From: an uncultured Kordiimonas sp.
Lineage (GTDB): Bacteria > Pseudomonadota > Alphaproteobacteria > Sphingomonadales > Kordiimonadaceae
DNA length: 64,000 bases
Assembly (NCBI GenBank): GCA_947500295.1
Contig: CANMRM010000001.1
Span: forward strand, 620,001-684,000
Direction of reading: 5' to 3'
The notes below the pieces were generated by a model that was not told the origin of the DNA, searched no databases, and was given only the letters and a program-made list of their open reading frames with translations. Every line of letters starts with the position of its first letter. The stretch's first letter is position 1. Positions 1-64,000 of the stretch are shown here, one piece after another. The position numbers and the translations under genes were made by a program.

Positions 1-1
1 G

Positions 2-862
2 GCTGAATACAGTCGCCCGGCGCAGGATATTGTCGCTGAAGCCCGCCGTCTTGTATCCAGCGGTGTCGTCGAGATCACGCTGCTCGGCCAGAACGTCAAC
101 GCTTATCACGGGGAATTGTCGAACGGCGGTACCGCGAGCCTTGGGCGCCTGATCCGGGAACTGGCGGAAATCGACGGACTTGATCGCATCCGTTACACGA
201 CCTCGCACCCTCGTGATATGGATGACGACCTTATTTTCGCTCACAGGGACGTTGCTGCCTGCATGCCGTACCTGCATTTGCCTGTGCAGTCAGGGTCCAA
301 TGCCATTTTGGAGGCTATGAACCGCAAACATACCCGTGAGCACTATTTCGATATAATTGACCGTCTGCGGGAAGCACGGCCCGATTTGGCACTTTCAAGC
401 GACTTTATAGTTGGATTTCCGGGTGAAACGGACGAGGACTTTGAAGATACGCTGGATCTGGTCCGGCGTGTGAAATATGCCCAGGCCTACAGCTTCAAAT
501 ACAGCCCGCGCCCTGGCACGCCTGCTTCCGTGATGGAAACACAGGTGCCGGAAGACGTGAAATCCGAGCGTCTGGCAAGGTTGCAGGCTTTGCTGAACGA
601 GCATCAAATGGAGTTTAATACAGCGTCCGTAGGTAAAGAGATGGATGTCTTGCTGGAACGTGAAGGAAAGTTTGCGGGTCAGCTCCTGGGTCGTAGCCCT
701 TACTTGCAGGCTGTGCATGTTGATGTTTCGAATGTGCAAAACACGCTGGACGCCGCTGGCGATAATGCCTACAGTAATTACATGGGCAAATTGGTTCGCG
801 TTCGGATATCCGAAGCTGGACCAAATAGCCTGAAGGGTGAACTGGTTAGCGCCCTGCATTAG
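2..862 (+). CDS. miaB: MiaB, tRNA methylthiotransferase (5'-truncated by window edge)
   Basis: The reading frame is open from base 2, so the start lies outside the window. MiaB is the radical-SAM enzyme that adds the methylthio group to i6A37 in tRNAs reading UNN codons. The visible part starts in the catalytic domain ([14 protein letters not shown]) and continues with [23 protein letters not shown] split over conserved blocks, then [11 protein letters not shown] and the [11 protein letters not shown] motif. The last ~65 residues form a TRAM RNA-binding domain ([19 protein letters not shown], ending GELVSAL). The N-terminal cluster-binding domain and the CxxxCxxC motif are not in the window. 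It lies 41 bp upstream of phoH on the same strand, as in many alphaproteobacteria. Identity is secure. Confidence 0.95.
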
Positions 863-903
863 TCGCTGGGCGCGGCCGTTTTAGGAGCCGCAAGCCAATT
901 TCT

Positions 904-1962
904 ATGTATGCCAAGGTCAGCTCACGGAGCGACAAACCCGCAACCCGCCCGGCAACCCAGCGGTCTGAAATCCGCAAAAAATTGTTCGAATTCGAGGACA
1001 ATCGTTTAGCTGCGATTGTTTTTGGACAGCACGACCGCAATCTTGCGCGTATCGAGCAAATGCTGGGCGTCGTTCTCATCAATAGAGGTAATCGAATAGC
1101 GATCGAAGGTTCTTCGGAACGTGCAGAAACAGCATACCGGGTGCTGGAGGACCTCTGTGAAATGGCACGCCAGGGCCGGGAAATCGATGTTGGCGAAGTG
1201 GACGGCGCCGTGCGCATGGCTGAAGGGGGGGCTGTTGCCAACGACCAGTCTTATACCCCGCAGGACAGAAATCGTGATCACAGGGCGGCCCCGAAGGGCA
1301 GTGACCTCAAGATTACGACCCGCAACCGGGTCATTATGCCACGTTCGAAAGGGCAGGCTGATTATATGGCAAAGCTCGCGAGAGCTGATATGGTGTTTGG
1401 TGTTGGCCCCGCGGGCACAGGTAAGACCTACCTTGCTGTCGCGATGGCGGTGGCGCGCATGCTCGCAGGAGAGATTGATCGCATAATTCTGTCCCGTCCC
1501 GCCGTTGAAGCGGGAGAAAACCTTGGTTTCCTACCCGGTGACCTGAAGGACAAGGTCGACCCTTACCTGCGGCCTCTTTATGATGCTCTGTATGATATGA
1601 TGCCTGCCGAGCAGGTCGAAAAGCGTATTGCCAGCAACCAAATCGAGATCGCACCGCTTGCCTACATGCGCGGGCGCACGCTCGCAAATGCCTTTGTGAT
1701 TCTCGACGAGGCTCAGAATACAACACCGATGCAGATGAAAATGTTTCTGACGCGTTTTGGCGAAAATAGCCGAATGGCGATCTGTGGTGACCCCAGTCAG
1801 GTCGATTTGCCGCCCAGCGTCTCATCTGGATTGAAGCACGCCCTCAACAAATTGAGGGACATTGACGGTATCGCGGTGACCCGTTTCGAAGCCAGTGATG
1901 TTGTGCGCCACCCACTTGTGGGACGCATCGTGGACGCCTACGGCGACGATGATGGCCGCTAG
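904..1962 (+). CDS. phoH: PhoH family ATPase
   Basis: This is a PhoH-like P-loop ATPase of 352 residues, a cytoplasmic family tied to RNA metabolism and found beside ybeY in many bacteria. Walker A (GPAGTGKT) is near residue 168 and Walker B (FVILDEAQN) near residue 264; GDPSQVDLP and the final VVRHPLVGRIVDAY are also family signatures. The first ~130 residues hold the usual N-terminal extension (RNLARIEQMLGV). The ATG at 904 follows miaB by 41 bp and ybeY begins 14 bp downstream, so the three are probably co-transcribed. The exact biochemical role of PhoH proteins is not settled. Confidence 0.95.
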   Translation: MYAKVSSRSDKPATRPATQRSEIRKKLFEFEDNRLAAIVFGQHDRNLARIEQMLGVVLINRGNRIAIEGSSERAETAYRVLEDLCEMARQGREIDVGEVDGAVRMAEGGAVANDQSYTPQDRNRDHRAAPKGSDLKITTRNRVIMPRSKGQADYMAKLARADMVFGVGPAGTGKTYLAVAMAVARMLAGEIDRIILSRPAVEAGENLGFLPGDLKDKVDPYLRPLYDALYDMMPAEQVEKRIASNQIEIAPLAYMRGRTLANAFVILDEAQNTTPMQMKMFLTRFGENSRMAICGDPSQVDLPPSVSSGLKHALNKLRDIDGIAVTRFEASDVVRHPLVGRIVDAYGDDDGR

Positions 1963-1976
1963 TATAGAATATAGTA

Positions 1977-2570
1977 ATGCCCACCATGCCCGCCAAAATT
2001 GACCCCAGCGAAGATCCGTCCTCGAGTATTATCGGTCAGGCGCCCTCCGGGGCTTATCCTGACCTGGAGATCGAGGTTGAGATCGTCGACCCGTCGCTGG
2101 ATTTCAACATTGAAGGCTTGACCGGGACCCTTGTACGCACTGTGCTGTGCGCCGAACGCATTCCGGGCAATGTTGCGGGCGAACTGTATGTTCGCATTGT
2201 TTCGAACGGCGATATGCAGTTGCTCAACAACGAGCACCGGGGAAAAGACAAGCCAACCAATGTGCTTTCATTTCAGGCAATTGAAGGCGAAAACCTGGAA
2301 GATGCTCTTGACGCGGCCACAAAAAATGGCCCCCCCGTTCATTTCGGCGACATTATTGTGGCCGCACCTGTTGTGATTGAGGAAGCGGCACAACAAAACA
2401 AGCGGCAGATGCATCATTTTGCGCATCTTTTGGTTCATGGGCTTTTACATTTGCTGAATTACGACCATATGGAGGATCAGGAAGCCGAATTGATGGAATC
2501 CAGGGAGAGGGCAATTCTAGCCGCATTTGACATTGCAGACCCGTATGCAACGGAGCATGAGCATGGCTGA
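1977..2570 (+). CDS. ybeY: YbeY, rRNA maturation RNase
   Basis: YbeY is a zinc-dependent endoribonuclease involved in 16S rRNA 3'-end maturation and ribosome quality control. The zinc motif is visible near residues 153–163 as HGLLHLLNYDH, and the upstream KPTNVLSFQ is conserved. At 197 residues it is longer than the E. coli protein because of an N-terminal extension of about 40 residues (MPTMPAKIDPSED), so a start somewhat further downstream cannot be excluded. It is followed with an 8-bp overlap by corC, the same order seen in many proteobacteria. Confidence 0.95.
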   Translation: MPTMPAKIDPSEDPSSSIIGQAPSGAYPDLEIEVEIVDPSLDFNIEGLTGTLVRTVLCAERIPGNVAGELYVRIVSNGDMQLLNNEHRGKDKPTNVLSFQAIEGENLEDALDAATKNGPPVHFGDIIVAAPVVIEEAAQQNKRQMHHFAHLLVHGLLHLLNYDHMEDQEAELMESRERAILAAFDIADPYATEHEHG

Positions 2571-3531
2571 TAGCCAATCTGACCGCGATGTGGCATCCGT
2601 TCCGCAGGAAAGGACTTCTTCCGGTGGCTTCCTGCGGGCGGTGAGGGAGTTTTTTGGCTCGAAATCCAGCGACGTGTCTCTGCGCGAAAGCCTCGAGGAA
2701 GCAATTGAAGAGCACGAAGAAGATACCAAACAGGTTTCGCTCGGGGAAAAAGAACGTGAAATGCTCTTCAACGTTCTGGAATATGGTGAACTCCGAATAG
2801 ATGACGTTATGGTCCCGCGCGGTGACATTGTCGCTGTGCCCAACAATGTTTCATTTCAGGACCTTGTTACGGTATTTGCCGAGGCGGCGCATTCACGCAT
2901 GCCTGTTTTTCGGGAAACGCTGGATGATGTCATTGGCATGGTTCATGTGAAAGATACCTTGAAACTGGTTGCAGGGGGCCTTGAACCGAGCGACTTCAGA
3001 ATGGTCTCGATAAGGCGGCCTGTGCTGTATGTTCCCGCGTCCATGCGGGTAATTGATCTGCTCGCTAAAATGCGCCAGTCGCGCACGCACATGGCTGTTG
3101 TGGTTGACGAGTATGGCGGCACGGATGGTCTGGTCACTGTTGAAGATATGGTCGAGGAAATCGTTGGCGAAATAGAAGACGAGCATGATGCCATTGAAGA
3201 CCCGGAATTGATTGCCTTGCCCGATGGTGGATTTGACGCGGACGCCCGGCTCGATATTGAAGAGCTTGAAGAAGCACTCGGTGTTGAACTGGTTGCTGAA
3301 GATCGGGCGGAAGAAGTGGATACGCTCGGTGGGTTGGTGTTTCTGCTGGCCGACCGGGTTCCCGATATTGGGGAAGTGATTGCACATGAAAGTGGCCACA
3401 AATTCGAAGTGCTGGACGCTGACCCCCGCCGAATTCGGCGTATTCGTATCCATATGCCGGTCAAAACCACGGAGCCGGCAAAAAGCACCGTCGATACACC
3501 GGTTTCCGGCGCAGAAGCCGAAGGCAAGTAA
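2563..3531 (+). CDS. corC: CorC/HlyC family CBS-domain transporter-associated protein
   Basis: This is a 322-residue cytoplasmic protein with two CBS domains (DDVMVPRGDIVAV... about residues 75–195, including YGGTDGLVTVEDMVEEIVGEIEDE) and a C-terminal CorC_HlyC domain (about 225–300, ending RRIRRIRIHM). The family is linked to magnesium and cobalt efflux. The start at 2563 is chosen because GGAG at 2552–2555 sits 7 nt upstream; this gives an 8-bp overlap with ybeY and suggests translational coupling. ATG 2557 and a TTG at 2527 are alternatives with worse spacing. lnt follows closely, matching the ybeY–corC–lnt order of proteobacteria. Confidence 0.92.
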   Translation: MADSQSDRDVASVPQERTSSGGFLRAVREFFGSKSSDVSLRESLEEAIEEHEEDTKQVSLGEKEREMLFNVLEYGELRIDDVMVPRGDIVAVPNNVSFQDLVTVFAEAAHSRMPVFRETLDDVIGMVHVKDTLKLVAGGLEPSDFRMVSIRRPVLYVPASMRVIDLLAKMRQSRTHMAVVVDEYGGTDGLVTVEDMVEEIVGEIEDEHDAIEDPELIALPDGGFDADARLDIEELEEALGVELVAEDRAEEVDTLGGLVFLLADRVPDIGEVIAHESGHKFEVLDADPRRIRRIRIHMPVKTTEPAKSTVDTPVSGAEAEGK

Positions 3532-3548
3532 TTGGGGTGAGCGGAGAG

Positions 3549-5174
3549 ATGCAGGGCATGAATGATGCGGCACCTCAGGGGTCTGGTGGCATGGCGGGCG
3601 TTAAAATGGCTCGCTTTTCCGGATGGTTACAAGCCAAAGCCGTCTGGCGTGTTCCGTTGATCTCCTTTTTGGCTGGCGCTTTGCTGACCATGACATTTTC
3701 GCCGCTCAGTTTTTTCCCTGCGGCGTTTGTTGCTTTCCCGCTCATGATATTTCTGCTTGATCAGGCCCGGTCGGCCAGAGAAGCATTTTCCGCTGGCTGG
3801 TGGACCGGGTTTGGCGTGTTCTCCGTTGGCCTGACCTGGATCGGGCATTCTTTCACGCAGCAGGATAATGTGCCACTGGTTCTGGCACCTTTTGCCATTC
3901 TGGCGCTTTCCGGTGTCATGGCGCTCTATATTGGCGGCGCTTTTATTCTCAGCCAACGACTTTGGGTCAAAGGGCCATTGAGGGTGCTTTTGTTTGCCGC
4001 TGTCTGGATGGTGTTCGAGTTTGCCCGGGGTTTTCTTTTCACGGGGTTTCCGTGGCACCTTGCGGGCAGTATGTGGGCAGACTGGTTACCGGTGGCACAG
4101 ATTGCATCTCTGACCAGCATTTACGGATTGTCCGCCTTGACCGTTTTAGTAGCGGCCTCTCCGATTGTCCTTGTGGGACGCAGTCTAAAGCCGTTGGCAA
4201 TCGGCATGGTGAGTGTTCCAGTGTTGATATTGGCTGCCGGTGCCTTGTGGGGGCAGGCACGTCTCGGTGCCAACGAAACAGAGTATGACCTGTCGGTAAG
4301 TTTGCGGCTGGTTCAGGCTAACATAAATCAGCGCGAAAAATGGATACCTTCCCTGATTGATGACCATTTCAACCGGCATATGCGTTTATCCCGCGACGGC
4401 AGCGACCGTGGCAAGGCAGAGGGCATAAAGCTGTTGATCTGGCCGGAGGCAGCTGTTCAACGCGAGACATTTGATCGCGAGAGTTCAATTCTTCGCTGGC
4501 GTATGTCGCGCATGCTTGATTTTGGTTCCTACGCCATCACCGGCACGCCGCGGTACCAGCGGACATCAGGTCAGGTAAAATTCTATAACAGCCTCGTCGC
4601 CTTTAATTCACGCGGGCAGCTTTATGCGCGGTACGACAAGGTGCGGTTGGTGCCGTTTGGGGAGTATGTGCCGTTCCAGAGCCTGTTTAACATGATCGGC
4701 CTGTCTGCTCTGGCGGGTTCTTCATTTGATCATGGAGAACAATCACAGACGATTGCATTGCCAGGGGTGCCTGCTTTTACGCCCCTGATTTGTTATGAAA
4801 TCATCTTCCCAGGCACCATACCAGTGGGAGAAGACCGGCCCGGATGGTTGCTGAACGTTACCAATGATGGATGGTTTGGGCTTACAAACGGGCCATACCA
4901 ACATCTTGGCCTGGCAAGATTTCGTGCAATTGAAGAAGGCCTGCCGGTTGTTCGTTCCGCCAACACCGGCGTTAGCGCCATCATAGATTCCTTTGGCCGG
5001 ACGGTATCGAGTTTGGGGCTTGATCAGTCAGGTATTCTGGATAGCCCGTTGCCGACAGCCATCGAGCCTCCAAAATATTCTACAGGCTTCAAGATGATGG
5101 TCACGCTCGCATTGTGCCTGATGGTGATGCTTGGTTTTTCCGTCGCGATGGTGCGCCGGAAAACCTCCCCGTAA
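3549..5174 (+). CDS. lnt: Apolipoprotein N-acyltransferase
   Basis: Lnt transfers the third acyl chain to the N-terminal cysteine of lipoproteins at the periplasmic face of the inner membrane. About the first 240 residues are a hydrophobic multi-helix block; the C-terminal part is the nitrilase-like catalytic domain. The catalytic Glu (LLIWPEAAV), Lys (YDKVRLVPFGEYVPF) and Cys (PLICYEIIFPG) are all present. One more hydrophobic helix closes the protein (MMVTLALCLMVMLGFSVAMV). The start at 3549 is preferred because GGGGTGA at 3534–3540 lies 8 nt upstream; GTG 3537 and ATG 3558 are in-frame alternatives. The metK gene that often follows lnt in this class is absent here. Confidence 0.93.
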   Translation: MQGMNDAAPQGSGGMAGVKMARFSGWLQAKAVWRVPLISFLAGALLTMTFSPLSFFPAAFVAFPLMIFLLDQARSAREAFSAGWWTGFGVFSVGLTWIGHSFTQQDNVPLVLAPFAILALSGVMALYIGGAFILSQRLWVKGPLRVLLFAAVWMVFEFARGFLFTGFPWHLAGSMWADWLPVAQIASLTSIYGLSALTVLVAASPIVLVGRSLKPLAIGMVSVPVLILAAGALWGQARLGANETEYDLSVSLRLVQANINQREKWIPSLIDDHFNRHMRLSRDGSDRGKAEGIKLLIWPEAAVQRETFDRESSILRWRMSRMLDFGSYAITGTPRYQRTSGQVKFYNSLVAFNSRGQLYARYDKVRLVPFGEYVPFQSLFNMIGLSALAGSSFDHGEQSQTIALPGVPAFTPLICYEIIFPGTIPVGEDRPGWLLNVTNDGWFGLTNGPYQHLGLARFRAIEEGLPVVRSANTGVSAIIDSFGRTVSSLGLDQSGILDSPLPTAIEPPKYSTGFKMMVTLALCLMVMLGFSVAMVRRKTSP

Positions 5175-5234
5175 CGCTTTGAGGGCAGCAAAAAGAGCTT
5201 TGCAGGGCAACAGCTGTGCGATATAGCCGCGAGC

Positions 5235-5969
5235 ATGAGCAATTCTTCGAAAAATAATTCAGATTTCCAGCCGCCAGAGTTGCGGTTTTTCGGGCGCCGC
5301 AAAGGTCCAGCGCTTTCTGATCGCAAGCAGGGCCTGATGGATGATCTTTTGCCCCGAATCTCCGTGCCTGTTGATCTCGAAAAAGAGGCAGCGCCCGGTG
5401 ATATGGACCCAAAGGCAATGTTTGAGCCGTCGGTGTCGGCCTGTTGGCTTGAAATAGGTTTTGGCAAGGGAGAACACCTCGCCTGGCAGGCAGACCACAA
5501 TCCGGGCGTCGGTCTGATTGGTTGCGAGCCCTATCTGAACGGTGTCGCTGGTTTGCTTACATACATTGAAGAAGAGGGTATCAACAACATCCGGGTGTAC
5601 GGCGACGATGCACGCCACGTGCTCTCGCGGTTGCCCGATGCGTCCATCGATCGTGTATTCCTCATACACCCTGACCCCTGGCCCAAGCGCCGGCACGCTC
5701 GCCGGCGGTTTGTCAATCCGCCGAATCTGGACCAGATTGCCCGTGTTCTGTCGGATGACGGAGAGTTTCGAGTTGGTACCGATCATCCGATTTATCGTGA
5801 ATGGACCGCTATACAGATGAGCCTGCGTAGCGATTTCGAATGGCGTGCAGACAACCCGGAAGATTGGCTGAAGCGGCCCGAAGACTGGCCTGAAACCCGC
5901 TATGAGGCCAAAGCGCTTGAGGGCCGGGCGACCTACTTTCGATACCGCCGCCTGCCGCGAAGCAGTTAA
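5235..5969 (+). CDS. trmB: tRNA (guanine-N7)-methyltransferase
   Basis: TrmB methylates G46 of tRNA using SAM. The 244-residue protein shows the SAM-binding loop (WLEIGFGKGEHLAWQA), the acidic GCEPYLNGV segment and the family signature DPWPKRRHARRRFVN, followed by the C-terminal GTDHPIYREW and KALEGRATYFRYRR region. The N-terminal ~45 residues are basic and variable. It lies 60 bp after lnt and 71 bp before the cupin gene, on the same strand. Assignment is firm. Confidence 0.95.
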   Translation: MSNSSKNNSDFQPPELRFFGRRKGPALSDRKQGLMDDLLPRISVPVDLEKEAAPGDMDPKAMFEPSVSACWLEIGFGKGEHLAWQADHNPGVGLIGCEPYLNGVAGLLTYIEEEGINNIRVYGDDARHVLSRLPDASIDRVFLIHPDPWPKRRHARRRFVNPPNLDQIARVLSDDGEFRVGTDHPIYREWTAIQMSLRSDFEWRADNPEDWLKRPEDWPETRYEAKALEGRATYFRYRRLPRSS

Positions 5970-6040
5970 GTTCAGCCCGCCTTCCATATTATCCCGGGTT
6001 TTGTGCTAATACTGAATTCAGACAGTATTTCGGGAGCAAG

Positions 6041-6394
6041 ATGCCCATGACAATTGAAGCTTTTCCCTGGGGTATGATGCAATGGATCGAGCGCGGGCAT
6101 AAGGGGCTTGGAATCAGCTTCGCCAAGATGAGCCTCCGTCCGGGTTGTGAAACCGACCCGCACTTTCACGAAAATGCCCACGAGTTTATCTATGTGGAAG
6201 AAGGGGAAGTAGTCGTTGAGATGGTGGGCACGTTGAAAGACAATAGTGACGTGTGGCAGAAAAAGCGGATTCGGACAGGGGAAAAAATTGCTCTTCAACA
6301 ACGGCGCGCCCACAAGATAGTCAATGATGCCGAGGTGTCTGCTGACTTGACCATTGTCTATACCCACCACGAGAGGCGCAAGGAAGCACTCTGA
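6041..6394 (+). CDS. Small cupin-domain protein
   Basis: A single-domain cupin of 117 residues. The first cupin motif is visible (CETDPHFHENAHEFIYVEEGEVVVEM), with metal-ligand-like histidines HFHENAHE, and the second motif is degenerate (RTGEKIALQQRRAHKIVNDAE). The substrate cannot be told from sequence; such proteins may bind small molecules or metals. It sits alone between trmB and the rimP promoter, a place where housekeeping genes are usually found, and ends in a charged tail. ATG 6041 and ATG 6047 are both possible starts. Confidence 0.75.
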   Translation: MPMTIEAFPWGMMQWIERGHKGLGISFAKMSLRPGCETDPHFHENAHEFIYVEEGEVVVEMVGTLKDNSDVWQKKRIRTGEKIALQQRRAHKIVNDAEVSADLTIVYTHHERRKEAL

Positions 6395-6507
6395 AGTAAA
6401 AGTTCATGACGTGACGGCTTTGGCCTCGTTTCGAGTCGTTTTGCTGTCGTTGGTGCCCAATATGGATGTGACGCTTCAAAAGCCCCAATAAACATGTGTT
6501 TTGCCCC

Positions 6508-6536
6508 TTGCCCCGGGCAGGTCTTGACTGTATATA
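6508..6536 (+). promoter_or_regulatory. Sigma-70-type promoter of the rimP–nusA–infB operon
   Basis: A TTGCCC -35 element (6508–6513) and a TATATA -10 element (6531–6536) are separated by exactly 17 bp. Transcription would start near 6543 and give a leader of about 120 nt before the rimP start at 6664. The leader begins with a short GC hairpin around 6573–6588 (GTGGGC, UCAA loop, GCCCGC). Confidence 0.6.
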
Positions 6537-6663
6537 GAGGCCACTTCTCCTGGATTGATGGTTATATTCCGGGGTGGGCTCAAGCCCGCTCAGCCATAAC
6601 TCATACCTTCAATCCAGCCAGGGTTCCCGTACGGGTGCGCTGGAGCGGCGGAAAGGAAACAGA

Positions 6664-7176
6664 GTGACGGAAGCATCCGTTCAGATACGCGAACTGATTG
6701 AATCGGCAGTTGAAGGCCTCGGGTTTGAACTCGTGCGCGTTACCTATGGTGGTGGCCGCAAGCCGACGCTGCAGATTATGGCTGAGCGTCCGGATGGCAC
6801 GATGAGCGTTGATGACTGCGCGCGCCTCTCGCGTGAAGTTTCACTCATTCTGGATGTGGAAGACCCGCTGCCGGGCGAGTACTTGCTGGAAGTCAGCTCT
6901 CCCGGCGTTGACCGTCCGCTGACCCGCCCGAAGGATTTTGAACGCTGGGTTGGTTTTGAAACCAAAGTCGAACTGGCGACGCAGATTGATGGTCGTCGTC
7001 GTTTCAAGGGCCGGATGACCGGTTTTGATGGTTCGGAAGTGGTGATGCAGACTGAAGAAGGTGAAGTGATTTTGCCATTTGGAGATATATCCAAGGCGAA
7101 ACTCATCCTCACGGACGAATTACTTGCTGAGGTGCAGAAGCAGGCACCAGGCGAACAGGAAGACACCCAGCACTAG
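6664..7176 (+). CDS. rimP: Ribosome maturation factor RimP
   Basis: RimP is needed for 30S subunit maturation. The 170-residue protein starts at GTG 6664 with a GGAAAGGAAACA ribosome-binding region directly upstream; the frame is open further upstream but that sequence (repetitive, with the leader hairpin) does not look like RimP. Family features: IRELIESAVEGLGFELVRV, the DCARLSREVS block, and SSPGVDRPL in the N-terminal domain, then the C-terminal SH3-like domain (ILPFGDISKAKLIL). It heads the nusA–infB operon, the usual arrangement. Confidence 0.94.
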   Translation: MTEASVQIRELIESAVEGLGFELVRVTYGGGRKPTLQIMAERPDGTMSVDDCARLSREVSLILDVEDPLPGEYLLEVSSPGVDRPLTRPKDFERWVGFETKVELATQIDGRRRFKGRMTGFDGSEVVMQTEEGEVILPFGDISKAKLILTDELLAEVQKQAPGEQEDTQH

Positions 7177-7230
7177 AGGCTGGAAACTTAAAGCTGGCGG
7201 GGTAAGCCCCCTATAAGCGATGGAGTAAAG

Positions 7231-8859
7231 ATGATGGCAACAGCTGTCAGCGCAAACCGGTTGGAACTTCTGCAGATTGCGGAGCTGGTCGCGCGCGAAA
7301 AAGTGATCGACAAGGAAATCGTTCTGGAAGCAATGGAAGACGCTATCCAGAAAGCGGCTCGGTCGCGCTATGGGGCGGAAAATGAAATCCGTGCACAGAT
7401 TGATAAAAACACCGGTGATATCCGGCTTTTCCGGGTGCTTGAGGTGGTCGAGGAAGTCGAAGAGCCAGCTGTGCAAATCAGTCTGGAGGATGCACTCAAG
7501 GACAAAGCCGATGCGGCGATTGGTGACTATCTCGCGTCCAGCCTGCCGCCGATGGACTTCGGTCGTATCGCTGCCCAGACAGCGAAACAGGTTATCGTTC
7601 AAAAAGTGCGTGATGCCGAGCGTCAGCGCCAATATGATGAATACAAGGACCGGGTCGGCGAAATCATCACAGGTATCGTCAAGCGCGTTGAATACGGCAA
7701 TGTGATTGTTGACCTTGGGAATGCCGAAGCGATTATGCGTCGCGACCAGGTTATTCCGCGCGAGCATGTGCGTCAGAACGAGCGGATGCGTGGATTTATT
7801 TATGAAGTGCGCCGCGAAAACCGTGGTCCGCAAATCTTTATGTCTCGTACCAAGCCTGAATTCATGGGTGCACTGTTTGCACAAGAAGTGCCGGAGATTT
7901 ACGACGGTATTATTGAAATTCGGTCTGTTGCCCGGGATCCCGGCAGCCGGGCAAAAATCGCGGTTATTTCAAATGACAATTCGATTGACCCGGTTGGTGC
8001 TTGTGTCGGCATGCGCGGTAGCCGCGTACAGGCGGTTGTCAACGAATTACAGGGTGAGAAGATCGATATCATTCCCTGGTCGCCCGATGTTGCGTCCTTT
8101 ATCGTGAACGCACTGCAGCCGGCTGAAGTCGCCAAGGTTGTTCTTGATGAAGAGCGTACCCGCGTCGAAGTTGTTGTGCCCGATGATCAACTGTCGCTGG
8201 CAATCGGTCGGCGGGGCCAGAACGTGAGGTTGGCGTCTCAGCTGACCGGCTGGACTATCGATATCATGACAGAAGCGGAAGAAAGCGAACGGCGCCAGGA
8301 AGAGTTCATGGCGCAAAGCGCTCGCTTCATGGAAGCTCTGGACGTTGACGATACACTGGCGCACCTGCTGGTTGCGGAAGGCTTCACCGAAGTGGAAGAA
8401 GTCGCTTACGTTGAGCTGGAAGAGCTGCTGGGCGTTGAAGGGTTCGACGAAGAACTTGCGCAGGAACTGCAGCGACGCGCTAACGATTTCCTGGAAGCCG
8501 AAGCACGTGCTGCCGATGAAAAACGCATAGAAATGGGCGTTGAAGACGCTCTTGCCGACGTCGAAGGCCTCACTCCTCAAATGCTGGTGACGCTTGGTGA
8601 AGAGCAGGTTAAAACGCTTGAGGATTTTGCGGGATGTGCTGCAGACGAGCTGACAAGCAAGGAAGACGGCATACTGCGCAGCTTCCCGCTGACCGAGATT
8701 GAGGCCAGTGCCATGATCATGTCAGCACGGGTCGCCCTTGGCTGGCTGACAGCAGAGGAGGCTTTTGGCAGCAACGAGGAAGCGGCCGAAGAAGCCGAGG
8801 CTGAAGGTAGCGATGAGGTTTCGGAAGAAACCATCGAGCAAGAAGCGGAAGCAGAGTAA
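7231..8859 (+). CDS. nusA: Transcription termination/antitermination factor NusA
   Basis: NusA modulates pausing, termination and antitermination by RNA polymerase. The 542-residue protein has the N-terminal RNAP-binding domain (to ~130), an S1 domain (~135–200), KH1/KH2 (~230–345; VGACVGMRGSRVQAV and LAIGRRGQNVRLASQLTGW) and two C-terminal helix-hairpin-helix-like repeats (LLVAEGFTEVEEVA, VEGLTPQMLVTLGEE). It ends in a very acidic tail of about 30 residues, as in other alphaproteobacteria. GGAG at 7222–7225 serves ATG 7231 or ATG 7234. Confidence 0.97.
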   Translation: MMATAVSANRLELLQIAELVAREKVIDKEIVLEAMEDAIQKAARSRYGAENEIRAQIDKNTGDIRLFRVLEVVEEVEEPAVQISLEDALKDKADAAIGDYLASSLPPMDFGRIAAQTAKQVIVQKVRDAERQRQYDEYKDRVGEIITGIVKRVEYGNVIVDLGNAEAIMRRDQVIPREHVRQNERMRGFIYEVRRENRGPQIFMSRTKPEFMGALFAQEVPEIYDGIIEIRSVARDPGSRAKIAVISNDNSIDPVGACVGMRGSRVQAVVNELQGEKIDIIPWSPDVASFIVNALQPAEVAKVVLDEERTRVEVVVPDDQLSLAIGRRGQNVRLASQLTGWTIDIMTEAEESERRQEEFMAQSARFMEALDVDDTLAHLLVAEGFTEVEEVAYVELEELLGVEGFDEELAQELQRRANDFLEAEARAADEKRIEMGVEDALADVEGLTPQMLVTLGEEQVKTLEDFAGCAADELTSKEDGILRSFPLTEIEASAMIMSARVALGWLTAEEAFGSNEEAAEEAEAEGSDEVSEETIEQEAEAE

Positions 8860-8885
8860 CGCGTTAAGGCTTGGGGGAGCTTCCG

Positions 8886-9482
8886 ATGCCTGAACGCCGC
8901 TGCATCCTGACGCACCAATCGGCACCCACGGACGGCATGGTTCGATTGGTGCTGGACCCTGAGGGGACACTTGTTCCCGATGTGGCTGCAAAGTTGCCGG
9001 GGCGTGGTGTCTGGATAACAGCCGACGGACCGCTGGTCCGCGCAGAACAGAATAACGGTCGCCTGATAAAGGCGGCCAGCCGGTCTTTCAAAACAGCGCT
9101 CAAACGAGACGCCGTTCGGGAGGACTTGGTGGACACAATGATAAGACTGCTGACCAAACGGTGCCTTGATCGTCTTGGTTTGGAGCAGAAAGCGGGAAAC
9201 CTGGTGACGGGTTTCGACAAGATAAAGGCGGCGCTCGCCAAAAAAGGAACCGGGAAACCGGCACTCCTGCTGGCTGCCACTGACGGTGCGGCTGATGGCC
9301 GCCAGAAAATTAAATCTGCTGTCGGCGCAGATGTGTCGCTGGTGGAGATTTTTGACCGGGAACAGCTGTCGTTGGCGCTCGGTCGGGAAAATGTGGTTCA
9401 TGTGCTGCTGATGGAAAGTGGCGGCGCAGACAAATTGAAGGCCGATGTTGGCCGACTAGTGGGTTTATCTGCTAAAGACTAA
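8886..9482 (+). CDS. ylxR: YlxR (DUF448) RNA-binding protein with C-terminal L7Ae-like region
   Basis: The first ~85 residues match YlxR (PERRCILTHQSAP, LPGRGVWI), a nucleic-acid-binding family encoded between nusA and infB. The rest (roughly 95–198) contains ALAKKGTGKPALLLAATDGA and LSLALGRENVVHVLL, which I read as an L7Ae/L30e-like fold, the usual alphaproteobacterial two-domain form. The start at 8886 is supported by GGGGGAG at 8873–8879 with 6-nt spacing; an earlier in-frame TTG at 8871 overlaps that site. It lies 26 bp after nusA and 39 bp before infB. Confidence 0.88.
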   Translation: MPERRCILTHQSAPTDGMVRLVLDPEGTLVPDVAAKLPGRGVWITADGPLVRAEQNNGRLIKAASRSFKTALKRDAVREDLVDTMIRLLTKRCLDRLGLEQKAGNLVTGFDKIKAALAKKGTGKPALLLAATDGAADGRQKIKSAVGADVSLVEIFDREQLSLALGRENVVHVLLMESGGADKLKADVGRLVGLSAKD

Positions 9483-9521
9483 CCCGAGCGCGCGTTGTAG
9501 CGCAGAGGAACGAAGAACAGT

Positions 9522-12119
9522 ATGAGCGACGAAAAGAAATTAACATTGTCCGGCCGCGGCACTCTTGGCGTTGGAAAGGGTGTAGAAACCGGTCAGGTTC
9601 GTCAGAACTTCAGTCATGGTCGCAGCAAAGCGGTTGTGGTGGAGCGCAAGAAGAAGCGCGTCCTTCACAAAGGCGGTGCAGCAGAACCTGCTGCTGCAGC
9701 TCCATCGCCTCAATCGCCCAAAGCGTATGTGCCCAAGAAGCCAGTTGCTGATGCTGGTCACAACCTCACGGACGCTGAGCTGGAAAACCGTCAGCGCGTG
9801 CTCGATGAAGCGAAGAAGCGGGCGGAAGAGGATGCCAAACGCCAGGCTGCCCTCGAAGCTGAGCGCAAGCGCCGCGAAGAAGTGGAAGCGAAAAACCGCG
9901 ACGCGGAAGAAGAAGCTCGCCAGCTCGCTGAAGAAGATGCCAAAAAACATGCTGAGGCTGTTGCCAAGGAAAAAGCCGAGGCGGAAGCCGCGCAGAAAGC
10001 TGCTGATGAACAAGCGGCCCGCGAAAAAGCGGAGGCTGAAGCCCGTCAGAAAGCAGAGCTTGAAGCGCGCGCTGTGCAGCTGCGGAAAGCCAGTGAGGCG
10101 CGTACGACCACCAGTACGCCTAGCACAGATGCTGACCGCACCGGCAAGCCAAAACGCAAGGACAAGAAGGGCGGAGCCCAAGACCGTAATCAGCGTGGTC
10201 GTGGCCGTGGTGAAGACCGTGGTCGTCGGGGTCGTTTGACAATTTCTACAGCAACAGCTGGCGATGAGCGTCAACGTTCTCTGGCGGCATACAAACGCGC
10301 GCAGGCGAAGAAACGTGCCGCGGAAATGGGCGGCGGTTCACAGCCGCAACAGCGCCAGTCACGTGAAATTACCGTGCCAGAGGCAATCTCGGTTCAGGAG
10401 CTTGCCCAGCGGATGGCAGAAAAAGCGACGGCTGTGATGAAAGCCCTGATGAATATGGGCATGATGGCTACCATCAACGATACGCTCGATCAGGACACCG
10501 CGCAGCTGATTGTTGAGGAGTTTGGACACACAATCAAACGCGTGAGCGAATCAGATGTGGAAATCGGTCTTGTCGGTGACGAAGACACCGATTCTGACCT
10601 GCAGTCTCGGGCTCCGATTGTTACCGTGATGGGCCATGTGGACCACGGCAAAACCTCGCTTCTGGACGCATTGAGGAGCGCCAATGTGGTGTCTGGCGAA
10701 GCCGGTGGCATCACGCAGCACATTGGTGCCTATCAGGTTGCCGTGGATGGCGGGGACAAGATCACGTTCCTCGATACACCCGGCCACGCCGCGTTTACCC
10801 AGATGCGGGCTCGCGGCGCCAGCGTGACCGATATCGTTATTCTTGTGGTGGCAGCAGATGACGGTGTGATGCCGCAGACCATTGAAGCCATCAATCATTC
10901 CAAGGCTGCTGGCGTGCCGATGATTGTAGCCATTAACAAGATGGACCGTGAGGGCGCCGACCCGCAGCGCGTGCGCAACGAGCTGCTTCAACATGAAGTG
11001 GTGCTGGAAACGTTCCAGGGTGACACGCAGGAAGTGGAAGTCTCCGCGATCACAGGTATGGGTCTGGATAAACTGAAGGAAGCCATTGCGCTTCAGGCAG
11101 AAATTCTTGAGCTGAAAGCCAACCCGAACCGTGCTGCTGAAGGCGTTGTTGTCGAGGCCAAACTTGACAAGGGCCGCGGGCCGGTTGCAACGGTTCTCGT
11201 CCAGCGTGGCACATTGCGCGTCGGCGATATCTTTGTTGCAGGGGCCGAGTGGGGCCGTGTGCGTGCGCTTGTCAATGACAAGGGCAGCCAGGTCAAGGAA
11301 GCGGGCCCAAGCCAGCCGGTTGAGGTGCTGGGGCTGAACGGTGCCCCGGGTGCAGGCGACGACTTTGCTGTCGTTGAAAATGAAGCTCGGGCTCGTGAAG
11401 TTGCAGATTACCGTCAGGATCAGGCGCGCAAGAAGCGCCAGGCGGCAACAGCGGCACCGAAGACGCTTGAAAGCATCTTCTCAAACCTCAAGGAAACAGA
11501 AGGCCTGCAAACCTTTGATGTGGTTGTGAAGGCAGACGTCCAGGGTTCGGTCGAAGCGATTACACAAGCGCTGGAGAAGGCTGGAAACGAAGATATCCAG
11601 TGTCGGGTAATCCACGGCGCAGTTGGCGGTATTACCGAAGCGGATATCACACTTGCAAATGCTTCCACGGCCCTTGTGATCGGCTTCAATGTGAGACCCA
11701 ACAAGCAGGCTCGAGATGCGGCGGAAGCTGAAGGGATCACCATCAAATACTATTCGATCATCTATGACCTGATCGATGAAGTGAAAGCAGCGATGGCCGG
11801 ACAGCTTGGACCAGAATTCAAAGAGAACGTCGTGGGCCGTGCCGACATCAAGGAAGCGTTCCAGGCTGGCAAAGCCGGGAAAGCGGCTGGTTGTATGGTT
11901 GTCGAAGGGTCCATTCGCAATGATCTCAAAGCCCGTATCCTGCGCGACGATGTCATCATCTACGAAGGCCAGATCGATAACCTGCGCCGTTTCAAGGATG
12001 ACGTTAAGAAAGTTGACGCCGGTCAGGAATGTGGCTTGACCTTTGAAAATTACCATGACTTCAAGGCAGGGGATGTTCTTGAAGTGTATGAGCTTGAGGA
12101 GATCGAGCGCGTCCTCTAG
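9522..12119 (+). CDS. infB: Translation initiation factor IF-2
   Basis: IF-2 is the GTPase that places initiator tRNA on the 30S subunit. The 865-residue protein has an IF2_N domain at the start ([11 protein letters not shown]), a long low-complexity linker rich in Ala, Glu and Lys (residues ~75–260), a second IF2_N domain (~285–345; [19 protein letters not shown]), the G domain with G1 GHVDHGKTS near residue 370, DTPGHAAF and NKMD, then domains II–IV ([25 protein letters not shown]). The Gly/Arg-rich stretch near 220–245 is typical of alphaproteobacterial IF-2. The GAGGAA upstream supports the ATG. Confidence 0.98.
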
Positions 12120-12163
12120 GGCGCGTTCGCTATCCTGCGGCATCAGCTACTGAGAGCAGTATC

Positions 12164-12583
12164 ATGTCCAGACGAGAGCACACCACAGGTGGGCCGAGCC
12201 TGCGCCTTTTGCGGGTCGGCGAAAATGTGCGCCACGCTATTTCTGCGATCCTGACCCGGGGCGATGTACAGGACCCTGACCTGGACGGGGCCCCTGTTAC
12301 CGTTTCGGAAGTGCGTGTCAGCCCGGATCTCCGGAATGCAACCGTTTTTGTCATGCCGCTTGGCGGGGACGAAGGCGGCGTTATCACGAAGGCACTCAAC
12401 AAAAACAGTGCGTTTATTCGTGGTGAAATGAGCAAGGTTGTGCATATGAAATATATGCCGCGCCTGAAGTTCAAGATTGATGAAAGCTTCGATGAGGCAA
12501 GTCATATCGACGCCCTTTTGAAGAATCCAAAGGTTCAGCGTGACCTCGGGGCAGCAGGCGACTCTTCGGAGGATGACATCTGA
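12164..12583 (+). CDS. rbfA: Ribosome-binding factor A
   Basis: RbfA binds the 30S subunit and assists 16S rRNA maturation, notably in the cold. The 139-residue protein contains VGENVRHAISAIL, VSEVRVSPDLRNATVFVMPL and the KH-like core ending YMPRLKFKIDESFDEASHIDALL, all family signatures. It starts with SRREHTTGGPSLRLLRVG. Its stop codon overlaps the truB start by one base (TGATG), pointing to translational coupling. Confidence 0.95.
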   Translation: MSRREHTTGGPSLRLLRVGENVRHAISAILTRGDVQDPDLDGAPVTVSEVRVSPDLRNATVFVMPLGGDEGGVITKALNKNSAFIRGEMSKVVHMKYMPRLKFKIDESFDEASHIDALLKNPKVQRDLGAAGDSSEDDI

Positions 12584-13482
12584 TGGCACGCCGCCGTAAA
12601 GGCGACAAAGTGGACGGCTGGCTTGTGATTGACAAGCCGTTGGAAGCATCAAGCGCCAAAGCCGTTGCCATCGTAAAGCGTCTCTTTAATGCCCAGAAGG
12701 TTGGCCATGGCGGCACCCTTGATCCTATGGCCACAGGCATCCTGCCGATCGGTCTTGGTGAAGCCACAAAAACCATGCCCTACATCGTTGATGCATCGAA
12801 AGAGTATGACTTCACTGTAAAGTGGGGTGTTGCGACCGATTCGGCGGACCGTGAAGGCCAAATAACGCATTCCGGGGGTGTTATCCCCGAAAAGTCCGCC
12901 ATTGAGGCGATTTTACCAGCCTTTGTCGGCGAAATCGAGCAGGTACCGCCCGCGCACAGTGCCATCAAGATTGATGGCCAACGGGCTTATGCTCTGGTCA
13001 GAGCGGGGCAGTCTGTCGAGATGAAGTCAAGACGTGTTGAAATTCAAGCACTTACGCTTGTTTCTCATGATCAGGATGCTGGCAAAACGTCTTTTCATGT
13101 GACATGCGGTAAAGGCACATATGTGCGATCGCTGGGCCGTGATATTGCAGACAAACTGGGCACTTACGGGCATTTGACGGCGCTTCGCCGTACCCGTGTG
13201 GGCCCATTTGACCTTAAAGCAGCGATTTCGCTGGAAAAGCTTGAGGAGTTGAGCCATAGTGCGCGCGCCTCGAGCCTGCTGCGGCCGGTGACGACGGCGC
13301 TGGACGACATCCCGGCGCTCGCCGTAACGACCCTGGAAGCCACTGACCTCAAGCTAGGTCGGCCAATCCAACAGACCGAGGCTAAGCAGGGCCTTTGCTA
13401 TTGTATGGACGGTGAAACACCGGTTGCGATTGCGGAGGTTGCCGGCGAAATGGTTCGCCCCCTGCGGGTCTTCAATATGTAG
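12583..13482 (+). CDS. truB: tRNA pseudouridine(55) synthase TruB
   Basis: TruB converts U55 of the tRNA T-loop to pseudouridine. The catalytic Asp is in [21 protein letters not shown] (about residues 45–65), and the downstream [35 protein letters not shown] and [15 protein letters not shown] (shown in part) blocks are conserved. At 299 residues it has the usual length including a C-terminal PUA-like region. It overlaps rbfA by one base and precedes rpsO by 17 bp. Confidence 0.96.
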
Positions 13483-13499
13483 TTTTTAGGAGAAGATCG

Positions 13500-13769
13500 A
13501 TGTCGATTACTGCTGAAAAGAAACAAGAACTGATCAAAGAATTCGCGACCCAGGACGGCGACACCGGTTCACCGGAAGTACAAGTGGCTATTCTGTCCTC
13601 GCGCATTTCGACGCTGACTGAGCACTTCAAGGACCACAAAAAGGACAATCACTCCCGCCGTGGCCTTATCAAGATGGTGAACCAGCGCCGTAAACTTCTC
13701 GATTACCTCAAAGGCAAAGACGCAGAGCGTTACAAATCGCTCATCAGTCGGCTGGGTCTTCGGAAGTAA
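13500..13769 (+). CDS. rpsO: 30S ribosomal protein S15
   Basis: S15 is an 89-residue primary 16S rRNA-binding protein. Diagnostic stretches are [32 protein letters not shown] and [12 protein letters not shown], ending [10 protein letters not shown]. An AGGAG-containing site (TTTTTAGGAGAAGATCG) lies just upstream of the ATG. It is followed by a strong GC hairpin and then pnp, the conserved rpsO–pnp pair. Confidence 0.98.
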
Positions 13770-13781
13770 GCTGATCAAAAT

Positions 13782-13815
13782 GGCCGGTCCGGTTGGACCG
13801 GCCTTCTTGCTTTTT
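13782..13815 (+). terminator. Hairpin terminator/attenuator between rpsO and pnp
   Basis: A perfect 9-bp GC stem (GGCCGGTCC, 13782–13790; GGACCGGCC, 13795–13803) with a GGTT loop is followed by a T-rich run (TTCTTGCTTTTT). It fits an intrinsic terminator or a partial attenuator setting the rpsO/pnp ratio. Confidence 0.7.
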
Positions 13816-13933
13816 GAGAGGGTTTTTTACGGGGCTTAGCCTCGCTCCCTGATGATGAAAGCAGGAACCTTCCTATCGACACGGGGTCGGCAGGAAGACA
13901 CTGAAGAAGGGCATATCCATAGGGGATGTGTCA

Positions 13934-13970
13934 GGGCTTTGCCGGCTGAGAAAACGAAACCCGGCAGCCC
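13934..13970 (+). promoter_or_regulatory. Leader hairpin upstream of pnp
   Basis: GGGC-TTT-GCCGG (13934–13945) can pair with CCGGC-AG-CCC (13961–13970) in the pnp leader, 16 nt before the start codon. In E. coli, pnp is autoregulated through RNase III cleavage of a leader stem; a similar role here is only inference. Confidence 0.35.
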
Positions 13971-13986
13971 GTATAAAGGTAAAATA

Positions 13987-16155
13987 ATGTTTGATATACA
14001 ACGCAAATCTATTGAATGGGGTGGCCGTACCCTGACACTTGAAACCGGTCATGTCGCTCGCCAGGCTGGCGGCGCCGTCATGGCTTCTTACGGCGATACA
14101 ACTGTTCTTTGCACCGTGGTGGGTGCGCGCTCCGTCAAGCCGGGTCAGGACTTTTTCCCGCTGACGGTTAATTACACCGAGAAATACTACGCAGCCGGCA
14201 AAATTCCCGGCGGCTTCTTCAAGCGTGAAGGTCGCCCCAGTGAAAAAGAAACACTGATCTGCCGCCTGATTGATCGTCCGATCCGTCCTCTGTTCCCGGC
14301 TGGCTTCAAAAACGAAGTGCAGGTTATCTGCACGGTCGTAAGCCATGATCTGGAAAACGACAGCGACATTGTTGCGATGATCGGTGCTTCTGCCGCGCTG
14401 ACGCTTTCCGGTCTGCCATTCTTCGGCCCGATCGCGGGTGCGAAAGTAGGCTACATGGACGGAGAGTATGTCCTCAACCCAACCATTGAGCAAATCAAGG
14501 AAAGCGATCTTGAGCTGACTGTTGCAGGAACCCGTGACGCGGTTCTGATGGTGGAGTCGGAAGCAAATGAGCTTCCTGAGGATGTGATGCTTGGCGCGGT
14601 TATGTATGGCCACGAGCAGCAGCAAGCCGTGATTGATCTGATCATTGATCTGGCAGAAGTCGCTGCAAAAGAGCCTTGGGAACTGCCTGAAGGTCCGGAT
14701 ACATCGGCTCTGAAAGCCAAAATCGCTGAAGTTGCTGAAGCTGACCTTCGTGCGGCTTACGAAATCAAAGTGAAGCAAGAGCGTTCTGGTCGCATTTCCG
14801 AGATCAAGGCTGCGGTGAAAGAAGCCGTTGCCCCAATTTTGGAAGAAAACGAAGATCTCACCGATGCAATGGTTGGAGACCTGACCAAAAAGCTGGAAAG
14901 CTCTATCGTTCGCGGCGACATCCTTGCGACGGGTACACGTATTGACGGTCGTGCGCTGGATGACGTGCGTGACATTGAAGCAATGGCTGGCATTCTGCCT
15001 CGCACGCACGGCTCGGCGCTGTTCACACGCGGTGAAACACAGGGTCTTGTTGTTGCGACGCTCGGTACCGGTGAGGATGAGCAGATCATCGATCAGCTCG
15101 AAGGGTCCTACCGCTCCAAATTCATGCTGCACTACAATTTCCCACCCTTTTCGGTCGGTGAAACTGGACGCGTAGGCTTTACAGGTCGCCGCGAAGTCGG
15201 TCATGGCAAGCTCGCATGGCGTGCTGTTCAGGCGGTTCTGCCAGACGCGGAAGAGTTTCCTTACACCATCCGCCTCGTGTCCGAGATCACGGAATCAAAC
15301 GGTTCAAGCTCGATGGCAACCGTCTGTGGTTCCTCACTTGCGATGATGGATGCAGGCGTGCCGATCAGCCGCCCGGTTTCCGGTATCGCGATGGGTCTCA
15401 TCAAAGAAGGCGACAAGTTTGCTGTCCTTTCCGACATCCTGGGTGACGAAGATCACCTCGGTGACATGGACTTCAAGGTGGCGGGTACTGAAAAGGGCCT
15501 GACCGCGCTGCAGATGGACATCAAGATCAACGGCATCACCAAGGAAATCATGGAAGTTGCCCTTGAGCAGGCTGGCCGTGGCCGCGCCTACATCCTTGAT
15601 GAAATGAACAAGGGACTTTCCGGTGCACGCAACGAGCTCTCTGAGCACGCGCCGCGCATCGAGACCATGAAAATTCCTGTCGACAAGATCCGCGAAGTGA
15701 TCGGCACCGGCGGTAAAGTGATCCGTGAGATCGTTGAAAGCACAGGTGCGAAAGTGAACATCGAGGACGATGGCACGATCAAGATCGCATCTTCAGTTGC
15801 CAGTGAAATTGATGCAGCCAAAAACTGGATCACCGGCATTGTTGCCGAGCCAGAGGTTGGCACGATCTACAAAGGTAAAGTCGTCCGTATCATGGATTTC
15901 GGTGCATTTGTAAACTTCATGGGCAGCCGCGACGGCCTTGTGCACATCTCTGAGCTTGTCGAAGAGCGCGTGGAAAAAGTTACTGACGTGGTCAACGAAG
16001 GTGACGAAGTCTATGTGAAGTGCCTTGAAATCGATGGTCGCGGCAAGGTCCGCCTGTCGATGCGGGTTGTTGACCAGGAAACTGGTGAGGAAGACCCGAA
16101 CGCGGCACCGCCAAAGTCTGGCCCCAAGAAGGGCCCGCGGCGCGACCGCGACTAA
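13987..16155 (+). CDS. pnp: Polyribonucleotide nucleotidyltransferase (PNPase)
   Basis: PNPase is the phosphorolytic 3'-5' exoribonuclease of the degradosome. The 722-residue protein begins [21 protein letters not shown] at 13987; the frame is open 135 nt upstream but that part overlaps the leader hairpin and is not PNPase-like. Two RNase PH domains are present (first with [11 protein letters not shown]; second with [16 protein letters not shown] and [10 protein letters not shown]), separated by the all-helical linker, then KH ([15 protein letters not shown], ~residue 565) and S1 ([17 protein letters not shown], ~630). The end is a basic tail (KKGPRRDRD). Confidence 0.97.
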
Positions 16156-16181
16156 CGGTTCGTCGATCCGTTCATTGAATC

Positions 16182-16214
16182 GAAACCGGCGTGTGCTATG
16201 GTCACGCCGGTTTC
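16182..16214 (+). terminator. Hairpin downstream of pnp
   Basis: A perfect 12-bp stem (GAAACCGGCGTG, 16182–16193; CACGCCGGTTTC, 16203–16214) closes a 9-nt loop 26 bp after pnp. The downstream run is short (AAATTT), so it may act as a Rho-independent terminator of modest strength or as a 3'-end stabilising stem. Confidence 0.6.
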
Positions 16215-16292
16215 AAATTTCCGCCGGGGACGGGCGGTGAATTTTACGGTGAATTATTGAAGGGCCGATTGGCCCGTAGCCGGGGGTTGTGA

Positions 16293-17687
16293 ATGAGTTT
16301 TAACCTGAATTCGATCAGGCTTGGTGGCAAAGAGGTCTTGCCGCTTATTGAAGGCGGTAAAGGTGTTGCCATATCAGCGGGCGCGAGTTCGGGCCCATGG
16401 GCAAACGCTGGTGGTGTCGGCACAATCTCTGCAGTGATCGCGGACCAGTATGATCAGCACGGCAATGTTGTGCAGCACGAATACAAAGGCCGCACCCGGC
16501 GAGAACGCCATGACGAAATGGTGGACTATTCAATTCAGGGCACCATTGATCAGGTGCGCAAGGCCTGGGAGCTCTCGAAGGGCGAAGGTCTGATCAATAT
16601 CAATATGCTTTGGGAGCTTGGCGGTTCTCAGCGCATCCTGCATGAAGTGCTGGAAAAAGCCAAAGACATGATCCACGGCGTGACTTGTGGTGCTGGCATG
16701 CCGTTTAAACTCGGTGAACTGGCCAGCAAATACGGCGTGCATTACTACCCGATCGTTTCATCCGGGCGCGCGTTTAATCTGCTGTGGCGCCGGGCCTATA
16801 AAAACGTTGCCGACCTCCTGGGTGGTGTTGTGTATGAGGACCCTTGGCTTGCTGGCGGACATAATGGCCTGTCCAATGCCGAGGATCCCACGAAACCCGG
16901 TGACCCGTATCCGCGTGTGTTGGAGCTCCGGAAAATCATGCGCAAGCTTGGTCTTGGCGATACACCCATCATTATGGCGGGTGGGGTCTGGAACCTGAAA
17001 GAGTGGAAAGACTGGATCGACAACAAGGAACTAGGGCCGATCATGTTCCAGTTCGGTACCCGGCCTCTTCTGACCAAGGAAAGCCCCATTTCCGACAAAT
17101 GGAAAAAGAAGCTGACCGAGCTGAAAGCCGGCGACATCCTGTTGCAGAATTTCAGCCCGACCGGCTTTTTCTCGTCGGCACTCAAAAACAGCTTTATCGG
17201 TGAATTGGTTGGCCGCAATGATCGGCAGGTTGATTTCGCGGGCGCCCCGTCCGAGGAATTCAACACCGAAATGGTGATTGACCGCAAAAAATACTTTGTG
17301 CGCGGCGCTGACGTGGAAAAAATCCAGACCTGGCAAGCCGAGGGGTATCAGAAGGCGATGAAAACGCCTGAGGATAGCCTGATCTTTGTAACGGCTGATA
17401 AGTGTGCTGAAATCCGCAAGGACCAGGCGGACTGTGTTGGCTGCTTGAGCCAGTGTCGTTTTTCGAGCTGGGCTGACAATGAAAAGAACTCCACTGGTCG
17501 TCTTGCTGACCCCCGGAGCTTCTGTATCCAGAAAACACTCGAAGATGTGGCCCATGAAGGCAGCATCGACAGCAATCTGGTTTTTGCCGGGCACAATGCC
17601 TTTCGTTTTGGTAGCGACCCGTTTTACTCCAACGGGTTTGTCCCGACCGTAAAACAGTTGGTGGACCGCATTATCACCGGCGATTAA
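16293..17687 (+). CDS. Nitronate monooxygenase-like flavoprotein with a C-terminal Cys-rich motif
   Basis: The protein (464 residues) belongs to the FMN-dependent TIM-barrel family that includes nitronate monooxygenase and 2-nitropropane dioxygenase: GKGVAISAGASSGPWANAG (N-terminal phosphate/FMN loop), TCGAGMPFKL, the YPIVSSGRAF segment, PIIMAGGVWNLKEW and MFQFGTRPLLT. The C-terminal ~80 residues add a Cys cluster, CVGCLSQC plus nearby Cys residues (TADKCAEI, SFCIQKT), unusual for the family core and suggestive of metal or Fe-S binding. It appears monocistronic, with hairpins on both sides. The true substrate is unknown. Confidence 0.75.
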   Translation: MSFNLNSIRLGGKEVLPLIEGGKGVAISAGASSGPWANAGGVGTISAVIADQYDQHGNVVQHEYKGRTRRERHDEMVDYSIQGTIDQVRKAWELSKGEGLININMLWELGGSQRILHEVLEKAKDMIHGVTCGAGMPFKLGELASKYGVHYYPIVSSGRAFNLLWRRAYKNVADLLGGVVYEDPWLAGGHNGLSNAEDPTKPGDPYPRVLELRKIMRKLGLGDTPIIMAGGVWNLKEWKDWIDNKELGPIMFQFGTRPLLTKESPISDKWKKKLTELKAGDILLQNFSPTGFFSSALKNSFIGELVGRNDRQVDFAGAPSEEFNTEMVIDRKKYFVRGADVEKIQTWQAEGYQKAMKTPEDSLIFVTADKCAEIRKDQADCVGCLSQCRFSSWADNEKNSTGRLADPRSFCIQKTLEDVAHEGSIDSNLVFAGHNAFRFGSDPFYSNGFVPTVKQLVDRIITGD

Positions 17688-17711
17688 TTGACGGCAGAGC
17701 TCAAGAATTCG

Positions 17712-17740
17712 AAAGCCCGGCCATTCGCCGGGCTTTTTGT
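17712..17740 (+). terminator. Intrinsic terminator after the nitronate monooxygenase-like gene
   Basis: AAAGCCCGGC (17712–17721) pairs perfectly with GCCGGGCTTT (17727–17736), followed by more T residues. It lies 24 bp after the stop codon and could also serve the convergent gene downstream. Confidence 0.85.
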
Positions 17741-17788
17741 TTGTGCCGTGGCCGCGAACCGTATCGTGTTTGTCGGCTTTCTGGCGAC

Positions 17789-18160
17789 TTATCTGGCCGG
17801 TTGAGTTCTCAAGCCAGCCCACAAGAACAGGGCTCCAGAAACACCGAGCATTAACTCACCCAAAAAGGGCCCGATCGAGGCGAGCATGATGCCCGCGTCG
17901 ACGAACACGATGAACGCGGCGACCAGCAGATACAGACGGCTGAACGCAGAAGGCCGCATCGTGGCGACAATTGCCAACAATGCCACGATCGACCAGTGGA
18001 TTGCAGGCATCAGCCACAGCGGTACAAGTGCGGCGGAAAAGAAACCGGAGCTGACCTCGGTTGCCGCTTTTGCTGCCATTGGCAATCCTGTCAAATGAAA
18101 CCCACTGGTCACCAGAAGAACTAAGGCACCCAGGAGGGCAATAGGCTTTGGGTTGCGCAT
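17789..18160 (-). CDS. Small four-helix membrane protein, unknown function
   Basis: A 123-residue hydrophobic protein with about four predicted membrane helices (PIALLGALVLLVTSGFHL, AALVPLWLMPAIHWSIVALL, LYLLVAAFIVFVDAGIML, LGVSGALFLWAGL). I do not recognise a named family. The start at 18160 is preferred because AAGGAA lies 6 nt upstream; ATG 18166 and GTG 18175 are in-frame alternatives. It runs convergent with the preceding flavoprotein gene and is probably transcribed on its own. Confidence 0.6.
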   Translation of the reverse strand: MRNPKPIALLGALVLLVTSGFHLTGLPMAAKAATEVSSGFFSAALVPLWLMPAIHWSIVALLAIVATMRPSAFSRLYLLVAAFIVFVDAGIMLASIGPFLGELMLGVSGALFLWAGLRTQPAR

Positions 18161-18317
18161 TGTCATTTCCTTCACCGTTCGGGCAAATGATAGAGTACCC
18201 TCAGCTCAGGGCAATTCCCGCGACGGTTTGACCAAAAGCAGGGTATTGACTGCCCGTTCGAACTTTGCCGATTAAGCAATCTTGTGCGCTGCAAACAAGG
18301 TGTCAGCGTGTGGTGCC

Positions 18318-18716
18318 CTAACCGTACGCCCGTCCGGTCGAATTTTCAGTGGTGATCCAGGTACCTTGATGGAACAGTATCTGCCAGCCGCCATCTGTCT
18401 GTTGCCAGATCGAACTTCGTCTGGAACCCGGTTGCAACGCTCCGTCGGGCGCAGTCCTGGCCGGTATGGCATAAGTTACAAGGACAGTATTGTCCGACAG
18501 TGTCGTCAGCTGAAAGTCATGAATTTCGTATGGCGGGAACTCGTGTTCCTTGGCCAGAAGACGCAGGGTTTGCTGCTTGTCAAACCGCCTGCCTGACGCA
18601 CCAAACTCGACAAAATCGTCCGCTAGCAGCGCGGACATTTTCTGGGTGTCTGAACGGACCTCTGGTTGAGCCAGGCGTTTTTCGAGGTCGAAAATCAGGT
18701 TGGTCAGGTCTTTCAT
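18318..18716 (-). CDS. NTF2-like / SnoaL-like (DUF4440-type) protein
   Basis: The 132-residue sequence fits the NTF2-like fold: an N-terminal helix (LIFDLEKRLAQPEVRSD), KMSALLADDFVEFGASGR, then beta strands YEIHDFQLTTLSDNTVLVTYAI and RRSSIWQQTDGGWQILFHQGT. Proteins of this type carry a small-molecule pocket and are often annotated DUF4440; the ligand cannot be told. The start is ATG 18716 with GGGGA about 10 nt upstream. It is transcribed away from the histidine kinase gene across a 164-bp intergenic region holding an inverted repeat. Confidence 0.7.
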   Translation of the reverse strand: MKDLTNLIFDLEKRLAQPEVRSDTQKMSALLADDFVEFGASGRRFDKQQTLRLLAKEHEFPPYEIHDFQLTTLSDNTVLVTYAIPARTAPDGALQPGSRRSSIWQQTDGGWQILFHQGTWITTENSTGRAYG

Positions 18717-18785
18717 TGTTTTCAAGTCCCCTTCGATAGGCGGTGACTTTCACAAGGTGACGGGGTGTTGTCCAGACGCTTTTTT

Positions 18786-18803
18786 CTGAGTGCATTCACT
18801 CAG
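18786..18803. promoter_or_regulatory. Inverted repeat in a divergent intergenic region
   Basis: CTGAGTG and CACTCAG are perfect 7-bp arms around CATT. The position between two divergent genes and the TGAGTG half-site resemble TetR-type operators, but no TetR gene is in the neighbourhood, so the binding protein is unknown. Confidence 0.4.
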
Positions 18804-18880
18804 TTGGTCATCTGTTGTAAGGTTTACCGGAAATTTACTGTGCGTGCGTATGGTCGCGATCAAAGGGTGGAAAATACGCT

Positions 18881-20221
18881 GTGCCATTGACCAGAGTTCA
18901 GAAACTGTTGGGCATCTCGCGCGCTGGAGCCGCATGGGGTGTGGGCATAGCCTGCCTGGCGTCGATTGTCTTCACACTGGCTGGCCGGGAGTTTGATTTC
19001 CTGACACCTTATGAACAGGTCATTGGTCCTCTTTTTGCCATTTTCACCTTTTTGTTCCTGATTGCATTTTTGCTGGCTCCGGAAGTCTGGCTGATCCCCG
19101 TTGCGGCTGCCTTCAAGATATTTGCAGGCGCCATCACTCTCGGTGGGCTGGTTGAAGGAGCCATCAATGAAGACAGCAATCTGGAATACTATCTGCTTTG
19201 GATTCCGATCTATTACACGGCGCTTATCTTCGGGGCTACAACACCGGTCCAGCGCCGTTGGGGCCAATTTTATTTTGGCGTGTGCAGTGTCAGTGTCTTT
19301 GCGGCGATCCTCATCGGGCCACTGGATCTGACGCACCCCCACTCCTTGTTGCTGATTACCGCGACCCTGGGGCAGTTTGGCCTTCTGTTGGTTTTCTCCG
19401 AGCTTGCCAAAAACATGCGCCAGGGCGCGCTGGCGGAAGCCGAGCTGATTGCCGCGGAAGATCATGCCCGGTTGTTGCAGTTTGCCGCCGAGGAAGCAGA
19501 TCAGGCCAATCGCGCCAAGTCCGCCTTCATCGCCAATATGAGCCATGAATTCAGGACGCCGCTAAATGCGATCATGGGGTTTGCCCAGGTGTTGCGCGGA
19601 GAAGCCGGCGTGACCCTGTCGGAAAGTAAGCAGCGGGAGTATATTGCAGATATCGAGAAAAGCGCCGACCACTTGCTCGCGCTTATCAATGATATTCTTG
19701 ACCTGTCGAAAATCGAGTCAGGCAAGCTGGAGCTGGCACGTGATCAAATCGTGATAGGCGACGTTTTTGACACCATCAGTAAAATGGTGACAAGCCTCAT
19801 TGATGACAAACGTCTGAAGCTGGTTATTGATGTTGTGGGCACCGTGCCTGACCTGATTGCAGACGAGCGCAGTGTACGGCAGATGCTTTTGAACCTTGTC
19901 TCCAATGCAATTAAATACACGCCGCCGGGTGGTGTGATTGTCATGTTGGCAACAACATCGCCCAATGGCGGCATAGAGATTTCCCTGTCGGATACCGGTG
20001 TTGGCATGGACAGCAATACGCTAGAGCGTGTTTTGCGACCGTTTGAACAGGGTGAAACATCCTATCGCGCCCAAAAGGGCGGCACAGGCCTTGGCCTGCC
20101 GCTGGTACAATCGCTTGCCCGTCTTCATGAGGCAGAATTCTATATCCAGAGCCGGCCCGGTTCCGGCACAGATGTCAAAATTATCTTTCCGCAGGACCGG
20201 GCCGTTGCGCACGGATTGTAG
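18881..20221 (+). CDS. Membrane-bound sensor histidine kinase (orphan)
   Basis: The 446-residue protein has an N-terminal membrane domain of about six helices (residues ~12–180) with no obvious periplasmic sensor loop, a short coiled segment rich in Ala and Glu, a HisKA domain with the phospho-acceptor in MSHEFRTPLNAIMGF (His near residue 222), and a HATPase domain with N box (LLNLVSNAIKYTP), G1 (LSDTGVGMD), F and G2 (GGTGLGLPLVQSLARLH). No response regulator gene is adjacent, so its partner lies elsewhere. Start is GTG 18881; an AGGGTGG-like site sits 10 nt upstream. Confidence 0.9.
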   Translation: MPLTRVQKLLGISRAGAAWGVGIACLASIVFTLAGREFDFLTPYEQVIGPLFAIFTFLFLIAFLLAPEVWLIPVAAAFKIFAGAITLGGLVEGAINEDSNLEYYLLWIPIYYTALIFGATTPVQRRWGQFYFGVCSVSVFAAILIGPLDLTHPHSLLLITATLGQFGLLLVFSELAKNMRQGALAEAELIAAEDHARLLQFAAEEADQANRAKSAFIANMSHEFRTPLNAIMGFAQVLRGEAGVTLSESKQREYIADIEKSADHLLALINDILDLSKIESGKLELARDQIVIGDVFDTISKMVTSLIDDKRLKLVIDVVGTVPDLIADERSVRQMLLNLVSNAIKYTPPGGVIVMLATTSPNGGIEISLSDTGVGMDSNTLERVLRPFEQGETSYRAQKGGTGLGLPLVQSLARLHEAEFYIQSRPGSGTDVKIIFPQDRAVAHGL

Positions 20222-20473
20222 CCGCCGAAAATGTATTTGCCTTGATACAAATTTTGACAAACTAATACAGGACTTTCCTTCCGGTTCCTCGCATAAGAGC
20301 ATCGAAACCGCTTCGGTGGTTTCAGGATTAAATTCCTCCTGAGGCGACCCTTGTGCCGTGTATTCCGTTTTGAGTACTGGTCGACCTTATGCATCTATGC
20401 TGGCGTACCAGACCCCCGCCGGCATGAACCACTACCCTCCGGGACGCCTGTCCCTTACAGGCGTCCCGTTTTT
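20222..20473 (+). ncRNA. Candidate small RNA or long structured 3' UTR ending in a strong terminator
   Basis: The 383 bp between the kinase stop and the next start holds no convincing gene. It contains a hairpin at 20304–20323 (GAAACCGC, UUCG tetraloop, GGUGGUUUC-like partner with one G·U) and a strong intrinsic terminator at 20441–20473. As the terminator lies 220 bp beyond the kinase gene, a separate short transcript is plausible; TTGACA-like and TTGCCT-like hexamers occur near 20234–20261 but no clean -10 was found. A 36-codon ORF (MLAYQTPAGMNHYP...) spans the terminator and is unlikely to be real. Confidence 0.35.
20441..20473 (+). terminator. Strong intrinsic terminator
   Basis: GGGACGCCTGT (20441–20451) and ACAGGCGTCCC (20457–20467) form a perfect 11-bp stem with a 5-nt loop, followed by GTTTTTC. 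Confidence 0.85.
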
Positions 20474-20604
20474 CCCGGAATTCCAACGTGACGGTGGCCG
20501 CACCTGAGGCCGACCTGATTTCGGTCAAGTCGAGCTTTCTGCCCCGATGATATGCCGGTTTCATAGCGCAAGGGATTGGTGCCTGCGTTTGCAAGAAAGT
20601 GGTT

Positions 20605-21672
20605 ATGTTGATGGATGCCTGGGTTGCGGATGCTGTCCGAAAAATAGAAGCGGACTATCACCGGTCCGCTGATACACACCTTTTCAAGCTGGATGCGCAG
20701 GGGTTTTCTGGCGTTGATATCTATATCAAGGATGAAAGTACGCATCCTACCGGCAGCCTGAAACACAGGCTGGCACGCTCGTTATTCCTCTATGCTTTGT
20801 GCAATGGTAAAATTCACGAAGGCACAACGGTTATTGAGGCCTCGTCTGGCAGCACAGCTGTTTCCGAAGCCTATTTTGCCCGCATGATCAACGTGCCTTT
20901 CGTTGCCGTCATGCCGCAAAATACTGCACAGAGCAAAATCAGGCAGATAGAGCTTTATGGCGGCTGCTGTCACTTCGTAGGTTCCGCTCCCGAGATGCAC
21001 AAGGTGGCAAGTCAGCTGGCAACGTCGGTTGATGGTTATTTCATCGACCAGTTCACCTATGCCGAGCGCGCAACCGATTGGCGCGGCAACAACAATATTG
21101 CAGAAAGCATTTTTCGTCAGATGGAGCATGAGCGTTTTCCAGTGCCACGAGCAGTTGTCATGGGTGCTGGTACAGGGGGCACGTCGGCAACGCTCGGGCG
21201 CTACATTCTTTATCGCGGATTTTCAACGGACCTTGTGGTTGTCGACCCGGAATACTCGGTGTTTTACGACAGTTTCGTCAGCAGAGACATGAACCTGAAA
21301 CGCACGTGTTCGAGTCGGATTGAAGGCATCGGCAGGCCGCAGGTTGAGGCGTCATTCCAGCCTGATGTGATCGACCGGATGATAAAGGTTCCTGATGCTG
21401 CCAGTATTGCAGCCATTCTGTGGCTTGAACACCTGACCGGCCGCCGCGCAGGCGCCTCTACAGGTACAAACCTCTGGGGTGTGCTCAAGATTGCCAGGGA
21501 AATGATGGACGCAGGCCAAGAGGGTTCGATTGTGACGCTGATGTGCGATAGCGGACAGCGCTATCTGGACACTTATTACGATCCATCTTGGGTTGGCAAA
21601 CATATCGGGGACGTTACGCCGCACCTGGAATTTCTTCACGCGTTTGTGCGTGCCGATGTTTCGGGCACCTGA
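20605..21672 (+). CDS. PLP-dependent cysteine synthase-family protein, Cds1-like
   Basis: A fold-type II PLP enzyme of about 355 residues. The PLP lysine is in HPTGSLKHRLARSLF (near residue 50), the substrate-loop motif is EASSGSTAVSEAYFARM, and the glycine loop that holds the PLP phosphate is GAGTGGTSATLGRYI. The sequence is closer to the Cds1 L-cysteine desulfhydrase branch (TGSLKHRLA, SSGSTAVSEAYFA) than to classical CysK, so it may release sulfide from cysteine; the exact reaction is inference. Starts at 20599 (GTG) and 20611 (ATG) are possible. It ends 9 bp from a convergent GNAT gene. Confidence 0.78.
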   Translation: MLMDAWVADAVRKIEADYHRSADTHLFKLDAQGFSGVDIYIKDESTHPTGSLKHRLARSLFLYALCNGKIHEGTTVIEASSGSTAVSEAYFARMINVPFVAVMPQNTAQSKIRQIELYGGCCHFVGSAPEMHKVASQLATSVDGYFIDQFTYAERATDWRGNNNIAESIFRQMEHERFPVPRAVVMGAGTGGTSATLGRYILYRGFSTDLVVVDPEYSVFYDSFVSRDMNLKRTCSSRIEGIGRPQVEASFQPDVIDRMIKVPDAASIAAILWLEHLTGRRAGASTGTNLWGVLKIAREMMDAGQEGSIVTLMCDSGQRYLDTYYDPSWVGKHIGDVTPHLEFLHAFVRADVSGT

Positions 21673-21681
21673 TATTCGGGC

Positions 21682-22140
21682 TTACAGCGCCCGGGCCATA
21701 TAGATAACATCGTCTTCAGGGTTGAAATTGTAGGGCTCGATTTCCTCGAAGCCGAGCTTTTTATAGAGTGCAACCGCGGCCTCAAGACGCCTGAGGCTGT
21801 CGAGCAGCATTTTGCTGTAGCCCAGAGCGCGGGCATCCTTCATCAGGTGATCGCACAACATCCGACCTGCACCTGCGCCGCGACCTTCAGGCAGCACATA
21901 AAGCCGCTTCATTTCGCATACCTGATCGTCATGTTTTTTCAGGGCTACCGCACCAATGGGTCGCCCATCCAGCTTGGCAAGCAACATGAACTCATAAAAT
22001 CCCGGGAAAGCCTGCATTTCACCGTCAATGCCCTGAAACCCCAGATCGATCGGCAGGAAATCGATAAAGGCTTCAAAAATCATTTTTACAGCTGCGACGT
22101 CTTCCGGTGTTTCAGCACGTTCGATTGTCAATTTACTCAT
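21682..22140 (-). CDS. GNAT family N-acetyltransferase
   Basis: A 152-residue GNAT protein with MKRLYVLPEGRGAGAGRMLCDHLMKDA, the acetyl-CoA-binding motif A, and the C-terminal LDSLRRLEAAVALYKKLGFEEIEPYN region. The substrate is unknown. The start ATG 22140 overlaps the stop of the upstream gene in an ATGA, so it is translationally coupled and is the third gene of a MarR–GNAT / GNAT / GNAT operon. It is less similar to its two upstream neighbours than they are to each other. Confidence 0.85.
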   Translation of the reverse strand: MSKLTIERAETPEDVAAVKMIFEAFIDFLPIDLGFQGIDGEMQAFPGFYEFMLLAKLDGRPIGAVALKKHDDQVCEMKRLYVLPEGRGAGAGRMLCDHLMKDARALGYSKMLLDSLRRLEAAVALYKKLGFEEIEPYNFNPEDDVIYMARAL

Positions 22141-22613
22141 TTTGGCGCCCGCCATTCCATATAGAGGTCGCAGCCATCATAGTGCTTGGCACCCGGGTTT
22201 GTACAAACCTCAAAACCCAGGTCTTCATAGAGATGCAAGGCGGGCTTCAGTGAATTATGGGTTTCCAGATACAACGTGCTGCCGCCGGCTTTGACAAAAA
22301 AAGCGATAACAGCATGGCAGAGTTTGCGGCCGATGCCACCACCCTGTGTCGCCGGGTCAACCGCGAGTTTGGTCAACTCGTAAATGCCGTTTCCTGCGTT
22401 GCGAACTGCAACCGTGCCGACGGGATTTGCATTTTCCAGTGCAAAAAATACCTGTCCGCCGCCAGCGATCAGTTCTTCTTCCGGATTTTCCAGCATCTGC
22501 CGGTGGGCCGGTTCGACGGTAAAATATTTTTCCAGCCATGCGATGTTCAGATCGTGGAAAGCCTGTTTATGCAGGGGGTTATAGGTGTGGATCTGCAGAG
22601 AGGGTGCCGTCAT
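22137..22613 (-). CDS. GNAT family N-acetyltransferase, paralogue of the MarR–GNAT C-terminal half
   Basis: A 158-residue GNAT protein. It aligns along its length with the C-terminal half of the upstream MarR–GNAT fusion: DLNIAWLEKYFTVEP versus DLNVWWLKEYFRVEP, ELTKLAVDPATQGGGIGRKLC versus ELTKLGVDPRVQQGGMGRALC, LYLETHNSLKPALHLYEDLGF versus LFLETNTKLTPAIALYDKLGF. It therefore arose by duplication of that domain. Both ends are coupled by ATGA overlaps (start 22613, stop overlapping the next start at 22140). Confidence 0.88.
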   Translation of the reverse strand: MTAPSLQIHTYNPLHKQAFHDLNIAWLEKYFTVEPAHRQMLENPEEELIAGGGQVFFALENANPVGTVAVRNAGNGIYELTKLAVDPATQGGGIGRKLCHAVIAFFVKAGGSTLYLETHNSLKPALHLYEDLGFEVCTNPGAKHYDGCDLYMEWRAPK

Positions 22614-23563
22614 GCTGCTATCTCCCATTCCATATAGTAGTTAGAGCGTTCATAGGGGCTGTTGGGATTTGGGTTGGGTTTCTCGACAAATCCCAGCTTG
22701 TCATAGAGCGCGATGGCAGGCGTGAGTTTGGTGTTGGTTTCAAGAAACAGCGTCTGGCCGCCGCGTGCCTTGAACCGCTCAATCACCTTTTCACACAAGG
22801 CGCGGCCCATGCCGCCTTGCTGTACGCGTGGGTCAACCCCCAGTTTTGTCAGCTCAAACCGGCCCGGGCTAAGCAGACTCATTGCGACAGTACCTACGGC
22901 CTGGCCATCCACCACGGCGAAGAATATCTCACCCCCCTTGTCGAGGATTTTTGCTTCCGGGTCCCCAAGCACCACTTCATCGATCGGTTCGACCCGGAAA
23001 TACTCCTTTAGCCACCAGACATTGAGATCACGGAAAGCTTTCCGCCACTGCTTGTCATAAGGAGTGATTTCAAATCGGTTTTGTGCCCGGGGGGCAAACA
23101 GTTTTTCCTGCAGGCGATCATAGACGCTTTTGCGGCGAAAGGCGTTTTCAACACCGGTAATTGCGGCCAGAAAATCGACGCCGCTTTCATTGATGGCGTC
23201 CTTTACCACTGCTTCGACTGCATCCCAGGTGGGCGTCAGTATCTCAACCACCCTTCTGCCGTTTTCGGTGAGATGTACGCCTTTTTGACGGCCATCATCA
23301 GTGGGACGGGTTTCCAGAATGTCCATCGACACGAGTTTCTTGATTGTCTGGCTTACCGCTGAATGGCTGAACCCGGCAAGCTCGGCAATTTGGTTTATCG
23401 TCAGCGGGCCCCTTTCAACTATGGCGTAGAGCGCATAAAAGTGACCAGTCCGGAACTCGATGCCCTGTTCGCCGTACACGCGTTCCATGCCATTGGTCAG
23501 CGTCTCAATCAGGCGGCGCATGCGTGTGCCGATCCCTACTTCCAGGTACAATTCATCGCTCAT
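22610..23563 (-). CDS. MarR-family regulator fused to a GNAT acetyltransferase
   Basis: The 317-residue protein joins a MarR winged-helix domain (residues ~1–145; YALYAIVERGPLTINQIAELAGFSHSAVSQTIKKLV, then the wing DDGRQKGVHLTENGRR) to a GNAT domain (~160–315) with the acetyl-CoA loop VDPRVQQGGMGRALC. Such fusions are known, but substrates and effectors are mostly not. ATG 23563 is chosen because GGGAG lies 8 nt upstream. A perfect palindrome lies 32–51 bp before this start and is a likely self-operator. It heads a three-gene operon with ATGA overlaps. Confidence 0.88.
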   Translation of the reverse strand: MSDELYLEVGIGTRMRRLIETLTNGMERVYGEQGIEFRTGHFYALYAIVERGPLTINQIAELAGFSHSAVSQTIKKLVSMDILETRPTDDGRQKGVHLTENGRRVVEILTPTWDAVEAVVKDAINESGVDFLAAITGVENAFRRKSVYDRLQEKLFAPRAQNRFEITPYDKQWRKAFRDLNVWWLKEYFRVEPIDEVVLGDPEAKILDKGGEIFFAVVDGQAVGTVAMSLLSPGRFELTKLGVDPRVQQGGMGRALCEKVIERFKARGGQTLFLETNTKLTPAIALYDKLGFVEKPNPNPNSPYERSNYYMEWEIAA

Positions 23564-23594
23564 GAGGAATACTCCCATCATCCTATCCAATAAA

Positions 23595-23614
23595 TTATAT
23601 AAGTACTTATATAA
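23595..23614. promoter_or_regulatory. Perfect 20-bp palindrome upstream of the marR–GNAT operon
   Basis: The ten-base half TTATATAAGT is followed by its exact reverse complement, 32 bp upstream of the marR–GNAT start. Length, symmetry and AT-richness fit a MarR dimer operator overlapping the promoter, implying autoregulation. Confidence 0.6.
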
Positions 23615-23722
23615 ATATTCAAGACCGAGGATGTCGGGTTTCCCCGGGGATGGTAACCGGAGATGATTATCAGGTGTCAGTGTGCCGGAAGTCGCGCGGT
23701 ATGTTCCAATCGCAAGCTGCGA

Positions 23723-24235
23723 TCAGTCTATTTCTTCTGTGGTGTAAACGCCCCATACGTGGCGGCGCTCAATCCAGGCGCTGGTGCCATCTATGGTCAC
23801 TTCACACCAAAGGCCATCGCACCGTTCGATTTCGCCAATCACGCCGGGCTCAGCTGTCAGCAATATGTCACCCTGAAGGCTGGGTTCGGAATATAGTGCG
23901 CGCTGTTTACCGCGAATCATCACGGACCGACTGCCATACAGAAGGGAAACCAGCATCCATCCGGTTTCGCCCTCATGGTCCCGCACTTTACGCCAGGCGC
24001 CGTGCTCATCGATAATTTCAAGGGGCAGGCCGCGCCTGCTATAGACCCAGCGAATGGGGTATTGCCGTCCGGGACCCGTGCGCATATTCGCTTTCGAGGC
24101 GCTCATGGCAACGAATCGGGGCAGGGGGTTGCCGCTTGGGCCGATTGTGCTGCCTTCTGTTTGCCAGGCATGCGCAGGTGCGCTGACAACCAACATCAGC
24201 CCGATGATCCCGCAAATCCCGCGTTTAAAAGCCAT
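23723..24235 (-). CDS. Exported SH3-domain (SH3b) protein
   Basis: A 170-residue protein with an N-terminal signal peptide (KRGICGIIGLMLVVSAPAHA, cleavage likely after AHA) and two bacterial SH3-like segments: ASKANMRTGPGRQYPIRWVY with WRKVRDHEGETGWML, and QRALYSEPSLQGDILL with WCEVTIDGTSAWIERRHVWG. This layout is typical of periplasmic SH3 proteins thought to bind peptidoglycan or stem peptides. The start at 24235 is chosen for the signal peptide; the frame is open further upstream. It is divergent from the dehydrogenase gene beginning at 24368. Confidence 0.8.
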   Translation of the reverse strand: MAFKRGICGIIGLMLVVSAPAHAWQTEGSTIGPSGNPLPRFVAMSASKANMRTGPGRQYPIRWVYSRRGLPLEIIDEHGAWRKVRDHEGETGWMLVSLLYGSRSVMIRGKQRALYSEPSLQGDILLTAEPGVIGEIERCDGLWCEVTIDGTSAWIERRHVWGVYTTEEID

Positions 24236-24367
24236 TTTGGTGCCCCTGACCTGTCCCTTTGTCGCTTGGCATTTGCGGGTGTCCACGGCTTCTGCTAGAG
24301 AACCGGGTCTGGCGGGTCTTGCCCCCGCATTTGCCGACACGCGGCCAAGAAAAAGGTATTTTCGCGC

Positions 24368-25360
24368 ATGAGTCAAACAGGAATGAGGCACCGCCCGAAG
24401 GTCATCGTCACACGCAAGCTGCCGGACCTTATCGAGACCCGCATGGCGGAGCTGTTTGATGTGCGGCTGAACTTGCCTGATGCACCAATGAGTAAAAGCG
24501 AGCTGAAGGCAGCAATGGCCGACGCGGACGTGCTTGTGCCAACCGTTACCGACGATATTGATGCAGATGTGATCGCGGCAGCTGGCACAAAGCTGAAACT
24601 GATCGCAAACTTTGGCGCTGGTGTAAACCATATCGACCTGAAGGCGGCGCGCGAGGCAGGCATCGCTGTTACGAACACACCGGGTGTCTTAACGGAAGAC
24701 ACAGCTGACCTGACGATGGCGCTGTTGCTGTCGGTGCCACGCCGGCTGTTCGAGGGTGAAAAAATTCTGCGCTCTGGCGACTGGACGGGATGGACCCCCA
24801 CTTTCCTGATGGGGCACCGCATTCAGGGCAAGCGCCTCGGCATCATCGGCATGGGACGGATTGGCCGCGCCGTGGCCCGGCGCGCGCGCGCGTTCAACAT
24901 GGCTGTGCATTATCACAATCGCACCCAGTTGCCTGCAGAAGTTGAAGGCGAGCTTGAAGCCACCTATTGGGCTGACCTTGACGAAATGCTCAGCCGCATG
25001 GATTTTGTTTCGGTCAATTGTCCTCTTACCGCTGAGACGCATAGGCTCCTTGACCGTGATCGTCTTAAAAAACTGCAGCCGCATGCGGTTATCATCAACA
25101 CCGCACGCGGAGAAATCATCGATGAAGAAGCACTGGCGAGCCTGCTTGAGGTTGGACGCATTGCGGGTGCCGGGCTTGATGTCTTTGAAGCCGAGCCAGA
25201 AATAAACCCCAAACTCCTGGAACTCGACAATGTTGTGCTGCTGCCGCATATGGGCAGTGCAACCATAGAGGCCCGCACAGGCATGGGGGAAAAAGTGCTG
25301 ATCAACATCCAGGCCTTCACGGATGGTCACCGCCCGCCGGACCGTGTTTTGCCGGTCTAG
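24368..25360 (+). CDS. D-isomer 2-hydroxyacid dehydrogenase (glyoxylate/hydroxypyruvate reductase-like)
   Basis: The 330-residue NAD(P)-dependent dehydrogenase has the catalytic-domain segment LIANFGAGVNHIDLKAA, the Rossmann loop LGIIGMGRIGRAVARRA, the Arg-bearing INTARGEIIDEEAL, the Glu of FEAEPEINPKL and the active-site His in VLLPHMGSAT. The overall pattern is closest to glyoxylate/hydroxypyruvate reductases, but substrate is inferred. It is single and divergent from the SH3 gene with 132 bp between starts. Confidence 0.88.
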   Translation: MSQTGMRHRPKVIVTRKLPDLIETRMAELFDVRLNLPDAPMSKSELKAAMADADVLVPTVTDDIDADVIAAAGTKLKLIANFGAGVNHIDLKAAREAGIAVTNTPGVLTEDTADLTMALLLSVPRRLFEGEKILRSGDWTGWTPTFLMGHRIQGKRLGIIGMGRIGRAVARRARAFNMAVHYHNRTQLPAEVEGELEATYWADLDEMLSRMDFVSVNCPLTAETHRLLDRDRLKKLQPHAVIINTARGEIIDEEALASLLEVGRIAGAGLDVFEAEPEINPKLLELDNVVLLPHMGSATIEARTGMGEKVLINIQAFTDGHRPPDRVLPV

Positions 25361-25507
25361 ACAGTCCTTGCGGATGAGAGGCACACGGGGCCGTCGGACA
25401 GTGCGCTCATGGTTGCCTGTTGGCGCTCACAGCTAAGTGAATTTTCGAGCACTCCCGAAGACTGTAGTCTGCGTGCATGAGAATCCACACGACCCGGGGA
25501 GGACAGC

Positions 25508-26395
25508 ATGTGCGATGAACTCACTGAAAAAGATAATGCGGCGTATGAACGTCTTGGCGGCACCGTAAACAGGCGTGATTTCAGCAAACTTGGAACCGCT
25601 GGCATCCTGAGTTTGATGCTGCCGTCGCCCGCGCTTGGCCGCGACCATCATGAAGTGGCCGAATCAGACGTTGACGTGCCAATGGCGAACGGTGTTTCGG
25701 ACAGTTATTTTGTTCGGCCATCTGGTGGTCGTCACCCAGGTGTGCTGATGTGGCCGGACATACGTGGTTTGCGGCCTGCATTTCGTGCGATGGGCAAGCG
25801 TCTCGCCATGGAGGGGTATTCGGTGCTGGTCGTAAACCCCTTTTACCGTGATGCCAAAGCGCCGGTTGTGGCACCGGGTGAGAGCTTTCGGGACCCGGAT
25901 GTGCGGTCTCGGCTCATTCCCATGGCGCGTAAACTCACGCAGGACGCAGCCATGTCTGACGCCCGGGATTATATCAGGTTTCTTGACGCTCAGGCCTCCA
26001 CCGACACAAGCCGCAAGGTCGGCACCATGGGATATTGCATGGGCGGGCCCTTGATCATGCGCACGGCTGCTGCAGTGCCGGAGCGTGTGGGCGCGGCCGC
26101 TTCATTCCATGGCGGGGGCCTTGTGACCGACCGGCCCGACAGCCCTCATCTGCTGATACCACAATCACCTGCTCATGTGCTGCACGCTGTTGCCGAGAAT
26201 GACGACGAGCGAAACCCGACCGCCAAGACAGTGTTGGCGGAAAGCTATCGGGCGGCGGGCATCCCCGCAGAGATCGAAGTTTATGCCGGTACGCTCCATG
26301 GTTGGTGCCCGCCAGACAGTCAGGTTTACAATGAAGCGCAGGCGGAGCGCGCCTGGTCGCGAACACTGGCCTTGTTCGAGGGAGCGCTTGCCTAG
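25508..26395 (+). CDS. Dienelactone hydrolase-family protein with a Tat-like signal
   Basis: A 295-residue alpha/beta hydrolase. The nucleophile is a Cys in the MGYCMGGPL elbow, as in dienelactone hydrolases; a later Asp (HAVAENDDERNP) and His (GTLHGWCPP) complete a triad. The N-terminus carries a twin-arginine motif NRRDFSKLG followed by a hydrophobic stretch (TAGILSLMLPSPALG), so it is probably exported by Tat, unlike classical cytoplasmic dienelactone hydrolases. GGGAGGA lies just upstream of the ATG. It overlaps the 3' end of the convergent transporter gene by 4 bp. Confidence 0.8.
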   Translation: MCDELTEKDNAAYERLGGTVNRRDFSKLGTAGILSLMLPSPALGRDHHEVAESDVDVPMANGVSDSYFVRPSGGRHPGVLMWPDIRGLRPAFRAMGKRLAMEGYSVLVVNPFYRDAKAPVVAPGESFRDPDVRSRLIPMARKLTQDAAMSDARDYIRFLDAQASTDTSRKVGTMGYCMGGPLIMRTAAAVPERVGAAASFHGGGLVTDRPDSPHLLIPQSPAHVLHAVAENDDERNPTAKTVLAESYRAAGIPAEIEVYAGTLHGWCPPDSQVYNEAQAERAWSRTLALFEGALA

Positions 26396-27345
26396 CGCTG
26401 CTTGCGGACCGGAAAGCTGGTTCGCAGAAACAGGCTTGCACATGTGATGGCCACATAGCCAAGTGTCGCCGCCAGCACCCAATAGGATGTGGGAATACGG
26501 CCTTCCGCTGCCTGCATCAAAAACACAACCGTCGGGCCGAACGCGGCCACGACGCCCGTTGTGAGCGGGGAAGTGAGCGCCAGTCCTTTGCCAACCAGAT
26601 AAAGCGGTGCCACCATCAACAGCATGATTTTGAGCGTCGTCATTCCAATCTCGCCTGCCGGCATCTGGTTCATCGACGTCTCTCCCAGGCCAAACACCGC
26701 AACAGCACCAATCAGGGCGATCAGCACAAACCTCAGGGCCAGCACACCGGTTGGCGAGATACCGGTTTCATTCATACGCTTGGCAAGCACGGTTTCTGCC
26801 GTAATTGAAAGCCCGCTTGCAGTAGCCAGCAGCAAGCCTGTGAGACCGTCCGCCAAGGATAAACCAACGGTGCCGGAGCGGCCCGAAAGTACGACCCAGG
26901 CGAGGAAGGCCATGGCAACAAGGATGCCGATATGTGCCACGCGCTCGGATCTGGTTGCTGCCGCGCCGTCTGCGGCTTTTAAACCCAGCATGGCGAGAAG
27001 AGCAACGCCAGCGGGTGAGACGCCCGCAAACACCGTTGCCACAACCGACGGCTCGATAAGGTTTAGTGCACCGAAATAACAGAGCCATGCCGCCGCTGTT
27101 GTCAGGTTGACGAGCAGAAGCGTCGGCCATTCCTGCCGAAGCCGCTTGAAATCAGAAGGGTTGGCCACTGCGACGCAGACTGAGAAAAACACGGTTGCGC
27201 CCGAAAAGGCCAAAAACACCAGATCAAAAAATCCGATCGAGCCAAAAGCGCCTGAGAGATACACGTCCCTCATTCCCTGGCTAAGTGCATAACCCAGCAG
27301 AAACCAGAGGCCGATTGTCCGGGCAGTGAATAGAGTTGAGAGCAT
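26392..27345 (-). CDS. EamA/DMT-superfamily transporter
   Basis: A 317-residue membrane protein with about ten helices arranged as two EamA repeats (first ~10–145, second ~165–310; GLSITAETVLAKRMNETGI between them). Members of this superfamily export metabolites such as amino acids, but the substrate cannot be read from sequence. Start ATG 27345 has AAGGA upstream; an in-frame TTG 6 nt earlier is less likely. It is divergent from the DUF1203 gene (212 bp between starts). Confidence 0.82.
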   Translation of the reverse strand: MLSTLFTARTIGLWFLLGYALSQGMRDVYLSGAFGSIGFFDLVFLAFSGATVFFSVCVAVANPSDFKRLRQEWPTLLLVNLTTAAAWLCYFGALNLIEPSVVATVFAGVSPAGVALLAMLGLKAADGAAATRSERVAHIGILVAMAFLAWVVLSGRSGTVGLSLADGLTGLLLATASGLSITAETVLAKRMNETGISPTGVLALRFVLIALIGAVAVFGLGETSMNQMPAGEIGMTTLKIMLLMVAPLYLVGKGLALTSPLTTGVVAAFGPTVVFLMQAAEGRIPTSYWVLAATLGYVAITCASLFLRTSFPVRKQR

Positions 27346-27557
27346 GTCCAATCCTTTGCAGTCGTAACGCGTGTTGTTGCGCTCTAGATAGGCGCTGGAT
27401 GGTTTGTCTACTGGCTGTTTTCGGCGGTGGGGCTAGGCACGTCGATTGGTGCTTCTGCGGTTGTCGTCTATCAAGTCGGTGACAGCAGGCGAGGTGTGAA
27501 CAGTCCCCCAAAACGGCCGACACACCGCGCTCTCTCGCACAGCACAGGAGATTGGAC

Positions 27558-28028
27558 ATGAGCTTTCAAATGCGCGGCTTGCCCGCAACAGACTTTTCGC
27601 AATATTTCGAGCTTTCGGACCAGGAACTCAAGGCGCTTGGGATTGAGACAATAGTCGCGGACGATAGCCAACCCGGCTATCCCTGCCGAATCGGGCTGGA
27701 TCATGCTGCACCGGATACACGTCTTCTTCTGATGAACTATGAGCATCAACCCGCGCCGACCCCCTATCGCTCGGCACATGCGGTGTATGTTGCTGAAGGC
27801 GCCAGGGACGCGGACATTGCGCCCGGCGTCGTGCCTGAACCGCTGCATGTGCGTCTGCTGTCCGTGCGGGCATTTGACGCAATGCACATGATGGTGGACG
27901 CGACCGTGGTGCCGGGCAAGCAGGTGGCAGACGTAATTGAAGGTTTGTTTGGCAACAGCGCTATCGTTTATCTGCATATTCATTATGCCATGCGCGGTTG
28001 CTACGCCGCCAAAGTCGTTCGTGCCTAA
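27558..28028 (+). CDS. DUF1203 domain protein
   Basis: A 156-residue cytoplasmic protein. The start MSFQMRGLPATDF, GYPCRIGLDHA, LLLMNYEHQPAPTPYRSAHAVYV, and IVYLHIHYAMRGCYAAKVVR match the DUF1203 family, whose function is not known. The start at 27558 is supported by AGGAG 7 nt upstream; an in-frame TTG at 27552 is weaker. It stands alone between divergent and unrelated neighbours. Confidence 0.8.
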   Translation: MSFQMRGLPATDFSQYFELSDQELKALGIETIVADDSQPGYPCRIGLDHAAPDTRLLLMNYEHQPAPTPYRSAHAVYVAEGARDADIAPGVVPEPLHVRLLSVRAFDAMHMMVDATVVPGKQVADVIEGLFGNSAIVYLHIHYAMRGCYAAKVVRA

Positions 28029-28135
28029 TAGATGGCGGTGAAGACAGGCTGTTCGCTGACGGGTCTACCATTTGGGGTTGTAAAATTATCGTAACGCCCC
28101 TTGCCAAGTTGGGGTGAAATAGGGAATAGTGCATC

Positions 28136-28156
28136 AATACACCCTATCCGTGTATT
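28136..28156. promoter_or_regulatory. Inverted repeat upstream of the orphan 458-aa gene
   Basis: AATACAC (28136–28142) and GTGTATT (28150–28156) are perfect 7-bp arms around CCTATCC, 108 bp before the start at 28264. It is a plausible operator for an unidentified regulator. Confidence 0.4.
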
Positions 28157-28263
28157 AAATTGCAGGACGCTTTTTCTCTGCCTGCTGCTGGCAGTACCGA
28201 CATAAAGCCAATGCCAGTTAAGGCACCGAAACTGCCGCCCTTGCGCTATGAGGGAGGTTCACC

Positions 28264-29640
28264 ATGTCAGATGACGATGATATCCTGAGTAAAAAGCGTA
28301 AACCTGGCCGTCGAGAAATCGCGGTCATTTCCAGCAAGGGCCGCAACCTTGGCCCGCTTGACAAAAAGAATATCACAGGCAGCGAAGTCGAGCGCGGCGC
28401 CGAAGGCGCTGTGTCGGCATACCGGGCCCGCTATGCTCGCGACATAATATTGCTGGCTGACCCGCCGGTCGTCACCACAGACGCGATCCGCTATGTGATA
28501 GATGGATTGCGCGAGGTGCCTGTCGGGGGGTTTGTCGACGAAACCGAAATCGAAGGCATGCGGGAGTATGTCACCGCTGCTGGCGATGCAGCGGTTGAGA
28601 AGCTAAAGCGTGGCAGGTTCGATACAGAACCCCTCTACATGCGGGCGCGTGAGTTATATGAATATATCGCGAGTGAACGTAGCGTCAGCGGCGATACGCC
28701 CGAGCAAATTCAGAACATCCAGTATCTTGAACTGGTCCGTGAAGACGGCGCCAAATCCCAGCAGTTTGTTGCTTTTGGCCAGTCGCGCAGCAAAGAGCTG
28801 GTTGAATATGCCCGTGGCGTCAGCACGGTGGTGCGGCAGGTTCGACCGATTGAGCCTGGTGACAGGGTTGGTATTAAATCCAAGGAAGCCCGGCCCTTTA
28901 TGGATATGCTCAAAACGTTGAGCAGTGCCCATCCTTACTGGGACAGAAACTATGACGGCGAGATTGTGCGCTCGCTCAACCTTGCGGTGTTGCCTGCCCC
29001 GGACATGCGGTTCGATCACACTTCAAGCGCCCGTCTGATGTATGTGGCGACGGCGGTCACCCGCGTAGGTGGCGTCGTTCACTGGATTGACGCGAGCTCT
29101 GGCCTTATTGTGCACAGTGCTCTCATTACGCCGTCGCTCGCCATGCTGCCTTTTGTGGTTCTGGCTAGCTTCGGGGTCTACGAAGGGCCATTCGACTTCC
29201 TCTGCAAAATTGCTGCCCTCATTGGTATGGTCGCAACCGTTGTTGGGCTGGCGGGCGGAGGCGCTATCGGGTCGCCTACAGTAATTATCGCCCTACTTGC
29301 AGCGCTTGCCATTGCCATCACCATTGTCGCTATCGGCTTCAAAATTGCAGACATTTTGCTGGAGCTTGTCGCGGGGGATGACAAAGCCAAGGCCGCAGTC
29401 AAAAAGCTTGAAGCTATCCGCAAGAAGCTTGAGAAGCTGCAAGAGGGACTCGGTGACGGCAGTGTGTCGGCAGATGACGTGAAAGACGAGATGAAAGATC
29501 TGGTTGACGATATGAAAGACGCACTTGATGACCTGGGTGAAGCGGCTGACGGTGCCGGCTCCGACGCCGAAACAGCGGCCGATGCAGCAGAGGCATTGTC
29601 GGACGTTCTTGATGCCATCTCCGGTGTGCTTGGTGGTTAA
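28264..29640 (+). CDS. Unrecognised 458-aa protein with a hydrophobic core block and acidic helical tail
   Basis: I do not recognise this family. The N-terminal ~270 residues are soluble, starting with an acidic/basic stretch (SDDDDILSKKRKPGRRE) and without a signal peptide. Residues ~280–370 hold three hydrophobic segments (SLAMLPFVVLASFGVY, CKIAALIGMVATVVGLAGGG, VIIALLAALAIAITIVAIGF). Next is a short basic coiled coil (AAVKKLEAIRKKLEKLQ), then a strongly acidic amphipathic tail rich in Asp and Ala, ending DVLDAISGVLGG. GGGAGG before the ATG is a good ribosome-binding site. The layout recalls membrane-inserting effectors or translocators, but that is speculation. It appears monocistronic. 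Confidence 0.75.
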   Translation: MSDDDDILSKKRKPGRREIAVISSKGRNLGPLDKKNITGSEVERGAEGAVSAYRARYARDIILLADPPVVTTDAIRYVIDGLREVPVGGFVDETEIEGMREYVTAAGDAAVEKLKRGRFDTEPLYMRARELYEYIASERSVSGDTPEQIQNIQYLELVREDGAKSQQFVAFGQSRSKELVEYARGVSTVVRQVRPIEPGDRVGIKSKEARPFMDMLKTLSSAHPYWDRNYDGEIVRSLNLAVLPAPDMRFDHTSSARLMYVATAVTRVGGVVHWIDASSGLIVHSALITPSLAMLPFVVLASFGVYEGPFDFLCKIAALIGMVATVVGLAGGGAIGSPTVIIALLAALAIAITIVAIGFKIADILLELVAGDDKAKAAVKKLEAIRKKLEKLQEGLGDGSVSADDVKDEMKDLVDDMKDALDDLGEAADGAGSDAETAADAAEALSDVLDAISGVLGG

Positions 29641-29808
29641 CGACCGGCGAACGCGAACCCCTTCGCTTCGTGTTGCTGTCTGCTGAATGCAGGTCAGCAG
29701 GAATGAATGGGTTTGCAACGTAAAAAAAAGCCTGCTTGACCCAGGTCAGGTGGGCTCGACAATTTCCGGATATTCCTGACGCTGGGGCCATGTTCAAGCG
29801 GGGAATTC

Positions 29809-30651
29809 ATGTACCGGGACACGACACATCAAATGGCGGCGTTGGCGGTCACAAAAGTACAGTATCTGAAGGCCGATCCTCTTGGCTTTTTCATTTCCAC
29901 CATGATGGCGGGCGCCTATGTCGGCATCGGCATTATCCTGATCCTCACGCTCGGAAACGATGCGGAACCCCTGTCGCGCAACCTGATCATGGGGTGCTTT
30001 TTCGGCATCACACTGACCCTGATCATCTTTGCTGGTGCCGAACTGTTTTCCGGTCACACCATGTTCATGACATTTGGCTTCCTATACCGCAGGCTGAGCT
30101 TGTCGCAGGTGGTGGGAGACTGGGTGTTTTGCTGGAGCGGCAATCTTTTTGGCGCCATGCTGCTCGGGCTGTTGTTTGCGGCGGGCGGGGGTGGTGGCTG
30201 GCTGGACAATCCCGCCAGCCTTGTACACCAGATCGCCGCCAGCAAGGTCGAAAGCGGTATTGTTGCACTTGTGGCTCGTGCCATCATCTGCAATTGGCTT
30301 ATCTGTCTGGCGATATGGATGACATCACGCACGACAAACGACACGGCAAAATGCATTCTGATCTTCTGGTGCCTGTTCGCTTTTGTTGCCGCAGGCTATG
30401 AGCACGGCGTTGCCAACATGACTGTATTTACCATCTCGATGCTGGGTGCGCAGGCGGACAGCGTCACGCTGACAAGTGCCTGGTACAATCTGGTGTGGGT
30501 CTCGTTCGGTAACATTGTCGGCGGGGCAGGTTTTATCGGTGTTGCTTACTATCTGACTGGCACGCCGCCACGCTCTGTACATGCCGCATCGGGTGATAGC
30601 GCAGCAGAAGGGGCACGCGGAGAAGCAGTTGCTGGGGACAGGGATTCATGA
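29809..30651 (+). CDS. Formate/nitrite transporter family channel
   Basis: The 280-residue protein has the FNT family features: about six helices, FFISTMMAGAYVGIGIIL, AELFSGHTMFM, the CNWLICLAIWM motif and the pore-histidine loop EHGVANM. It most resembles the nitrite-type members (NirC-like) but formate or another monovalent anion is possible. No nitrite reductase gene is adjacent. GGGGAA lies just before the ATG. A GNAT gene follows 49 bp downstream. Confidence 0.87.
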   Translation: MYRDTTHQMAALAVTKVQYLKADPLGFFISTMMAGAYVGIGIILILTLGNDAEPLSRNLIMGCFFGITLTLIIFAGAELFSGHTMFMTFGFLYRRLSLSQVVGDWVFCWSGNLFGAMLLGLLFAAGGGGGWLDNPASLVHQIAASKVESGIVALVARAIICNWLICLAIWMTSRTTNDTAKCILIFWCLFAFVAAGYEHGVANMTVFTISMLGAQADSVTLTSAWYNLVWVSFGNIVGGAGFIGVAYYLTGTPPRSVHAASGDSAAEGARGEAVAGDRDS

Positions 30652-30700
30652 AGACAGATTACTCTCGCGCTAAAAAGCGCTATCTGGTGCCGAACCTGCC

Positions 30701-31327
30701 ATGACTGAGCAAGGTGGCATACCCATCACGCGGGTGGTAGTGCCTGCGGAGCGTGCGTCGCGTATCCGTGCGAAGGTGCGGGCGGCCCAAAGCATGCCTG
30801 TTGGTGTCGGCACAGCGCGTGTTGCAAAGGTAGAAGACGCCGAGCTTTTTCACCGTTTCTTAAGCGACCCCGCAGTCCATACACCTATCTATACGCTGCC
30901 AAGCCCACTGACACCGGCAAGTGTTTGCGAATTTATCAAAAAGCATCTTGCTGAACAGCAGGCGGGTGAAGGTGTGCTGTTTCTGTGTTTTGATGATGCA
31001 GGGAGTATAGTCAGCTATAACAACATTGGTGTCTGGCCCCAGTGGGCCGCGGGCAAAATGGGCGGCGCTATGCATCCCGAATACCAGGGAGGTGGCAGCG
31101 GCACGCGCGGCGCGGCGGCGGGGTTTGGCTGGATGTTCGAAGTGCTTGACCTGGAGGTCATCTGTGAAACAGCAGCCCCTGACAATGTGCGGTCAGCGCA
31201 TCTTCTCGACCGGCTCGGTTTTGACCGCATGGGACAAATTACAAGCTACCGCGATGATGGCACCAGCAGGCCGTCACTTGTCTGGGAAATGACACGAGAC
31301 GCCTGGCGGAACCGGCATTCGGGCTAG
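30701..31327 (+). CDS. GNAT family acetyltransferase
   Basis: A 208-residue protein with a GNAT domain in the C-terminal two-thirds: IGVWPQWAAGKMGGAMHPEYQGGGSGTRGAAAGFGWM (acetyl-CoA loop, here split by family variation) and LEVICETAAPDNVRSAHLLDRLGFDRMG, the typical end of RimJ/RimL-type acetyltransferases. The first ~45 residues are not conserved. The substrate is unknown. It follows the FNT channel gene closely and overlaps the 3' end of the convergent PepSY gene by 4 bp. Confidence 0.75.
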   Translation: MTEQGGIPITRVVVPAERASRIRAKVRAAQSMPVGVGTARVAKVEDAELFHRFLSDPAVHTPIYTLPSPLTPASVCEFIKKHLAEQQAGEGVLFLCFDDAGSIVSYNNIGVWPQWAAGKMGGAMHPEYQGGGSGTRGAAAGFGWMFEVLDLEVICETAAPDNVRSAHLLDRLGFDRMGQITSYRDDGTSRPSLVWEMTRDAWRNRHSG

Positions 31328-32472
31328 CTTGCCTCACTCCCGGCCTCGGCTTTCTCGTTCTTTCTAGTGAACAAGGGCCGGATGAGCCGCCTGTAGCTAA
31401 GCGCAAGCCCGGTCCATACCAGGAATATGCCTGCAAGCGAGCCAAGCCCCGCGAGCGTTTGTCCCAACCATCCGAGCACTTCGCCAGTATGCAGGAAACG
31501 CACTGTAATGCGGGCTTTTCCACCGGGTGTGCGGGCGTCAAATGGTCGGTTGTGGTCCGTGACCCTGCCGTCCGGCTGTACAGTGGTCTCGAAGCGCTTG
31601 TGCGCCTGTGCGCCGTTGCCCATGTCCACGTCGAAGCTCGTGGGTGCGGCGAGATGGGCGTTTGCAGGCAGCGTTACGGTTTGCCAGCCGGGGTAGGCTG
31701 CTGCCACGCGCTCAAACCGCGCCTGCAGGCTGATGCCCGTGTTGGTGGTTGGTGCCGATGTGACTTCTGGCGAGCCGGAGCCGCCGCGCCGCCGCTGGGG
31801 CGGCTCTTCGCCGTAAGCGGCATACAGAAGCTCGTTCGCCCACCGGTAGTTGAAGACGGTTGCTGTTGTTGCCATCACAAGGATGGGCAGTAGCATCCAG
31901 ACACTGAACACATGGTGCCAGTTATAGTCCCGGGCGTGGCCGGTGGCGTAGGTTCGCCGAAACAGCAGCCGGGTCTTGCTTGCGGACCAGCGCATGACAG
32001 GCGGCAGCCAGAGGTACGTGCCGGAAAGCGCCAGAAAAATAAACAGAAGGTTGGCGGCGCCGGTGATCGCGCGGCCAGTAGCGCGGTCATCACCTGTCAT
32101 CGCAAACCAGCGGTGGATGCGGGTCACTGTGTCCATGAAGGCTTCCGTCCCCGTTTCCGCGTTCAGGATCAGCGCGCCCGTGCCCGGGTGCATCAGATGC
32201 TTGGTCCTGCCGACAAAAACCCGCACGGGTTGATCCTCGGCGGCCGCGATGCGCAACTGCGCCCGGTCGCTTTCACCGGCGGCAATGGCTGCCATTTCAT
32301 CGATAGAAAGCCTGGCACCCGCGTTGGGGCCAACAAGTTCTGCTTCCGCTGATGCAATCATCTGCCGTTCGTAGGTCAGCAAAACGCCTGTCGCGGACAT
32401 CATCAGGATCACAAGTCCCGCCACAACACCTGCAGTAAGGTGCGCCCAGAAAAACACAGATCGTATGGACAT
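31324..32472 (-). CDS. PepSY-associated TM domain protein
   Basis: A 382-residue inner-membrane protein with the pattern of PepSY_TM proteins: an N-terminal helix (FFWAHLTAGVVAGLVILMMSATGVLLTYERQ), a periplasmic PepSY-like region, paired helices after the IHRWFAMTGDDRATGRAITG segment (AANLLFIFLALSGTYLWLPP), another helix (HHVFSVWMLLPILVMATTATVF) and a final one near the C-terminus. Such proteins are common beside TonB-dependent siderophore receptors and may reduce ferric siderophores; no receptor is adjacent here. GGAG lies 5 nt before the ATG. Confidence 0.82.
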   Translation of the reverse strand: MSIRSVFFWAHLTAGVVAGLVILMMSATGVLLTYERQMIASAEAELVGPNAGARLSIDEMAAIAAGESDRAQLRIAAAEDQPVRVFVGRTKHLMHPGTGALILNAETGTEAFMDTVTRIHRWFAMTGDDRATGRAITGAANLLFIFLALSGTYLWLPPVMRWSASKTRLLFRRTYATGHARDYNWHHVFSVWMLLPILVMATTATVFNYRWANELLYAAYGEEPPQRRRGGSGSPEVTSAPTTNTGISLQARFERVAAAYPGWQTVTLPANAHLAAPTSFDVDMGNGAQAHKRFETTVQPDGRVTDHNRPFDARTPGGKARITVRFLHTGEVLGWLGQTLAGLGSLAGIFLVWTGLALSYRRLIRPLFTRKNEKAEAGSEAS

Positions 32473-32492
32473 AAAAACTCCGGTTCAGTCTC

Positions 32493-32514
32493 GCCTGAAG
32501 CGTGCGCTTCAGGC
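32493..32514 (-). promoter_or_regulatory. Near-perfect 22-bp inverted repeat in the PepSY gene leader
   Basis: GCCTGAAGCG and CGCTTCAGGC are 10-bp arms around a 2-bp centre, 21 bp upstream of the PepSY start codon. It may be an operator or a leader hairpin just before the ribosome-binding site. It does not look like a Fur box. Confidence 0.4.
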
Positions 32515-32731
32515 ATTGGTCAGGACTGGCCCTCGTCCTCAGGTTTATCCGATTGCCATGACTGTGCCCGGAACACAAGTCCGTGTTTGATGAATTTTGC
32601 CTAACCGCCGCGCCCTTGCGCAGGGTTTCGCGGGTTGGATGCCTGACATGCGGTTCGTTTAGGATTTTTTAGCAATTCGTGTACTAGGGTGTTCTTGCGC
32701 AACGGGGGCGTCCATCACAAAGCAGGCTGTT

Positions 32732-32977
32732 GTGGCATTTTCCCCCAAAGATGTGGATATTCTCCTGAAACTGGTGTGTGTGGAACGAGGCGACTTTGCC
32801 ATGTCGCACGTCAGCCGCTATGTGGATCAGCTGCGCCGCGACGGCGATCGGCGAAGTGCTGACTTGTGGTCGATGGTGCTGGCAGAGCTTTTCCAGCGTA
32901 TCGAGCGTGAAAGACACATCGAGGCATCGACGGACATCCCTAAACAATCGGCCATTGTGCTGGTCAATCCTTCATGA
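32732..32977 (+). CDS. Small hypothetical protein (81 aa)
   Basis: A short ORF with a GTG start. The product (AFSPKDVDILLKLVCVERGD... DLWSMVLAELFQRIERERH) looks like a compact helical protein with natural composition, and the opposite strand is less convincing. No family is recognised and the ribosome-binding site is weak, so this is tentative. It lies alone between the divergent PepSY gene and the convergent DsbB-like gene. Confidence 0.4.
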   Translation: MAFSPKDVDILLKLVCVERGDFAMSHVSRYVDQLRRDGDRRSADLWSMVLAELFQRIERERHIEASTDIPKQSAIVLVNPS

Positions 32978-33014
32978 AGCGGGTGCCTCGGTACCCCGAT
33001 CTCGCTTAATCCGC

Positions 33015-33446
33015 CTATTGCGTTGGCGTGTCGGCTTCCTCAGCGGCAGCATCCTCTGCGCGCCAGCTCCAGACCAGAAGCAATAGCCCGGTGATGATGA
33101 AGAGGGCGAACCCTGACAGCATCCAGCTGTTCACATACCACTGCTCGCCCCATTCGAACTCGCCGTTCATAATGCGCACCCAGCCACGGAAGTGCTGTGT
33201 GCCGCCAACCACAAGCCCGAGCGCCGCGAACACGCTGGCGAACCAGCGGCTGATCCAGTGGGTGGGGTTCGGCATAAGATAGAGGATGCCCAGCAAACCA
33301 ATAACCGTGCGCTGGGTGCGGCAGAAGGGGCATTCATACACAAGGCCCGTCAGGTCGACGGTCCAGGTAATAATGCTGATCACAATGGCCGCAATGCCAA
33401 CGATGGTTTTGTTGCGCCATAGCCAGTTTAAAAGCTGGTCATCCAT
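33015..33446 (-). CDS. Four-helix membrane protein with a DsbB-like CPFC motif
   Basis: A 143-residue protein with about four membrane helices. After the first helix it has ECPFCRTQRTVIGLLG, close to the CxxC...QR signature of DsbB, the quinone-linked oxidase of DsbA (usually PCxLCxxQR). The second periplasmic Cys pair of DsbB is not visible, so activity in disulfide formation is uncertain. The C-terminal tail is acidic. AGGGGGA precedes the ATG. It is 37 bp from the convergent small ORF. Confidence 0.65.
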   Translation of the reverse strand: MDDQLLNWLWRNKTIVGIAAIVISIITWTVDLTGLVYECPFCRTQRTVIGLLGILYLMPNPTHWISRWFASVFAALGLVVGGTQHFRGWVRIMNGEFEWGEQWYVNSWMLSGFALFIITGLLLLVWSWRAEDAAAEEADTPTQ

Positions 33447-33763
33447 AAAAAATCCCCCTGGTTTACCCCTTGATCCATCGGTTCATCCACCGGATTATCG
33501 CTCTGGGGCGAATCAGGTTAACTATAGAAACGGTGCGCTGCAAATGGAACGTTGCGGGCAGGCCGGACCGTCGCATTGGTGCCACACCAGCCCGGAAAAC
33601 AGCCCTAAACTCGCCCGATACCGGCCCTTTACACAGAAAATCTGGCCCTTTTGTGCGCTTTTTCTTGCAAATTTCGGCAGCAACGCTATACGCCAATCAG
33701 GCGCAGCGGCACGGCCACGAGGGTTGATTGTCGTTTTTTCAACCAGCGCATAAGGATTAGAGA
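33447..33763 (+). other. Intergenic region containing the cold shock gene leader
   Basis: The 317 bp between the DsbB-like gene and the csp gene carry no convincing gene. The first half is unremarkable; the last ~100 bp hold the promoter and a leader in which CAATCA (33694–33699) can pair with TGATTG (33725–33730), giving a long hairpin before the ribosome-binding site. Confidence 0.5.
33665..33692 (+). promoter_or_regulatory. Promoter of the cold shock gene
   Basis: TTGCAA (33665–33670) and TATACG (33687–33692) are spaced by 16 bp. The start of transcription would be near 33699, leaving a leader of about 65 nt. Confidence 0.5.
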
Positions 33764-33973
33764 ATGGCTAACGGTACAGTAAAATGGTTCAACGCGACTA
33801 AAGGTTTTGGTTTTATTCAGCCTGAAGATGGTGGCAACGACGTGTTCGTTCACATCAGCGCTGTTGAAGCAGCAGGCCTGCGTGGCTTGAACGACGACCA
33901 AAAAGTTTCCTACGAGATCGAAGCAGGCCGTGACGGCCGGTCGTCTGCAGTAAGCTTGCAGCTGCGCGACTAA
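33764..33973 (+). CDS. Cold shock protein (CspA family)
   Basis: A 69-residue single cold-shock domain: [36 protein letters not shown] with RNP1 (KGFGFI) and RNP2 (VFVHI), ending [20 protein letters not shown]. Such proteins bind single-stranded RNA and act as RNA chaperones. Which csp paralogue this is cannot be told. Ribosome-binding site AAGGATTAGAG precedes the ATG. A strong terminator follows 20 bp after the stop. Confidence 0.95.
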
Positions 33974-33993
33974 TCGCACAGCCATACGGTTTC

Positions 33994-34025
33994 AAAAAGG
34001 TCCGCGATTTCGCGGGCCTTTTTTT
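33994..34025 (+). terminator. Intrinsic terminator of the cold shock gene
   Basis: AAAAAGGTCCGCG pairs with CGCGGGCCTTTTT (one G·U) around a 4-nt loop, followed by more T residues. Confidence 0.9.
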
Positions 34026-34271
34026 GTGCGCGGAAGCGAGTAGATAAAACCAATTCTGAGTTTGGGCGCAAGCAGTTTACAACATGGATTGAAGCTAGTT
34101 TTGGAGTGTGCAGCCGAGAATACGCAGGAACGGAAAATCTCTCGTCTTGAATTGTGAAGTCATAGGCTTCAAGATAGTGATCAACTTGCCGAGGCACTTA
34201 TAAAGTGTAATTCTTCGATTAATGGGTGTTGTCTAGGGCACTGGAAAATATTGAGACTTTGAAAGAAGTTA

Positions 34272-35408
34272 ATGGCTGGCGAAGAAATCCCAATAACTCC
34301 TAAAGTCCTAAGCTGGGCGAGAGATCGCGCGGGGTATACACTAGATGAAGCCCGTAAGTCATTTAAGAAGATTGACGCTTGGGAGGCGGGGAAATCATTC
34401 CCCACTTATCCACAGCTTGAGAGTCTGGCTGCCAAGTTCAAATTGCCAGTTGCGGTCTTTTTTTTTCCGGAGCCTCCGAATCTGCCCCCAATAAGTGAGT
34501 CTTTTCGCACGCTGCCGGATCACGAATTTTCTCAGCTTCCACGAAAAATTCACTATCTGCTGCGCAAGGCCAAAGTGCTTCAACTCAATCTAGCTGAACT
34601 CAACCATGAAAGGAATCCCAGCGATAAATTGATAACGCAAGATCTGTCATTCTCATCTGATTTGGCGGTGAGTTCTATGGCCGAACAAGTTCGCGACTAT
34701 TTGGGGGTTTCATTGGCAGTTCAACAGCGGTGGTCAGGTGTCGATGAAGCGTTGAAGGGCTGGCGACAGGCCCTGCTTGAAGCTGGTGTTTTCGTTTTCA
34801 AAGATGCGTTTCGGGAGAAAAACTTCTCCGGCTTTTGCTTATACGATGATATTTTTCCGATAATTTACGTAAACAATTCTTCAGCAAAAACGAGACAGAT
34901 ATTTACGTTGTTCCACGAACTAGCTCATCTCCTTTTTCATACGAGCGGGATCGATACTATTTCAGGTGAATACGTTGAAACTCTTCCAAGCCATGAGAAA
35001 AGTATTGAGGTGGCTTGTAATCAATTTGCAGCTGAGTTTTTAGTTCCAAAAGAAGTTTTTGAAAAAGCTATCAGCGGATTTGCTCCGACCGAGGCTTTGG
35101 CCGAGGCACTTGCCAGCCGCTTTCATGTTAGTCGTGAGTTTATTTACCGTAGATTCCTCGACAGGGATATGATTGATAAAATGACCTATTCGGCCGCTGC
35201 GGAACGCTGGGCGGGTCAAAAAAAGGACAGCTCTGGTGGAAACCCCTATTGGAGTAAAATCTCGTATCTTGGACGCGATTATATTGAGCTCGCATTAAGC
35301 CAATATCATCAGAATAGAATTAGCCGTTCTGAACTAGCTGAATACTTGGATACCAAGCCCAAAAATGTTGGCACTCTAGAAGAATACTTCTACAAGGGCG
35401 CAGCATAG
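34272..35408 (+). CDS. XRE-like / ImmA-IrrE family metallopeptidase regulator
   Basis: A 378-residue protein of the COG2856 type. An N-terminal HTH-like segment (SWARDRAGYTLDEARKSFKKIDAWEAGKSFPTYPQLESLA, in parts) is followed by a linker (SFRTLPDHEFSQLPRKIHYLLRKA) and a zinc peptidase domain with HELAHLLFH (His near residues 217–221) and the downstream Glu in NQFAAEFLVP. Related proteins cleave repressors or act as antitoxin-like partners. The next gene overlaps by one to three bases and encodes a PIN-like protein. Base composition is clearly more AT-rich than flanking genes, indicating recent transfer. Confidence 0.85.
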   Translation: MAGEEIPITPKVLSWARDRAGYTLDEARKSFKKIDAWEAGKSFPTYPQLESLAAKFKLPVAVFFFPEPPNLPPISESFRTLPDHEFSQLPRKIHYLLRKAKVLQLNLAELNHERNPSDKLITQDLSFSSDLAVSSMAEQVRDYLGVSLAVQQRWSGVDEALKGWRQALLEAGVFVFKDAFREKNFSGFCLYDDIFPIIYVNNSSAKTRQIFTLFHELAHLLFHTSGIDTISGEYVETLPSHEKSIEVACNQFAAEFLVPKEVFEKAISGFAPTEALAEALASRFHVSREFIYRRFLDRDMIDKMTYSAAAERWAGQKKDSSGGNPYWSKISYLGRDYIELALSQYHQNRISRSELAEYLDTKPKNVGTLEEYFYKGAA

Positions 35409-35875
35409 TGTATGTTTTTGATACATCGCCTTTTTCCACACTTTTTAGAAATTTCTATCGGCCAAGATTCCCTAGCCTTTGGCAAAGGTTTGATGAACTC
35501 ATTGCAGATGGCTCGATTGTATCCACGCGAGAAGCACTTTTTGAGATTCAAGATAGTGCAGACGACGGTCTAAGGGACTGGGCAACGGACAATAAAGGAT
35601 TGTTCGCGATTCCGAACGCGGCGGAAGGGGCATTTATTAGTGAAGTATTTCAAGTTGCTCATTTCAGGCAAATTATAGAACTGAAAAAGTTGCTTAAGGG
35701 CGGACGTAACGCGGACCCATTCTTAATTGCTAAGGCTGCCGTCGAGGGTCGCGCAGTAGTAACGATGGAAAGCCGCAAACCTAATGCTGCGAAAATTCCA
35801 AACATCTGTGAACATTTTGATGTTCCTTGTATGTCACTTGAAGAATTTATGGAGGCAGAAAATTGGCAGTTCTAG
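35408..35875 (+). CDS. DUF4411 PIN-like protein, probable toxin of a TA-like pair
   Basis: A 155-residue protein with the PIN-type first acidic motif near the start (VFDTSPFSTLFRNFY), DADDGLRDW-like acidic residues in the middle, NADPFLIAKAA and VVTMESRKPNAAKIPNIC, as in DUF4411. PIN-fold proteins are commonly RNases. The GTG start at 35408 shares a base with the stop of the metallopeptidase gene (TAGTG), so the two are coupled. This pairing (COG2856 plus DUF4411) is recurrent in bacteria and behaves like a toxin–antitoxin or mobile defence-type cassette; activity here is inferred. Confidence 0.8.
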   Translation: MYVFDTSPFSTLFRNFYRPRFPSLWQRFDELIADGSIVSTREALFEIQDSADDGLRDWATDNKGLFAIPNAAEGAFISEVFQVAHFRQIIELKKLLKGGRNADPFLIAKAAVEGRAVVTMESRKPNAAKIPNICEHFDVPCMSLEEFMEAENWQF

Positions 35876-35969
35876 TCACAGAAATGCAGTCTGATTGTAC
35901 AAACATTGATTGGGTATCTTCGGCAATAAAACCCCTCTTTCTCTCTCGAATTTGCCTCAAAACCGCCTC

Positions 35970-38234
35970 CTAAAACAATTGCCCGATATAGAGGAAGGCC
36001 GCCGCCTCGCCCTGGCTGCCGATGCCGCCGCCCAGATAAATCGGCCCAACAAGCGTATCCGCGCCAACAAACAGACTGCTGCTCCACTTCAGGTCGTTGA
36101 TGCTGATATCGCTGGCGTCATTCCAGACATTGCCAGCCTCGAGCATGGCGCCGACATACAGGGGCGTGCGCGCCAGATAGCCAAGCCCGCCGCCCACGCG
36201 CCTGTAATAAATCAGGCCGGCGACCCCGCCGTGGTTGCCCGTCAGCTGCCCTGGTGAAAAGGCAGTCAGGTTCAGGAACCCCCCGAGCGGAAACAGGTTG
36301 GTCTCATCGGGGGTGCCATTGAAGGCGGTGCCGGCGTTAAAGTTCAGCCCCAAGGTGTTGTTGCCCCAGGTGATGGGTTTGTAGACACCAAAGCGCACGC
36401 TGTCCACGTGGCTGTCCCCGCCAAAGAGCGACAGGTCGTTCCTGTATTCTGTCTCGAGCGCGATGCCATTGTGCGGGAAGCGCGGGTTGTCGAGTGTGTC
36501 CACCTCAAACCCGGCTGTGAAAGTGGTCGAGTCGACCTTGAACACCTGATTGCGCGGCACACCGATGCGTCCTCTGATGCGGTTGAAACTGCGCTGTAGG
36601 CCCACTCGCAGCGTGCTCCAGACACCGAAGTTGCGCCCGGCGCCAACCTGAAAGGCAGCGCCCGTTACCCGGGTCTGGCCGAGCAGGGCATCGGTGCCAT
36701 CGTTGGCGGAAATATTCTGATTGAGCTCCGACGCGCCCGCGTTTGCAAACACATAATAGCGGTCAGAGAAATCAAGCGGCTGGTAAAGCTCCGTGAACAG
36801 ACCCAGCTGATCTCCGATCACGGCCTGCGCGACCAGTTCGCCGCCTCTTGAATTGAGCGCAAGCTGGTTGATGCCCGCGGCCAGCCGGAATCCGCTTTCA
36901 CCGTCAAAATTGTCCTGCATTGCAATACCGAACCTGAGCTGTGTGCTGCCGATCTCCTTGCCGCGCGCGTGGATCTCGAGCCCGGTCAGGTCTTCGCCGT
37001 CTTCGCTTTTTTCTTCGACAATGCGGTAGCCCACTTCCTCAAACAGCTGCAGTCCGTGCAGGCGCGTGAGGTCATGGGTTAAATGTTCCAGGTCCAATGG
37101 TTTGCCGGTGGAGTGCGACAGGCGCGTCCTGATGGCGGCGTCCGACAGGTCCGATGTGTTATCGAGCCGTACGAAATCAATCACCGGTCCGTCCGCTTCG
37201 TCGCGGGTCGTGCCGAGCGTGCGCGCGTCAACATGGGCCTGCCATGCAGGCTCCGGCAAGGCAAGAACCGCCAGCTGGCGGGTTTGTTCGCGCGCGGCTT
37301 CCGCGCCCAAGGGGATGGCATCCTCGGCACGGTCAAAATCCACCAGGCCGATGTCGCTGACCTTGGGGCGGATCACAATGTCATCGCCGCGCAAGGTCGC
37401 GAGCTGGGCGTCTGTGTTTTTGTGGGTCAGGATCAGCGAAAGCTGGTTGATCACCCGGGTGAAGGACGTGAGGTCTTCGCGTTTTTTCAGCGGTGTGCTG
37501 ATGTCCACTACAATAACGATGTCCACACCCATAGAGCGCGCCACATCGATGGGCACATTGTTGGCAACACCACCGTCCACCAAAAGCTGGCCGTCGAGCT
37601 CAACAGGCGGAAACAGCGCCGGCACCGCCATGCTGGCAACCATGGCGGACGCCAGATCACCATCGCCGAGCACAACGGCCTCCCCGGTTTCCAGATCGGT
37701 GGCCACAGCACGGAAAGGGATTGCCAGCTTGTCAAAGTCCCGCACGCCGGCAGCCCCGGCGGACAGTTCGCGCAGCAGCAGCCGCAGGTTGTTGGGGTTA
37801 ACGAGGCCTGAGGGCAGCTTCAGCTTGCCTTCCTTGATGCCGACACGAAACCTGATCAGGAAACCGTCATCGTCCTGTTTGCGCCGGAAGGATTTGTCTT
37901 TTCGCGGTGCTTCGCTGGAGAGCGCCTGCTCCCAGTCAAGGGTCTCAAGGATATGGGTCAGTTCGTCGGCGGAATAGCCCGAGGCATAAAGGCCACCCAC
38001 CAGCGCACCAAAGCTGGTGCCTGCGATGGCATCGATGGGGACATGGTTTTCTTCGAGCACTTTCAGCACACCGAGGTGCGCCGCGCCGCGTGCGCCGCCG
38101 CCTGACAGCACAAGACCTATTTTGGGTCGCTCCGTGGGTGGCGGCACCTCTGCGGTGTCGGCTTGTCCGTACACGGTGCTCCCTGCCATCGTCACCAGCA
38201 ACAGCGCGACGGCGATAAGGTTTGACCGGATCAT
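35970..38234 (-). CDS. Patatin-like phospholipase with POTRA and outer-membrane barrel (PlpD-type, T5dSS)
   Basis: A 754-residue protein: signal peptide (LIAVALLLVTMAGSTVYG), patatin domain (~residues 35–315) with oxyanion loop GGGARGAAHLG, nucleophile elbow GTSFG and the DGG dyad motif (LLVDGGVANNVP), a POTRA-like segment (~340–410; LDLEHLTHDLTRLHGLQLFEEVGYR) and a C-terminal Omp85/BamA-like barrel (~430–754) ending in Phe (LYIGQLF). This is the architecture of type Vd autotransporters such as PlpD and FplA, in which the phospholipase is displayed at or released from the surface. It is monocistronic, divergent from lepA. Confidence 0.88.
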   Translation of the reverse strand: MIRSNLIAVALLLVTMAGSTVYGQADTAEVPPPTERPKIGLVLSGGGARGAAHLGVLKVLEENHVPIDAIAGTSFGALVGGLYASGYSADELTHILETLDWEQALSSEAPRKDKSFRRKQDDDGFLIRFRVGIKEGKLKLPSGLVNPNNLRLLLRELSAGAAGVRDFDKLAIPFRAVATDLETGEAVVLGDGDLASAMVASMAVPALFPPVELDGQLLVDGGVANNVPIDVARSMGVDIVIVVDISTPLKKREDLTSFTRVINQLSLILTHKNTDAQLATLRGDDIVIRPKVSDIGLVDFDRAEDAIPLGAEAAREQTRQLAVLALPEPAWQAHVDARTLGTTRDEADGPVIDFVRLDNTSDLSDAAIRTRLSHSTGKPLDLEHLTHDLTRLHGLQLFEEVGYRIVEEKSEDGEDLTGLEIHARGKEIGSTQLRFGIAMQDNFDGESGFRLAAGINQLALNSRGGELVAQAVIGDQLGLFTELYQPLDFSDRYYVFANAGASELNQNISANDGTDALLGQTRVTGAAFQVGAGRNFGVWSTLRVGLQRSFNRIRGRIGVPRNQVFKVDSTTFTAGFEVDTLDNPRFPHNGIALETEYRNDLSLFGGDSHVDSVRFGVYKPITWGNNTLGLNFNAGTAFNGTPDETNLFPLGGFLNLTAFSPGQLTGNHGGVAGLIYYRRVGGGLGYLARTPLYVGAMLEAGNVWNDASDISINDLKWSSSLFVGADTLVGPIYLGGGIGSQGEAAAFLYIGQLF

Positions 38235-38387
38235 GATAATTCCCCAATTGCCTGATCAGTGGGGACAGTTAAATCACGCCTGTTTGGCGGCGTCTAGCGC
38301 GGGCTTTGGTGGGCGCGCGGCAACGGGCATCGCGGCCCGGTGAACCTACCTCTTGCCCACCCGCTCAAATGCCTGTAAACAGCCGCG

Positions 38388-40190
38388 ATGACTGACCAGA
38401 CACATATCCGCAATTTCTCGATCATTGCCCACATCGACCACGGCAAGTCCACGCTTGCAGACCGCATGATCCAGACCACTGGCGCGCTCTCCGATCGGGA
38501 GATGCAGGAGCAGGTGCTCGACAACATGGATATCGAGCGCGAGCGCGGTATCACCATCAAGGCACAGACCGTCCGGCTTGAGTATAAAGCCAAAGACGGC
38601 GAGAAGTATGTGCTGAACCTCATGGACACGCCGGGCCACGTGGACTTCGCCTATGAAGTCAGCCGGTGTCTCAGCGCCTGCGAAGGGTCGCTCCTCATTG
38701 TGGACGCAAGTCAGGGTGTTGAGGCGCAGACGCTCGCCAATGTGTATCAGGCGATCGACAACGACCATGAGATCGTGCCGGTCCTCAACAAGATCGACCT
38801 GCCCGCCGCAGAGCCGGAACGCGTGCGCACCCAGATCGAGGATGTGATTGGCATTGACGCCTCAGACGCCATTGAATGCTCAGCCAAGTCAGGCATCGGC
38901 ATTCAGGATGTTCTTGAGGCGGTGGTGACAAAACTGCCGCCGCCTGAGGGCGACCCAAATGCGCCGCTGAAGGCACTTTTGGTCGACAGCTGGTATGATG
39001 CCTATCTGGGCGTGATGGTTCTGGTGCGGGTGATCGACGGCACCCTGAAGAAGGGCCAGCAGATCAAAATGATGGCCGCTGACAGCGAACATCAGGTGGA
39101 GCGCGTGGGTGTGTTTACACCCAAAGGCGTGCAGGTGCCTGCCCTTGGGCCGGGCGAGGTTGGTTTCCTGACCGCCAGTATCAAGGAAGTGGCGGACACA
39201 AACGTTGGTGACACCATCACGGACGCCAAAAAGCCCTGTGCTGAGGCGCTGCCGGGCTTCAAGCCCAGTCAGTCTGTGGTGTTCTGTGGCCTGTTCCCGG
39301 CTGACACATCCGAGTATGAGCAGCTGAAGGAAGCGCTCGCCAAGTTGCGGCTCAATGACGCCAGTTTCGAGTTTGAGACCGAAAGCTCTACGGCGCTTGG
39401 TTTCGGCTTCCGCTGCGGTTTCCTTGGCATGTTGCATCTGGAAATTATCCAGGAACGCATCACCCGCGAGTTTGATATCGAGCTCATCACCACCAGCCCG
39501 AGTGTGATATACAAAATCCACATGACCAACGGCGAGGTGCTTGAGCTGCACAACCCGGCTGACATGCCGGATGTGGTGCGGGTGGACCATATTGAAGAGC
39601 CCTGGATCAACGCCACCATTCTGGTGCCGGACGAGCATTTGGGTACGGTGCTGAAACTGTGCGAAGACAAGCGCGGTATCCAGCAGGATCTGACCTATGT
39701 GGGCGCGCGCGCGATGCTCAAGTACAAGCTGCCGCTCAACGAAGTTGTGTATGATTTTTATGACCGGCTGAAGTCGGTCAGCCGGGGCTACGCCAGCTTT
39801 GACTATGAAATGTCAGGCTATGAGCAGTCTGATCTTGTCAAAATGTCGATCCTCGTAAACGCTGAACCCGTGGATGCGCTATCGATGCTGGTGCACCGCA
39901 CGCAGGCTGACAGCCGGGGCCGGGCGCTGTGTGAACGTCTCAAGGACCTGATCCCGCGCCAGCTCTTCAAAATTCCGATTCAGGCCGCGATTGGCGGTAA
40001 GGTGATCGCCCGTGAAACCATTTCCGCCATGCGTAAGGATGTGACGGCCAAATGTTATGGCGGTGACGTAACGCGGAAGAAAAAGCTTCTCGAGAAGCAG
40101 AAAAAGGGCAAGGCCAAGATGCGCATGTACGGCAAGGTGGAAATTCCACACAGCGCCTTCATCGCCGCCCTGAAGATGCGCGAAAACTAG
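38388..40190 (+). CDS. lepA: Elongation factor 4 (LepA)
   Basis: LepA/EF4 is a translational GTPase that acts on stalled or assembling ribosomes. The 600-residue protein has the G domain ([14 protein letters not shown] near residue 15, [18 protein letters not shown]), domain II, and the LepA-specific C-terminal domain ending [20 protein letters not shown] then [15 protein letters not shown]. Its last 144 bp (40047–40190) are duplicated in a frameshifted copy at 41899–42043. The protein itself looks intact. Confidence 0.97.
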
Positions 40191-40230
40191 ACGCGGGAAC
40201 CGGACCTCAATCAGCTTCTGGTTCCCGTGT
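40191..40230. terminator. Possible bidirectional hairpin after lepA
   Basis: ACGCGGGAACC (40191–40201) can pair with GGTTCCCGTGT (40220–40230) with one G·U across an 18-nt loop, overlapping the 3' end of the convergent XRE gene. There is no clear T run, so termination is uncertain. Confidence 0.3.
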
Positions 40231-40644
40231 TACCTTTGCAACGGTTTTGGCAAGATGGCTTGCAAGAGCCGCCCCCCATATAAGGCCGACGACGCCGATG
40301 ATTTCCTGATCGATCGCAAAATACTGCTGGAGGACAAGCAGCCAGGTTATCACACCCATGAAAATGACGGTATGCAGCATGAAACTGCGCCAATCCTTGA
40401 CGGTTTCCTTGAAGCTTGTATCGTCTTGCATCTGAGCTGCCCTGCCAGTCTGGTCTGACGAGAGCTTGTTTTTCAACTCTTCAACGGAAACACCGAACCC
40501 GGCAGCGAGCGCCTTCAGCGTTTCCATGCTGGGCGGATTGCCGTTTTCGATGCGCTGGATAGTTCGCGTGCTGACACCCGAAATTTCTGCCAGCTGGTCC
40601 TGTGACCAGTTATGTTCCAGCCTGACTTTTTTCAGGTCCATCAT
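40207..40644 (-). CDS. XRE-family regulator with C-terminal membrane segments
   Basis: A 145-residue protein with an N-terminal HTH_3 domain (LKKVRLEHNWSQDQLAEISGVSTRTIQRIENG, residues ~3–60) and two hydrophobic helices in the C-terminal half (MLHTVIFMGVITWLLVLQQYF and IIGVVGLIWGAALASHL), similar to 2TM-type XRE proteins. It may be a membrane-tethered regulator. AGGA precedes the ATG. It lies between lepA and the CPBP gene, inside the segment bounded by the two lepA 3' ends. Confidence 0.82.
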   Translation of the reverse strand: MMDLKKVRLEHNWSQDQLAEISGVSTRTIQRIENGNPPSMETLKALAAGFGVSVEELKNKLSSDQTGRAAQMQDDTSFKETVKDWRSFMLHTVIFMGVITWLLVLQQYFAIDQEIIGVVGLIWGAALASHLAKTVAKVTREPEAD

Positions 40645-40731
40645 GTGTCCTCAACAGAATTCGGCAAATCGGAAAAAGCGGCCCGTAGTTCCCCTGACAC
40701 CTTGCCACAGGCCGAGCTGCCAAGTGAAGGT

Positions 40732-41784
40732 TTATGTGCTGGTGGGAGAGGGTATATAACCCCTGTCTCGTCGCCAAGGTTTCAGGAATATGATCAGCGC
40801 AATCACGGTAAGCATCAGCAAGGGTACAAACAGCTCGCTGCCAGCGAACATGCGTACCTGTGTGTTGAAACAGGCATGCAGCAATACACAGAGGAAGATG
40901 GAGCCGCCGCTGGCGTTATAGACAAAGGTCATCAGGAAGGCGATGGGCAGGATGAAGATCATGCGGCCGATGAGCAGCGGGATCAGGTTCGGGTTGCCAT
41001 TAAGGAAATCAAGCGTGATGGGCAGGTGCCATGGCTCCCAAACAAGCGCGATGATGAGCGTGGCGGTAAGCGGGCTGAACCGCTGTTGCAGAATAGGCAG
41101 AAGCACACCGCGCCAGCCGTGTTCCTCGTTCCCGCCGGTGAGCATGGCAACCGTGAACAGCTTCACAGCCATCAGCGGTAACCATGTGGAGGTGGGCAGT
41201 TGCAGATGCTCTGGTTGCTCGTATGGCAGACCGGTGAGGGTGGCAATCAGGTTCGCGCCAAAAAGGATGGTGGGCAGGAACAACAAGAGCGGCACAGCGA
41301 GCAGGAGTGTGCGCCTGTTTGGCACCAGCCCGCGATAGAAGGCTCGGATGGTGGGCGCACTGTTCTGTACGTTTGAGAAGACAAAACCGGAGGTGAACAC
41401 CACCAGCCCCATCAGGCCATAGACATACCAGGGGGAATGGGCCGGGAAGGTGATGTCATCCTTCGGTGCCATCTCGGTGACGCCGAGCAGGTTGACCTGA
41501 AACATGGCAATTGCGGCCACAGCGAACAGCGCGCCCACGGCGAAACCGGTGCCGAACACCGGCTTTAGGGAAAGCGCATTTTCCCGCAACCTGAGGAGTA
41601 TGCTGCCCGCCATCGCCGGGCCGAACACGCCCATGAAGGTTAACGCCATTTTCATGCCCGGCGGCAGGTTTTCGATATGGATCGGGACCCAGAAAGACCA
41701 GGACCAGATATAGGTCATGATGATGAACAGAAGGACTGGGTGGTTTTGTGCCAGTTTCCTCAAGGGGTTTGTGTTTGAAAGCAT
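40732..41784 (-). CDS. CPBP-family intramembrane metalloprotease
   Basis: A 350-residue membrane protein with about eight helices. The CPBP (Abi/CaaX-type) signatures are the GGNEEHGWRGVLLPIL motif (Glu-Glu...Arg, near residues 215–230) and the later His in ALVWEPWHLPITL. Members process membrane or prenylated proteins or act in bacteriocin immunity; the target is unknown. A run of phased GACAG repeats lies 68–115 bp upstream. It runs in the same direction as, and 87 bp before, the XRE gene, so both may be one operon. Confidence 0.85.
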   Translation of the reverse strand: MLSNTNPLRKLAQNHPVLLFIIMTYIWSWSFWVPIHIENLPPGMKMALTFMGVFGPAMAGSILLRLRENALSLKPVFGTGFAVGALFAVAAIAMFQVNLLGVTEMAPKDDITFPAHSPWYVYGLMGLVVFTSGFVFSNVQNSAPTIRAFYRGLVPNRRTLLLAVPLLLFLPTILFGANLIATLTGLPYEQPEHLQLPTSTWLPLMAVKLFTVAMLTGGNEEHGWRGVLLPILQQRFSPLTATLIIALVWEPWHLPITLDFLNGNPNLIPLLIGRMIFILPIAFLMTFVYNASGGSIFLCVLLHACFNTQVRMFAGSELFVPLLMLTVIALIIFLKPWRRDRGYIPSPTST

Positions 41785-41851
41785 TTTTGTTTCCTCGCGT
41801 GTCTTTTATTTTGTTTCGGGCTCGCTAACACGGGCGGGAGTGAAAACACAC

Positions 41852-41899
41852 GACAGGGAAGTGACAGGCACCCGACAGATGGCAGACAGGACCGGACAG
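41852..41899. repeat. Five GACAG direct repeats in helical phase
   Basis: ACAG occurs at 41853, 41864, 41875, 41886 and 41896, each preceded by G, with spacings of 11, 11, 11 and 10 bp. The regular turn-of-helix spacing suggests cooperative binding of a regulator on one DNA face, upstream of the CPBP gene on the minus strand (CTGTC in that orientation). Confidence 0.65.
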
Positions 41900-42043
41900 C
41901 CAAATGTTGTGGCGGCGATGTGACGCGCAAGGAAAAGCTTCTGGAAAAGCAGAAGAAGGGCAAGGCGCAAGCCGCACAGGTATGGCAAGGTGGAAATTCC
42001 ACACAGCGCCTTCATCGCCGCCTGCAAAATGCGCGTGACCTAA
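41899..42043 (+). pseudogene. lepA: Frameshifted copy of the lepA 3' end
   Basis: Codons here read [20 protein letters not shown], matching [20 protein letters not shown] of lepA, then the frame is lost. The first 69 nt differ from lepA at 10 positions, mostly synonymous. After a scrambled ~15-nt middle there is a 39-bp identical block (41984–42022 versus 40131–40169), then small indels before TAA. It is not expressed as LepA and probably marks an integration or duplication junction. Confidence 0.85.
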
Positions 42044-42120
42044 GTAAATCCTACTGTGCTGGAATGCATAGCGCGACGCCCGAGACCTGGACAGCGCGCT
42101 TTTTGTTGATGTATGGGTGG

Positions 42121-42894
42121 CTAGATGTTCATGCCGCCCGAGACTTCGATGCGTTGTGCAGTCACCCAGCGGTTCCCGCCTGTGAGCAGGCTTGCAACCG
42201 CGCCGCCCACATCGTCAGGCAGGCCTGCCCGGCTCATCGCCGTCACGCTGGCGACAAAACCGTTCACATCCATATTGTCACGCACGACGCCACCACCAAA
42301 GTCGGTCTCAATCGCGCCCGGTGCAATGGTGTTGACGCTGATGCCACGCGGACCCAACTCCTGCGCCAGGTAGCGCGTGAAGACTTCAACTGCTCCCTTC
42401 ATCATGGCATACGCGCCGTAGCCCTCCATAGAGAAGCGTGCGAGCCCGGACGACAGGTTCACGATGTGGCCACCATCCTCGATCATGGCAAGCAAGGACT
42501 GTGTCAGGAAAAACGGGCCTTTGACATGCACGCCGTAGAGCGCGTCAAAGTCAGCTTCGCTGGTGTCTGTTATGGCAGCATGTACGCCGAAGCCAGCATT
42601 GTTGGCAAGATAGTCGATGGTGGTACGCCCAAAAGTTTGTTCCAGCACGTCCGCGAGTGCCTTCATGAAATGGGCAAAACTGCCTGTGTCGCTGGTGTCA
42701 AGCTTGAGCGCGGCGGCGCGGCCGCCCTCCGCTTCGATTTCCCTAACCACATCATCGGCAGCGTCCGGGCGGTTAAGGTATGTCAGCACGACGCCGACAT
42801 CTTTGCGTGCCAGGTGCTGAGCGATGGCGCGGCCAAGGCCGCGGCTGCCACCGGTGATGAGGGCAACTTTTTGAGAAGAAAGAGTGTGTGTCAT
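42121..42894 (-). CDS. Short-chain dehydrogenase/reductase
   Basis: A classical SDR of 257 residues: cofactor loop TGGSRGLGRAIAQHL, NNAGFGVHA, catalytic Ser (NLSSG) and YGAYAMMKGAVE (YxxxK), then ISVNTIAPGAIETD. The Arg after the glycine loop suggests NADPH preference. The substrate is unknown. ATG 42894 has GGAGA upstream; earlier in-frame starts are not supported. It is divergent from the AraC regulator gene (169 bp between starts), which is a natural candidate controller. Confidence 0.88.
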   Translation of the reverse strand: MTHTLSSQKVALITGGSRGLGRAIAQHLARKDVGVVLTYLNRPDAADDVVREIEAEGGRAAALKLDTSDTGSFAHFMKALADVLEQTFGRTTIDYLANNAGFGVHAAITDTSEADFDALYGVHVKGPFFLTQSLLAMIEDGGHIVNLSSGLARFSMEGYGAYAMMKGAVEVFTRYLAQELGPRGISVNTIAPGAIETDFGGGVVRDNMDVNGFVASVTAMSRAGLPDDVGGAVASLLTGGNRWVTAQRIEVSGGMNI

Positions 42895-43063
42895 GGGGTG
42901 TCTCCTAGTTGAGAGTGATTGTCTGTTGACCAGAAGGTATGACGCGTGCGGCATGTTTGCCTGCCCGATTGTCCGCATAACATGCCTAATTCTCTAAACA
43001 TGCGTTTTTTTAGTGAAGGTGCCTGCCCCATGTGAGTAGGATGAAGTGGACAAGGGAATGCTT

Positions 43064-43948
43064 ATGTACATTCAGGATATCATCGATCAGATCGCCGCAA
43101 TGGCCTTGGAAAAAGGCGCTTCAGACCTGCCGTTTGACACGGCGGTGCCCGGGCTTTCTTGTCTCCATGTGAAAAAACTGACGGCAATTCAGGCGATCCT
43201 CTATCAACCATCTCTATGCCTGATTCTACAGGGCGCCAAAGAAACACACATGGGAGACCATAGGCAGTTTCTGTCTGCGGGACAGGCCGTGATTGTCAGC
43301 CACATGGTGCCAGTGGTGTCACAGGTAGTGTTGGCCAGCCCTAGTGAACCCTATGTGGCGGTTGTTCTGGAGCTTGATTTGGCGCTTGTGCGCAGCCTGA
43401 TTGACGGAGTCCCGCAAAAGGGGTTGTCAGCTGAGGCTCAGACGGTGAGCGCTGCGCCGGTTGATGCGGCGCTTCTGGACGCCATGGGTCGTCTGTTCCT
43501 GTTGCACAACAAGCCTGAAGAAAGGGCGGTGATGGCTCCTCTGATCAAGAAAGAAATCCACTTTCGTCTCTTGATGGCGGCGCACGGCGGCAGCCTGCGA
43601 GCCCTGCTTGACCGCAGCAGTCATGCCAGCCGGATAGCGAGCGCAATTGAGCGCATCAAGAGGGATTTTGCGCAGACACTTTCTGTCACTAACCTGGCGG
43701 AGGTTGCTGGCATGAGCACATCGTCGTTTCATGTACGTTTCAAAGCGGTCACTGCGAAAACGCCGCTTCAATTTCAGAAAGACATGCGATTGATGGAAGC
43801 GCAGCGGCTACTCAATGCCGGCGGGCACAATGTGTCTGCTGCGGCGTTTGAAGTGGGCTATGAAAGCCCAACCCAGTTCAGTCGGGAATATGCTCGCAAG
43901 TTCGGGGTGTCGCCCAAGGCGGACCGGTTGGCAGTGCCTGCGCCTTAA
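43064..43948 (+). CDS. AraC-family transcriptional regulator
   Basis: A 294-residue regulator with an AraC_N (PF06719-like) N-terminal domain (ILYQPSLCLILQGAKETHMG, then VSHMVPVVSQV) and a C-terminal pair of HTH motifs (LSVTNLAEVAGMSTSSFHVRFKAVT and VSAAAFEVGYESPTQFSREYARKFG). Regulators of this type often control the divergent oxidoreductase gene, here the SDR. In-frame starts at 43046 (GTG) and 43058 are alternatives. It overlaps the 3' end of the convergent LysR gene by 4 bp. Confidence 0.87.
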   Translation: MYIQDIIDQIAAMALEKGASDLPFDTAVPGLSCLHVKKLTAIQAILYQPSLCLILQGAKETHMGDHRQFLSAGQAVIVSHMVPVVSQVVLASPSEPYVAVVLELDLALVRSLIDGVPQKGLSAEAQTVSAAPVDAALLDAMGRLFLLHNKPEERAVMAPLIKKEIHFRLLMAAHGGSLRALLDRSSHASRIASAIERIKRDFAQTLSVTNLAEVAGMSTSSFHVRFKAVTAKTPLQFQKDMRLMEAQRLLNAGGHNVSAAAFEVGYESPTQFSREYARKFGVSPKADRLAVPAP

Positions 43949-44859
43949 CAAACCTCTATTCCTTCGATAGAAGATACAGCTGCTGCCATATGGTCGATAA
44001 ACAGTTTCAGGCGTTTTGGTTGCCATTTTGACGGCAGATAGGCGGCATTGAGCTTGAGTGCCGCGGCACGCCAGTCAGGCAGGAGGTCAACAAGAGTACC
44101 GCTTGCGAGATCTTCTTCGACAAACCAGCGTGGCATGACGGCAAAGCCAAGGCCATTTCGAGCCGCCAGACGTGCGGAGAAGATGTTGTTTGTTGTGAGG
44201 GAGGCTTGAGCCTTTACGGTCGCTCGTTCGCCATCGCGTGCGGTGAGGCCGATGGTGGTGCCTTCAAAAGCCGATAGCGATACGCATGGAATATCGCAAA
44301 CACTTTCCGGTCCTTCAGGAAATTGTTCAGCGAGCAATGACGGAGCAGCGACCAAAAGCCGTTCAATATTACCAATCGGGCGCGCAATCAGGGTGTCGTC
44401 TGTAGGTTTGCCGACGCGAATCCATAAGTCCGCCCCCATTTCCGCAAAGCGGATTTCATCGTCATCCAAAAGCCATGTCAGCGCCACGCCAGGATATTGA
44501 GCTTGAAATGAAACGGCCGCAGTTGCCATTCGAGTCTGGCCCAATGCGACCGGCGCGAAGACTTTCAGCGCACCTTCGACTTTACCCCTGTCGGTTTTGT
44601 GGGTTTCTTCAAACTGATCCCATCCCGCAAGCAGGGTTTTTGCATCCGCCAGACAGGCTTTGCCAGCCGCTGTCAGGCTGAGCGTGTGAGTGGTGCGCCG
44701 AACAAGGTCTGAACCAAGCCGGGCCTCAAGGTCCGCGAGTTGCCGACTGGCGGATGCTTGTGAAAGACCAAGGTCCCGTGCTGCAGCGGAAATCGAACCT
44801 CTTTCTGCAATGCGAGTGAAGGTGGTTAGCAGTGTCAGGCGGTCAAGGCTTTTGCTCAT
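43945..44859 (-). CDS. LysR-family transcriptional regulator
   Basis: A 304-residue LysR regulator with the N-terminal winged HTH (TFTRIAERGSISAAARDLGLSQASASRQLADLEARLG in parts) and a LysR substrate-binding domain (VFAPVALGQTRMATAAVSF, WIRVGKPTDDTLIARPIG). It is divergent from an aldo-keto reductase gene 104 bp away, the usual arrangement for control of that gene. A palindrome overlaps its own start codon. An in-frame start 18 nt upstream is possible. Confidence 0.88.
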   Translation of the reverse strand: MSKSLDRLTLLTTFTRIAERGSISAAARDLGLSQASASRQLADLEARLGSDLVRRTTHTLSLTAAGKACLADAKTLLAGWDQFEETHKTDRGKVEGALKVFAPVALGQTRMATAAVSFQAQYPGVALTWLLDDDEIRFAEMGADLWIRVGKPTDDTLIARPIGNIERLLVAAPSLLAEQFPEGPESVCDIPCVSLSAFEGTTIGLTARDGERATVKAQASLTTNNIFSARLAARNGLGFAVMPRWFVEEDLASGTLVDLLPDWRAAALKLNAAYLPSKWQPKRLKLFIDHMAAAVSSIEGIEVC

Positions 44860-44872
44860 ACGTAATACGTAT
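44858..44872. promoter_or_regulatory. 15-bp inverted repeat overlapping the LysR start codon
   Basis: ATACGTA and TACGTAT are perfect arms around one A; the block covers the ATG of the LysR gene and extends into the divergent promoter region. It fits the T-N11-A symmetry of LysR sites. Confidence 0.5.
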
Positions 44873-44963
44873 AGCAAAAACTCGTGTCAGCCGTCTACCA
44901 AGTATAGGACAATTCGCTCATCTTGGCTTCAACAGACCACCCAACTCAGATGGAGCAAGAAAG

Positions 44964-45728
44964 ATGAAACAGACATTCAAAATCGGCGGAAACCTTGAAG
45001 TGAACCGGCTTGGCTATGGTGCCATGCGCCTTACCGGCCAGCCGGGCAATTTCGGGCCCTATGAGAATTGGGACCAGGGCATTGCGCTGGTTCGACGTGC
45101 CTACGAACTGGGCGTAGCGTTTTTTGATAGTGCCTGGGCCTATGGACCGGAACATGCGGATCGACTGGTCGGCGAAGCCCTGGAAGGATTGCCGGCGGTT
45201 ATTGCGACCAAAGGTGGTGTCGACAAACCGGCGCCAGGCAATATTGTCGTGGATGGCTCACGCGACGCATTGTTACGACAAATCGACCAAGCACTGGTCA
45301 ACCTGCGTGTTGATCAAATCGATCTGTTTCAATTGCATCGGGTTGACCCTAACACAGACATCGAAGTTTCCATTGAAGCGCTTGCTGAGGCTGAAGCAGA
45401 TGGCCGCATCCGGCACATCGGCCTTTCCAACGTCAGCCGAGACGGTTTGGACCGTGCTCTGAAGGTCGCACCGATCGCAAGTGTTCAGAATCGTTTTAAT
45501 AGTGCGGAGAGCGCTGACGCTGCTCTAGTGGATTACACCGCCTCGCTTGGCATCGCCTACATTCCATATGGTCCACTGGGCGCCCATCCCATGCAGCAAG
45601 GGGCGAAACTTGCACCCGCAGATGCACTGCGCTGGTTGCTTGAGCGCTCTCCCAACATCGTCGTTATTCCAGGCACAACGTCGATTGCTCACCTGGAAGA
45701 CAACATGACGGCTCTCCAGGTTGCATAA
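44964..45728 (+). CDS. Aldo/keto reductase
   Basis: A 254-residue AKR, slightly short for the superfamily. The start is LGYGAMRLTGQPG, then AYELGVAFFDSAWAYGP (catalytic Asp and Tyr), VIATKGGV (catalytic Lys), DLFQLHRVD (catalytic His), IRHIGLSNVS and a C-terminal cofactor region (IVVIPGTTSIAHLEDN). GAGCAAGAAAG lies before the ATG. It is divergent from the LysR gene and followed 32 bp later by a glyoxalase-fold gene, so a LysR-controlled two-gene unit is likely. Confidence 0.9.
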   Translation: MKQTFKIGGNLEVNRLGYGAMRLTGQPGNFGPYENWDQGIALVRRAYELGVAFFDSAWAYGPEHADRLVGEALEGLPAVIATKGGVDKPAPGNIVVDGSRDALLRQIDQALVNLRVDQIDLFQLHRVDPNTDIEVSIEALAEAEADGRIRHIGLSNVSRDGLDRALKVAPIASVQNRFNSAESADAALVDYTASLGIAYIPYGPLGAHPMQQGAKLAPADALRWLLERSPNIVVIPGTTSIAHLEDNMTALQVA

Positions 45729-45760
45729 TTCCTCAAAGCAAAAAAAGAAAGGACCTCTCA

Positions 45761-46282
45761 ATGCCGGTCATATTTCAAATAGCATTTGCATTGTTCCTGT
45801 TCGCCTGTGCACCCGTTGTTCTTGCCGACGAGGCAGGCGCAGTACCAGACCCCCTGAATCAAATTCGCGCTGAACACGTGATGATCTCTACGGATGATTT
45901 TGATGCCACTATTCATTGGTACCAGTCGGTGCTGGGTTTTCAGGTCACACATCAATGGACTGTGCCAGAGTTGCCGGGCTTGAAGCTGGGCTACATCTCG
46001 CGCAACGGTTTTGTCATCGAGATTGTTGAAACACATGGAAAAAATGGAATCCCGTCGCGCCCTACTTCGCTGGCAGCGGCGCTTGAAAACAGAGGATTTG
46101 GCCACCTGGCATTTCTCGTAGCTGATGTAGATGCTGTGCACGCGAAGTTTGTGGAAAAGAACGTTGATATTCTTGTGCCGCCAACAAGCTTTCCCGATGC
46201 CGGGCGCCGCCTGATTTTTGTCTTCGATAACAACGGTAACTTGCTCGAGTTTTTAACGCCGCTGGACGCCTATGTTCCCTAA
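45761..46282 (+). CDS. Exported VOC (glyoxalase/bleomycin-resistance fold) protein
   Basis: A 173-residue protein with a signal peptide (VIFQIAFALFLFACAPVVLA) and a VOC fold: IRAEHVMISTDDFDATIHWYQSVLGF at the start of the first module and RGFGHLAFLVADVDAVHAKFVEKN in the second, ending with the metal-ligand-type Glu in NLLEFLTPL. VOC proteins are normally cytoplasmic, so the signal peptide is notable. AAAGGA precedes the ATG. Substrate unknown; likely co-transcribed with the aldo-keto reductase. Confidence 0.82.
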   Translation: MPVIFQIAFALFLFACAPVVLADEAGAVPDPLNQIRAEHVMISTDDFDATIHWYQSVLGFQVTHQWTVPELPGLKLGYISRNGFVIEIVETHGKNGIPSRPTSLAAALENRGFGHLAFLVADVDAVHAKFVEKNVDILVPPTSFPDAGRRLIFVFDNNGNLLEFLTPLDAYVP

Positions 46283-47079
46283 TTTGAAGTGTTTTCGGGT
46301 GTTGCTGGCTCGATGCTGACTTCATCTGCGCAGGCATGCAGCTGCTCGACAAGGTCTGGCGCGAGCCGGAGGCGGGACGAAAGCACGCGCAAATAGTCTT
46401 TTTCCGCGACGGTTTTGCCGGTGATCACCAGAATGGATGCCATGTATAGTTCTGCCGCCAGTTCCGGTCGGTGAGCGGCCTGCACCAGCTCGTCGACACA
46501 GGTCGGTCGGGCGAGCTCCACTTCGATGAAGCGGCGGTGCACGCCCGGTATGCCCAGCCTGAAAAGCTCTTTGTTGACCCGTATCTGTTGCGAGTGACGG
46601 ATACCGCCGTCTGCCTTCGCCGCTGAAATCATCGCCTTGAGAAACAGGCGAGCAAGGTCTTCCTGGGCGGAGGGCGTCACTGGCATAAAATTGGTGCCGA
46701 GCAATGGAGGAGCGGATGCGGGCTGGCTCGGCACAGCAACCACATCTGGGGAATTGTCAGCGGAATGTGGGGTAGCATTCCACCTTTGCCACGCAGTGTG
46801 AGCGAGGCTGGCCACAAGGGCCGTGCCACCCAGGCGGGCGGCAGAGGGTGCAAGTTTGCGGGTTTTTTGGCCGTTGAGGAGCACCCCGGCGAGCCCGCCA
46901 ATGGCGGAATGGGATGAAAAACCGCCTGGAGCACGCCGGTGTGGAGAAGGCCCGGATGGGCCAGGGGGGATGTGCCCGATACCGCTGCCTGACCGGCCTG
47001 GATTGCGCTGCCGGTCAGTGGGTCCCTGAATGGATGGACTAAGAAAATTATTCACCAGGGTAGCAGCGGTATCGAACAT
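46279..47079 (-). CDS. DUF533 / TerB-like protein
   Basis: A 266-residue protein. The N-terminal ~110 residues are Pro/Gly/Ser-rich and hold a hydrophobic stretch around AARLGGTALVASLAHTAW. The C-terminal ~120 residues (LFLKAMISAAKADGGI, ELAAELYMASILVI, TVAEKDYLRVLSSRLRLAPDLVEQLH) match DUF533, a TerB-like all-helical fold seen in YebE. The function is not known. GAGGGAC precedes the ATG. It overlaps the 3' end of the VOC gene by 4 bp, convergent. Confidence 0.75.
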   Translation of the reverse strand: MFDTAATLVNNFLSPSIQGPTDRQRNPGRSGSGIGHIPPGPSGPSPHRRAPGGFSSHSAIGGLAGVLLNGQKTRKLAPSAARLGGTALVASLAHTAWQRWNATPHSADNSPDVVAVPSQPASAPPLLGTNFMPVTPSAQEDLARLFLKAMISAAKADGGIRHSQQIRVNKELFRLGIPGVHRRFIEVELARPTCVDELVQAAHRPELAAELYMASILVITGKTVAEKDYLRVLSSRLRLAPDLVEQLHACADEVSIEPATPENTSN

Positions 47080-47250
47080 TGGGTGTCCCTCAAAACAAAC
47101 ACTCTAAACTCTCAAACTTGCCCCCTGTACATGGCAGCAAATGTTGCTGGAGCCAAGAGAGCGGGCATATTTGGTTTAATAGGAAAAAGCTATTAATATA
47201 GCTTTTGTTGATTGTTATGATTGGATGCTCTCCGCGACGATCGTCGGCGA

Positions 47251-48183
47251 TCAGCTTTCTATAATCAGGTTGGGGAACGTATCCTTGACGACACTGCGGA
47301 TAACGTCTGCCAGCTGATTGTATGCTGGTGCCCGTCCGGCGCTTTTGCGCCACACGAGACCGACAGACCGGGTGACGGTGCGGCCTTTCAGTTTTTTGAC
47401 GACGATTTCGCTCGTTGGCGAGATTTCAGAGTGTGCGTACAGCGCAGGCAGGAAGGTTACGCCCATGCCCATGCCTACCATATGCCTGAGGGCATCGAGG
47501 CTGGTGCCTTCATAGTCCCGCAGGCGGGTTGCGCCAAACTCTTTGCAGAGCGTGTTGATCTGGTCGTGCAGGTGATATTGGGGGCTGAGTGACAGGACTT
47601 GCAGGCCCGCGAGGTCATCAGCCTCTACCTCATCCTTTTCAGCCAGTGGATGGTCGATAGCAACAGCAAGATACAATGGTTCGCGAAACAGGCGGCAGGT
47701 GACAAGCTCGCCGCCGGTGACAGGCAACTGGGCCAGTACCACGTCATGCAGGCCCCGCGTGAGTTCATGCACGAGCTGCTGGGGTGGGGCCTCGCGCACA
47801 TAGAGGTTGAGCTCAGGGTGTTGCTTGTGAAGCTTTGCCACCACATACGGCAGCAGATAGGGGCCAAGTGTTGTTTTGGCACCCAGGCGGATAGTGCCAA
47901 CAAGGCCGTGCTGTGCGCCGGCTGTGAAATCCACGATGCCTTGCAGTTCGTCGAGGATGACGCGGGCGCGGGTGCTGACTTCGCGGCCAACCGGCGACAG
48001 GTTAACGCCGCTTCTGTCGCGTTCCACCAATTGCACGCCAAGCACCTCTTCCAGGTTCTGGATCTGGGCACTTAGGGACGGTTGGCTGATGTTGCAGGCC
48101 TCTGCGGCGTAACGAAAGTGTTTGGCATCTTCGAGCGCGACAAGGTAGCGGAGCTGTCTCAGGGTTAACTTATTGATTTGCAT
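47251..48183 (-). CDS. OxyR-like LysR regulator lacking the peroxidatic Cys
   Basis: A 310-residue LysR protein with strong OxyR character: TLRQLRYLVALEDAKHFRYAAEACNISQPSLS, GTIRLGAKTTLGPYLLPYV-like start of the effector domain, and YEGTSLDALRHMVGMGMGVTFLP. In OxyR the sensing segment reads H-C-L-R-D-Q...C; here it is Y-H-L-H-D-Q...C, so the position of Cys199 is His while a Cys at the Cys208 position remains. It may sense something other than peroxide, or use a different mechanism. An ATAG-N7-CTAT site lies 50 bp upstream. ATG 48183. Confidence 0.82.
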   Translation of the reverse strand: MQINKLTLRQLRYLVALEDAKHFRYAAEACNISQPSLSAQIQNLEEVLGVQLVERDRSGVNLSPVGREVSTRARVILDELQGIVDFTAGAQHGLVGTIRLGAKTTLGPYLLPYVVAKLHKQHPELNLYVREAPPQQLVHELTRGLHDVVLAQLPVTGGELVTCRLFREPLYLAVAIDHPLAEKDEVEADDLAGLQVLSLSPQYHLHDQINTLCKEFGATRLRDYEGTSLDALRHMVGMGMGVTFLPALYAHSEISPTSEIVVKKLKGRTVTRSVGLVWRKSAGRAPAYNQLADVIRSVVKDTFPNLIIES

Positions 48184-48232
48184 ATATATTATTTTCTTTC
48201 CTGATAGGGGTTGGTGCCACTTCTCCCAATAA

Positions 48233-48247
48233 ATAGGAATAACCTAT
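48233..48247. promoter_or_regulatory. OxyR/LysR-type box ATAG-N7-CTAT
   Basis: ATAG (48233–48236) and CTAT (48244–48247) are separated by 7 nt and form the palindrome ATAGG-N5-CCTAT, 50 bp upstream of the OxyR-like gene. It matches one full ATAG-N7-CTAT unit of OxyR sites; the second unit (N7 then AAAG) is weak. Autoregulation is likely. Confidence 0.5.
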
Positions 48248-48320
48248 GGAAATTAAAGATTTGATTGTTTTTTTCTTTCCCCCCATTGCGAAGATGAGGC
48301 TTGAGCCGCTCGTTTGGTAC

Positions 48321-48343
48321 ATAAGTTGTCTGGCGCAACTTAT
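48321..48343. repeat. Inverted repeat in the 48.2–48.7 kb intergenic region
   Basis: ATAAGTTG and CAACTTAT form perfect 8-bp arms around a 7-nt spacer. It could be an operator or the stem of a small RNA. Confidence 0.4.
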
Positions 48344-48560
48344 TTGGAATCTGACGAATGAATGAAGCCATCTCCTGGTTCCACCAACAGGGTGTTTGGT
48401 GCCGAGGCGGCGAACTTTGAGCGCACAAACAGGGGCGTCTCGTCATTTTTACGTTGAAAAAATACCAAATAGTCCCGTTTTTTTACCTTTTTTTAACGCT
48501 GCAGGATTAAAACTGGGATTGTTGATACAGCTTATTAGCTCCCTTGATCTGACTGTGTCC

Positions 48561-48604
48561 AGCGGAACCGCCCCTTCTCCCCCGATAGCGGTTCCGCTTT
48601 TTTG
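48561..48604 (+). terminator. Unassigned intrinsic terminator
   Basis: AGCGGAACCGC (48561–48571) pairs perfectly with GCGGTTCCGCT (48588–48598), followed by six T residues. No plus-strand gene ends nearby. Confidence 0.8.
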
Positions 48605-48729
48605 TGGGAAAGCGCTGCCACGAAATGACTACTCTTTCCTTGCATCCGGTGTGCTGTTTCCTTTTAAATACGCTGAAGTCTGCGTGCGGGGTCGGACGAG
48701 CCTGGATCAGGTGTCACATCAGGGATAAC

Positions 48730-49569
48730 ATGCTGATGAAAAAACTGTTTTCCATCCTAATTCTGTTTGCCGCCACAGTTGCGGCACCGATGCCTGCCTA
48801 TGGCCAGAACCTCATCGATACCGATGACCCCCGGCAGCTGGCGCTGGATATCTATGCCGCGGTAAACCGGGCGGCCGAGCCCGCGACAATTGCGCTGCGG
48901 TTGCAGTCGCTGGTGAGGATGTTCCGATTCCGTTGCACCCGGTTGACCGACTATCAGGTTTACGCCCAGCGCACCAACATCGTTGACTTTAAAGTCAAGT
49001 GTAGTGGCGATCCGCTTTACGGTCTGACCGTTGCCTCCAACGGGTATGTCTCCGTTTACGGTGGCAACGGCATGATATCGAGTTTCAACCGAAATGACGG
49101 ACTGATCCTTGTGTTCGATACGGAAGGCGCCCTTTCAGGCGACAGGTCTCTTACCGTTGGGCAGGCTGTCGGTGAAACGGTGGACCGGCTGGAACTCGAA
49201 GACGACATCAATGTTGTCTATGTGATGGGCACGATTGCCTCGACGCTTGGTTTTCTGTTGATTTTTGGCCTTATCTGGTGGCGAGCCTGGAAATTCAAAA
49301 CAACCCGAAAGCCCCGCCAGCGCATGAAACCCATGGTCAAACACAGGGTGAGTGCGTCTTCTCTGGACAAAGATGCCTTCCTGAAGGAAAGCCAGCAGGT
49401 GGTCAAAAATGTTTACAAACATCCCCGCGGATTTTTCATCGCGCGTGGCAAACGCGGCAAGCGGCGCTTTTTCAACAGCCTTTTCTGGGCGAAAGTATAT
49501 GCGTCGCGCGGGTGGCGTATGTTTGAAATCAGTGCGCCGCCGCGAGAACCGGATCCGGCTCACGGCTAG
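48730..49569 (+). CDS. Unknown envelope protein with signal peptide and one membrane helix
   Basis: A 279-residue protein not assigned to a family. It has a signal peptide (MKKLFSILILFAATVAAPMPAYGQ), a periplasmic region of ~150 residues with two Cys (FRFRCTRLTDY and FKVKCSGDP, able to form a disulfide), then a membrane helix (VMGTIASTLGFLLIFGLIWW) and a strongly basic cytoplasmic tail (KFKTTRKPRQRMKPMVKH, ARGKRGKRRFF) ending in a short acidic-Pro segment. ATG 48730 and ATG 48736 are both possible. It could link envelope sensing to a cytoplasmic or nucleic-acid partner, but this is only suggested by charge. Confidence 0.7.
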   Translation: MLMKKLFSILILFAATVAAPMPAYGQNLIDTDDPRQLALDIYAAVNRAAEPATIALRLQSLVRMFRFRCTRLTDYQVYAQRTNIVDFKVKCSGDPLYGLTVASNGYVSVYGGNGMISSFNRNDGLILVFDTEGALSGDRSLTVGQAVGETVDRLELEDDINVVYVMGTIASTLGFLLIFGLIWWRAWKFKTTRKPRQRMKPMVKHRVSASSLDKDAFLKESQQVVKNVYKHPRGFFIARGKRGKRRFFNSLFWAKVYASRGWRMFEISAPPREPDPAHG

Positions 49570-49598
49570 GTGGGGTGAGCAAAGCGGAACCGAATTGG

Positions 49599-49826
49599 TC
49601 AGCGCCGGAAGGGTGACGTCCAGGTCACTCCGGTTACCGCCGCGACAAAATCGGCTGTGAATGCGAGGAAAACCAGAAGCCCCAAAAACTGCATCAGATG
49701 AGGTGGTACCCAGGGAACCACGCCTACCTCGGCACGTTTTTCCCGCCAACGGCCAAAAAGCCAGATGCCGGCACCGGCCACCATTCCAATCACCGCATAA
49801 TAGCTGGTCATAGCGCAGGCTTTCAT
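49599..49826 (-). CDS. Small two-helix membrane protein coupled to the EAL gene
   Basis: A 75-residue protein with two hydrophobic segments (YYAVIGMVAGAGIWLFG and FLGLLVFLAFTADFVAAV) separated by a basic loop (RWREKRAEVG). ATG 49826 overlaps the EAL gene stop as ATGA, so it is translationally coupled; ATG 49811 is an alternative. No family is recognised. Its pairing with a c-di-GMP phosphodiesterase may be functional. Confidence 0.6.
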   Translation of the reverse strand: MKACAMTSYYAVIGMVAGAGIWLFGRWREKRAEVGVVPWVPPHLMQFLGLLVFLAFTADFVAAVTGVTWTSPFRR

Positions 49827-51436
49827 TTGTTGAGTTTGGGAGAGAACTCGGGCTTGCCATAATGGAAGCCCTGTCCATAATCAACGCCGAGAGACTTCAG
49901 GAAATCGGCCTGAAATCTGGTCTCAACATGTTCACCTATCGTCTTGATGCCCAGATCCCGGCAAAGCCGAACGATGGAAAGCAGAAATGTCGGTTTGTAG
50001 CCAGGCGTGTTCATGTCTCGAACATAAGCCCCGTCTATCTTCACCAAGTCTACATTAAACGTACGCAGATAGTGGTACCCCGACGCACCGGTGCCAAAGT
50101 CGTCAAGACACACCCTGTATCCTATTGACTTGAGGTCGCTCAGGATGGCCTCCGCCTTCTCCATGTTTTTGATTGCCTTGGTTTCGGTGAGTTCCAGCAG
50201 CAAATGCCGGGAAATATCCTTGGCACCAGAGAGAAGGCTGACAAATTCATCGATAAATCGCCCGCTCTCAAGGGTGCGACCCGACAGGTTAACCGCGAGC
50301 GTCAGCGACTCGCCCAGTTTTTTCATCTTGCGCACATAATCGATGGCTTTATTGCAGAGGGCAATATCGAACTCTTCAATCATGCCGACATCCTCGGCAA
50401 ACCCAATAACATCCCGTGGTGTTTTTTGGTCCATTTTGCCATCAAACCGGCTCAAAACTTCATTGTGATGGATGTCGCCGGTTTTGAGCGACACAACAGG
50501 CTGGAATGCCATTTTAAAGGACCCGCTTTCGATCATAGACCGCATGCTGGTCACGCGCTCTTTCACTTCACCGGCCATGCCATCGTAGGCGGCGGTGAGC
50601 TGGTCAAAGTCAACAGAGGCAGAATCCTCACAAAATTTCGACAGCACATAGGAAAGCGTGCGCAGTATCTGGTCTTCGGTCATTTCATTGTCGGCGGACA
50701 TCGTGGAAACAGCTGTTTTCAGCTCCACATTGTCGTCGACATTCTTCAGGCTTTCCCCAATGTATTTGCCGTCGCTCTGACTGCGATGCAAAAACGCAAA
50801 ATGCTTGTCGCCGATCTGGCCGGCCATCTGGCCGTCAACGGATATCGTTTTCAACTGTGCGGCCATACGGCCAAGAAGGTTTTTGGCAAACTTGGGCCCA
50901 AACTTCTTCTGGGCTTCTTCCAGGCCATCGACCTCAACGGCGGTCATGTAAAGATTATTGCCCGCACTGTTCTCAGCCATCGTTGTGGCCGCCAGATCCA
51001 AAAAGCCGTCTTTCGTCAGCAGGCCCGTTTCCTGATCAATAGACTGCTCGCCCACGCCTCCGCCAAGAGGTGCTGATCTGAGAGCGAGAAACGTCCGGCT
51101 GTTTTCGCCCGGCATGTGCAGGCCGAAAAGCCTCAGAGCAAAATTCTGACCACCATGTCCCTTAAACCGAATCGGGATTGGGCCAAGTCTGCCTTTATGC
51201 TCCAGATGAAGCTTGAGCGCAGAAAACACGTCGCGGTCATCTTCTTCGATAATGTCATAAATTGTGCTGCCAACATGGCTTCCTGAAGCCTGGCCTGCTC
51301 CAATTTTTTCAACAGCGCCTCCTTCAAAAAGAATGGTACCGCCGGCGTCAATTTCGAAAAATATCTCTGCCGCTGCAAATGCAAAGGCAACAAACCGCTC
51401 TCGCTCTTTCCTCAACTCTTCAACTAAAGCTGACAT
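49823..51436 (-). CDS. EAL-domain c-di-GMP phosphodiesterase with degenerate GGDEF and PAS-like N-terminus
   Basis: A 537-residue cytoplasmic protein: PAS-like N-terminal region (FFEIDAGGTILFEGGAVEKIGAG, about 25–120), a GGDEF-fold domain in which the signature is replaced by IGDKHF (so no cyclase activity expected), and an EAL domain (~310–530). EAL reads EVL (NEVLSRFDG), but the metal and catalytic residues are there: VNLSG Asn, LLELTE Glu, CLDDFGTG Asp pair, VKIDG Lys, IGEHVET Glu, GVDYGQGFHYG Gln. It should therefore hydrolyse c-di-GMP. The start at 51436 is chosen for the leader; the frame is open upstream. Confidence 0.87.
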   Translation of the reverse strand: MSALVEELRKERERFVAFAFAAAEIFFEIDAGGTILFEGGAVEKIGAGQASGSHVGSTIYDIIEEDDRDVFSALKLHLEHKGRLGPIPIRFKGHGGQNFALRLFGLHMPGENSRTFLALRSAPLGGGVGEQSIDQETGLLTKDGFLDLAATTMAENSAGNNLYMTAVEVDGLEEAQKKFGPKFAKNLLGRMAAQLKTISVDGQMAGQIGDKHFAFLHRSQSDGKYIGESLKNVDDNVELKTAVSTMSADNEMTEDQILRTLSYVLSKFCEDSASVDFDQLTAAYDGMAGEVKERVTSMRSMIESGSFKMAFQPVVSLKTGDIHHNEVLSRFDGKMDQKTPRDVIGFAEDVGMIEEFDIALCNKAIDYVRKMKKLGESLTLAVNLSGRTLESGRFIDEFVSLLSGAKDISRHLLLELTETKAIKNMEKAEAILSDLKSIGYRVCLDDFGTGASGYHYLRTFNVDLVKIDGAYVRDMNTPGYKPTFLLSIVRLCRDLGIKTIGEHVETRFQADFLKSLGVDYGQGFHYGKPEFSPKLNK

Positions 51437-51691
51437 GAAAACCCCACATGCTTTTTGGCCTCTACCGGTTTCGACCATGCCGGTGCGTGTGCCGCTAGCT
51501 TTACGCACCTGTCAATCATTGTGCAAATGCAATTCTTGATTGCGTCCTGCTTTTTATGACCTTCCGGTTTTTATGACCATCTGGCACGCAGGGCTTGCAT
51601 CAATCGATACCCTTGATAGGCTTTGCGCATATTAACATGCGGCTGTAACTCAAGAGTTAACAAACCGCACAAATTTTCGGGGAGTTTCGTC

Positions 51692-53773
51692 ATGGTTATC
51701 AAACCTTTTTCAGCTGGCCTCCGCACATCATTATTGGCAGGGGCTTTGGCGCTGTCGCCATTCGCGCTTTCTGTCACTGCACAGGCGGATACGGCGCAGC
51801 CCGTTCCAGGTGGGCTCAGTTACGAAGATGTCTTCAATCTGGAGTTTGCTACCGGGCCGCGCATCGCGCCCGGTGGGCAGCGCGTTGTGTATGAACGGCG
51901 TTCAATGGATATCATGACAGACCGCGTGCGTACCAACATATGGTCTGTGGATTTGGCAGGCGGTGAGCACCGGCCAGTGCTATCGGGCAAGGCCAACTTT
52001 CGCATGCCACGCTTTTCCCCCGACGGTACGCGCATGGCATATCTCTCATCGATTGAGGGCAAGACACAGATTTATGTACGCTGGCTTGACAGCGGCGCCA
52101 CAGCGCGGGTCACCGATCTGGAGCGCGCGCCGGCGAACCTGAGCTGGTCACCTGATGGAGAGCATCTTGCGTTCACCATGTTCACGCCCGATCAGGGTCC
52201 AGCTTTCTTTTCGATGCCTCGCAAGCCAGCTGGCGCCAAATGGGCAGGCAAGGCAAAAGTGATTGATCAGTTGGTTTACCGGTTTGACGGCGCTGGCTAT
52301 CTGCCGACCGGCTATACCCATGTATATGTCGTGCCTGCTGATGGCGGATCTCCGCGTCAGGTCACCAGCGGCAGCTTCAACCACAATGGTGGTATTGCCT
52401 GGATGCCTGACTCGACCGCTATCCTCGTGTCTGCCAACCGCTATGACGACTGGGAGTTGAATCCGCGCGAAAGCGAAATCTATGCGTTTTCACTCGACGG
52501 CAGCGCGATCACCCAGCTGACCCAGCGTGCTGGACGGGATGCAAATCCCGTGGTGTCACCTGACGGTCAGCGCATTGCCTATGTGGGCAATGACGAAAAC
52601 GGCATGAGCCAGCAAAACGCCATGCTGTATGTCATGAATCTGGATGGCAGTGGTGTGCAGAGCCTGACGCCAACGCTCGACAGGAATGTAAGCAACATTC
52701 AATGGAACTCTGAAGGTACCGGCCTCTATTATTCCTATGATAACGCGGGCCAGAAACTTGTTGCTTTCACCAATCTATCAGGAAATGGCCGCATCATAAC
52801 GAACGCGCTGGGTGGTACTTCGCTTGGCCGCCCCTACACCAGCGGCACATACCGGGTTGCGCCTGATGGCCGACTTGTATTTACCCAGAGAAAAATCGAC
52901 CGGCCTGGTGACCTTGCAGTGATCGACAGGATTGGCTCTGTAACGCAGCTTACCGAGCTGAATGAAGATGTATTGGGGACCCGCGCCATGGGGCAGGTGG
53001 AGCGCATAACGGCAACATCGAGTTACGATGGCAAGGAAGTGGAGGGCTGGATTGTGCGCCCTGCAAACTTCGACCCGTCAAAACAGTATCCTATGATCCT
53101 TGAAATCCATGGTGGCCCACACACAGCTTACGGCCCCGGGTTCAGCACGGAAGTGCAGCTGATGGCGGCGCAGGGCTATGTGGTTCTCTATACCAACCCC
53201 CGCGGCAGCACGTCTTACGGTGCGGAGTTTGCCAACCTTATTCACCAGAACTACCCCAGCCAGGATTATGACGATATGATGGATCTGGTGGACGCAACGA
53301 TAAACAGGGGTTCGATTGACCCCGGCCAGCTTTACGTGACGGGCGGCTCGGGAGGCGGCGTGCTGACCGCCTGGATTGTCGGCAAGACCAATCGGTTCCG
53401 TGCTGCGGTCGTGGCCAAGCCGGTTATTAACTGGGCAAGCTTTGTTCTGACGGCTGATATCAGTTCGATGGTGACCAAATACTGGTTCCCGGACATGCCG
53501 TGGAATGCGCCAGATCATTACTGGCAACGGTCACCTCTGTCGCTTGTCGGCAATGTGAGCACACCGACGATGATCCTGACAGGTGAAAATGATTATCGCA
53601 CTCCCATGTCGGAGACCGAGCAGTATTATAAGGCGCTCAAGCTGAGGCAGATACCGACCGCCATGGTCCGGGTGCCGGGGTCCGGCCATGGCATTGCTGC
53701 CCGGCCTTCCAACCTAGTGCAGAAAATCGGCAATATTCTCGGCTGGTTCGAAGAACATTCTGGCGCTGAATAG
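51692..53773 (+). CDS. Exported S9 family (prolyl oligopeptidase/dipeptidyl aminopeptidase-like) serine peptidase
   Basis: A 693-residue protein with a signal peptide (LRTSLLAGALALSPFALSVTAQA), an N-terminal seven-bladed beta-propeller (WD/PD40-like repeats such as ARVTDLERAPANLSWSPDGEHLAF, about 40–420) and a C-terminal alpha/beta hydrolase. The Ser is in VTGGSGGGVLTAW (near residue 553), Asp in TGENDYRTP and His in GSGHGIA. It fits acylaminoacyl-peptidase/DPP IV-like enzymes acting on periplasmic peptides. GGGGAG lies 9 nt before the ATG. A strong terminator follows. Confidence 0.9.
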   Translation: MVIKPFSAGLRTSLLAGALALSPFALSVTAQADTAQPVPGGLSYEDVFNLEFATGPRIAPGGQRVVYERRSMDIMTDRVRTNIWSVDLAGGEHRPVLSGKANFRMPRFSPDGTRMAYLSSIEGKTQIYVRWLDSGATARVTDLERAPANLSWSPDGEHLAFTMFTPDQGPAFFSMPRKPAGAKWAGKAKVIDQLVYRFDGAGYLPTGYTHVYVVPADGGSPRQVTSGSFNHNGGIAWMPDSTAILVSANRYDDWELNPRESEIYAFSLDGSAITQLTQRAGRDANPVVSPDGQRIAYVGNDENGMSQQNAMLYVMNLDGSGVQSLTPTLDRNVSNIQWNSEGTGLYYSYDNAGQKLVAFTNLSGNGRIITNALGGTSLGRPYTSGTYRVAPDGRLVFTQRKIDRPGDLAVIDRIGSVTQLTELNEDVLGTRAMGQVERITATSSYDGKEVEGWIVRPANFDPSKQYPMILEIHGGPHTAYGPGFSTEVQLMAAQGYVVLYTNPRGSTSYGAEFANLIHQNYPSQDYDDMMDLVDATINRGSIDPGQLYVTGGSGGGVLTAWIVGKTNRFRAAVVAKPVINWASFVLTADISSMVTKYWFPDMPWNAPDHYWQRSPLSLVGNVSTPTMILTGENDYRTPMSETEQYYKALKLRQIPTAMVRVPGSGHGIAARPSNLVQKIGNILGWFEEHSGAE

Positions 53774-53797
53774 TCGGTCGGGGATCGTCTATCTATG

Positions 53798-53828
53798 AAA
53801 AGGGCCCCTTTGTGGGGCCCTTTTTTTG
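53798..53828 (+). terminator. Intrinsic terminator of the S9 peptidase gene
   Basis: AAAAGGGCCCC pairs perfectly with GGGGCCCTTTT around a 5-nt loop and continues into more T residues. Confidence 0.9.
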
Positions 53829-53860
53829 CCGGTTATACTGCCCTCAAGGTGGCTTTGCTG

Positions 53861-54115
53861 TCAGTCGATAGCCCTGCCGGTCAGCAGCTCGACAATTCTT
53901 CTGATGCGAGGAACAGCAACGCTTGACATGGGTAATGCAACCAGAAACCCGGTCGCCGCAGCCTGTATCCAACGTACAGCGAAAGTTGCAGCATCGAGGT
54001 TGAAACCGCCATTCACCAGCAGCATAACGAGCGACATGGGCACTGACATTGTCAACGCCATCAGCGTACTGAAAAGCAGGCCCGCGAAACGCCCAGACAC
54101 CAAATGCCTAGACAT
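53861..54115 (-). CDS. DUF2798 membrane protein
   Basis: An 84-residue protein with two membrane helices (FAGLLFSTLMALTMSVPMSLVMLLV and TGFLVALPMSSVAVPRIRRIVEL) matching the DUF2798 pattern (FNLDAATFAVRWIQAAATGFLVALP). Function unknown. It lies just downstream of, and in the same direction as, the isochorismatase-family gene and may be its operon partner. Confidence 0.7.
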   Translation of the reverse strand: MSRHLVSGRFAGLLFSTLMALTMSVPMSLVMLLVNGGFNLDAATFAVRWIQAAATGFLVALPMSSVAVPRIRRIVELLTGRAID

Positions 54116-54132
54116 TTTGCATAATCTCGCCG

Positions 54133-54768
54133 TCAGACTCGAACTGGTTCATGGGGTGTTTCTGCCAACCGCGTGCGTACCGCCGCGATTTTTGGCCCAT
54201 ACCATTCCATCTGGTGGCCAAAGGCGTCGATGTGCGGTGTCGCACCCCAATCCTGAATCCACTCGGTCAACAGGGCATTGAGGGTGAGCGGTTGGCTGCC
54301 GGCTTGGATCATACGCTCGATGGCACTGTCATGGGCCATGAGTGAACTGCCGCCAACGGCGTCCCTGACGAAATAGGTCTCGAAGCCTTCCCGCTGTGCC
54401 TGCAGAACAGGGTACATCAGGCAAACCTCTGTCCAGAGGCCAGCAAAGATCAATCGCCGTCGCCCCGTTGCGGCGATAGCGGCACGTACTTTCGGGTCTT
54501 CCCAGGTATTCATGCTGGTGCGGTCATATTCCGGCTCGTTTGGCAACTCGTTGCGAATCGAAGGCAAGGTAGGCTCGTCACCGCGCATCTCCACGCCGAT
54601 TGTGGTGAGAATCGTCGGCACACCAAAGGCGTTGCTGGCACGAGCAAGCGCCTGACCATTGAGCTCGATAAGGCCCTGGTCATCAGATCGGACGCCGTCC
54701 AGCACGTGTTGCTGATAGTCAACAATCAAAACCAGGGACGATTCGGGCGTTAGTAGGACATCAGACAT
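54133..54768 (-). CDS. Isochorismatase-family cysteine hydrolase (YcaC-like)
   Basis: A 211-residue protein with the catalytic Asp in LVLIVDYQQHVL, the middle EPTLPSIRNELP region and the nucleophile in RRLIFAGLWTEVCLMYPVLQAQREGF. This pattern is closest to YcaC-type hydrolases; isochorismate itself is not necessarily the substrate. It ends with a Trp-rich segment (LTEWIQDWGATP). The start at 54768 (MSDVLLTPESS) is chosen over the longer open frame. It is divergent from a LysR gene (158 bp between starts), a common regulator pair. Confidence 0.85.
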   Translation of the reverse strand: MSDVLLTPESSLVLIVDYQQHVLDGVRSDDQGLIELNGQALARASNAFGVPTILTTIGVEMRGDEPTLPSIRNELPNEPEYDRTSMNTWEDPKVRAAIAATGRRRLIFAGLWTEVCLMYPVLQAQREGFETYFVRDAVGGSSLMAHDSAIERMIQAGSQPLTLNALLTEWIQDWGATPHIDAFGHQMEWYGPKIAAVRTRLAETPHEPVRV

Positions 54769-54926
54769 GAGTTTTCCTTCCGGCGTCCGTTGTGTTTCGA
54801 CCCCATGTCTAAACGCCTGGCCGCCTCTAATTAATGACCAAACCTGAGATAAAGGCTTTGGTATTCGAACAAAACATACATTTATGAAACAACACTGTTC
54901 GAAATATGGGATAAAAGGAGGATGCG

Positions 54927-55802
54927 TTGGATTTAAACGGTATGCGCACTTTTGTTGCAGTCGCAAAGGCTGGATCGCTGACCCAGGCAGCTGCGGATCT
55001 TGGCCTTTCCAAATCTACTGCCAGTCGGCGGCTGCAGCTCTATGAGGCCGACGTTGAATCAACATTGTTTCAGCGTTCGACGCGCTCGATATCCCTGACA
55101 GATTCAGGTCGACGCCATTTTGAACGGGTACTACCTCTAATCGAAGAAGCCGAACTCGCCGTCAGAGACCTTGCGGAAGAAACACGGGCGCCAATGGGGC
55201 TCGTCCGCGTGTCCGCTTCTGTTGGCGTAGGGGAGCGCTATCTGGCGCCGCTGGTTTGGGACTTCTTGACAGACTATCCGGATATTCGTGTTGATTTGGT
55301 GCTGACCGACAAAATCAGTGATCTTGTCACTGAGGGTATCGATTTCGCAGTTCGCATGGGTGATCTAGAGGACTCGGATTTGCTCTCCCGGCGGCTGGGG
55401 ACGGCCCAGCGCTTGATTGTCGCTACTCCGGCGCTGCTTGAGCAACACTCACTCCCATCCCAGATCGCAGATTTGCGGCATCTTCCTGCAATTATAAATG
55501 CCCCGGACCAGAATTTGTGGCGCTTTGCATCAGGAGAAACAGTACGCGTCAACTGGCGCGTGTCAGTTGGCGCTATGCCCGCGGTGCGCGATGCCTGCCT
55601 GCGTGGTTACGGCATTGCGTCACTCCCTGAAGGCATGGCACGACCACACCTTGAAGCGGGCCGCCTCGTGCAATTGTTGCCAGACGACCTAATGCCGGAG
55701 GTTCAGGTTACCCTAATCTATCCGCGTCTTAAGCACCGCTCGGCGGCGGCGCGTGCATTTCTTGCCGCGCTTGAAACCATGCGTCTGACAGCGGGTCGAT
55801 AA
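54927..55802 (+). CDS. LysR-family transcriptional regulator (TTG start)
   Basis: A 291-residue regulator with the HTH LTQAAADLGLSKSTASRRLQLYE and an effector domain (VSASVGVGERYLAPLVWDFLTDYPDIRVDLVLTD, FAVRMGDLEDSDLLSRRLG). The TTG start at 54927 is supported by a full AGGAGG at 54916–54921, 5 nt upstream; an ATG 15 nt later is less well placed. It probably controls the divergent isochorismatase-family gene. Confidence 0.88.
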   Translation: MDLNGMRTFVAVAKAGSLTQAAADLGLSKSTASRRLQLYEADVESTLFQRSTRSISLTDSGRRHFERVLPLIEEAELAVRDLAEETRAPMGLVRVSASVGVGERYLAPLVWDFLTDYPDIRVDLVLTDKISDLVTEGIDFAVRMGDLEDSDLLSRRLGTAQRLIVATPALLEQHSLPSQIADLRHLPAIINAPDQNLWRFASGETVRVNWRVSVGAMPAVRDACLRGYGIASLPEGMARPHLEAGRLVQLLPDDLMPEVQVTLIYPRLKHRSAAARAFLAALETMRLTAGR

Positions 55803-55853
55803 CGTCTACTTGTGTGTCTCATTCAGAAGTGACCAGGATGTTTCAGAGACTAT

Positions 55854-57572
55854 CTATGGTGCTTGGTAGATGATTTCGCCGTCGACAATAGTCAGGATCG
55901 CGCGACCTTTTGGAATATCCGCCTCTGGTGCGGTCATCAGGTCCACGTCAAAAGCCGTAAAGTCGGCCTTTTTGCCTACTGCGATGGACCCTATTTCATC
56001 TTCGGCAAATGACGCGAAGGCTGGCCAGAGCGTAAACATCTTGAGGGCTTCCTCACGGGTCAACGCTTCTTCAGGGTGCCAGTTTTCTCCCTGAAATCCG
56101 CTGAGATCCCGCCGCGCCGTTGCAGCATAAAATTCAATGAGCGGGTCTCCGCGTTCTACCGGGGCATCCGAGCCGCCTGCGATGATCACACCGGTATCCA
56201 GGAAGCTTTGCCAGGCATAGGCCCCCTGCAGCCTTTCTTCACCAAGCCGATCGGCGGCAAAATGCAGGTCACCGATGGCGTGGCTCGGCTGCATCGAAGG
56301 GATGACACCCAGATCGGCATAGCGCGGGATATCGTCCGGGTGCACTATTTGCGTGTGTTCGTCCCGCCAGCGCGGGGTGGCAACTGCTCGCTCGATTGTC
56401 GGGACGGTGTTGAAGGTCTGCTCGAACCAGTCCAGAAGCTGTCTGTTGCCGCGATCCCCGATGGCATGCATGTTGATCTGGATGCCTTGTCTCAGCGCGG
56501 TTTCCAGCAGTGGCAATACCTCTTCAGGCTTGGAAAGGATGAGCCCCGATGTGTTGGCATCCGAATATGGGTCGAGCAGCGCGGCACCCCGCGACCCCAA
56601 GGCCCCATCCATGTAGAGTTTGATCGCGCGCGTAATAATACGGTCGTTGCGGCTGGCGCGCACACCACCGGCAAACAGGTCGCTGGCGTCTCCCGGGTTT
56701 ATGGAGTTGTATACGCGAATGTTGACATCGCCCCGGTCCGAGAGCATCTCCAGCAAATCAACTTCTTGCCAGGATACAGACATATTGTGCAGCCCGGTCC
56801 AGCCATAGCTGCTGTAGACACGGCCACCAACCGTTAGTTGCTCGACAAAGTCCTCGCGGGTAGCAGCTGGGATCAACGAGTTTACAAGACCCATGGCAGC
56901 GTCAATCAGGATACCGGTAGGTTCATCCAAAGCGTTTTTTTGAATGGCGCCACCAAAGGGCGCTTCTGTAGCGCCCGAAATGCCGGCAGCTGCCAGCGCT
57001 GCGCTGTTGACGACGGCTGCGTGGCCATCGGCTCTAAAGAGAATGACAGGCCTGTCACCAACCACATCATCCAAATCCCAGCGAGACGGGAAACGGCCTT
57101 CGGGCCAATGGGTTTCAATCCAGCCTCGCCCAACAACAACTGGTTGGTCCGTATTGGTGCCAGCATAGCTGGCGAGGGACTGCTTGAGGGTTGCCAGTGA
57201 CGCCACACCTTCGAGGTTCAGTGTAAGTTCACGGGCACCGATGCCTGACAAGTGTGCGTGCGCATCTGTGAAACCGGGATAGAGGGATGTACCCTCCAGG
57301 CTCAGCACCGTTGTATCTGGCGTGACATAGGCCTCTGCGCCAAGTCGGGGGCCGACATAGATGATGCGGCCATCCCGGACGGCGACGGCTTCCGCGGTTG
57401 GGCCGCTGTCTTCTGCTGTGTAGATTGTGCCACCCCAGATGACCATGTCAGCGACGGCAAACGGCTCGTTTTCGAGCCTGGCATCGACAGCGGCATCCTG
57501 AGCCAAAACCGAGGTATTACCCATTGCAAAAAGCGCTGCAATAGCCAGAAAACAAGTTGAAAACAGCTTCAT
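55854..57572 (-). CDS. Exported amidohydrolase (YtcJ-like)
   Basis: A 572-residue protein with a signal peptide (KLFSTCFLAIAALFAMGNTSVLA) and the COG1574-type amidohydrolase layout: N-terminal beta part (DMVIWGGTIYTAED), the HxH motif in GFTDAHAHLSGIG, later HAIGDRGNRQ, HTQIVHPDDIPRYADLG and the catalytic Asp in GGSDAPVERGDPL. Substrates of this family are poorly known. It is monocistronic and divergent from the Wzy-like gene at 57694. Confidence 0.87.
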   Translation of the reverse strand: MKLFSTCFLAIAALFAMGNTSVLAQDAAVDARLENEPFAVADMVIWGGTIYTAEDSGPTAEAVAVRDGRIIYVGPRLGAEAYVTPDTTVLSLEGTSLYPGFTDAHAHLSGIGARELTLNLEGVASLATLKQSLASYAGTNTDQPVVVGRGWIETHWPEGRFPSRWDLDDVVGDRPVILFRADGHAAVVNSAALAAAGISGATEAPFGGAIQKNALDEPTGILIDAAMGLVNSLIPAATREDFVEQLTVGGRVYSSYGWTGLHNMSVSWQEVDLLEMLSDRGDVNIRVYNSINPGDASDLFAGGVRASRNDRIITRAIKLYMDGALGSRGAALLDPYSDANTSGLILSKPEEVLPLLETALRQGIQINMHAIGDRGNRQLLDWFEQTFNTVPTIERAVATPRWRDEHTQIVHPDDIPRYADLGVIPSMQPSHAIGDLHFAADRLGEERLQGAYAWQSFLDTGVIIAGGSDAPVERGDPLIEFYAATARRDLSGFQGENWHPEEALTREEALKMFTLWPAFASFAEDEIGSIAVGKKADFTAFDVDLMTAPEADIPKGRAILTIVDGEIIYQAP

Positions 57573-57693
57573 AACGAACCCTCCCTTGAGGGGCCATGCT
57601 AGGCAGGGTCACATGCTTGTCAAGCGCCGAAACTTGCGCCCGCGCGACGAAGCAGGCAGAATAGCCCTAAACCAGCCATGAGATGGAAAAGTC

Positions 57694-59043
57694 ATGCGCA
57701 GCGCCCTTGTCTCCTTTTTGATATTTGCCTGGATGCCGGTGATGTTGTTCAAGCCGCATATTGGCGTGCTTGTGTGGAACTGGGTGTCCCATATGAACCC
57801 GCACAGCCATACCTTCGGGTTTGCAACCAGTTTCCCATTCCTGGTTATTGTTGGCGTGTTGACGGCGGCGGGCATGGTTGTTTCGCGCGAAAAGAAGAGC
57901 TTTCCGCCACATCCGATCATAATCATTGTCCTGACTTATGTATTCTGGACCATTGTTACTTACATCCTGGCGTTCGAGCCCAGTGTTGGTGAAGCAAAAC
58001 TCACCCAGTTTATGAAAATGATCGTTTTTGCGATGGTGTCGGTAACTGTGATGCAGTCGCCGAACCGCCTGAAGGGCTTCTTCTATGTGATGGTGCTCTC
58101 CCTGATGTTTATCGCAATCAAGGGCGGAGCCTTTACGCTGTTAACTGGTGGCGGTAACCGGGTGCAAGGTGCTGGCGGTATGATGGGGGACAATAACCAG
58201 CTCGCGATGGCGATGGCGATGTTGTTCCCGCTAGCGTTATATCTGACCAAGCATTATCCACACAAACTGTTGAAATGGCCGGCGATCGGCGCTGCTGTTC
58301 TGGTGCCTTTTGCAGCCATTGGCACGCAGTCCCGAGGAGGGTTTGTGGCGCTGGGTGCGGTTTTATTCATGTTGCTGCTCAAGAGTAAGCGCAAATTCCT
58401 GCTGATCGCTGTCGCCGTTCCCATTGGTATCGGGGCTGTAACCTTTATGCCGGACAGTTGGAAGGCGCGGATGCAGACCACTGAAAACGCCACCGAAGAT
58501 GATAGTTTCATTGGCCGGGTTGCCATGTGGCGTTTCTCGACAAACCTGGCTGCGGATCACCCTGTTGAAGGTGGTGGGTTTGACGTGTTTTATGTGCGGT
58601 ATCTAACGCCGGATTATATGCCGGTTGGCTACCGCATGAAGGCGCCTCACTCGATCTATTTTGAAGTGTTGGGGGAGCATGGTTATGTTGGCCTCTTCTT
58701 GTTCCTCACCATGTTGTTCACCGGGTGGTACTCTGCGGGAACCACCGCCAAGATGTTCAGGCCATACAAGGAGACCGAATGGGTCGGTGATATGGCGGGT
58801 GCAATCCAGCTCAGTTTTGTTGGTTATGCTGTTGGCGGTCTGACAGTGAATATTGCAGCCTTTGACTTTTTCTATCACCTGTTGATTACGGTCGTGCTGT
58901 GCCGTGTTGTGGGTGACCGGATTGTCGAAAAAGGTGTCACCAAAATCGAAAAGAAAAGCGTTCTGGCTCCCGCTAAAAAGGGTAAATGGAAACCACCGAC
59001 ACCTGCGGCCCGTCCTCAACCCGCAGAACGGGTACCGGGCTGA
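57694..59043 (+). CDS. Putative O-glycosylation ligase, exosortase A-associated type (Wzy_C)
   Basis: A 449-residue membrane protein with about ten helices and a periplasmic loop carrying the Wzy_C-type motif region (GTQSRGGFVALG, RVAMWRFSTNLAADHPVEGGGFD in parts, APHSIYFEVLGEHGYVG). The sequence style (IGVLVWNWVSHMNPHSHTFG) matches the exosortase A-associated ligase family (TIGR03097). Exosortase, EPS or PEP-CTERM genes are not seen in the window, so it is either a detached member of such a system or acts with distant genes. The C-terminus is basic and Pro-rich. Confidence 0.78.
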   Translation: MRSALVSFLIFAWMPVMLFKPHIGVLVWNWVSHMNPHSHTFGFATSFPFLVIVGVLTAAGMVVSREKKSFPPHPIIIIVLTYVFWTIVTYILAFEPSVGEAKLTQFMKMIVFAMVSVTVMQSPNRLKGFFYVMVLSLMFIAIKGGAFTLLTGGGNRVQGAGGMMGDNNQLAMAMAMLFPLALYLTKHYPHKLLKWPAIGAAVLVPFAAIGTQSRGGFVALGAVLFMLLLKSKRKFLLIAVAVPIGIGAVTFMPDSWKARMQTTENATEDDSFIGRVAMWRFSTNLAADHPVEGGGFDVFYVRYLTPDYMPVGYRMKAPHSIYFEVLGEHGYVGLFLFLTMLFTGWYSAGTTAKMFRPYKETEWVGDMAGAIQLSFVGYAVGGLTVNIAAFDFFYHLLITVVLCRVVGDRIVEKGVTKIEKKSVLAPAKKGKWKPPTPAARPQPAERVPG

Positions 59044-59093
59044 TCCTGAACAACGGCTGATGCCAAATCACTGACGGGGTGCGCGGAGTTGTG

Positions 59094-59429
59094 TCACGTC
59101 GGCTCGTTGTTGTCTTTTTCGTCCAGAAAAACTGACAAGCTGCTGCTGTCGCGGTTGCGGCGCATCAGGGCGATAAGCGCGCCTGTAAGTCCGCCAACCA
59201 GGATAATACCACCGAAAATCATGGTGATCGCCAGCGCCCAGGTTTTGAAACTGAATTCACTTTCGCAGCCGTTCTCGCATACGCCCGTGGTCGGGTCGCC
59301 GACAAAGTACATGAAACCAAGCCAAAGCAGCACACTGGCCACGACCAGCCTGAGAATGAGTTTGATCGTCAGAAACGAGTGTTTGCGCCGGTCACGTTGG
59401 CGCTTTTTTATGAATAAGCTCTCGGACAT
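59094..59429 (-). CDS. Two-helix membrane protein, unknown
   Basis: A 111-residue protein with two membrane helices (LILRLVVASVLLWLGFMYFVG and LAITMIFGGIILVGGLTGALIALM) and two Cys in the loop (GVCENGCESEF). The start at 59429 (MSESLFIKK) is preferred over an earlier in-frame ATG at 59462. It lies 36 bp downstream of pspF in the same direction, so it could be part of the envelope stress response. Confidence 0.6.
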   Translation of the reverse strand: MSESLFIKKRQRDRRKHSFLTIKLILRLVVASVLLWLGFMYFVGDPTTGVCENGCESEFSFKTWALAITMIFGGIILVGGLTGALIALMRRNRDSSSLSVFLDEKDNNEPT

Positions 59430-59465
59430 GGCCGCACTATGGGCGTGCGGAGGCGCCAGCACAAG

Positions 59466-60494
59466 TCACGAACCGATGAGTTGGTGTTTTTTCAGGGCGT
59501 GTCGGAGCTGGTCATAACTAATGTTCAGGTCCCTGGCCGTGGTTCTCTGATTGAACCGGTTTTTTTCCAGCGCTTGTTGCAGGAGCTGGCGCTCATAATC
59601 CCGCACCGCTTCCTTGAGGTCCGTGGGTGTAGCTGTGCTTTCTGCGGATCCCTGCTCTTTTGGTGTGGTAGGGAGGGCGTGTTTCGGCACTGGCACCGCA
59701 TGCTCGGACGCAGGCCGGTAGGGGCTGTCAAAAGGGTCGAACACAAGACCGCAGACAGGGGCTTCGCCGTCCCAGGCGCAGTAAACGGCACGCTCTACAA
59801 CATTCTTGAGTTCACGAATGTTGCCGGGCCAGGAATGATCCATCATCTGGTCCGTGGCAGCTTTCGAAAACCCTGGGAACGTAAGCCACTCTAGCTCTCG
59901 CGCCATTGCCATGCCAAAATGGCTTGCCAGCAGCATGATGTCTTCAGGCCGTTCCCGCAGCGGGGGCACGGTGATTACATCAAAGGCCAGCCGGTCAAGC
60001 AGGTCATGCCGAAACTGTCCTGCGTCGGCGGCGGCGGGCAGGTCAATGTTTGTGGCACCGACAACGCGTACATCAACCTTAACCGTATCTGTGCCGCCCA
60101 CGCGCTCAAACTCGCCGTATTCAATGACGCGCAGCAGTTTTTCCTGGGCCTGCATGGCCATGGTGCCGATTTCATCCAGAAAAAGGCTGCCTTTGTCCGC
60201 CGCCTCAAACCGTCCCGCGCGGCGGTTGCGTGCGCCGGTAAAAGCACCAGGCTCGTAGCCAAAGAGCTCGCTCTCGAGCAGCGTTGGTGCGAGCGCGGCA
60301 CAGTTCATTTTCTGGAACACCTGGTTCCATCTCTGGGACAGAAAATGCAGGCGCGCCGCGATCATCTCTTTGCCGGTACCTCTTTCCCCCACCACAAGAA
60401 GAGGGCGGTCCAGCGGCGCGGCACGGCTGACTTTATCCATCAGGTCGAGGAAAGCAGGTGATGTGCCGATAATCTGGTCAGGCTGGTTTATCAT
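59466..60494 (-). CDS. pspF: PspF, sigma-54-dependent activator of the psp operon
   Basis: A 342-residue AAA+ activator without an N-terminal receiver domain, as is typical of PspF. Walker A is GERGTGKEMIAARLH, the sigma-54 contact loop is GAFTGARNRRAGRFE, Walker B GSLFLDEIG, and the C-terminal Fis-type HTH is NQRTTARDLNISYDQLRHALKKH. It is divergent from a -24/-12 promoter and pspABC. In E. coli PspF is held inactive by PspA; the same circuit is likely here. Confidence 0.93.
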   Translation of the reverse strand: MINQPDQIIGTSPAFLDLMDKVSRAAPLDRPLLVVGERGTGKEMIAARLHFLSQRWNQVFQKMNCAALAPTLLESELFGYEPGAFTGARNRRAGRFEAADKGSLFLDEIGTMAMQAQEKLLRVIEYGEFERVGGTDTVKVDVRVVGATNIDLPAAADAGQFRHDLLDRLAFDVITVPPLRERPEDIMLLASHFGMAMARELEWLTFPGFSKAATDQMMDHSWPGNIRELKNVVERAVYCAWDGEAPVCGLVFDPFDSPYRPASEHAVPVPKHALPTTPKEQGSAESTATPTDLKEAVRDYERQLLQQALEKNRFNQRTTARDLNISYDQLRHALKKHQLIGS

Positions 60495-60615
60495 GATGCT
60501 AATATATGGTGAAAAATACTAATGTTTAGCATGAAAAGATGTATAGTTTTTCTATTTTTAACCGGCGTTGCAAAAATATATATATAAAACAACAGTTTAT
60601 AAAAAAATAAAAAAC

Positions 60616-60630
60616 TGGCACATCTCCTGC
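60616..60630 (+). promoter_or_regulatory. Sigma-54 (-24/-12) promoter of the psp operon
   Basis: TGGCAC (60616–60621) then ATCTC then CTGCT gives the invariant GG and GC doublets with exactly 10 nt between them. The start would be near 60642. An AT-rich tract at about 60570–60614 just upstream could hold an IHF site, and PspF sites would lie further upstream towards pspF. Confidence 0.75.
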
Positions 60631-60710
60631 TATCCATAGGCATGTCCACCCAAAAATGGGGGCAACAATAATAAAAAAGACAGCGAAACAGGATCAAAGG
60701 AACAATAACA

Positions 60711-60875
60711 ATGAACGGACTAACCCTTATGCCACTGACCACTTCTGAAATGCGCCCAAACGCGGATCGCTTTACCGGGGTGATCGCGGGCACAACGCTT
60801 GATACCCATTCGGTACGTCGGGCACCGGTTATGGAGCGCCGCCAGCGCCGCCGCAGCCGGCAGGGTCGTCACTAA
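60711..60875 (+). CDS. Small basic ORF at the head of the psp operon (54 aa)
   Basis: A 54-codon ORF between the sigma-54 promoter and pspA, with AAGGA 9 nt before the ATG. The product has a neutral N-terminal half (NGLTLMPLTTSEMRPNADRF) and a very basic C-terminus (RRQRRRSRQGRH). The same frame stays open for 31 more codons after the TAA (GPGTTAKGRASQKK..., to 60971), so it may be a longer gene broken by a stop, or one read through. A further 16-codon ORF (MANKVRDTREEYKKGN) ends 4 bp before pspA. No family is recognised. Confidence 0.45.
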   Translation: MNGLTLMPLTTSEMRPNADRFTGVIAGTTLDTHSVRRAPVMERRQRRRSRQGRH

Positions 60876-61030
60876 GCTTTGATCCAAAAAGGCCCGGGTA
60901 CGACAGCGAAGGGCCGTGCGAGCCAAAAGAAGCCAAAAGGTTCAAAGGCAACGCCCACGGAAACGTCCTAAAAAAATGGCCAACAAGGTCCGGGACACAC
61001 GCGAGGAATACAAGAAAGGAAACTAGAACA

Positions 61031-61747
61031 ATGGGTATTTTTTCCCGCCTCACAGACATCGTAAATTCAAATATCAACGCCATTCTCGATACGGCGGAAG
61101 ACCCAGAGAAGATTATCCGCATGGTCATCCAGGAAATGGAAGACACACTTGTGGAAGTCCGTTCCAGTGCAGCGAAAACAATCGCTGATCAGAAAGACAT
61201 CAACCGTCGCCTTGGCAAGCTTGAAAAAGCCCAAGCTGACTGGGAGAAGAAAGCTGAGCTCGCGATTTCCAAGGGCAGGGACGACCTCGCCAAGGGTGCT
61301 TTGGTTGAGAAATCCAAAGTCGCAGACATGGCCGCACACCTGAGCGAAGAGGCCAAACATCTGGATGAGGCGCTGAAGCGCAACGAAGAAGATGTGATCA
61401 AGCTAGAGGCCAAGCTGCGCGAGGCACGCGCCAAAAAAGCTGCAATCCAGGCACGTCACAATACAGTTTCAAATACGGTCCGTATTCGCAAAAACCTGAA
61501 TGACAATCGTATTCAGGATGCCTTTGATCGTTTCGACAAGGTTGATGCCCGTCTTGACAGGCTCGAGGCGGAAGCGGAATCAATGGAACTGGGCAAAGGC
61601 CAGACCCTTGCTGAAGAGATCACCAACCTTGAGGTTGACGACTCGATCGAAAAGGAATTGGAAGCTCTGAAGGCCAAAGCAGCTGGCACAGCCAACGACA
61701 ACAAAAAAGCGCCAGCATCCAAGTCGAAAAAAGCCGCATCCAAATAA
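61031..61747 (+). CDS. pspA: Phage shock protein A (PspA/IM30)
   Basis: A 238-residue coiled-coil ESCRT-III-like protein that protects the inner membrane and inhibits PspF. It begins with the amphipathic helix typical of the family (GIFSRLTDIVNSNINAILD), then the PEKIIRMVIQEMEDTLVEVRS block and long charged helices (LEKAQADWEKKAELAISKGRDDLA). The last ~25 residues are Ala/Lys-rich. AAAGGAAAC lies before the ATG. Followed by pspB (72-bp gap) and pspC. Confidence 0.95.
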   Translation: MGIFSRLTDIVNSNINAILDTAEDPEKIIRMVIQEMEDTLVEVRSSAAKTIADQKDINRRLGKLEKAQADWEKKAELAISKGRDDLAKGALVEKSKVADMAAHLSEEAKHLDEALKRNEEDVIKLEAKLREARAKKAAIQARHNTVSNTVRIRKNLNDNRIQDAFDRFDKVDARLDRLEAEAESMELGKGQTLAEEITNLEVDDSIEKELEALKAKAAGTANDNKKAPASKSKKAASK

Positions 61748-61819
61748 GGCGCAGACGCCCGGCCAGGAACCGGGCGTCCCCATAAGAAGCACAAAACACA
61801 AATAAAAAGGCCAAAGAAA

Positions 61820-62050
61820 ATGCCTGACGTAATTGGAATCTTGCTCTTTACCGTCGTTATCCCACTCTGGATCGTTTTTCACTATGTAACAAAATGGAAG
61901 CAGATGAAGGGCATTTCGCCCGAGGATGAGGCGTCGCTGGGTGATTTGCGCTCCGCCGCTGACCGGCTGGAAGACCGCTTGCGCACCATGGAACGCATCA
62001 TGGATGACGAAGTGCCAGATTGGAGGAGTCGCCATAATGACAAGTTTTAA
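61820..62050 (+). CDS. pspB: Phage shock protein B
   Basis: A 76-residue protein with one N-terminal membrane helix (GILLFTVVIPLWIVFHYVTKW) and a C-terminal leucine-zipper-like helix (DLRSAADRLEDRLRTMERIMDDEVPDW), the PspB pattern. In enterobacteria PspB and PspC sense envelope damage and bind PspA. It overlaps pspC by 14 bp. Confidence 0.92.
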   Translation: MPDVIGILLFTVVIPLWIVFHYVTKWKQMKGISPEDEASLGDLRSAADRLEDRLRTMERIMDDEVPDWRSRHNDKF

Positions 62051-62429
62051 GAAAAGCCCCACGCGTCTCTACAAAAACCCGAAGCAGGGCAAAATAGCGG
62101 GTGTATGCGCTGGTGTTGCTGACTATTTCGACATCAAGGTTGGTCTTGTTCGGGGCCTGACAGTTGTTGCGACGATCTTCACCGGCATATGGCCCTTTGT
62201 GATCGGCTATATTCTGTTCGCCATGTTTCTCGACCCAAAACCCATGGACCTTTACGAAGACGAACAGGAAGAACAGTTCTGGAAGCAAACCCGCAAGTCA
62301 CCGGATTATACGGCTGCGGAGCTGCGGCGCAGGTTTCGGGATATTGACCGGCGCACAAGTGAAATGGAAGCCTATATGACCAGCAAACGTTTCCGCCTCG
62401 AGCGGGAACTCAAGGCGCTGGAGGACTGA
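62037..62429 (+). CDS. pspC: Phage shock protein C
   Basis: A 130-residue PspC protein: N-terminal cytoplasmic motif LYKNPKQGKIAGVCAGVADYF, a membrane region (LTVVATIFTGIWPFVIGYILFAMFL) and a C-terminal charged coiled coil (RFRDIDRRTSEMEAYMTSKRFRLERELKAL). The start at 62037 has GGAGGAG at 62022–62028, inside the 3' end of pspB, so the genes are coupled. A terminator follows. Confidence 0.93.
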   Translation: MTSFKKSPTRLYKNPKQGKIAGVCAGVADYFDIKVGLVRGLTVVATIFTGIWPFVIGYILFAMFLDPKPMDLYEDEQEEQFWKQTRKSPDYTAAELRRRFRDIDRRTSEMEAYMTSKRFRLERELKALED

Positions 62430-62478
62430 CCAAACAGAGAGACTATCTTTCCCCTTCCTCCCGAAGAGCGAAAGACAC

Positions 62479-62514
62479 ACGGCGGGCCACTTAAAATGGT
62501 TCGCCGTTTTTTTT
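62479..62514 (+). terminator. Intrinsic terminator of the psp operon
   Basis: ACGGCGGGCCA pairs with TGGTTCGCCGT (two G·U pairs) around a 7-nt loop, followed by eight T residues. Confidence 0.85.
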
Positions 62515-62650
62515 AAGGCGCTGTCCGTTCACGGCATCAAGGCTCAAATTCCTTGAAAACCAGTGGCATTGGAGCCTTACAAAAAACCGGGATAAAAATA
62601 ACCAGCGACCCCTCGGCCATAAGCTGGGGCGCAACGACAGAAGAGGAAAA

Positions 62651-63478
62651 ATGGCAGACTCCCTATCTCTGAGTGGTGTCGTTTCGCGCCGGTCTGCGGA
62701 AACCACACTTACGACAGCAGCAAAAACCTGGTTTCTGGTCACACTTGCCGGCCAGTGGATTTTTGTTGTCTATATTTTTGCTTACTTCATTCTTTCGATG
62801 CTTGGTGGGGGCCTCGAGGTGTTGGCCGACACCCACTTACCCAATGGATTTGTTGCGGGAGAGACTGTCGGCAATCTCGCGGTCGCTGCTCACTTGATGC
62901 TGGCGCTAATCATCATCGGCACCGGACCGCTACAGCTTGTGCCACAAGTCAGGGCCCGTTTCCCCTTTTTTCACCGGTGGAATGGTCGCCTCTATATTGC
63001 CGCGTGTTTCCTGACCAGTATGGTTGGTCTCTTTATGGTCTGGACCCGAGGGACGGTGGGTGACCTGGTCCAGCATATTGGCATCAGCGGTGACGCTGTC
63101 CTTATCCTGGTTTTTGGTGCGCTGGCCCTTCGGTACGCAATGGCAGGTGACATCCGGGCTCATCGTCGTTGGGCGTTGCGCCTGTTCATGGTTGCGAGCG
63201 CCGTGTGGTTCTACCGGATCGGGTTGATGGGCTGGATCTTTGCTAACGGCGGGCCGGCAGGTTTCGACCCTAAAACTTTCACAGGCCCCTTTCTCAACTT
63301 TCTGACTTTTGGACAGTATCTGGTGCCGTTGTTTATTCTGGAGCTGTATTTTTACGCGCGGGATCGCGCTGGAGCGGCGGGTAAATATGCGATGGCGAGC
63401 GGTCTGTTTGTGGTCAGTATCCTGATGGCATTCGGTATTTTTGCGGCAACCATGGGCATGTGGCTGCCGCGAATATAG
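62651..63478 (+). CDS. DUF2306 membrane protein
   Basis: A 275-residue protein with about seven membrane helices. Features of DUF2306 are visible: GTGPLQLVPQVRARFPFFHRWNGRLYIAACFLTS in the first half and DIRAHRRWALRLFMVASAVWFYRIG in the second, with conserved His residues between helices that could hold a metal or heme. Function is unknown. GAGGAAAA precedes the ATG. It stands alone after the psp operon. Confidence 0.8.
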   Translation: MADSLSLSGVVSRRSAETTLTTAAKTWFLVTLAGQWIFVVYIFAYFILSMLGGGLEVLADTHLPNGFVAGETVGNLAVAAHLMLALIIIGTGPLQLVPQVRARFPFFHRWNGRLYIAACFLTSMVGLFMVWTRGTVGDLVQHIGISGDAVLILVFGALALRYAMAGDIRAHRRWALRLFMVASAVWFYRIGLMGWIFANGGPAGFDPKTFTGPFLNFLTFGQYLVPLFILELYFYARDRAGAAGKYAMASGLFVVSILMAFGIFAATMGMWLPRI

Positions 63479-63509
63479 ATGTCGGTGTAAAAGCGCCTGC
63501 TGAAGGCGG

Positions 63510-64000
63510 TCAGCCGTCAGTGGCTGGTGAGTTTAAGCGCTTTTCTTCCTCATCAATTGCAGCCATGTAAGCTTTGCGCCCCCAAACAAACGTCAGGATG
63601 CCCATGGGTATGGTTACGAGTGCAATGGTAAGGTAAGCCCACCTGAGTGCGTCGGCACCGTCATAGAGATAGTCTGACATCAGGCCGATGGCAAACGGCC
63701 CGCCGCCATAGCCGATCAGGCTTGTAGACATAATATAAATCGAAATGATCTGGCCGCGCATCTGGTTGGGAGTAATGATCTGCAGGCTGGCATACGCCAC
63801 GCCCGACGGGCTGTTGACAAAAAAGTTGCTGATGCCGAGCAGAACCCAGGCCACCGCCGTATTGTCAACAAAAGCGATTGTTACGGCCGGAATGGCAAAG
63901 CCAATCGGCGCCATCATCAGTGCCCGGATGTGAGCGTCTTTCTTGCCTTCCCTGAACCACTTATCAGCCAAATATCCCCCAAAAAGGAGCCCCAGCGGAC
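63510..64000 (-). CDS. MFS transporter, C-terminal part (continues beyond the window)
   Basis: The frame is open to the window end, so the N-terminal part is missing. What remains are about four to five helices of a major facilitator with the loop LADKWFREGKKDAHIRA, helix segments IGFAIPAVTIAFV and LLGISNFFVNSPSGVAYASLQIITPNQMRG, GPFAIGLMSDYLY and LTIALVTIPMGILTFVWG. The pattern resembles spinster/sugar-phosphate-type MFS proteins, but the substrate is unknown. It is convergent with the DUF2306 gene. Confidence 0.8.
   Translation of the reverse strand, partial: PLGLLFGGYLADKWFREGKKDAHIRALMMAPIGFAIPAVTIAFVDNTAVAWVLLGISNFFVNSPSGVAYASLQIITPNQMRGQIISIYIMSTSLIGYGGGPFAIGLMSDYLYDGADALRWAYLTIALVTIPMGILTFVWGRKAYMAAIDEEEKRLNSPATDG

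Follow-up and report, generated by a model that had tools for sequence, protein, structure and literature searches.

Why does the 3′ end of lepA, the gene for elongation factor 4, occur a second time downstream of the intact gene in an uncultured Kordiimonas sp.? We addressed this question in a 64,000-nucleotide stretch of that genome (here called the window), where the gene and its two tails lie as follows.

38388 to 40190, + strand: lepA (elongation factor 4), an intact open reading frame of 600 aa.
40047 to 40190, + strand: intact copy of the duplicated lepA tail, delimited by sequence alignment.
41899 to 42042, + strand: second lepA tail, frameshifted; the alignment begins at 41888.
40131 to 40169, + strand: 39-nt identical block in the intact tail, a possible crossover zone, only mildly unusual as a run (P = 0.04).
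41984 to 42022, + strand: the 39-nt block in the second tail, identical to 40131-40169.

The two tails aligned over 40036-40114/41888-41966 and 40115-40189/41968-42042, with 84% identity in each part. When the complete genome was searched for the lepA tail, these were the only two strong matches (E of 3e-76 and 2e-40), and a looser limit added a third at E = 0.09, which is chance level. Alignment and genome search agree in this with the first-pass annotation, which had reported a tail of ~144 nt recurring in frameshifted form; the second tail is out of frame through single-base indels, one near 41967 and a pair near 42020. The 39-nt identical run that it had pointed out was also confirmed. In the window this run is flanked by divergence, and it is only mildly unusual: a run of at least 38 appeared in 4% of trials with randomly placed mismatches, and identical runs of at least 37 were present in 4 of 78 lepA pairs of similar identity. 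Left of the block the window copies differed at 14 of 84 sites, and since 8 of these differences are at third-codon positions, the earlier statement that they are mostly synonymous is only just true. A tree of tails was built to date both copies, as had been proposed, and it was weakly supported. Both copies in the window contain the palindrome GTGGAA-A-TTCCAC, which the 28 other full-length tails compared all lack. Its presence had been noted correctly, together with a reading as a tyrosine-recombinase core; such cores have a spacer of 6-8 nt, and with a spacer of 1 nt the palindrome is unfit for that role. As it is also peculiar to this genome, we rejected it as a core.

The DNA between the tails, and the variable region that continues beyond them, contain the following features.

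40207 to 40644, − strand: insert gene for an XRE-type regulator (Pfam HTH_3, 5e-18).
40732 to 41784, − strand: insert gene for a CPBP/Rce1-like membrane protease (Pfam PF02517, 2.5e-13), upstream of the XRE gene on the same strand.
43945 to 45728, LysR gene on the − strand and aldo-keto reductase (AKR) gene on the + strand: a pair with near-identical DNA in genome G018.
45727 to 45739, + strand: flank of the AKR gene, AATTCCTCAAAGC, with similarity to the lepA tail; the junction in G018 lies at this point.
48464 to 48608, + strand: conserved element at the far edge of the variable region, identified by comparison of loci.

Pfam matches and open reading frames bore out the earlier description of the enclosed 1.7 kb as an XRE regulator and a CPBP protease without an integrase. 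The XRE-CPBP gene order recurs at another locus in G012 and G016, with about 49-53% amino acid identity. A plasmid origin of the segment was rejected: 35 plasmid records matched it, none over 80% of its length, and the best 20 of these covered 6-7% of it, in HTH genes (one match was unannotated). Farther downstream, window positions 43976-45739 (1764 bp) were 96.9% identical to the DNA directly after lepA in G018, as against 83.9% for lepA itself, and in G018 this DNA is then followed by a copy of the lepA tail.

We compared the locus with relatives, whose LepA proteins in the genus, where listed as full length, were 85-95% identical to that of the window. lepA loci lacking the 1.7-kb segment, the comparison suggested by the first-pass annotation, were readily found: the site after lepA was empty in 17 of 29 compared loci, with 83-380 bp to the conserved element. 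Some other alphaproteobacteria carry comparable scars downstream of lepA. Besides the window, tail copies were detected in two congeners, in three genomes from a different family and at two Rhizobiales loci, which gives eight events (G000, the window's genome; G003; G018; G121; G154; G234; L116; and L120). Their inserts differ and range from 53 to 1778 bp, their cargo is ordinary one- or two-gene material, and no integrase was present among their open reading frames or profile hits. The copies start 39 to about 273 nt before the end of lepA and reach to within 10 nt of that end. No gene or junction was common to all eight; a DUF2283 gene follows a small gene in L116 (where the small gene is DUF4258) and in G154 (where it has no Pfam match). 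Identical runs measured 39 nt in G000, 30 nt in L116, at the left end of the copy, and 65 nt in G154. In G234, the intact tail has a foreign codon composition (third-position GC of 0.60-0.64 versus 0.76-1.0 in earlier windows along the gene) that starts at about codon 517-521; its 71 encoded residues do not differ from those of the native tail. The native tail resumes at codon 525-526, where only a short word is shared, and a few codons were therefore lost. Such a composition step was seen in G234 only; none of the six genomes profiled besides G234 showed one, and no step marks a foreign tail in the window's lepA. We read the window's small segment as a probable insertion of two foreign genes at the lepA 3′ end, for which ordinary DNA recombination is the most likely route, ahead of a dedicated mobile element.

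The first-pass annotation had instead proposed insertion by a tyrosine recombinase. Insertion at the lepA 3′ end with lepA left intact agrees with the empty sites and the other inserts; the recombinase route fits poorly with the lack of integrases and the scattered left edges. In its broader form, this explanation holds that the segment is the remnant of a site-specific integrative element, or of a cis-mobilizable element that depended on an integrase acting in trans, with the 39-nt block as attachment core, attL in the intact lepA and attR in the second tail. The intact gene and the direct repeats are consistent with it, as are the identical runs in G000, L116 and G154, which meet or overlap at about 55-60 nt upstream of the lepA end. 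It is also favored by guaA, a known integrative-element site, where a small insert in G167 is flanked by a 34-nt copy of the gene's tail (97% identical). Further points in its favor are the apparent enrichment of tail copies at lepA and the use of lepA as a prophage site in Salmonella, described in an excerpt of PMC5502288. Against it, no Phage_integrase match was found within 20 kb downstream of lepA, or up to the contig end where this came sooner, in the 18 genus genomes with lepA (the window's own included), and none of the integrases in 128 lepA loci lay beside a tail copy: of three, two adjoin a tRNA-Ser gene and one is 7 kb off, among genes that look phage-like by eye. (The window apart, 120 of these loci hold the lepA 3′ end with at least 500 nt after it; a few genomes are represented twice.) An integrase-bearing parent element at lepA, of the kind that the first-pass annotation had suggested looking for, was not seen in these loci. 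All eight inserts are shorter than 2 kb, and in the order scan none of the 11 genomes with at least two pattern matches had a long-range pair on the same contig and strand. Nor was a constant attachment core seen across independent insertions, since left edges are spread over more than 200 nt, identical runs are differently placed, the core expected at attR is absent in G234 and the palindrome is not conserved; this may reflect different elements with different cores. A phage origin was rejected, as seven viral-contig pattern matches included no lepA hit, a result that also speaks against the integrative explanation. Matches to the LepA C terminus occurred in 15 phage and 60 plasmid records; the annotated features under them (15 phage and 40 of the 60 plasmid records listed) were lepA, and many matches were unannotated. 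We regard the integrative-element reading as weakened and, on balance, doubtful.

We give about an even chance to the explanation that we favor, namely that a small DNA fragment was imported by homology-anchored, RecA-type recombination and left the second tail as its scar. The fragment would have carried a foreign lepA 3′ end and the XRE-CPBP operon and would have recombined with the resident lepA tail. It may have been circularised and entered by one crossover, leaving intact lepA, cargo and a partial lepA tail, or it may have used homology at one end and microhomology inside lepA at the other (homology-facilitated illegitimate recombination). lepA would thereby be kept intact while the extra tail decayed, and the process would require no element-encoded recombinase. 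We infer both the route and the vehicle, which would be natural transformation or conjugation; a gene transfer agent was rejected as vehicle, because PF09343, which we take to be a marker of RcGTA-type agents, was absent in all 19 genus genomes, the window's included (it was present in 1 of 14 controls). The import model starts from what was observed: the tail copy, the empty sites, the varied cargo and left edges of the eight events, and the integrase searches that found none at them. It gains from the near-identical LysR-AKR cassette common to G018 and the window lineage, from a tail-only copy at another gene (L101) and from G234, with its foreign intact tail and the few codons lost there. 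Microhomology at the non-homologous junction was judged by eye in G018, where the junction sits at the stretch of the AKR flank resembling lepA, and amounts to a short word only in G234; in the window it is indistinct. The 30-nt block of L116 and the 39-nt block of G000, which resemble attachment cores, count against the import model, as do the missing composition step in the window's lepA and the weak support for the tree of tails. In excerpts of PMC3240628, circular DNA that entered E. coli chromosomes by a single crossover yielded partial gene-end duplications of 109-950 bp, and most homology-facilitated illegitimate events in competent species had 3-10 bp of microhomology. The same excerpts describe illegitimate events in E. 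coli as very rare, with three of four junctions lacking homology, and doubt that such events explain natural variable loci in that species.

Local duplication of the lepA tail in this lineage, with no imported DNA, is favored by the G003 copy, which is 37/39 identical to its own lepA tail. We consider it very improbable for the window: left of the block, 8 of 28 third-codon positions are not the same in the two copies, which is more than a recent duplicate under selection should show; the empty sites and the different inserts in relatives also point to imported DNA. Simple duplication of the neighborhood, which had been kept as the alternative, is unlikely because only the tail was copied and inserts differ between genomes.

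Tail copies seem to be commoner at lepA than at other genes, which general recombination does not predict. Of 162 genomes in which the lepA pattern matched, 6 had one, versus 1 of 385 for guaA (Fisher P = 0.003); P was 0.010 without the window's genome and 0.077 without three Kordiimonas cases known beforehand. Among named genomes, 2 of 74 lepA loci had a copy versus one tail-only copy (L101) among 1256 other genes (P = 0.009, rising to 0.017 or 0.04 if two or four controls are counted). The control scan gave hits in 18 non-lepA genes. Those in L052 (three genes) look like a duplicated gene cluster, of which one copy was inspected; L149, L092 and L088 were judged from the gene's own protein alone, and the remaining hits from coordinates. 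The lepA genes of G121 and G154 had no row in the control despite having copies, probably through loss in open reading frame picking, and its lepA count of 6/89 is therefore too low. Several control lepA loci had been chosen because a copy was present, and G023 was included twice (L040 and L079). A class-wide scan of 385 genomes used an unsuitable pattern that matched 11 genomes and was excluded from the results. Given the apparent enrichment, a lepA-specific recombinase deserves some weight. An undescribed nuclease- or recombinase-guided mechanism that targets lepA and inserts one- or two-gene cassettes with a restoring foreign tail would also fit the gene-sized cargo, the DUF2283 gene with its small upstream neighbor in L116 and G154, and the G234 foreign tail with its native residues. 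The eight events without any gene or junction in common speak against it, and we think it quite improbable. That the lepA 3′ end is the target of a widespread, undescribed alphaproteobacterial system, in which a trans-acting recombinase or nuclease would install integrase-less, gene-sized cassettes and a functional foreign tail, also seems improbable to us. The cassettes in question would be XRE-CPBP, LysR-AKR, the DUF4258/DUF2283 pair and a RadC-like gene.

On the import model, small cargo bounded by a gene tail that is displaced and diverged would be a sequence signature of import. It may reveal the entry of genes or operons into chromosomes without mobile-element machinery, and lepA offers a place to measure such entry; should lepA prove to be a genuinely preferred site, a new targeting mechanism would be behind it.

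Several known systems resemble these loci in part. Cis-mobilizable elements are integrase-less segments between attL and attR, and here, too, direct repeats of a gene 3′ end flank integrase-less cargo, with a putative attachment function; unlike in those elements, no parent integrase element was seen at lepA and the junctions vary. Integrative elements at guaA share with these loci the restored target gene and the direct repeats, whereas their fixed core and element-borne integrase are missing here. The same likeness and difference apply to integrative elements at rbgA, one of the conserved genes whose 3′ ends such elements occupy according to an excerpt of PMC8571831. Salmonella prophages share lepA as a target, but those in the excerpt of PMC5502288 mostly have integrases, whereas the inserts here are gene-sized and without integrase genes. 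Homology-facilitated illegitimate and single-crossover entry, as excerpted from PMC3240628, is alike in the partial duplication of a homologous gene end, the small cargo without a recombinase of its own and, in G018, the junction microhomology; in that source it is known from laboratory selection, whereas here natural events recur at one gene.

We further characterized the repeated 3′ end of lepA in the window, whose two copies lie as follows:

38388-40190, lepA
41888-42042, second lepA tail copy, out of frame

The tail repeat aligns without gaps over 79 nt and then over 75 nt, with 84% identity in each part, and contains an identical run of 39 nt; the frame of the second copy is broken by single-base indels. 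A whole-genome search with the lepA tail returned only these two copies as strong matches. The frameshifted recurrence described in the first-pass annotation is confirmed. A crossover in the 39-nt block is compatible with these data, but the run is only mildly unusual. To the left of the block, the congener G018 agrees with the second copy at seven of the differing third-codon sites and with the intact copy at one, and it splits 7 versus 7 over all 14 differing sites. Six other relatives showed no clear lean to either tail at the differing sites, and the composition profile of the window lepA had no visible step marking a foreign tail. The tree proposed for dating the two tails was built, but its support was low.

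As described in the first-pass annotation, the tail copies enclose an XRE regulator and a CPBP/Rce1-like protease, both on the minus strand, in a segment whose GC content equals that of the window (55.6% versus 55.0%). The two genes probably form an operon, because the congeners G012 and G016 carry the pair elsewhere with its gene order unchanged (∼49 to 53% amino-acid identity).

Occupancy of the region was gauged by how far a conserved downstream element (window 48464 on) lies from the lepA stop; the 29 loci measured include the window. The window's genome shares one genus with G001-G018. G022, with a lepA split over contigs, was left out of the count, and G009 had no intact lepA match. The distance was 83 to 380 bp in 17 of the 29 loci, so that relatives with a lepA locus lacking the segment, which the first-pass annotation had suggested seeking, do occur. 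It was 0.57 to 12.9 kb in nine loci (8.3 kb in the window), and the element was not found in the other three. Since these distances vary, DNA is acquired 3′ of lepA in some lineages, and the contents of the region differ between them. In the window, XRE-CPBP is followed by SDR, AraC, LysR, AKR, and VOC genes. In G018, the LysR-AKR pair adjoins lepA on its 3′ side; a 42-nt lepA-tail match comes immediately after the pair, and 4.4 kb beyond that match there is another lepA-like stretch of lower similarity (57 nt, 75%). In G003, the gene after lepA resembles hydrolases, with a score that stays under the Pfam cut-off, and is followed by a 39-nt tail copy. Between G018 and the window, the LysR-AKR DNA (1764 bp; window 43976-45739, G018 locus L035 3807-5570) shows 96.9% identity, compared to 83.9% for lepA; judged by these identities, the LysR-aldo/keto reductase cassette is a recent horizontal transfer, in one direction or the other, linking the two lineages.

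We note an intergenic element of ∼95 nt at window 48515-48608 (+), conserved in 20 aligned loci that were chosen for having a match, which closely adjoins lepA in unoccupied genomes. It has two predicted hairpins with C-rich loops, a T run after the second hairpin, and slight covariation support (1 of 23 pairs). An Rfam search at this element gave no match. The element resembles a small RNA, as yet unannotated, that ends in a terminator.

When 396 genomes of the order were scanned with a LepA C-terminus pattern (at most one mismatch), 162 matched, 11 with at least two matches and six of these (G000, G003, G018, G121, G154, and G234) with close same-strand pairs. Three of the six (G121, G154, and G234) belong to family f5, taken to be Sphingomonadaceae. 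In a named-genome sample of 74 lepA loci (from L079-L157, less L081 and short-flank loci), two carried tail copies, L116 (a Phyllobacteriaceae MAG) and L120 (a Devosia MAG), both of Rhizobiales.

Tail copies at lepA. Insert length runs from the lepA stop to the start of the tail copy; copy starts are given in nt before the lepA end.
G000 (window's genome): insert 1697 bp; start 155 (∼144 without the weakly similar start)
G018: insert 1778 bp; start 58
G003: insert 1138 bp; start 39
G121: insert 727 bp; start 83
G154: insert 433 bp (465 by stricter match); start ∼273
G234: insert 53 bp; start 228
L116: insert 449 bp; start 65
L120: insert 798 bp; start 222

The right edges of all eight copies fall within 10 nt of the lepA end. 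The cargo is a gene RadC-like by eye only in G121, OsmC in L120, and a small gene followed by a DUF2283 gene in G154 and L116, the small gene being DUF4258 in L116 and without a Pfam match in G154.

Among the sampled loci, tail copies were present at 6 of 89 lepA genes, a set that includes loci picked for having a copy. Of 1256 other genes, a single one (L101 11068-12378, minus strand) clearly had a copy of its tail alone (259 nt, 95% identical, 2.4 kb downstream). Two comparisons are less biased. The first, 2/74 lepA loci versus 1/1256, gave a Fisher value of 0.009, or 0.017 or 0.04 if two or four controls are counted. The second, genome counts of 6/162 for lepA and 1/385 for guaA, gave 0.003; leaving out the window's genome brought this to 0.010, and leaving out the three Kordiimonas cases known before the scan brought it to 0.077. 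In the guaA case, the guaA 3′ end of G167 (L198) has a 34-nt, 97% identical tail copy flanking an insert of ∼450 nt. Because these tests were chosen after the data were seen, they do no more than suggest a preference for lepA.

Within the genus, the 20 kb that follow lepA, to the extent that contigs cover them, contained no Phage_integrase match. A profile built from eight integrases of the genus, so narrow that it could miss distant recombinases, was run on 128 lepA loci and had three matches: two come after a tRNA-Ser(GGA) gene, and the third is 7 kb off among neighbours phage-like by eye. None lay next to a tail copy. Integrases lie directly 3′ of a tRNA-Ser(GGA) gene close downstream of lepA at L151 12430-13871 and L085 12599-14532.

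Three observations favour homology-anchored import: variable left edges, small and ordinary cargo, and the texture of the junctions. Small DNA would enter at lepA through homology, without an element-borne recombinase. The G018 copy starts at a point where the AKR flank resembles lepA sequence; in the window this flank (AATTCCTCAAAGC at 45727-45739) is still uninterrupted. In the intact lepA of G234, codon usage changes from host-like to foreign at about codon 517-521, leaving the last ∼80 codons synonymously foreign; 71 aligned residues of this tail are the same in the displaced native tail. The native tail resumes at codon 525-526, and no core is shared there. Two features count against homology-anchored import: the apparent preference for lepA, and the blocks of full identity found in L116 (30 nt, where the copy begins on the left) and in G154 (65 nt). 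Site-specific integration at lepA, which we regard as rather unlikely, would also predict both. A lepA-targeting system of unknown kind seems more doubtful still.

Prophages of Salmonella occur at lepA (PMC5502288); in the literature on lepA and integration, covered in part and mostly outside subscription journals, lepA-tail scars were not described for Alphaproteobacteria. For E. coli, PMC3240628 describes illegitimate entry as rare, with three of four illegitimate junctions lacking homology, and doubts that natural variable loci in this species arose in this way. Commoner there are partial gene-end duplications of 109 to 950 bp that arise from single crossovers of incoming circles, and the anatomy of the window fits this route.
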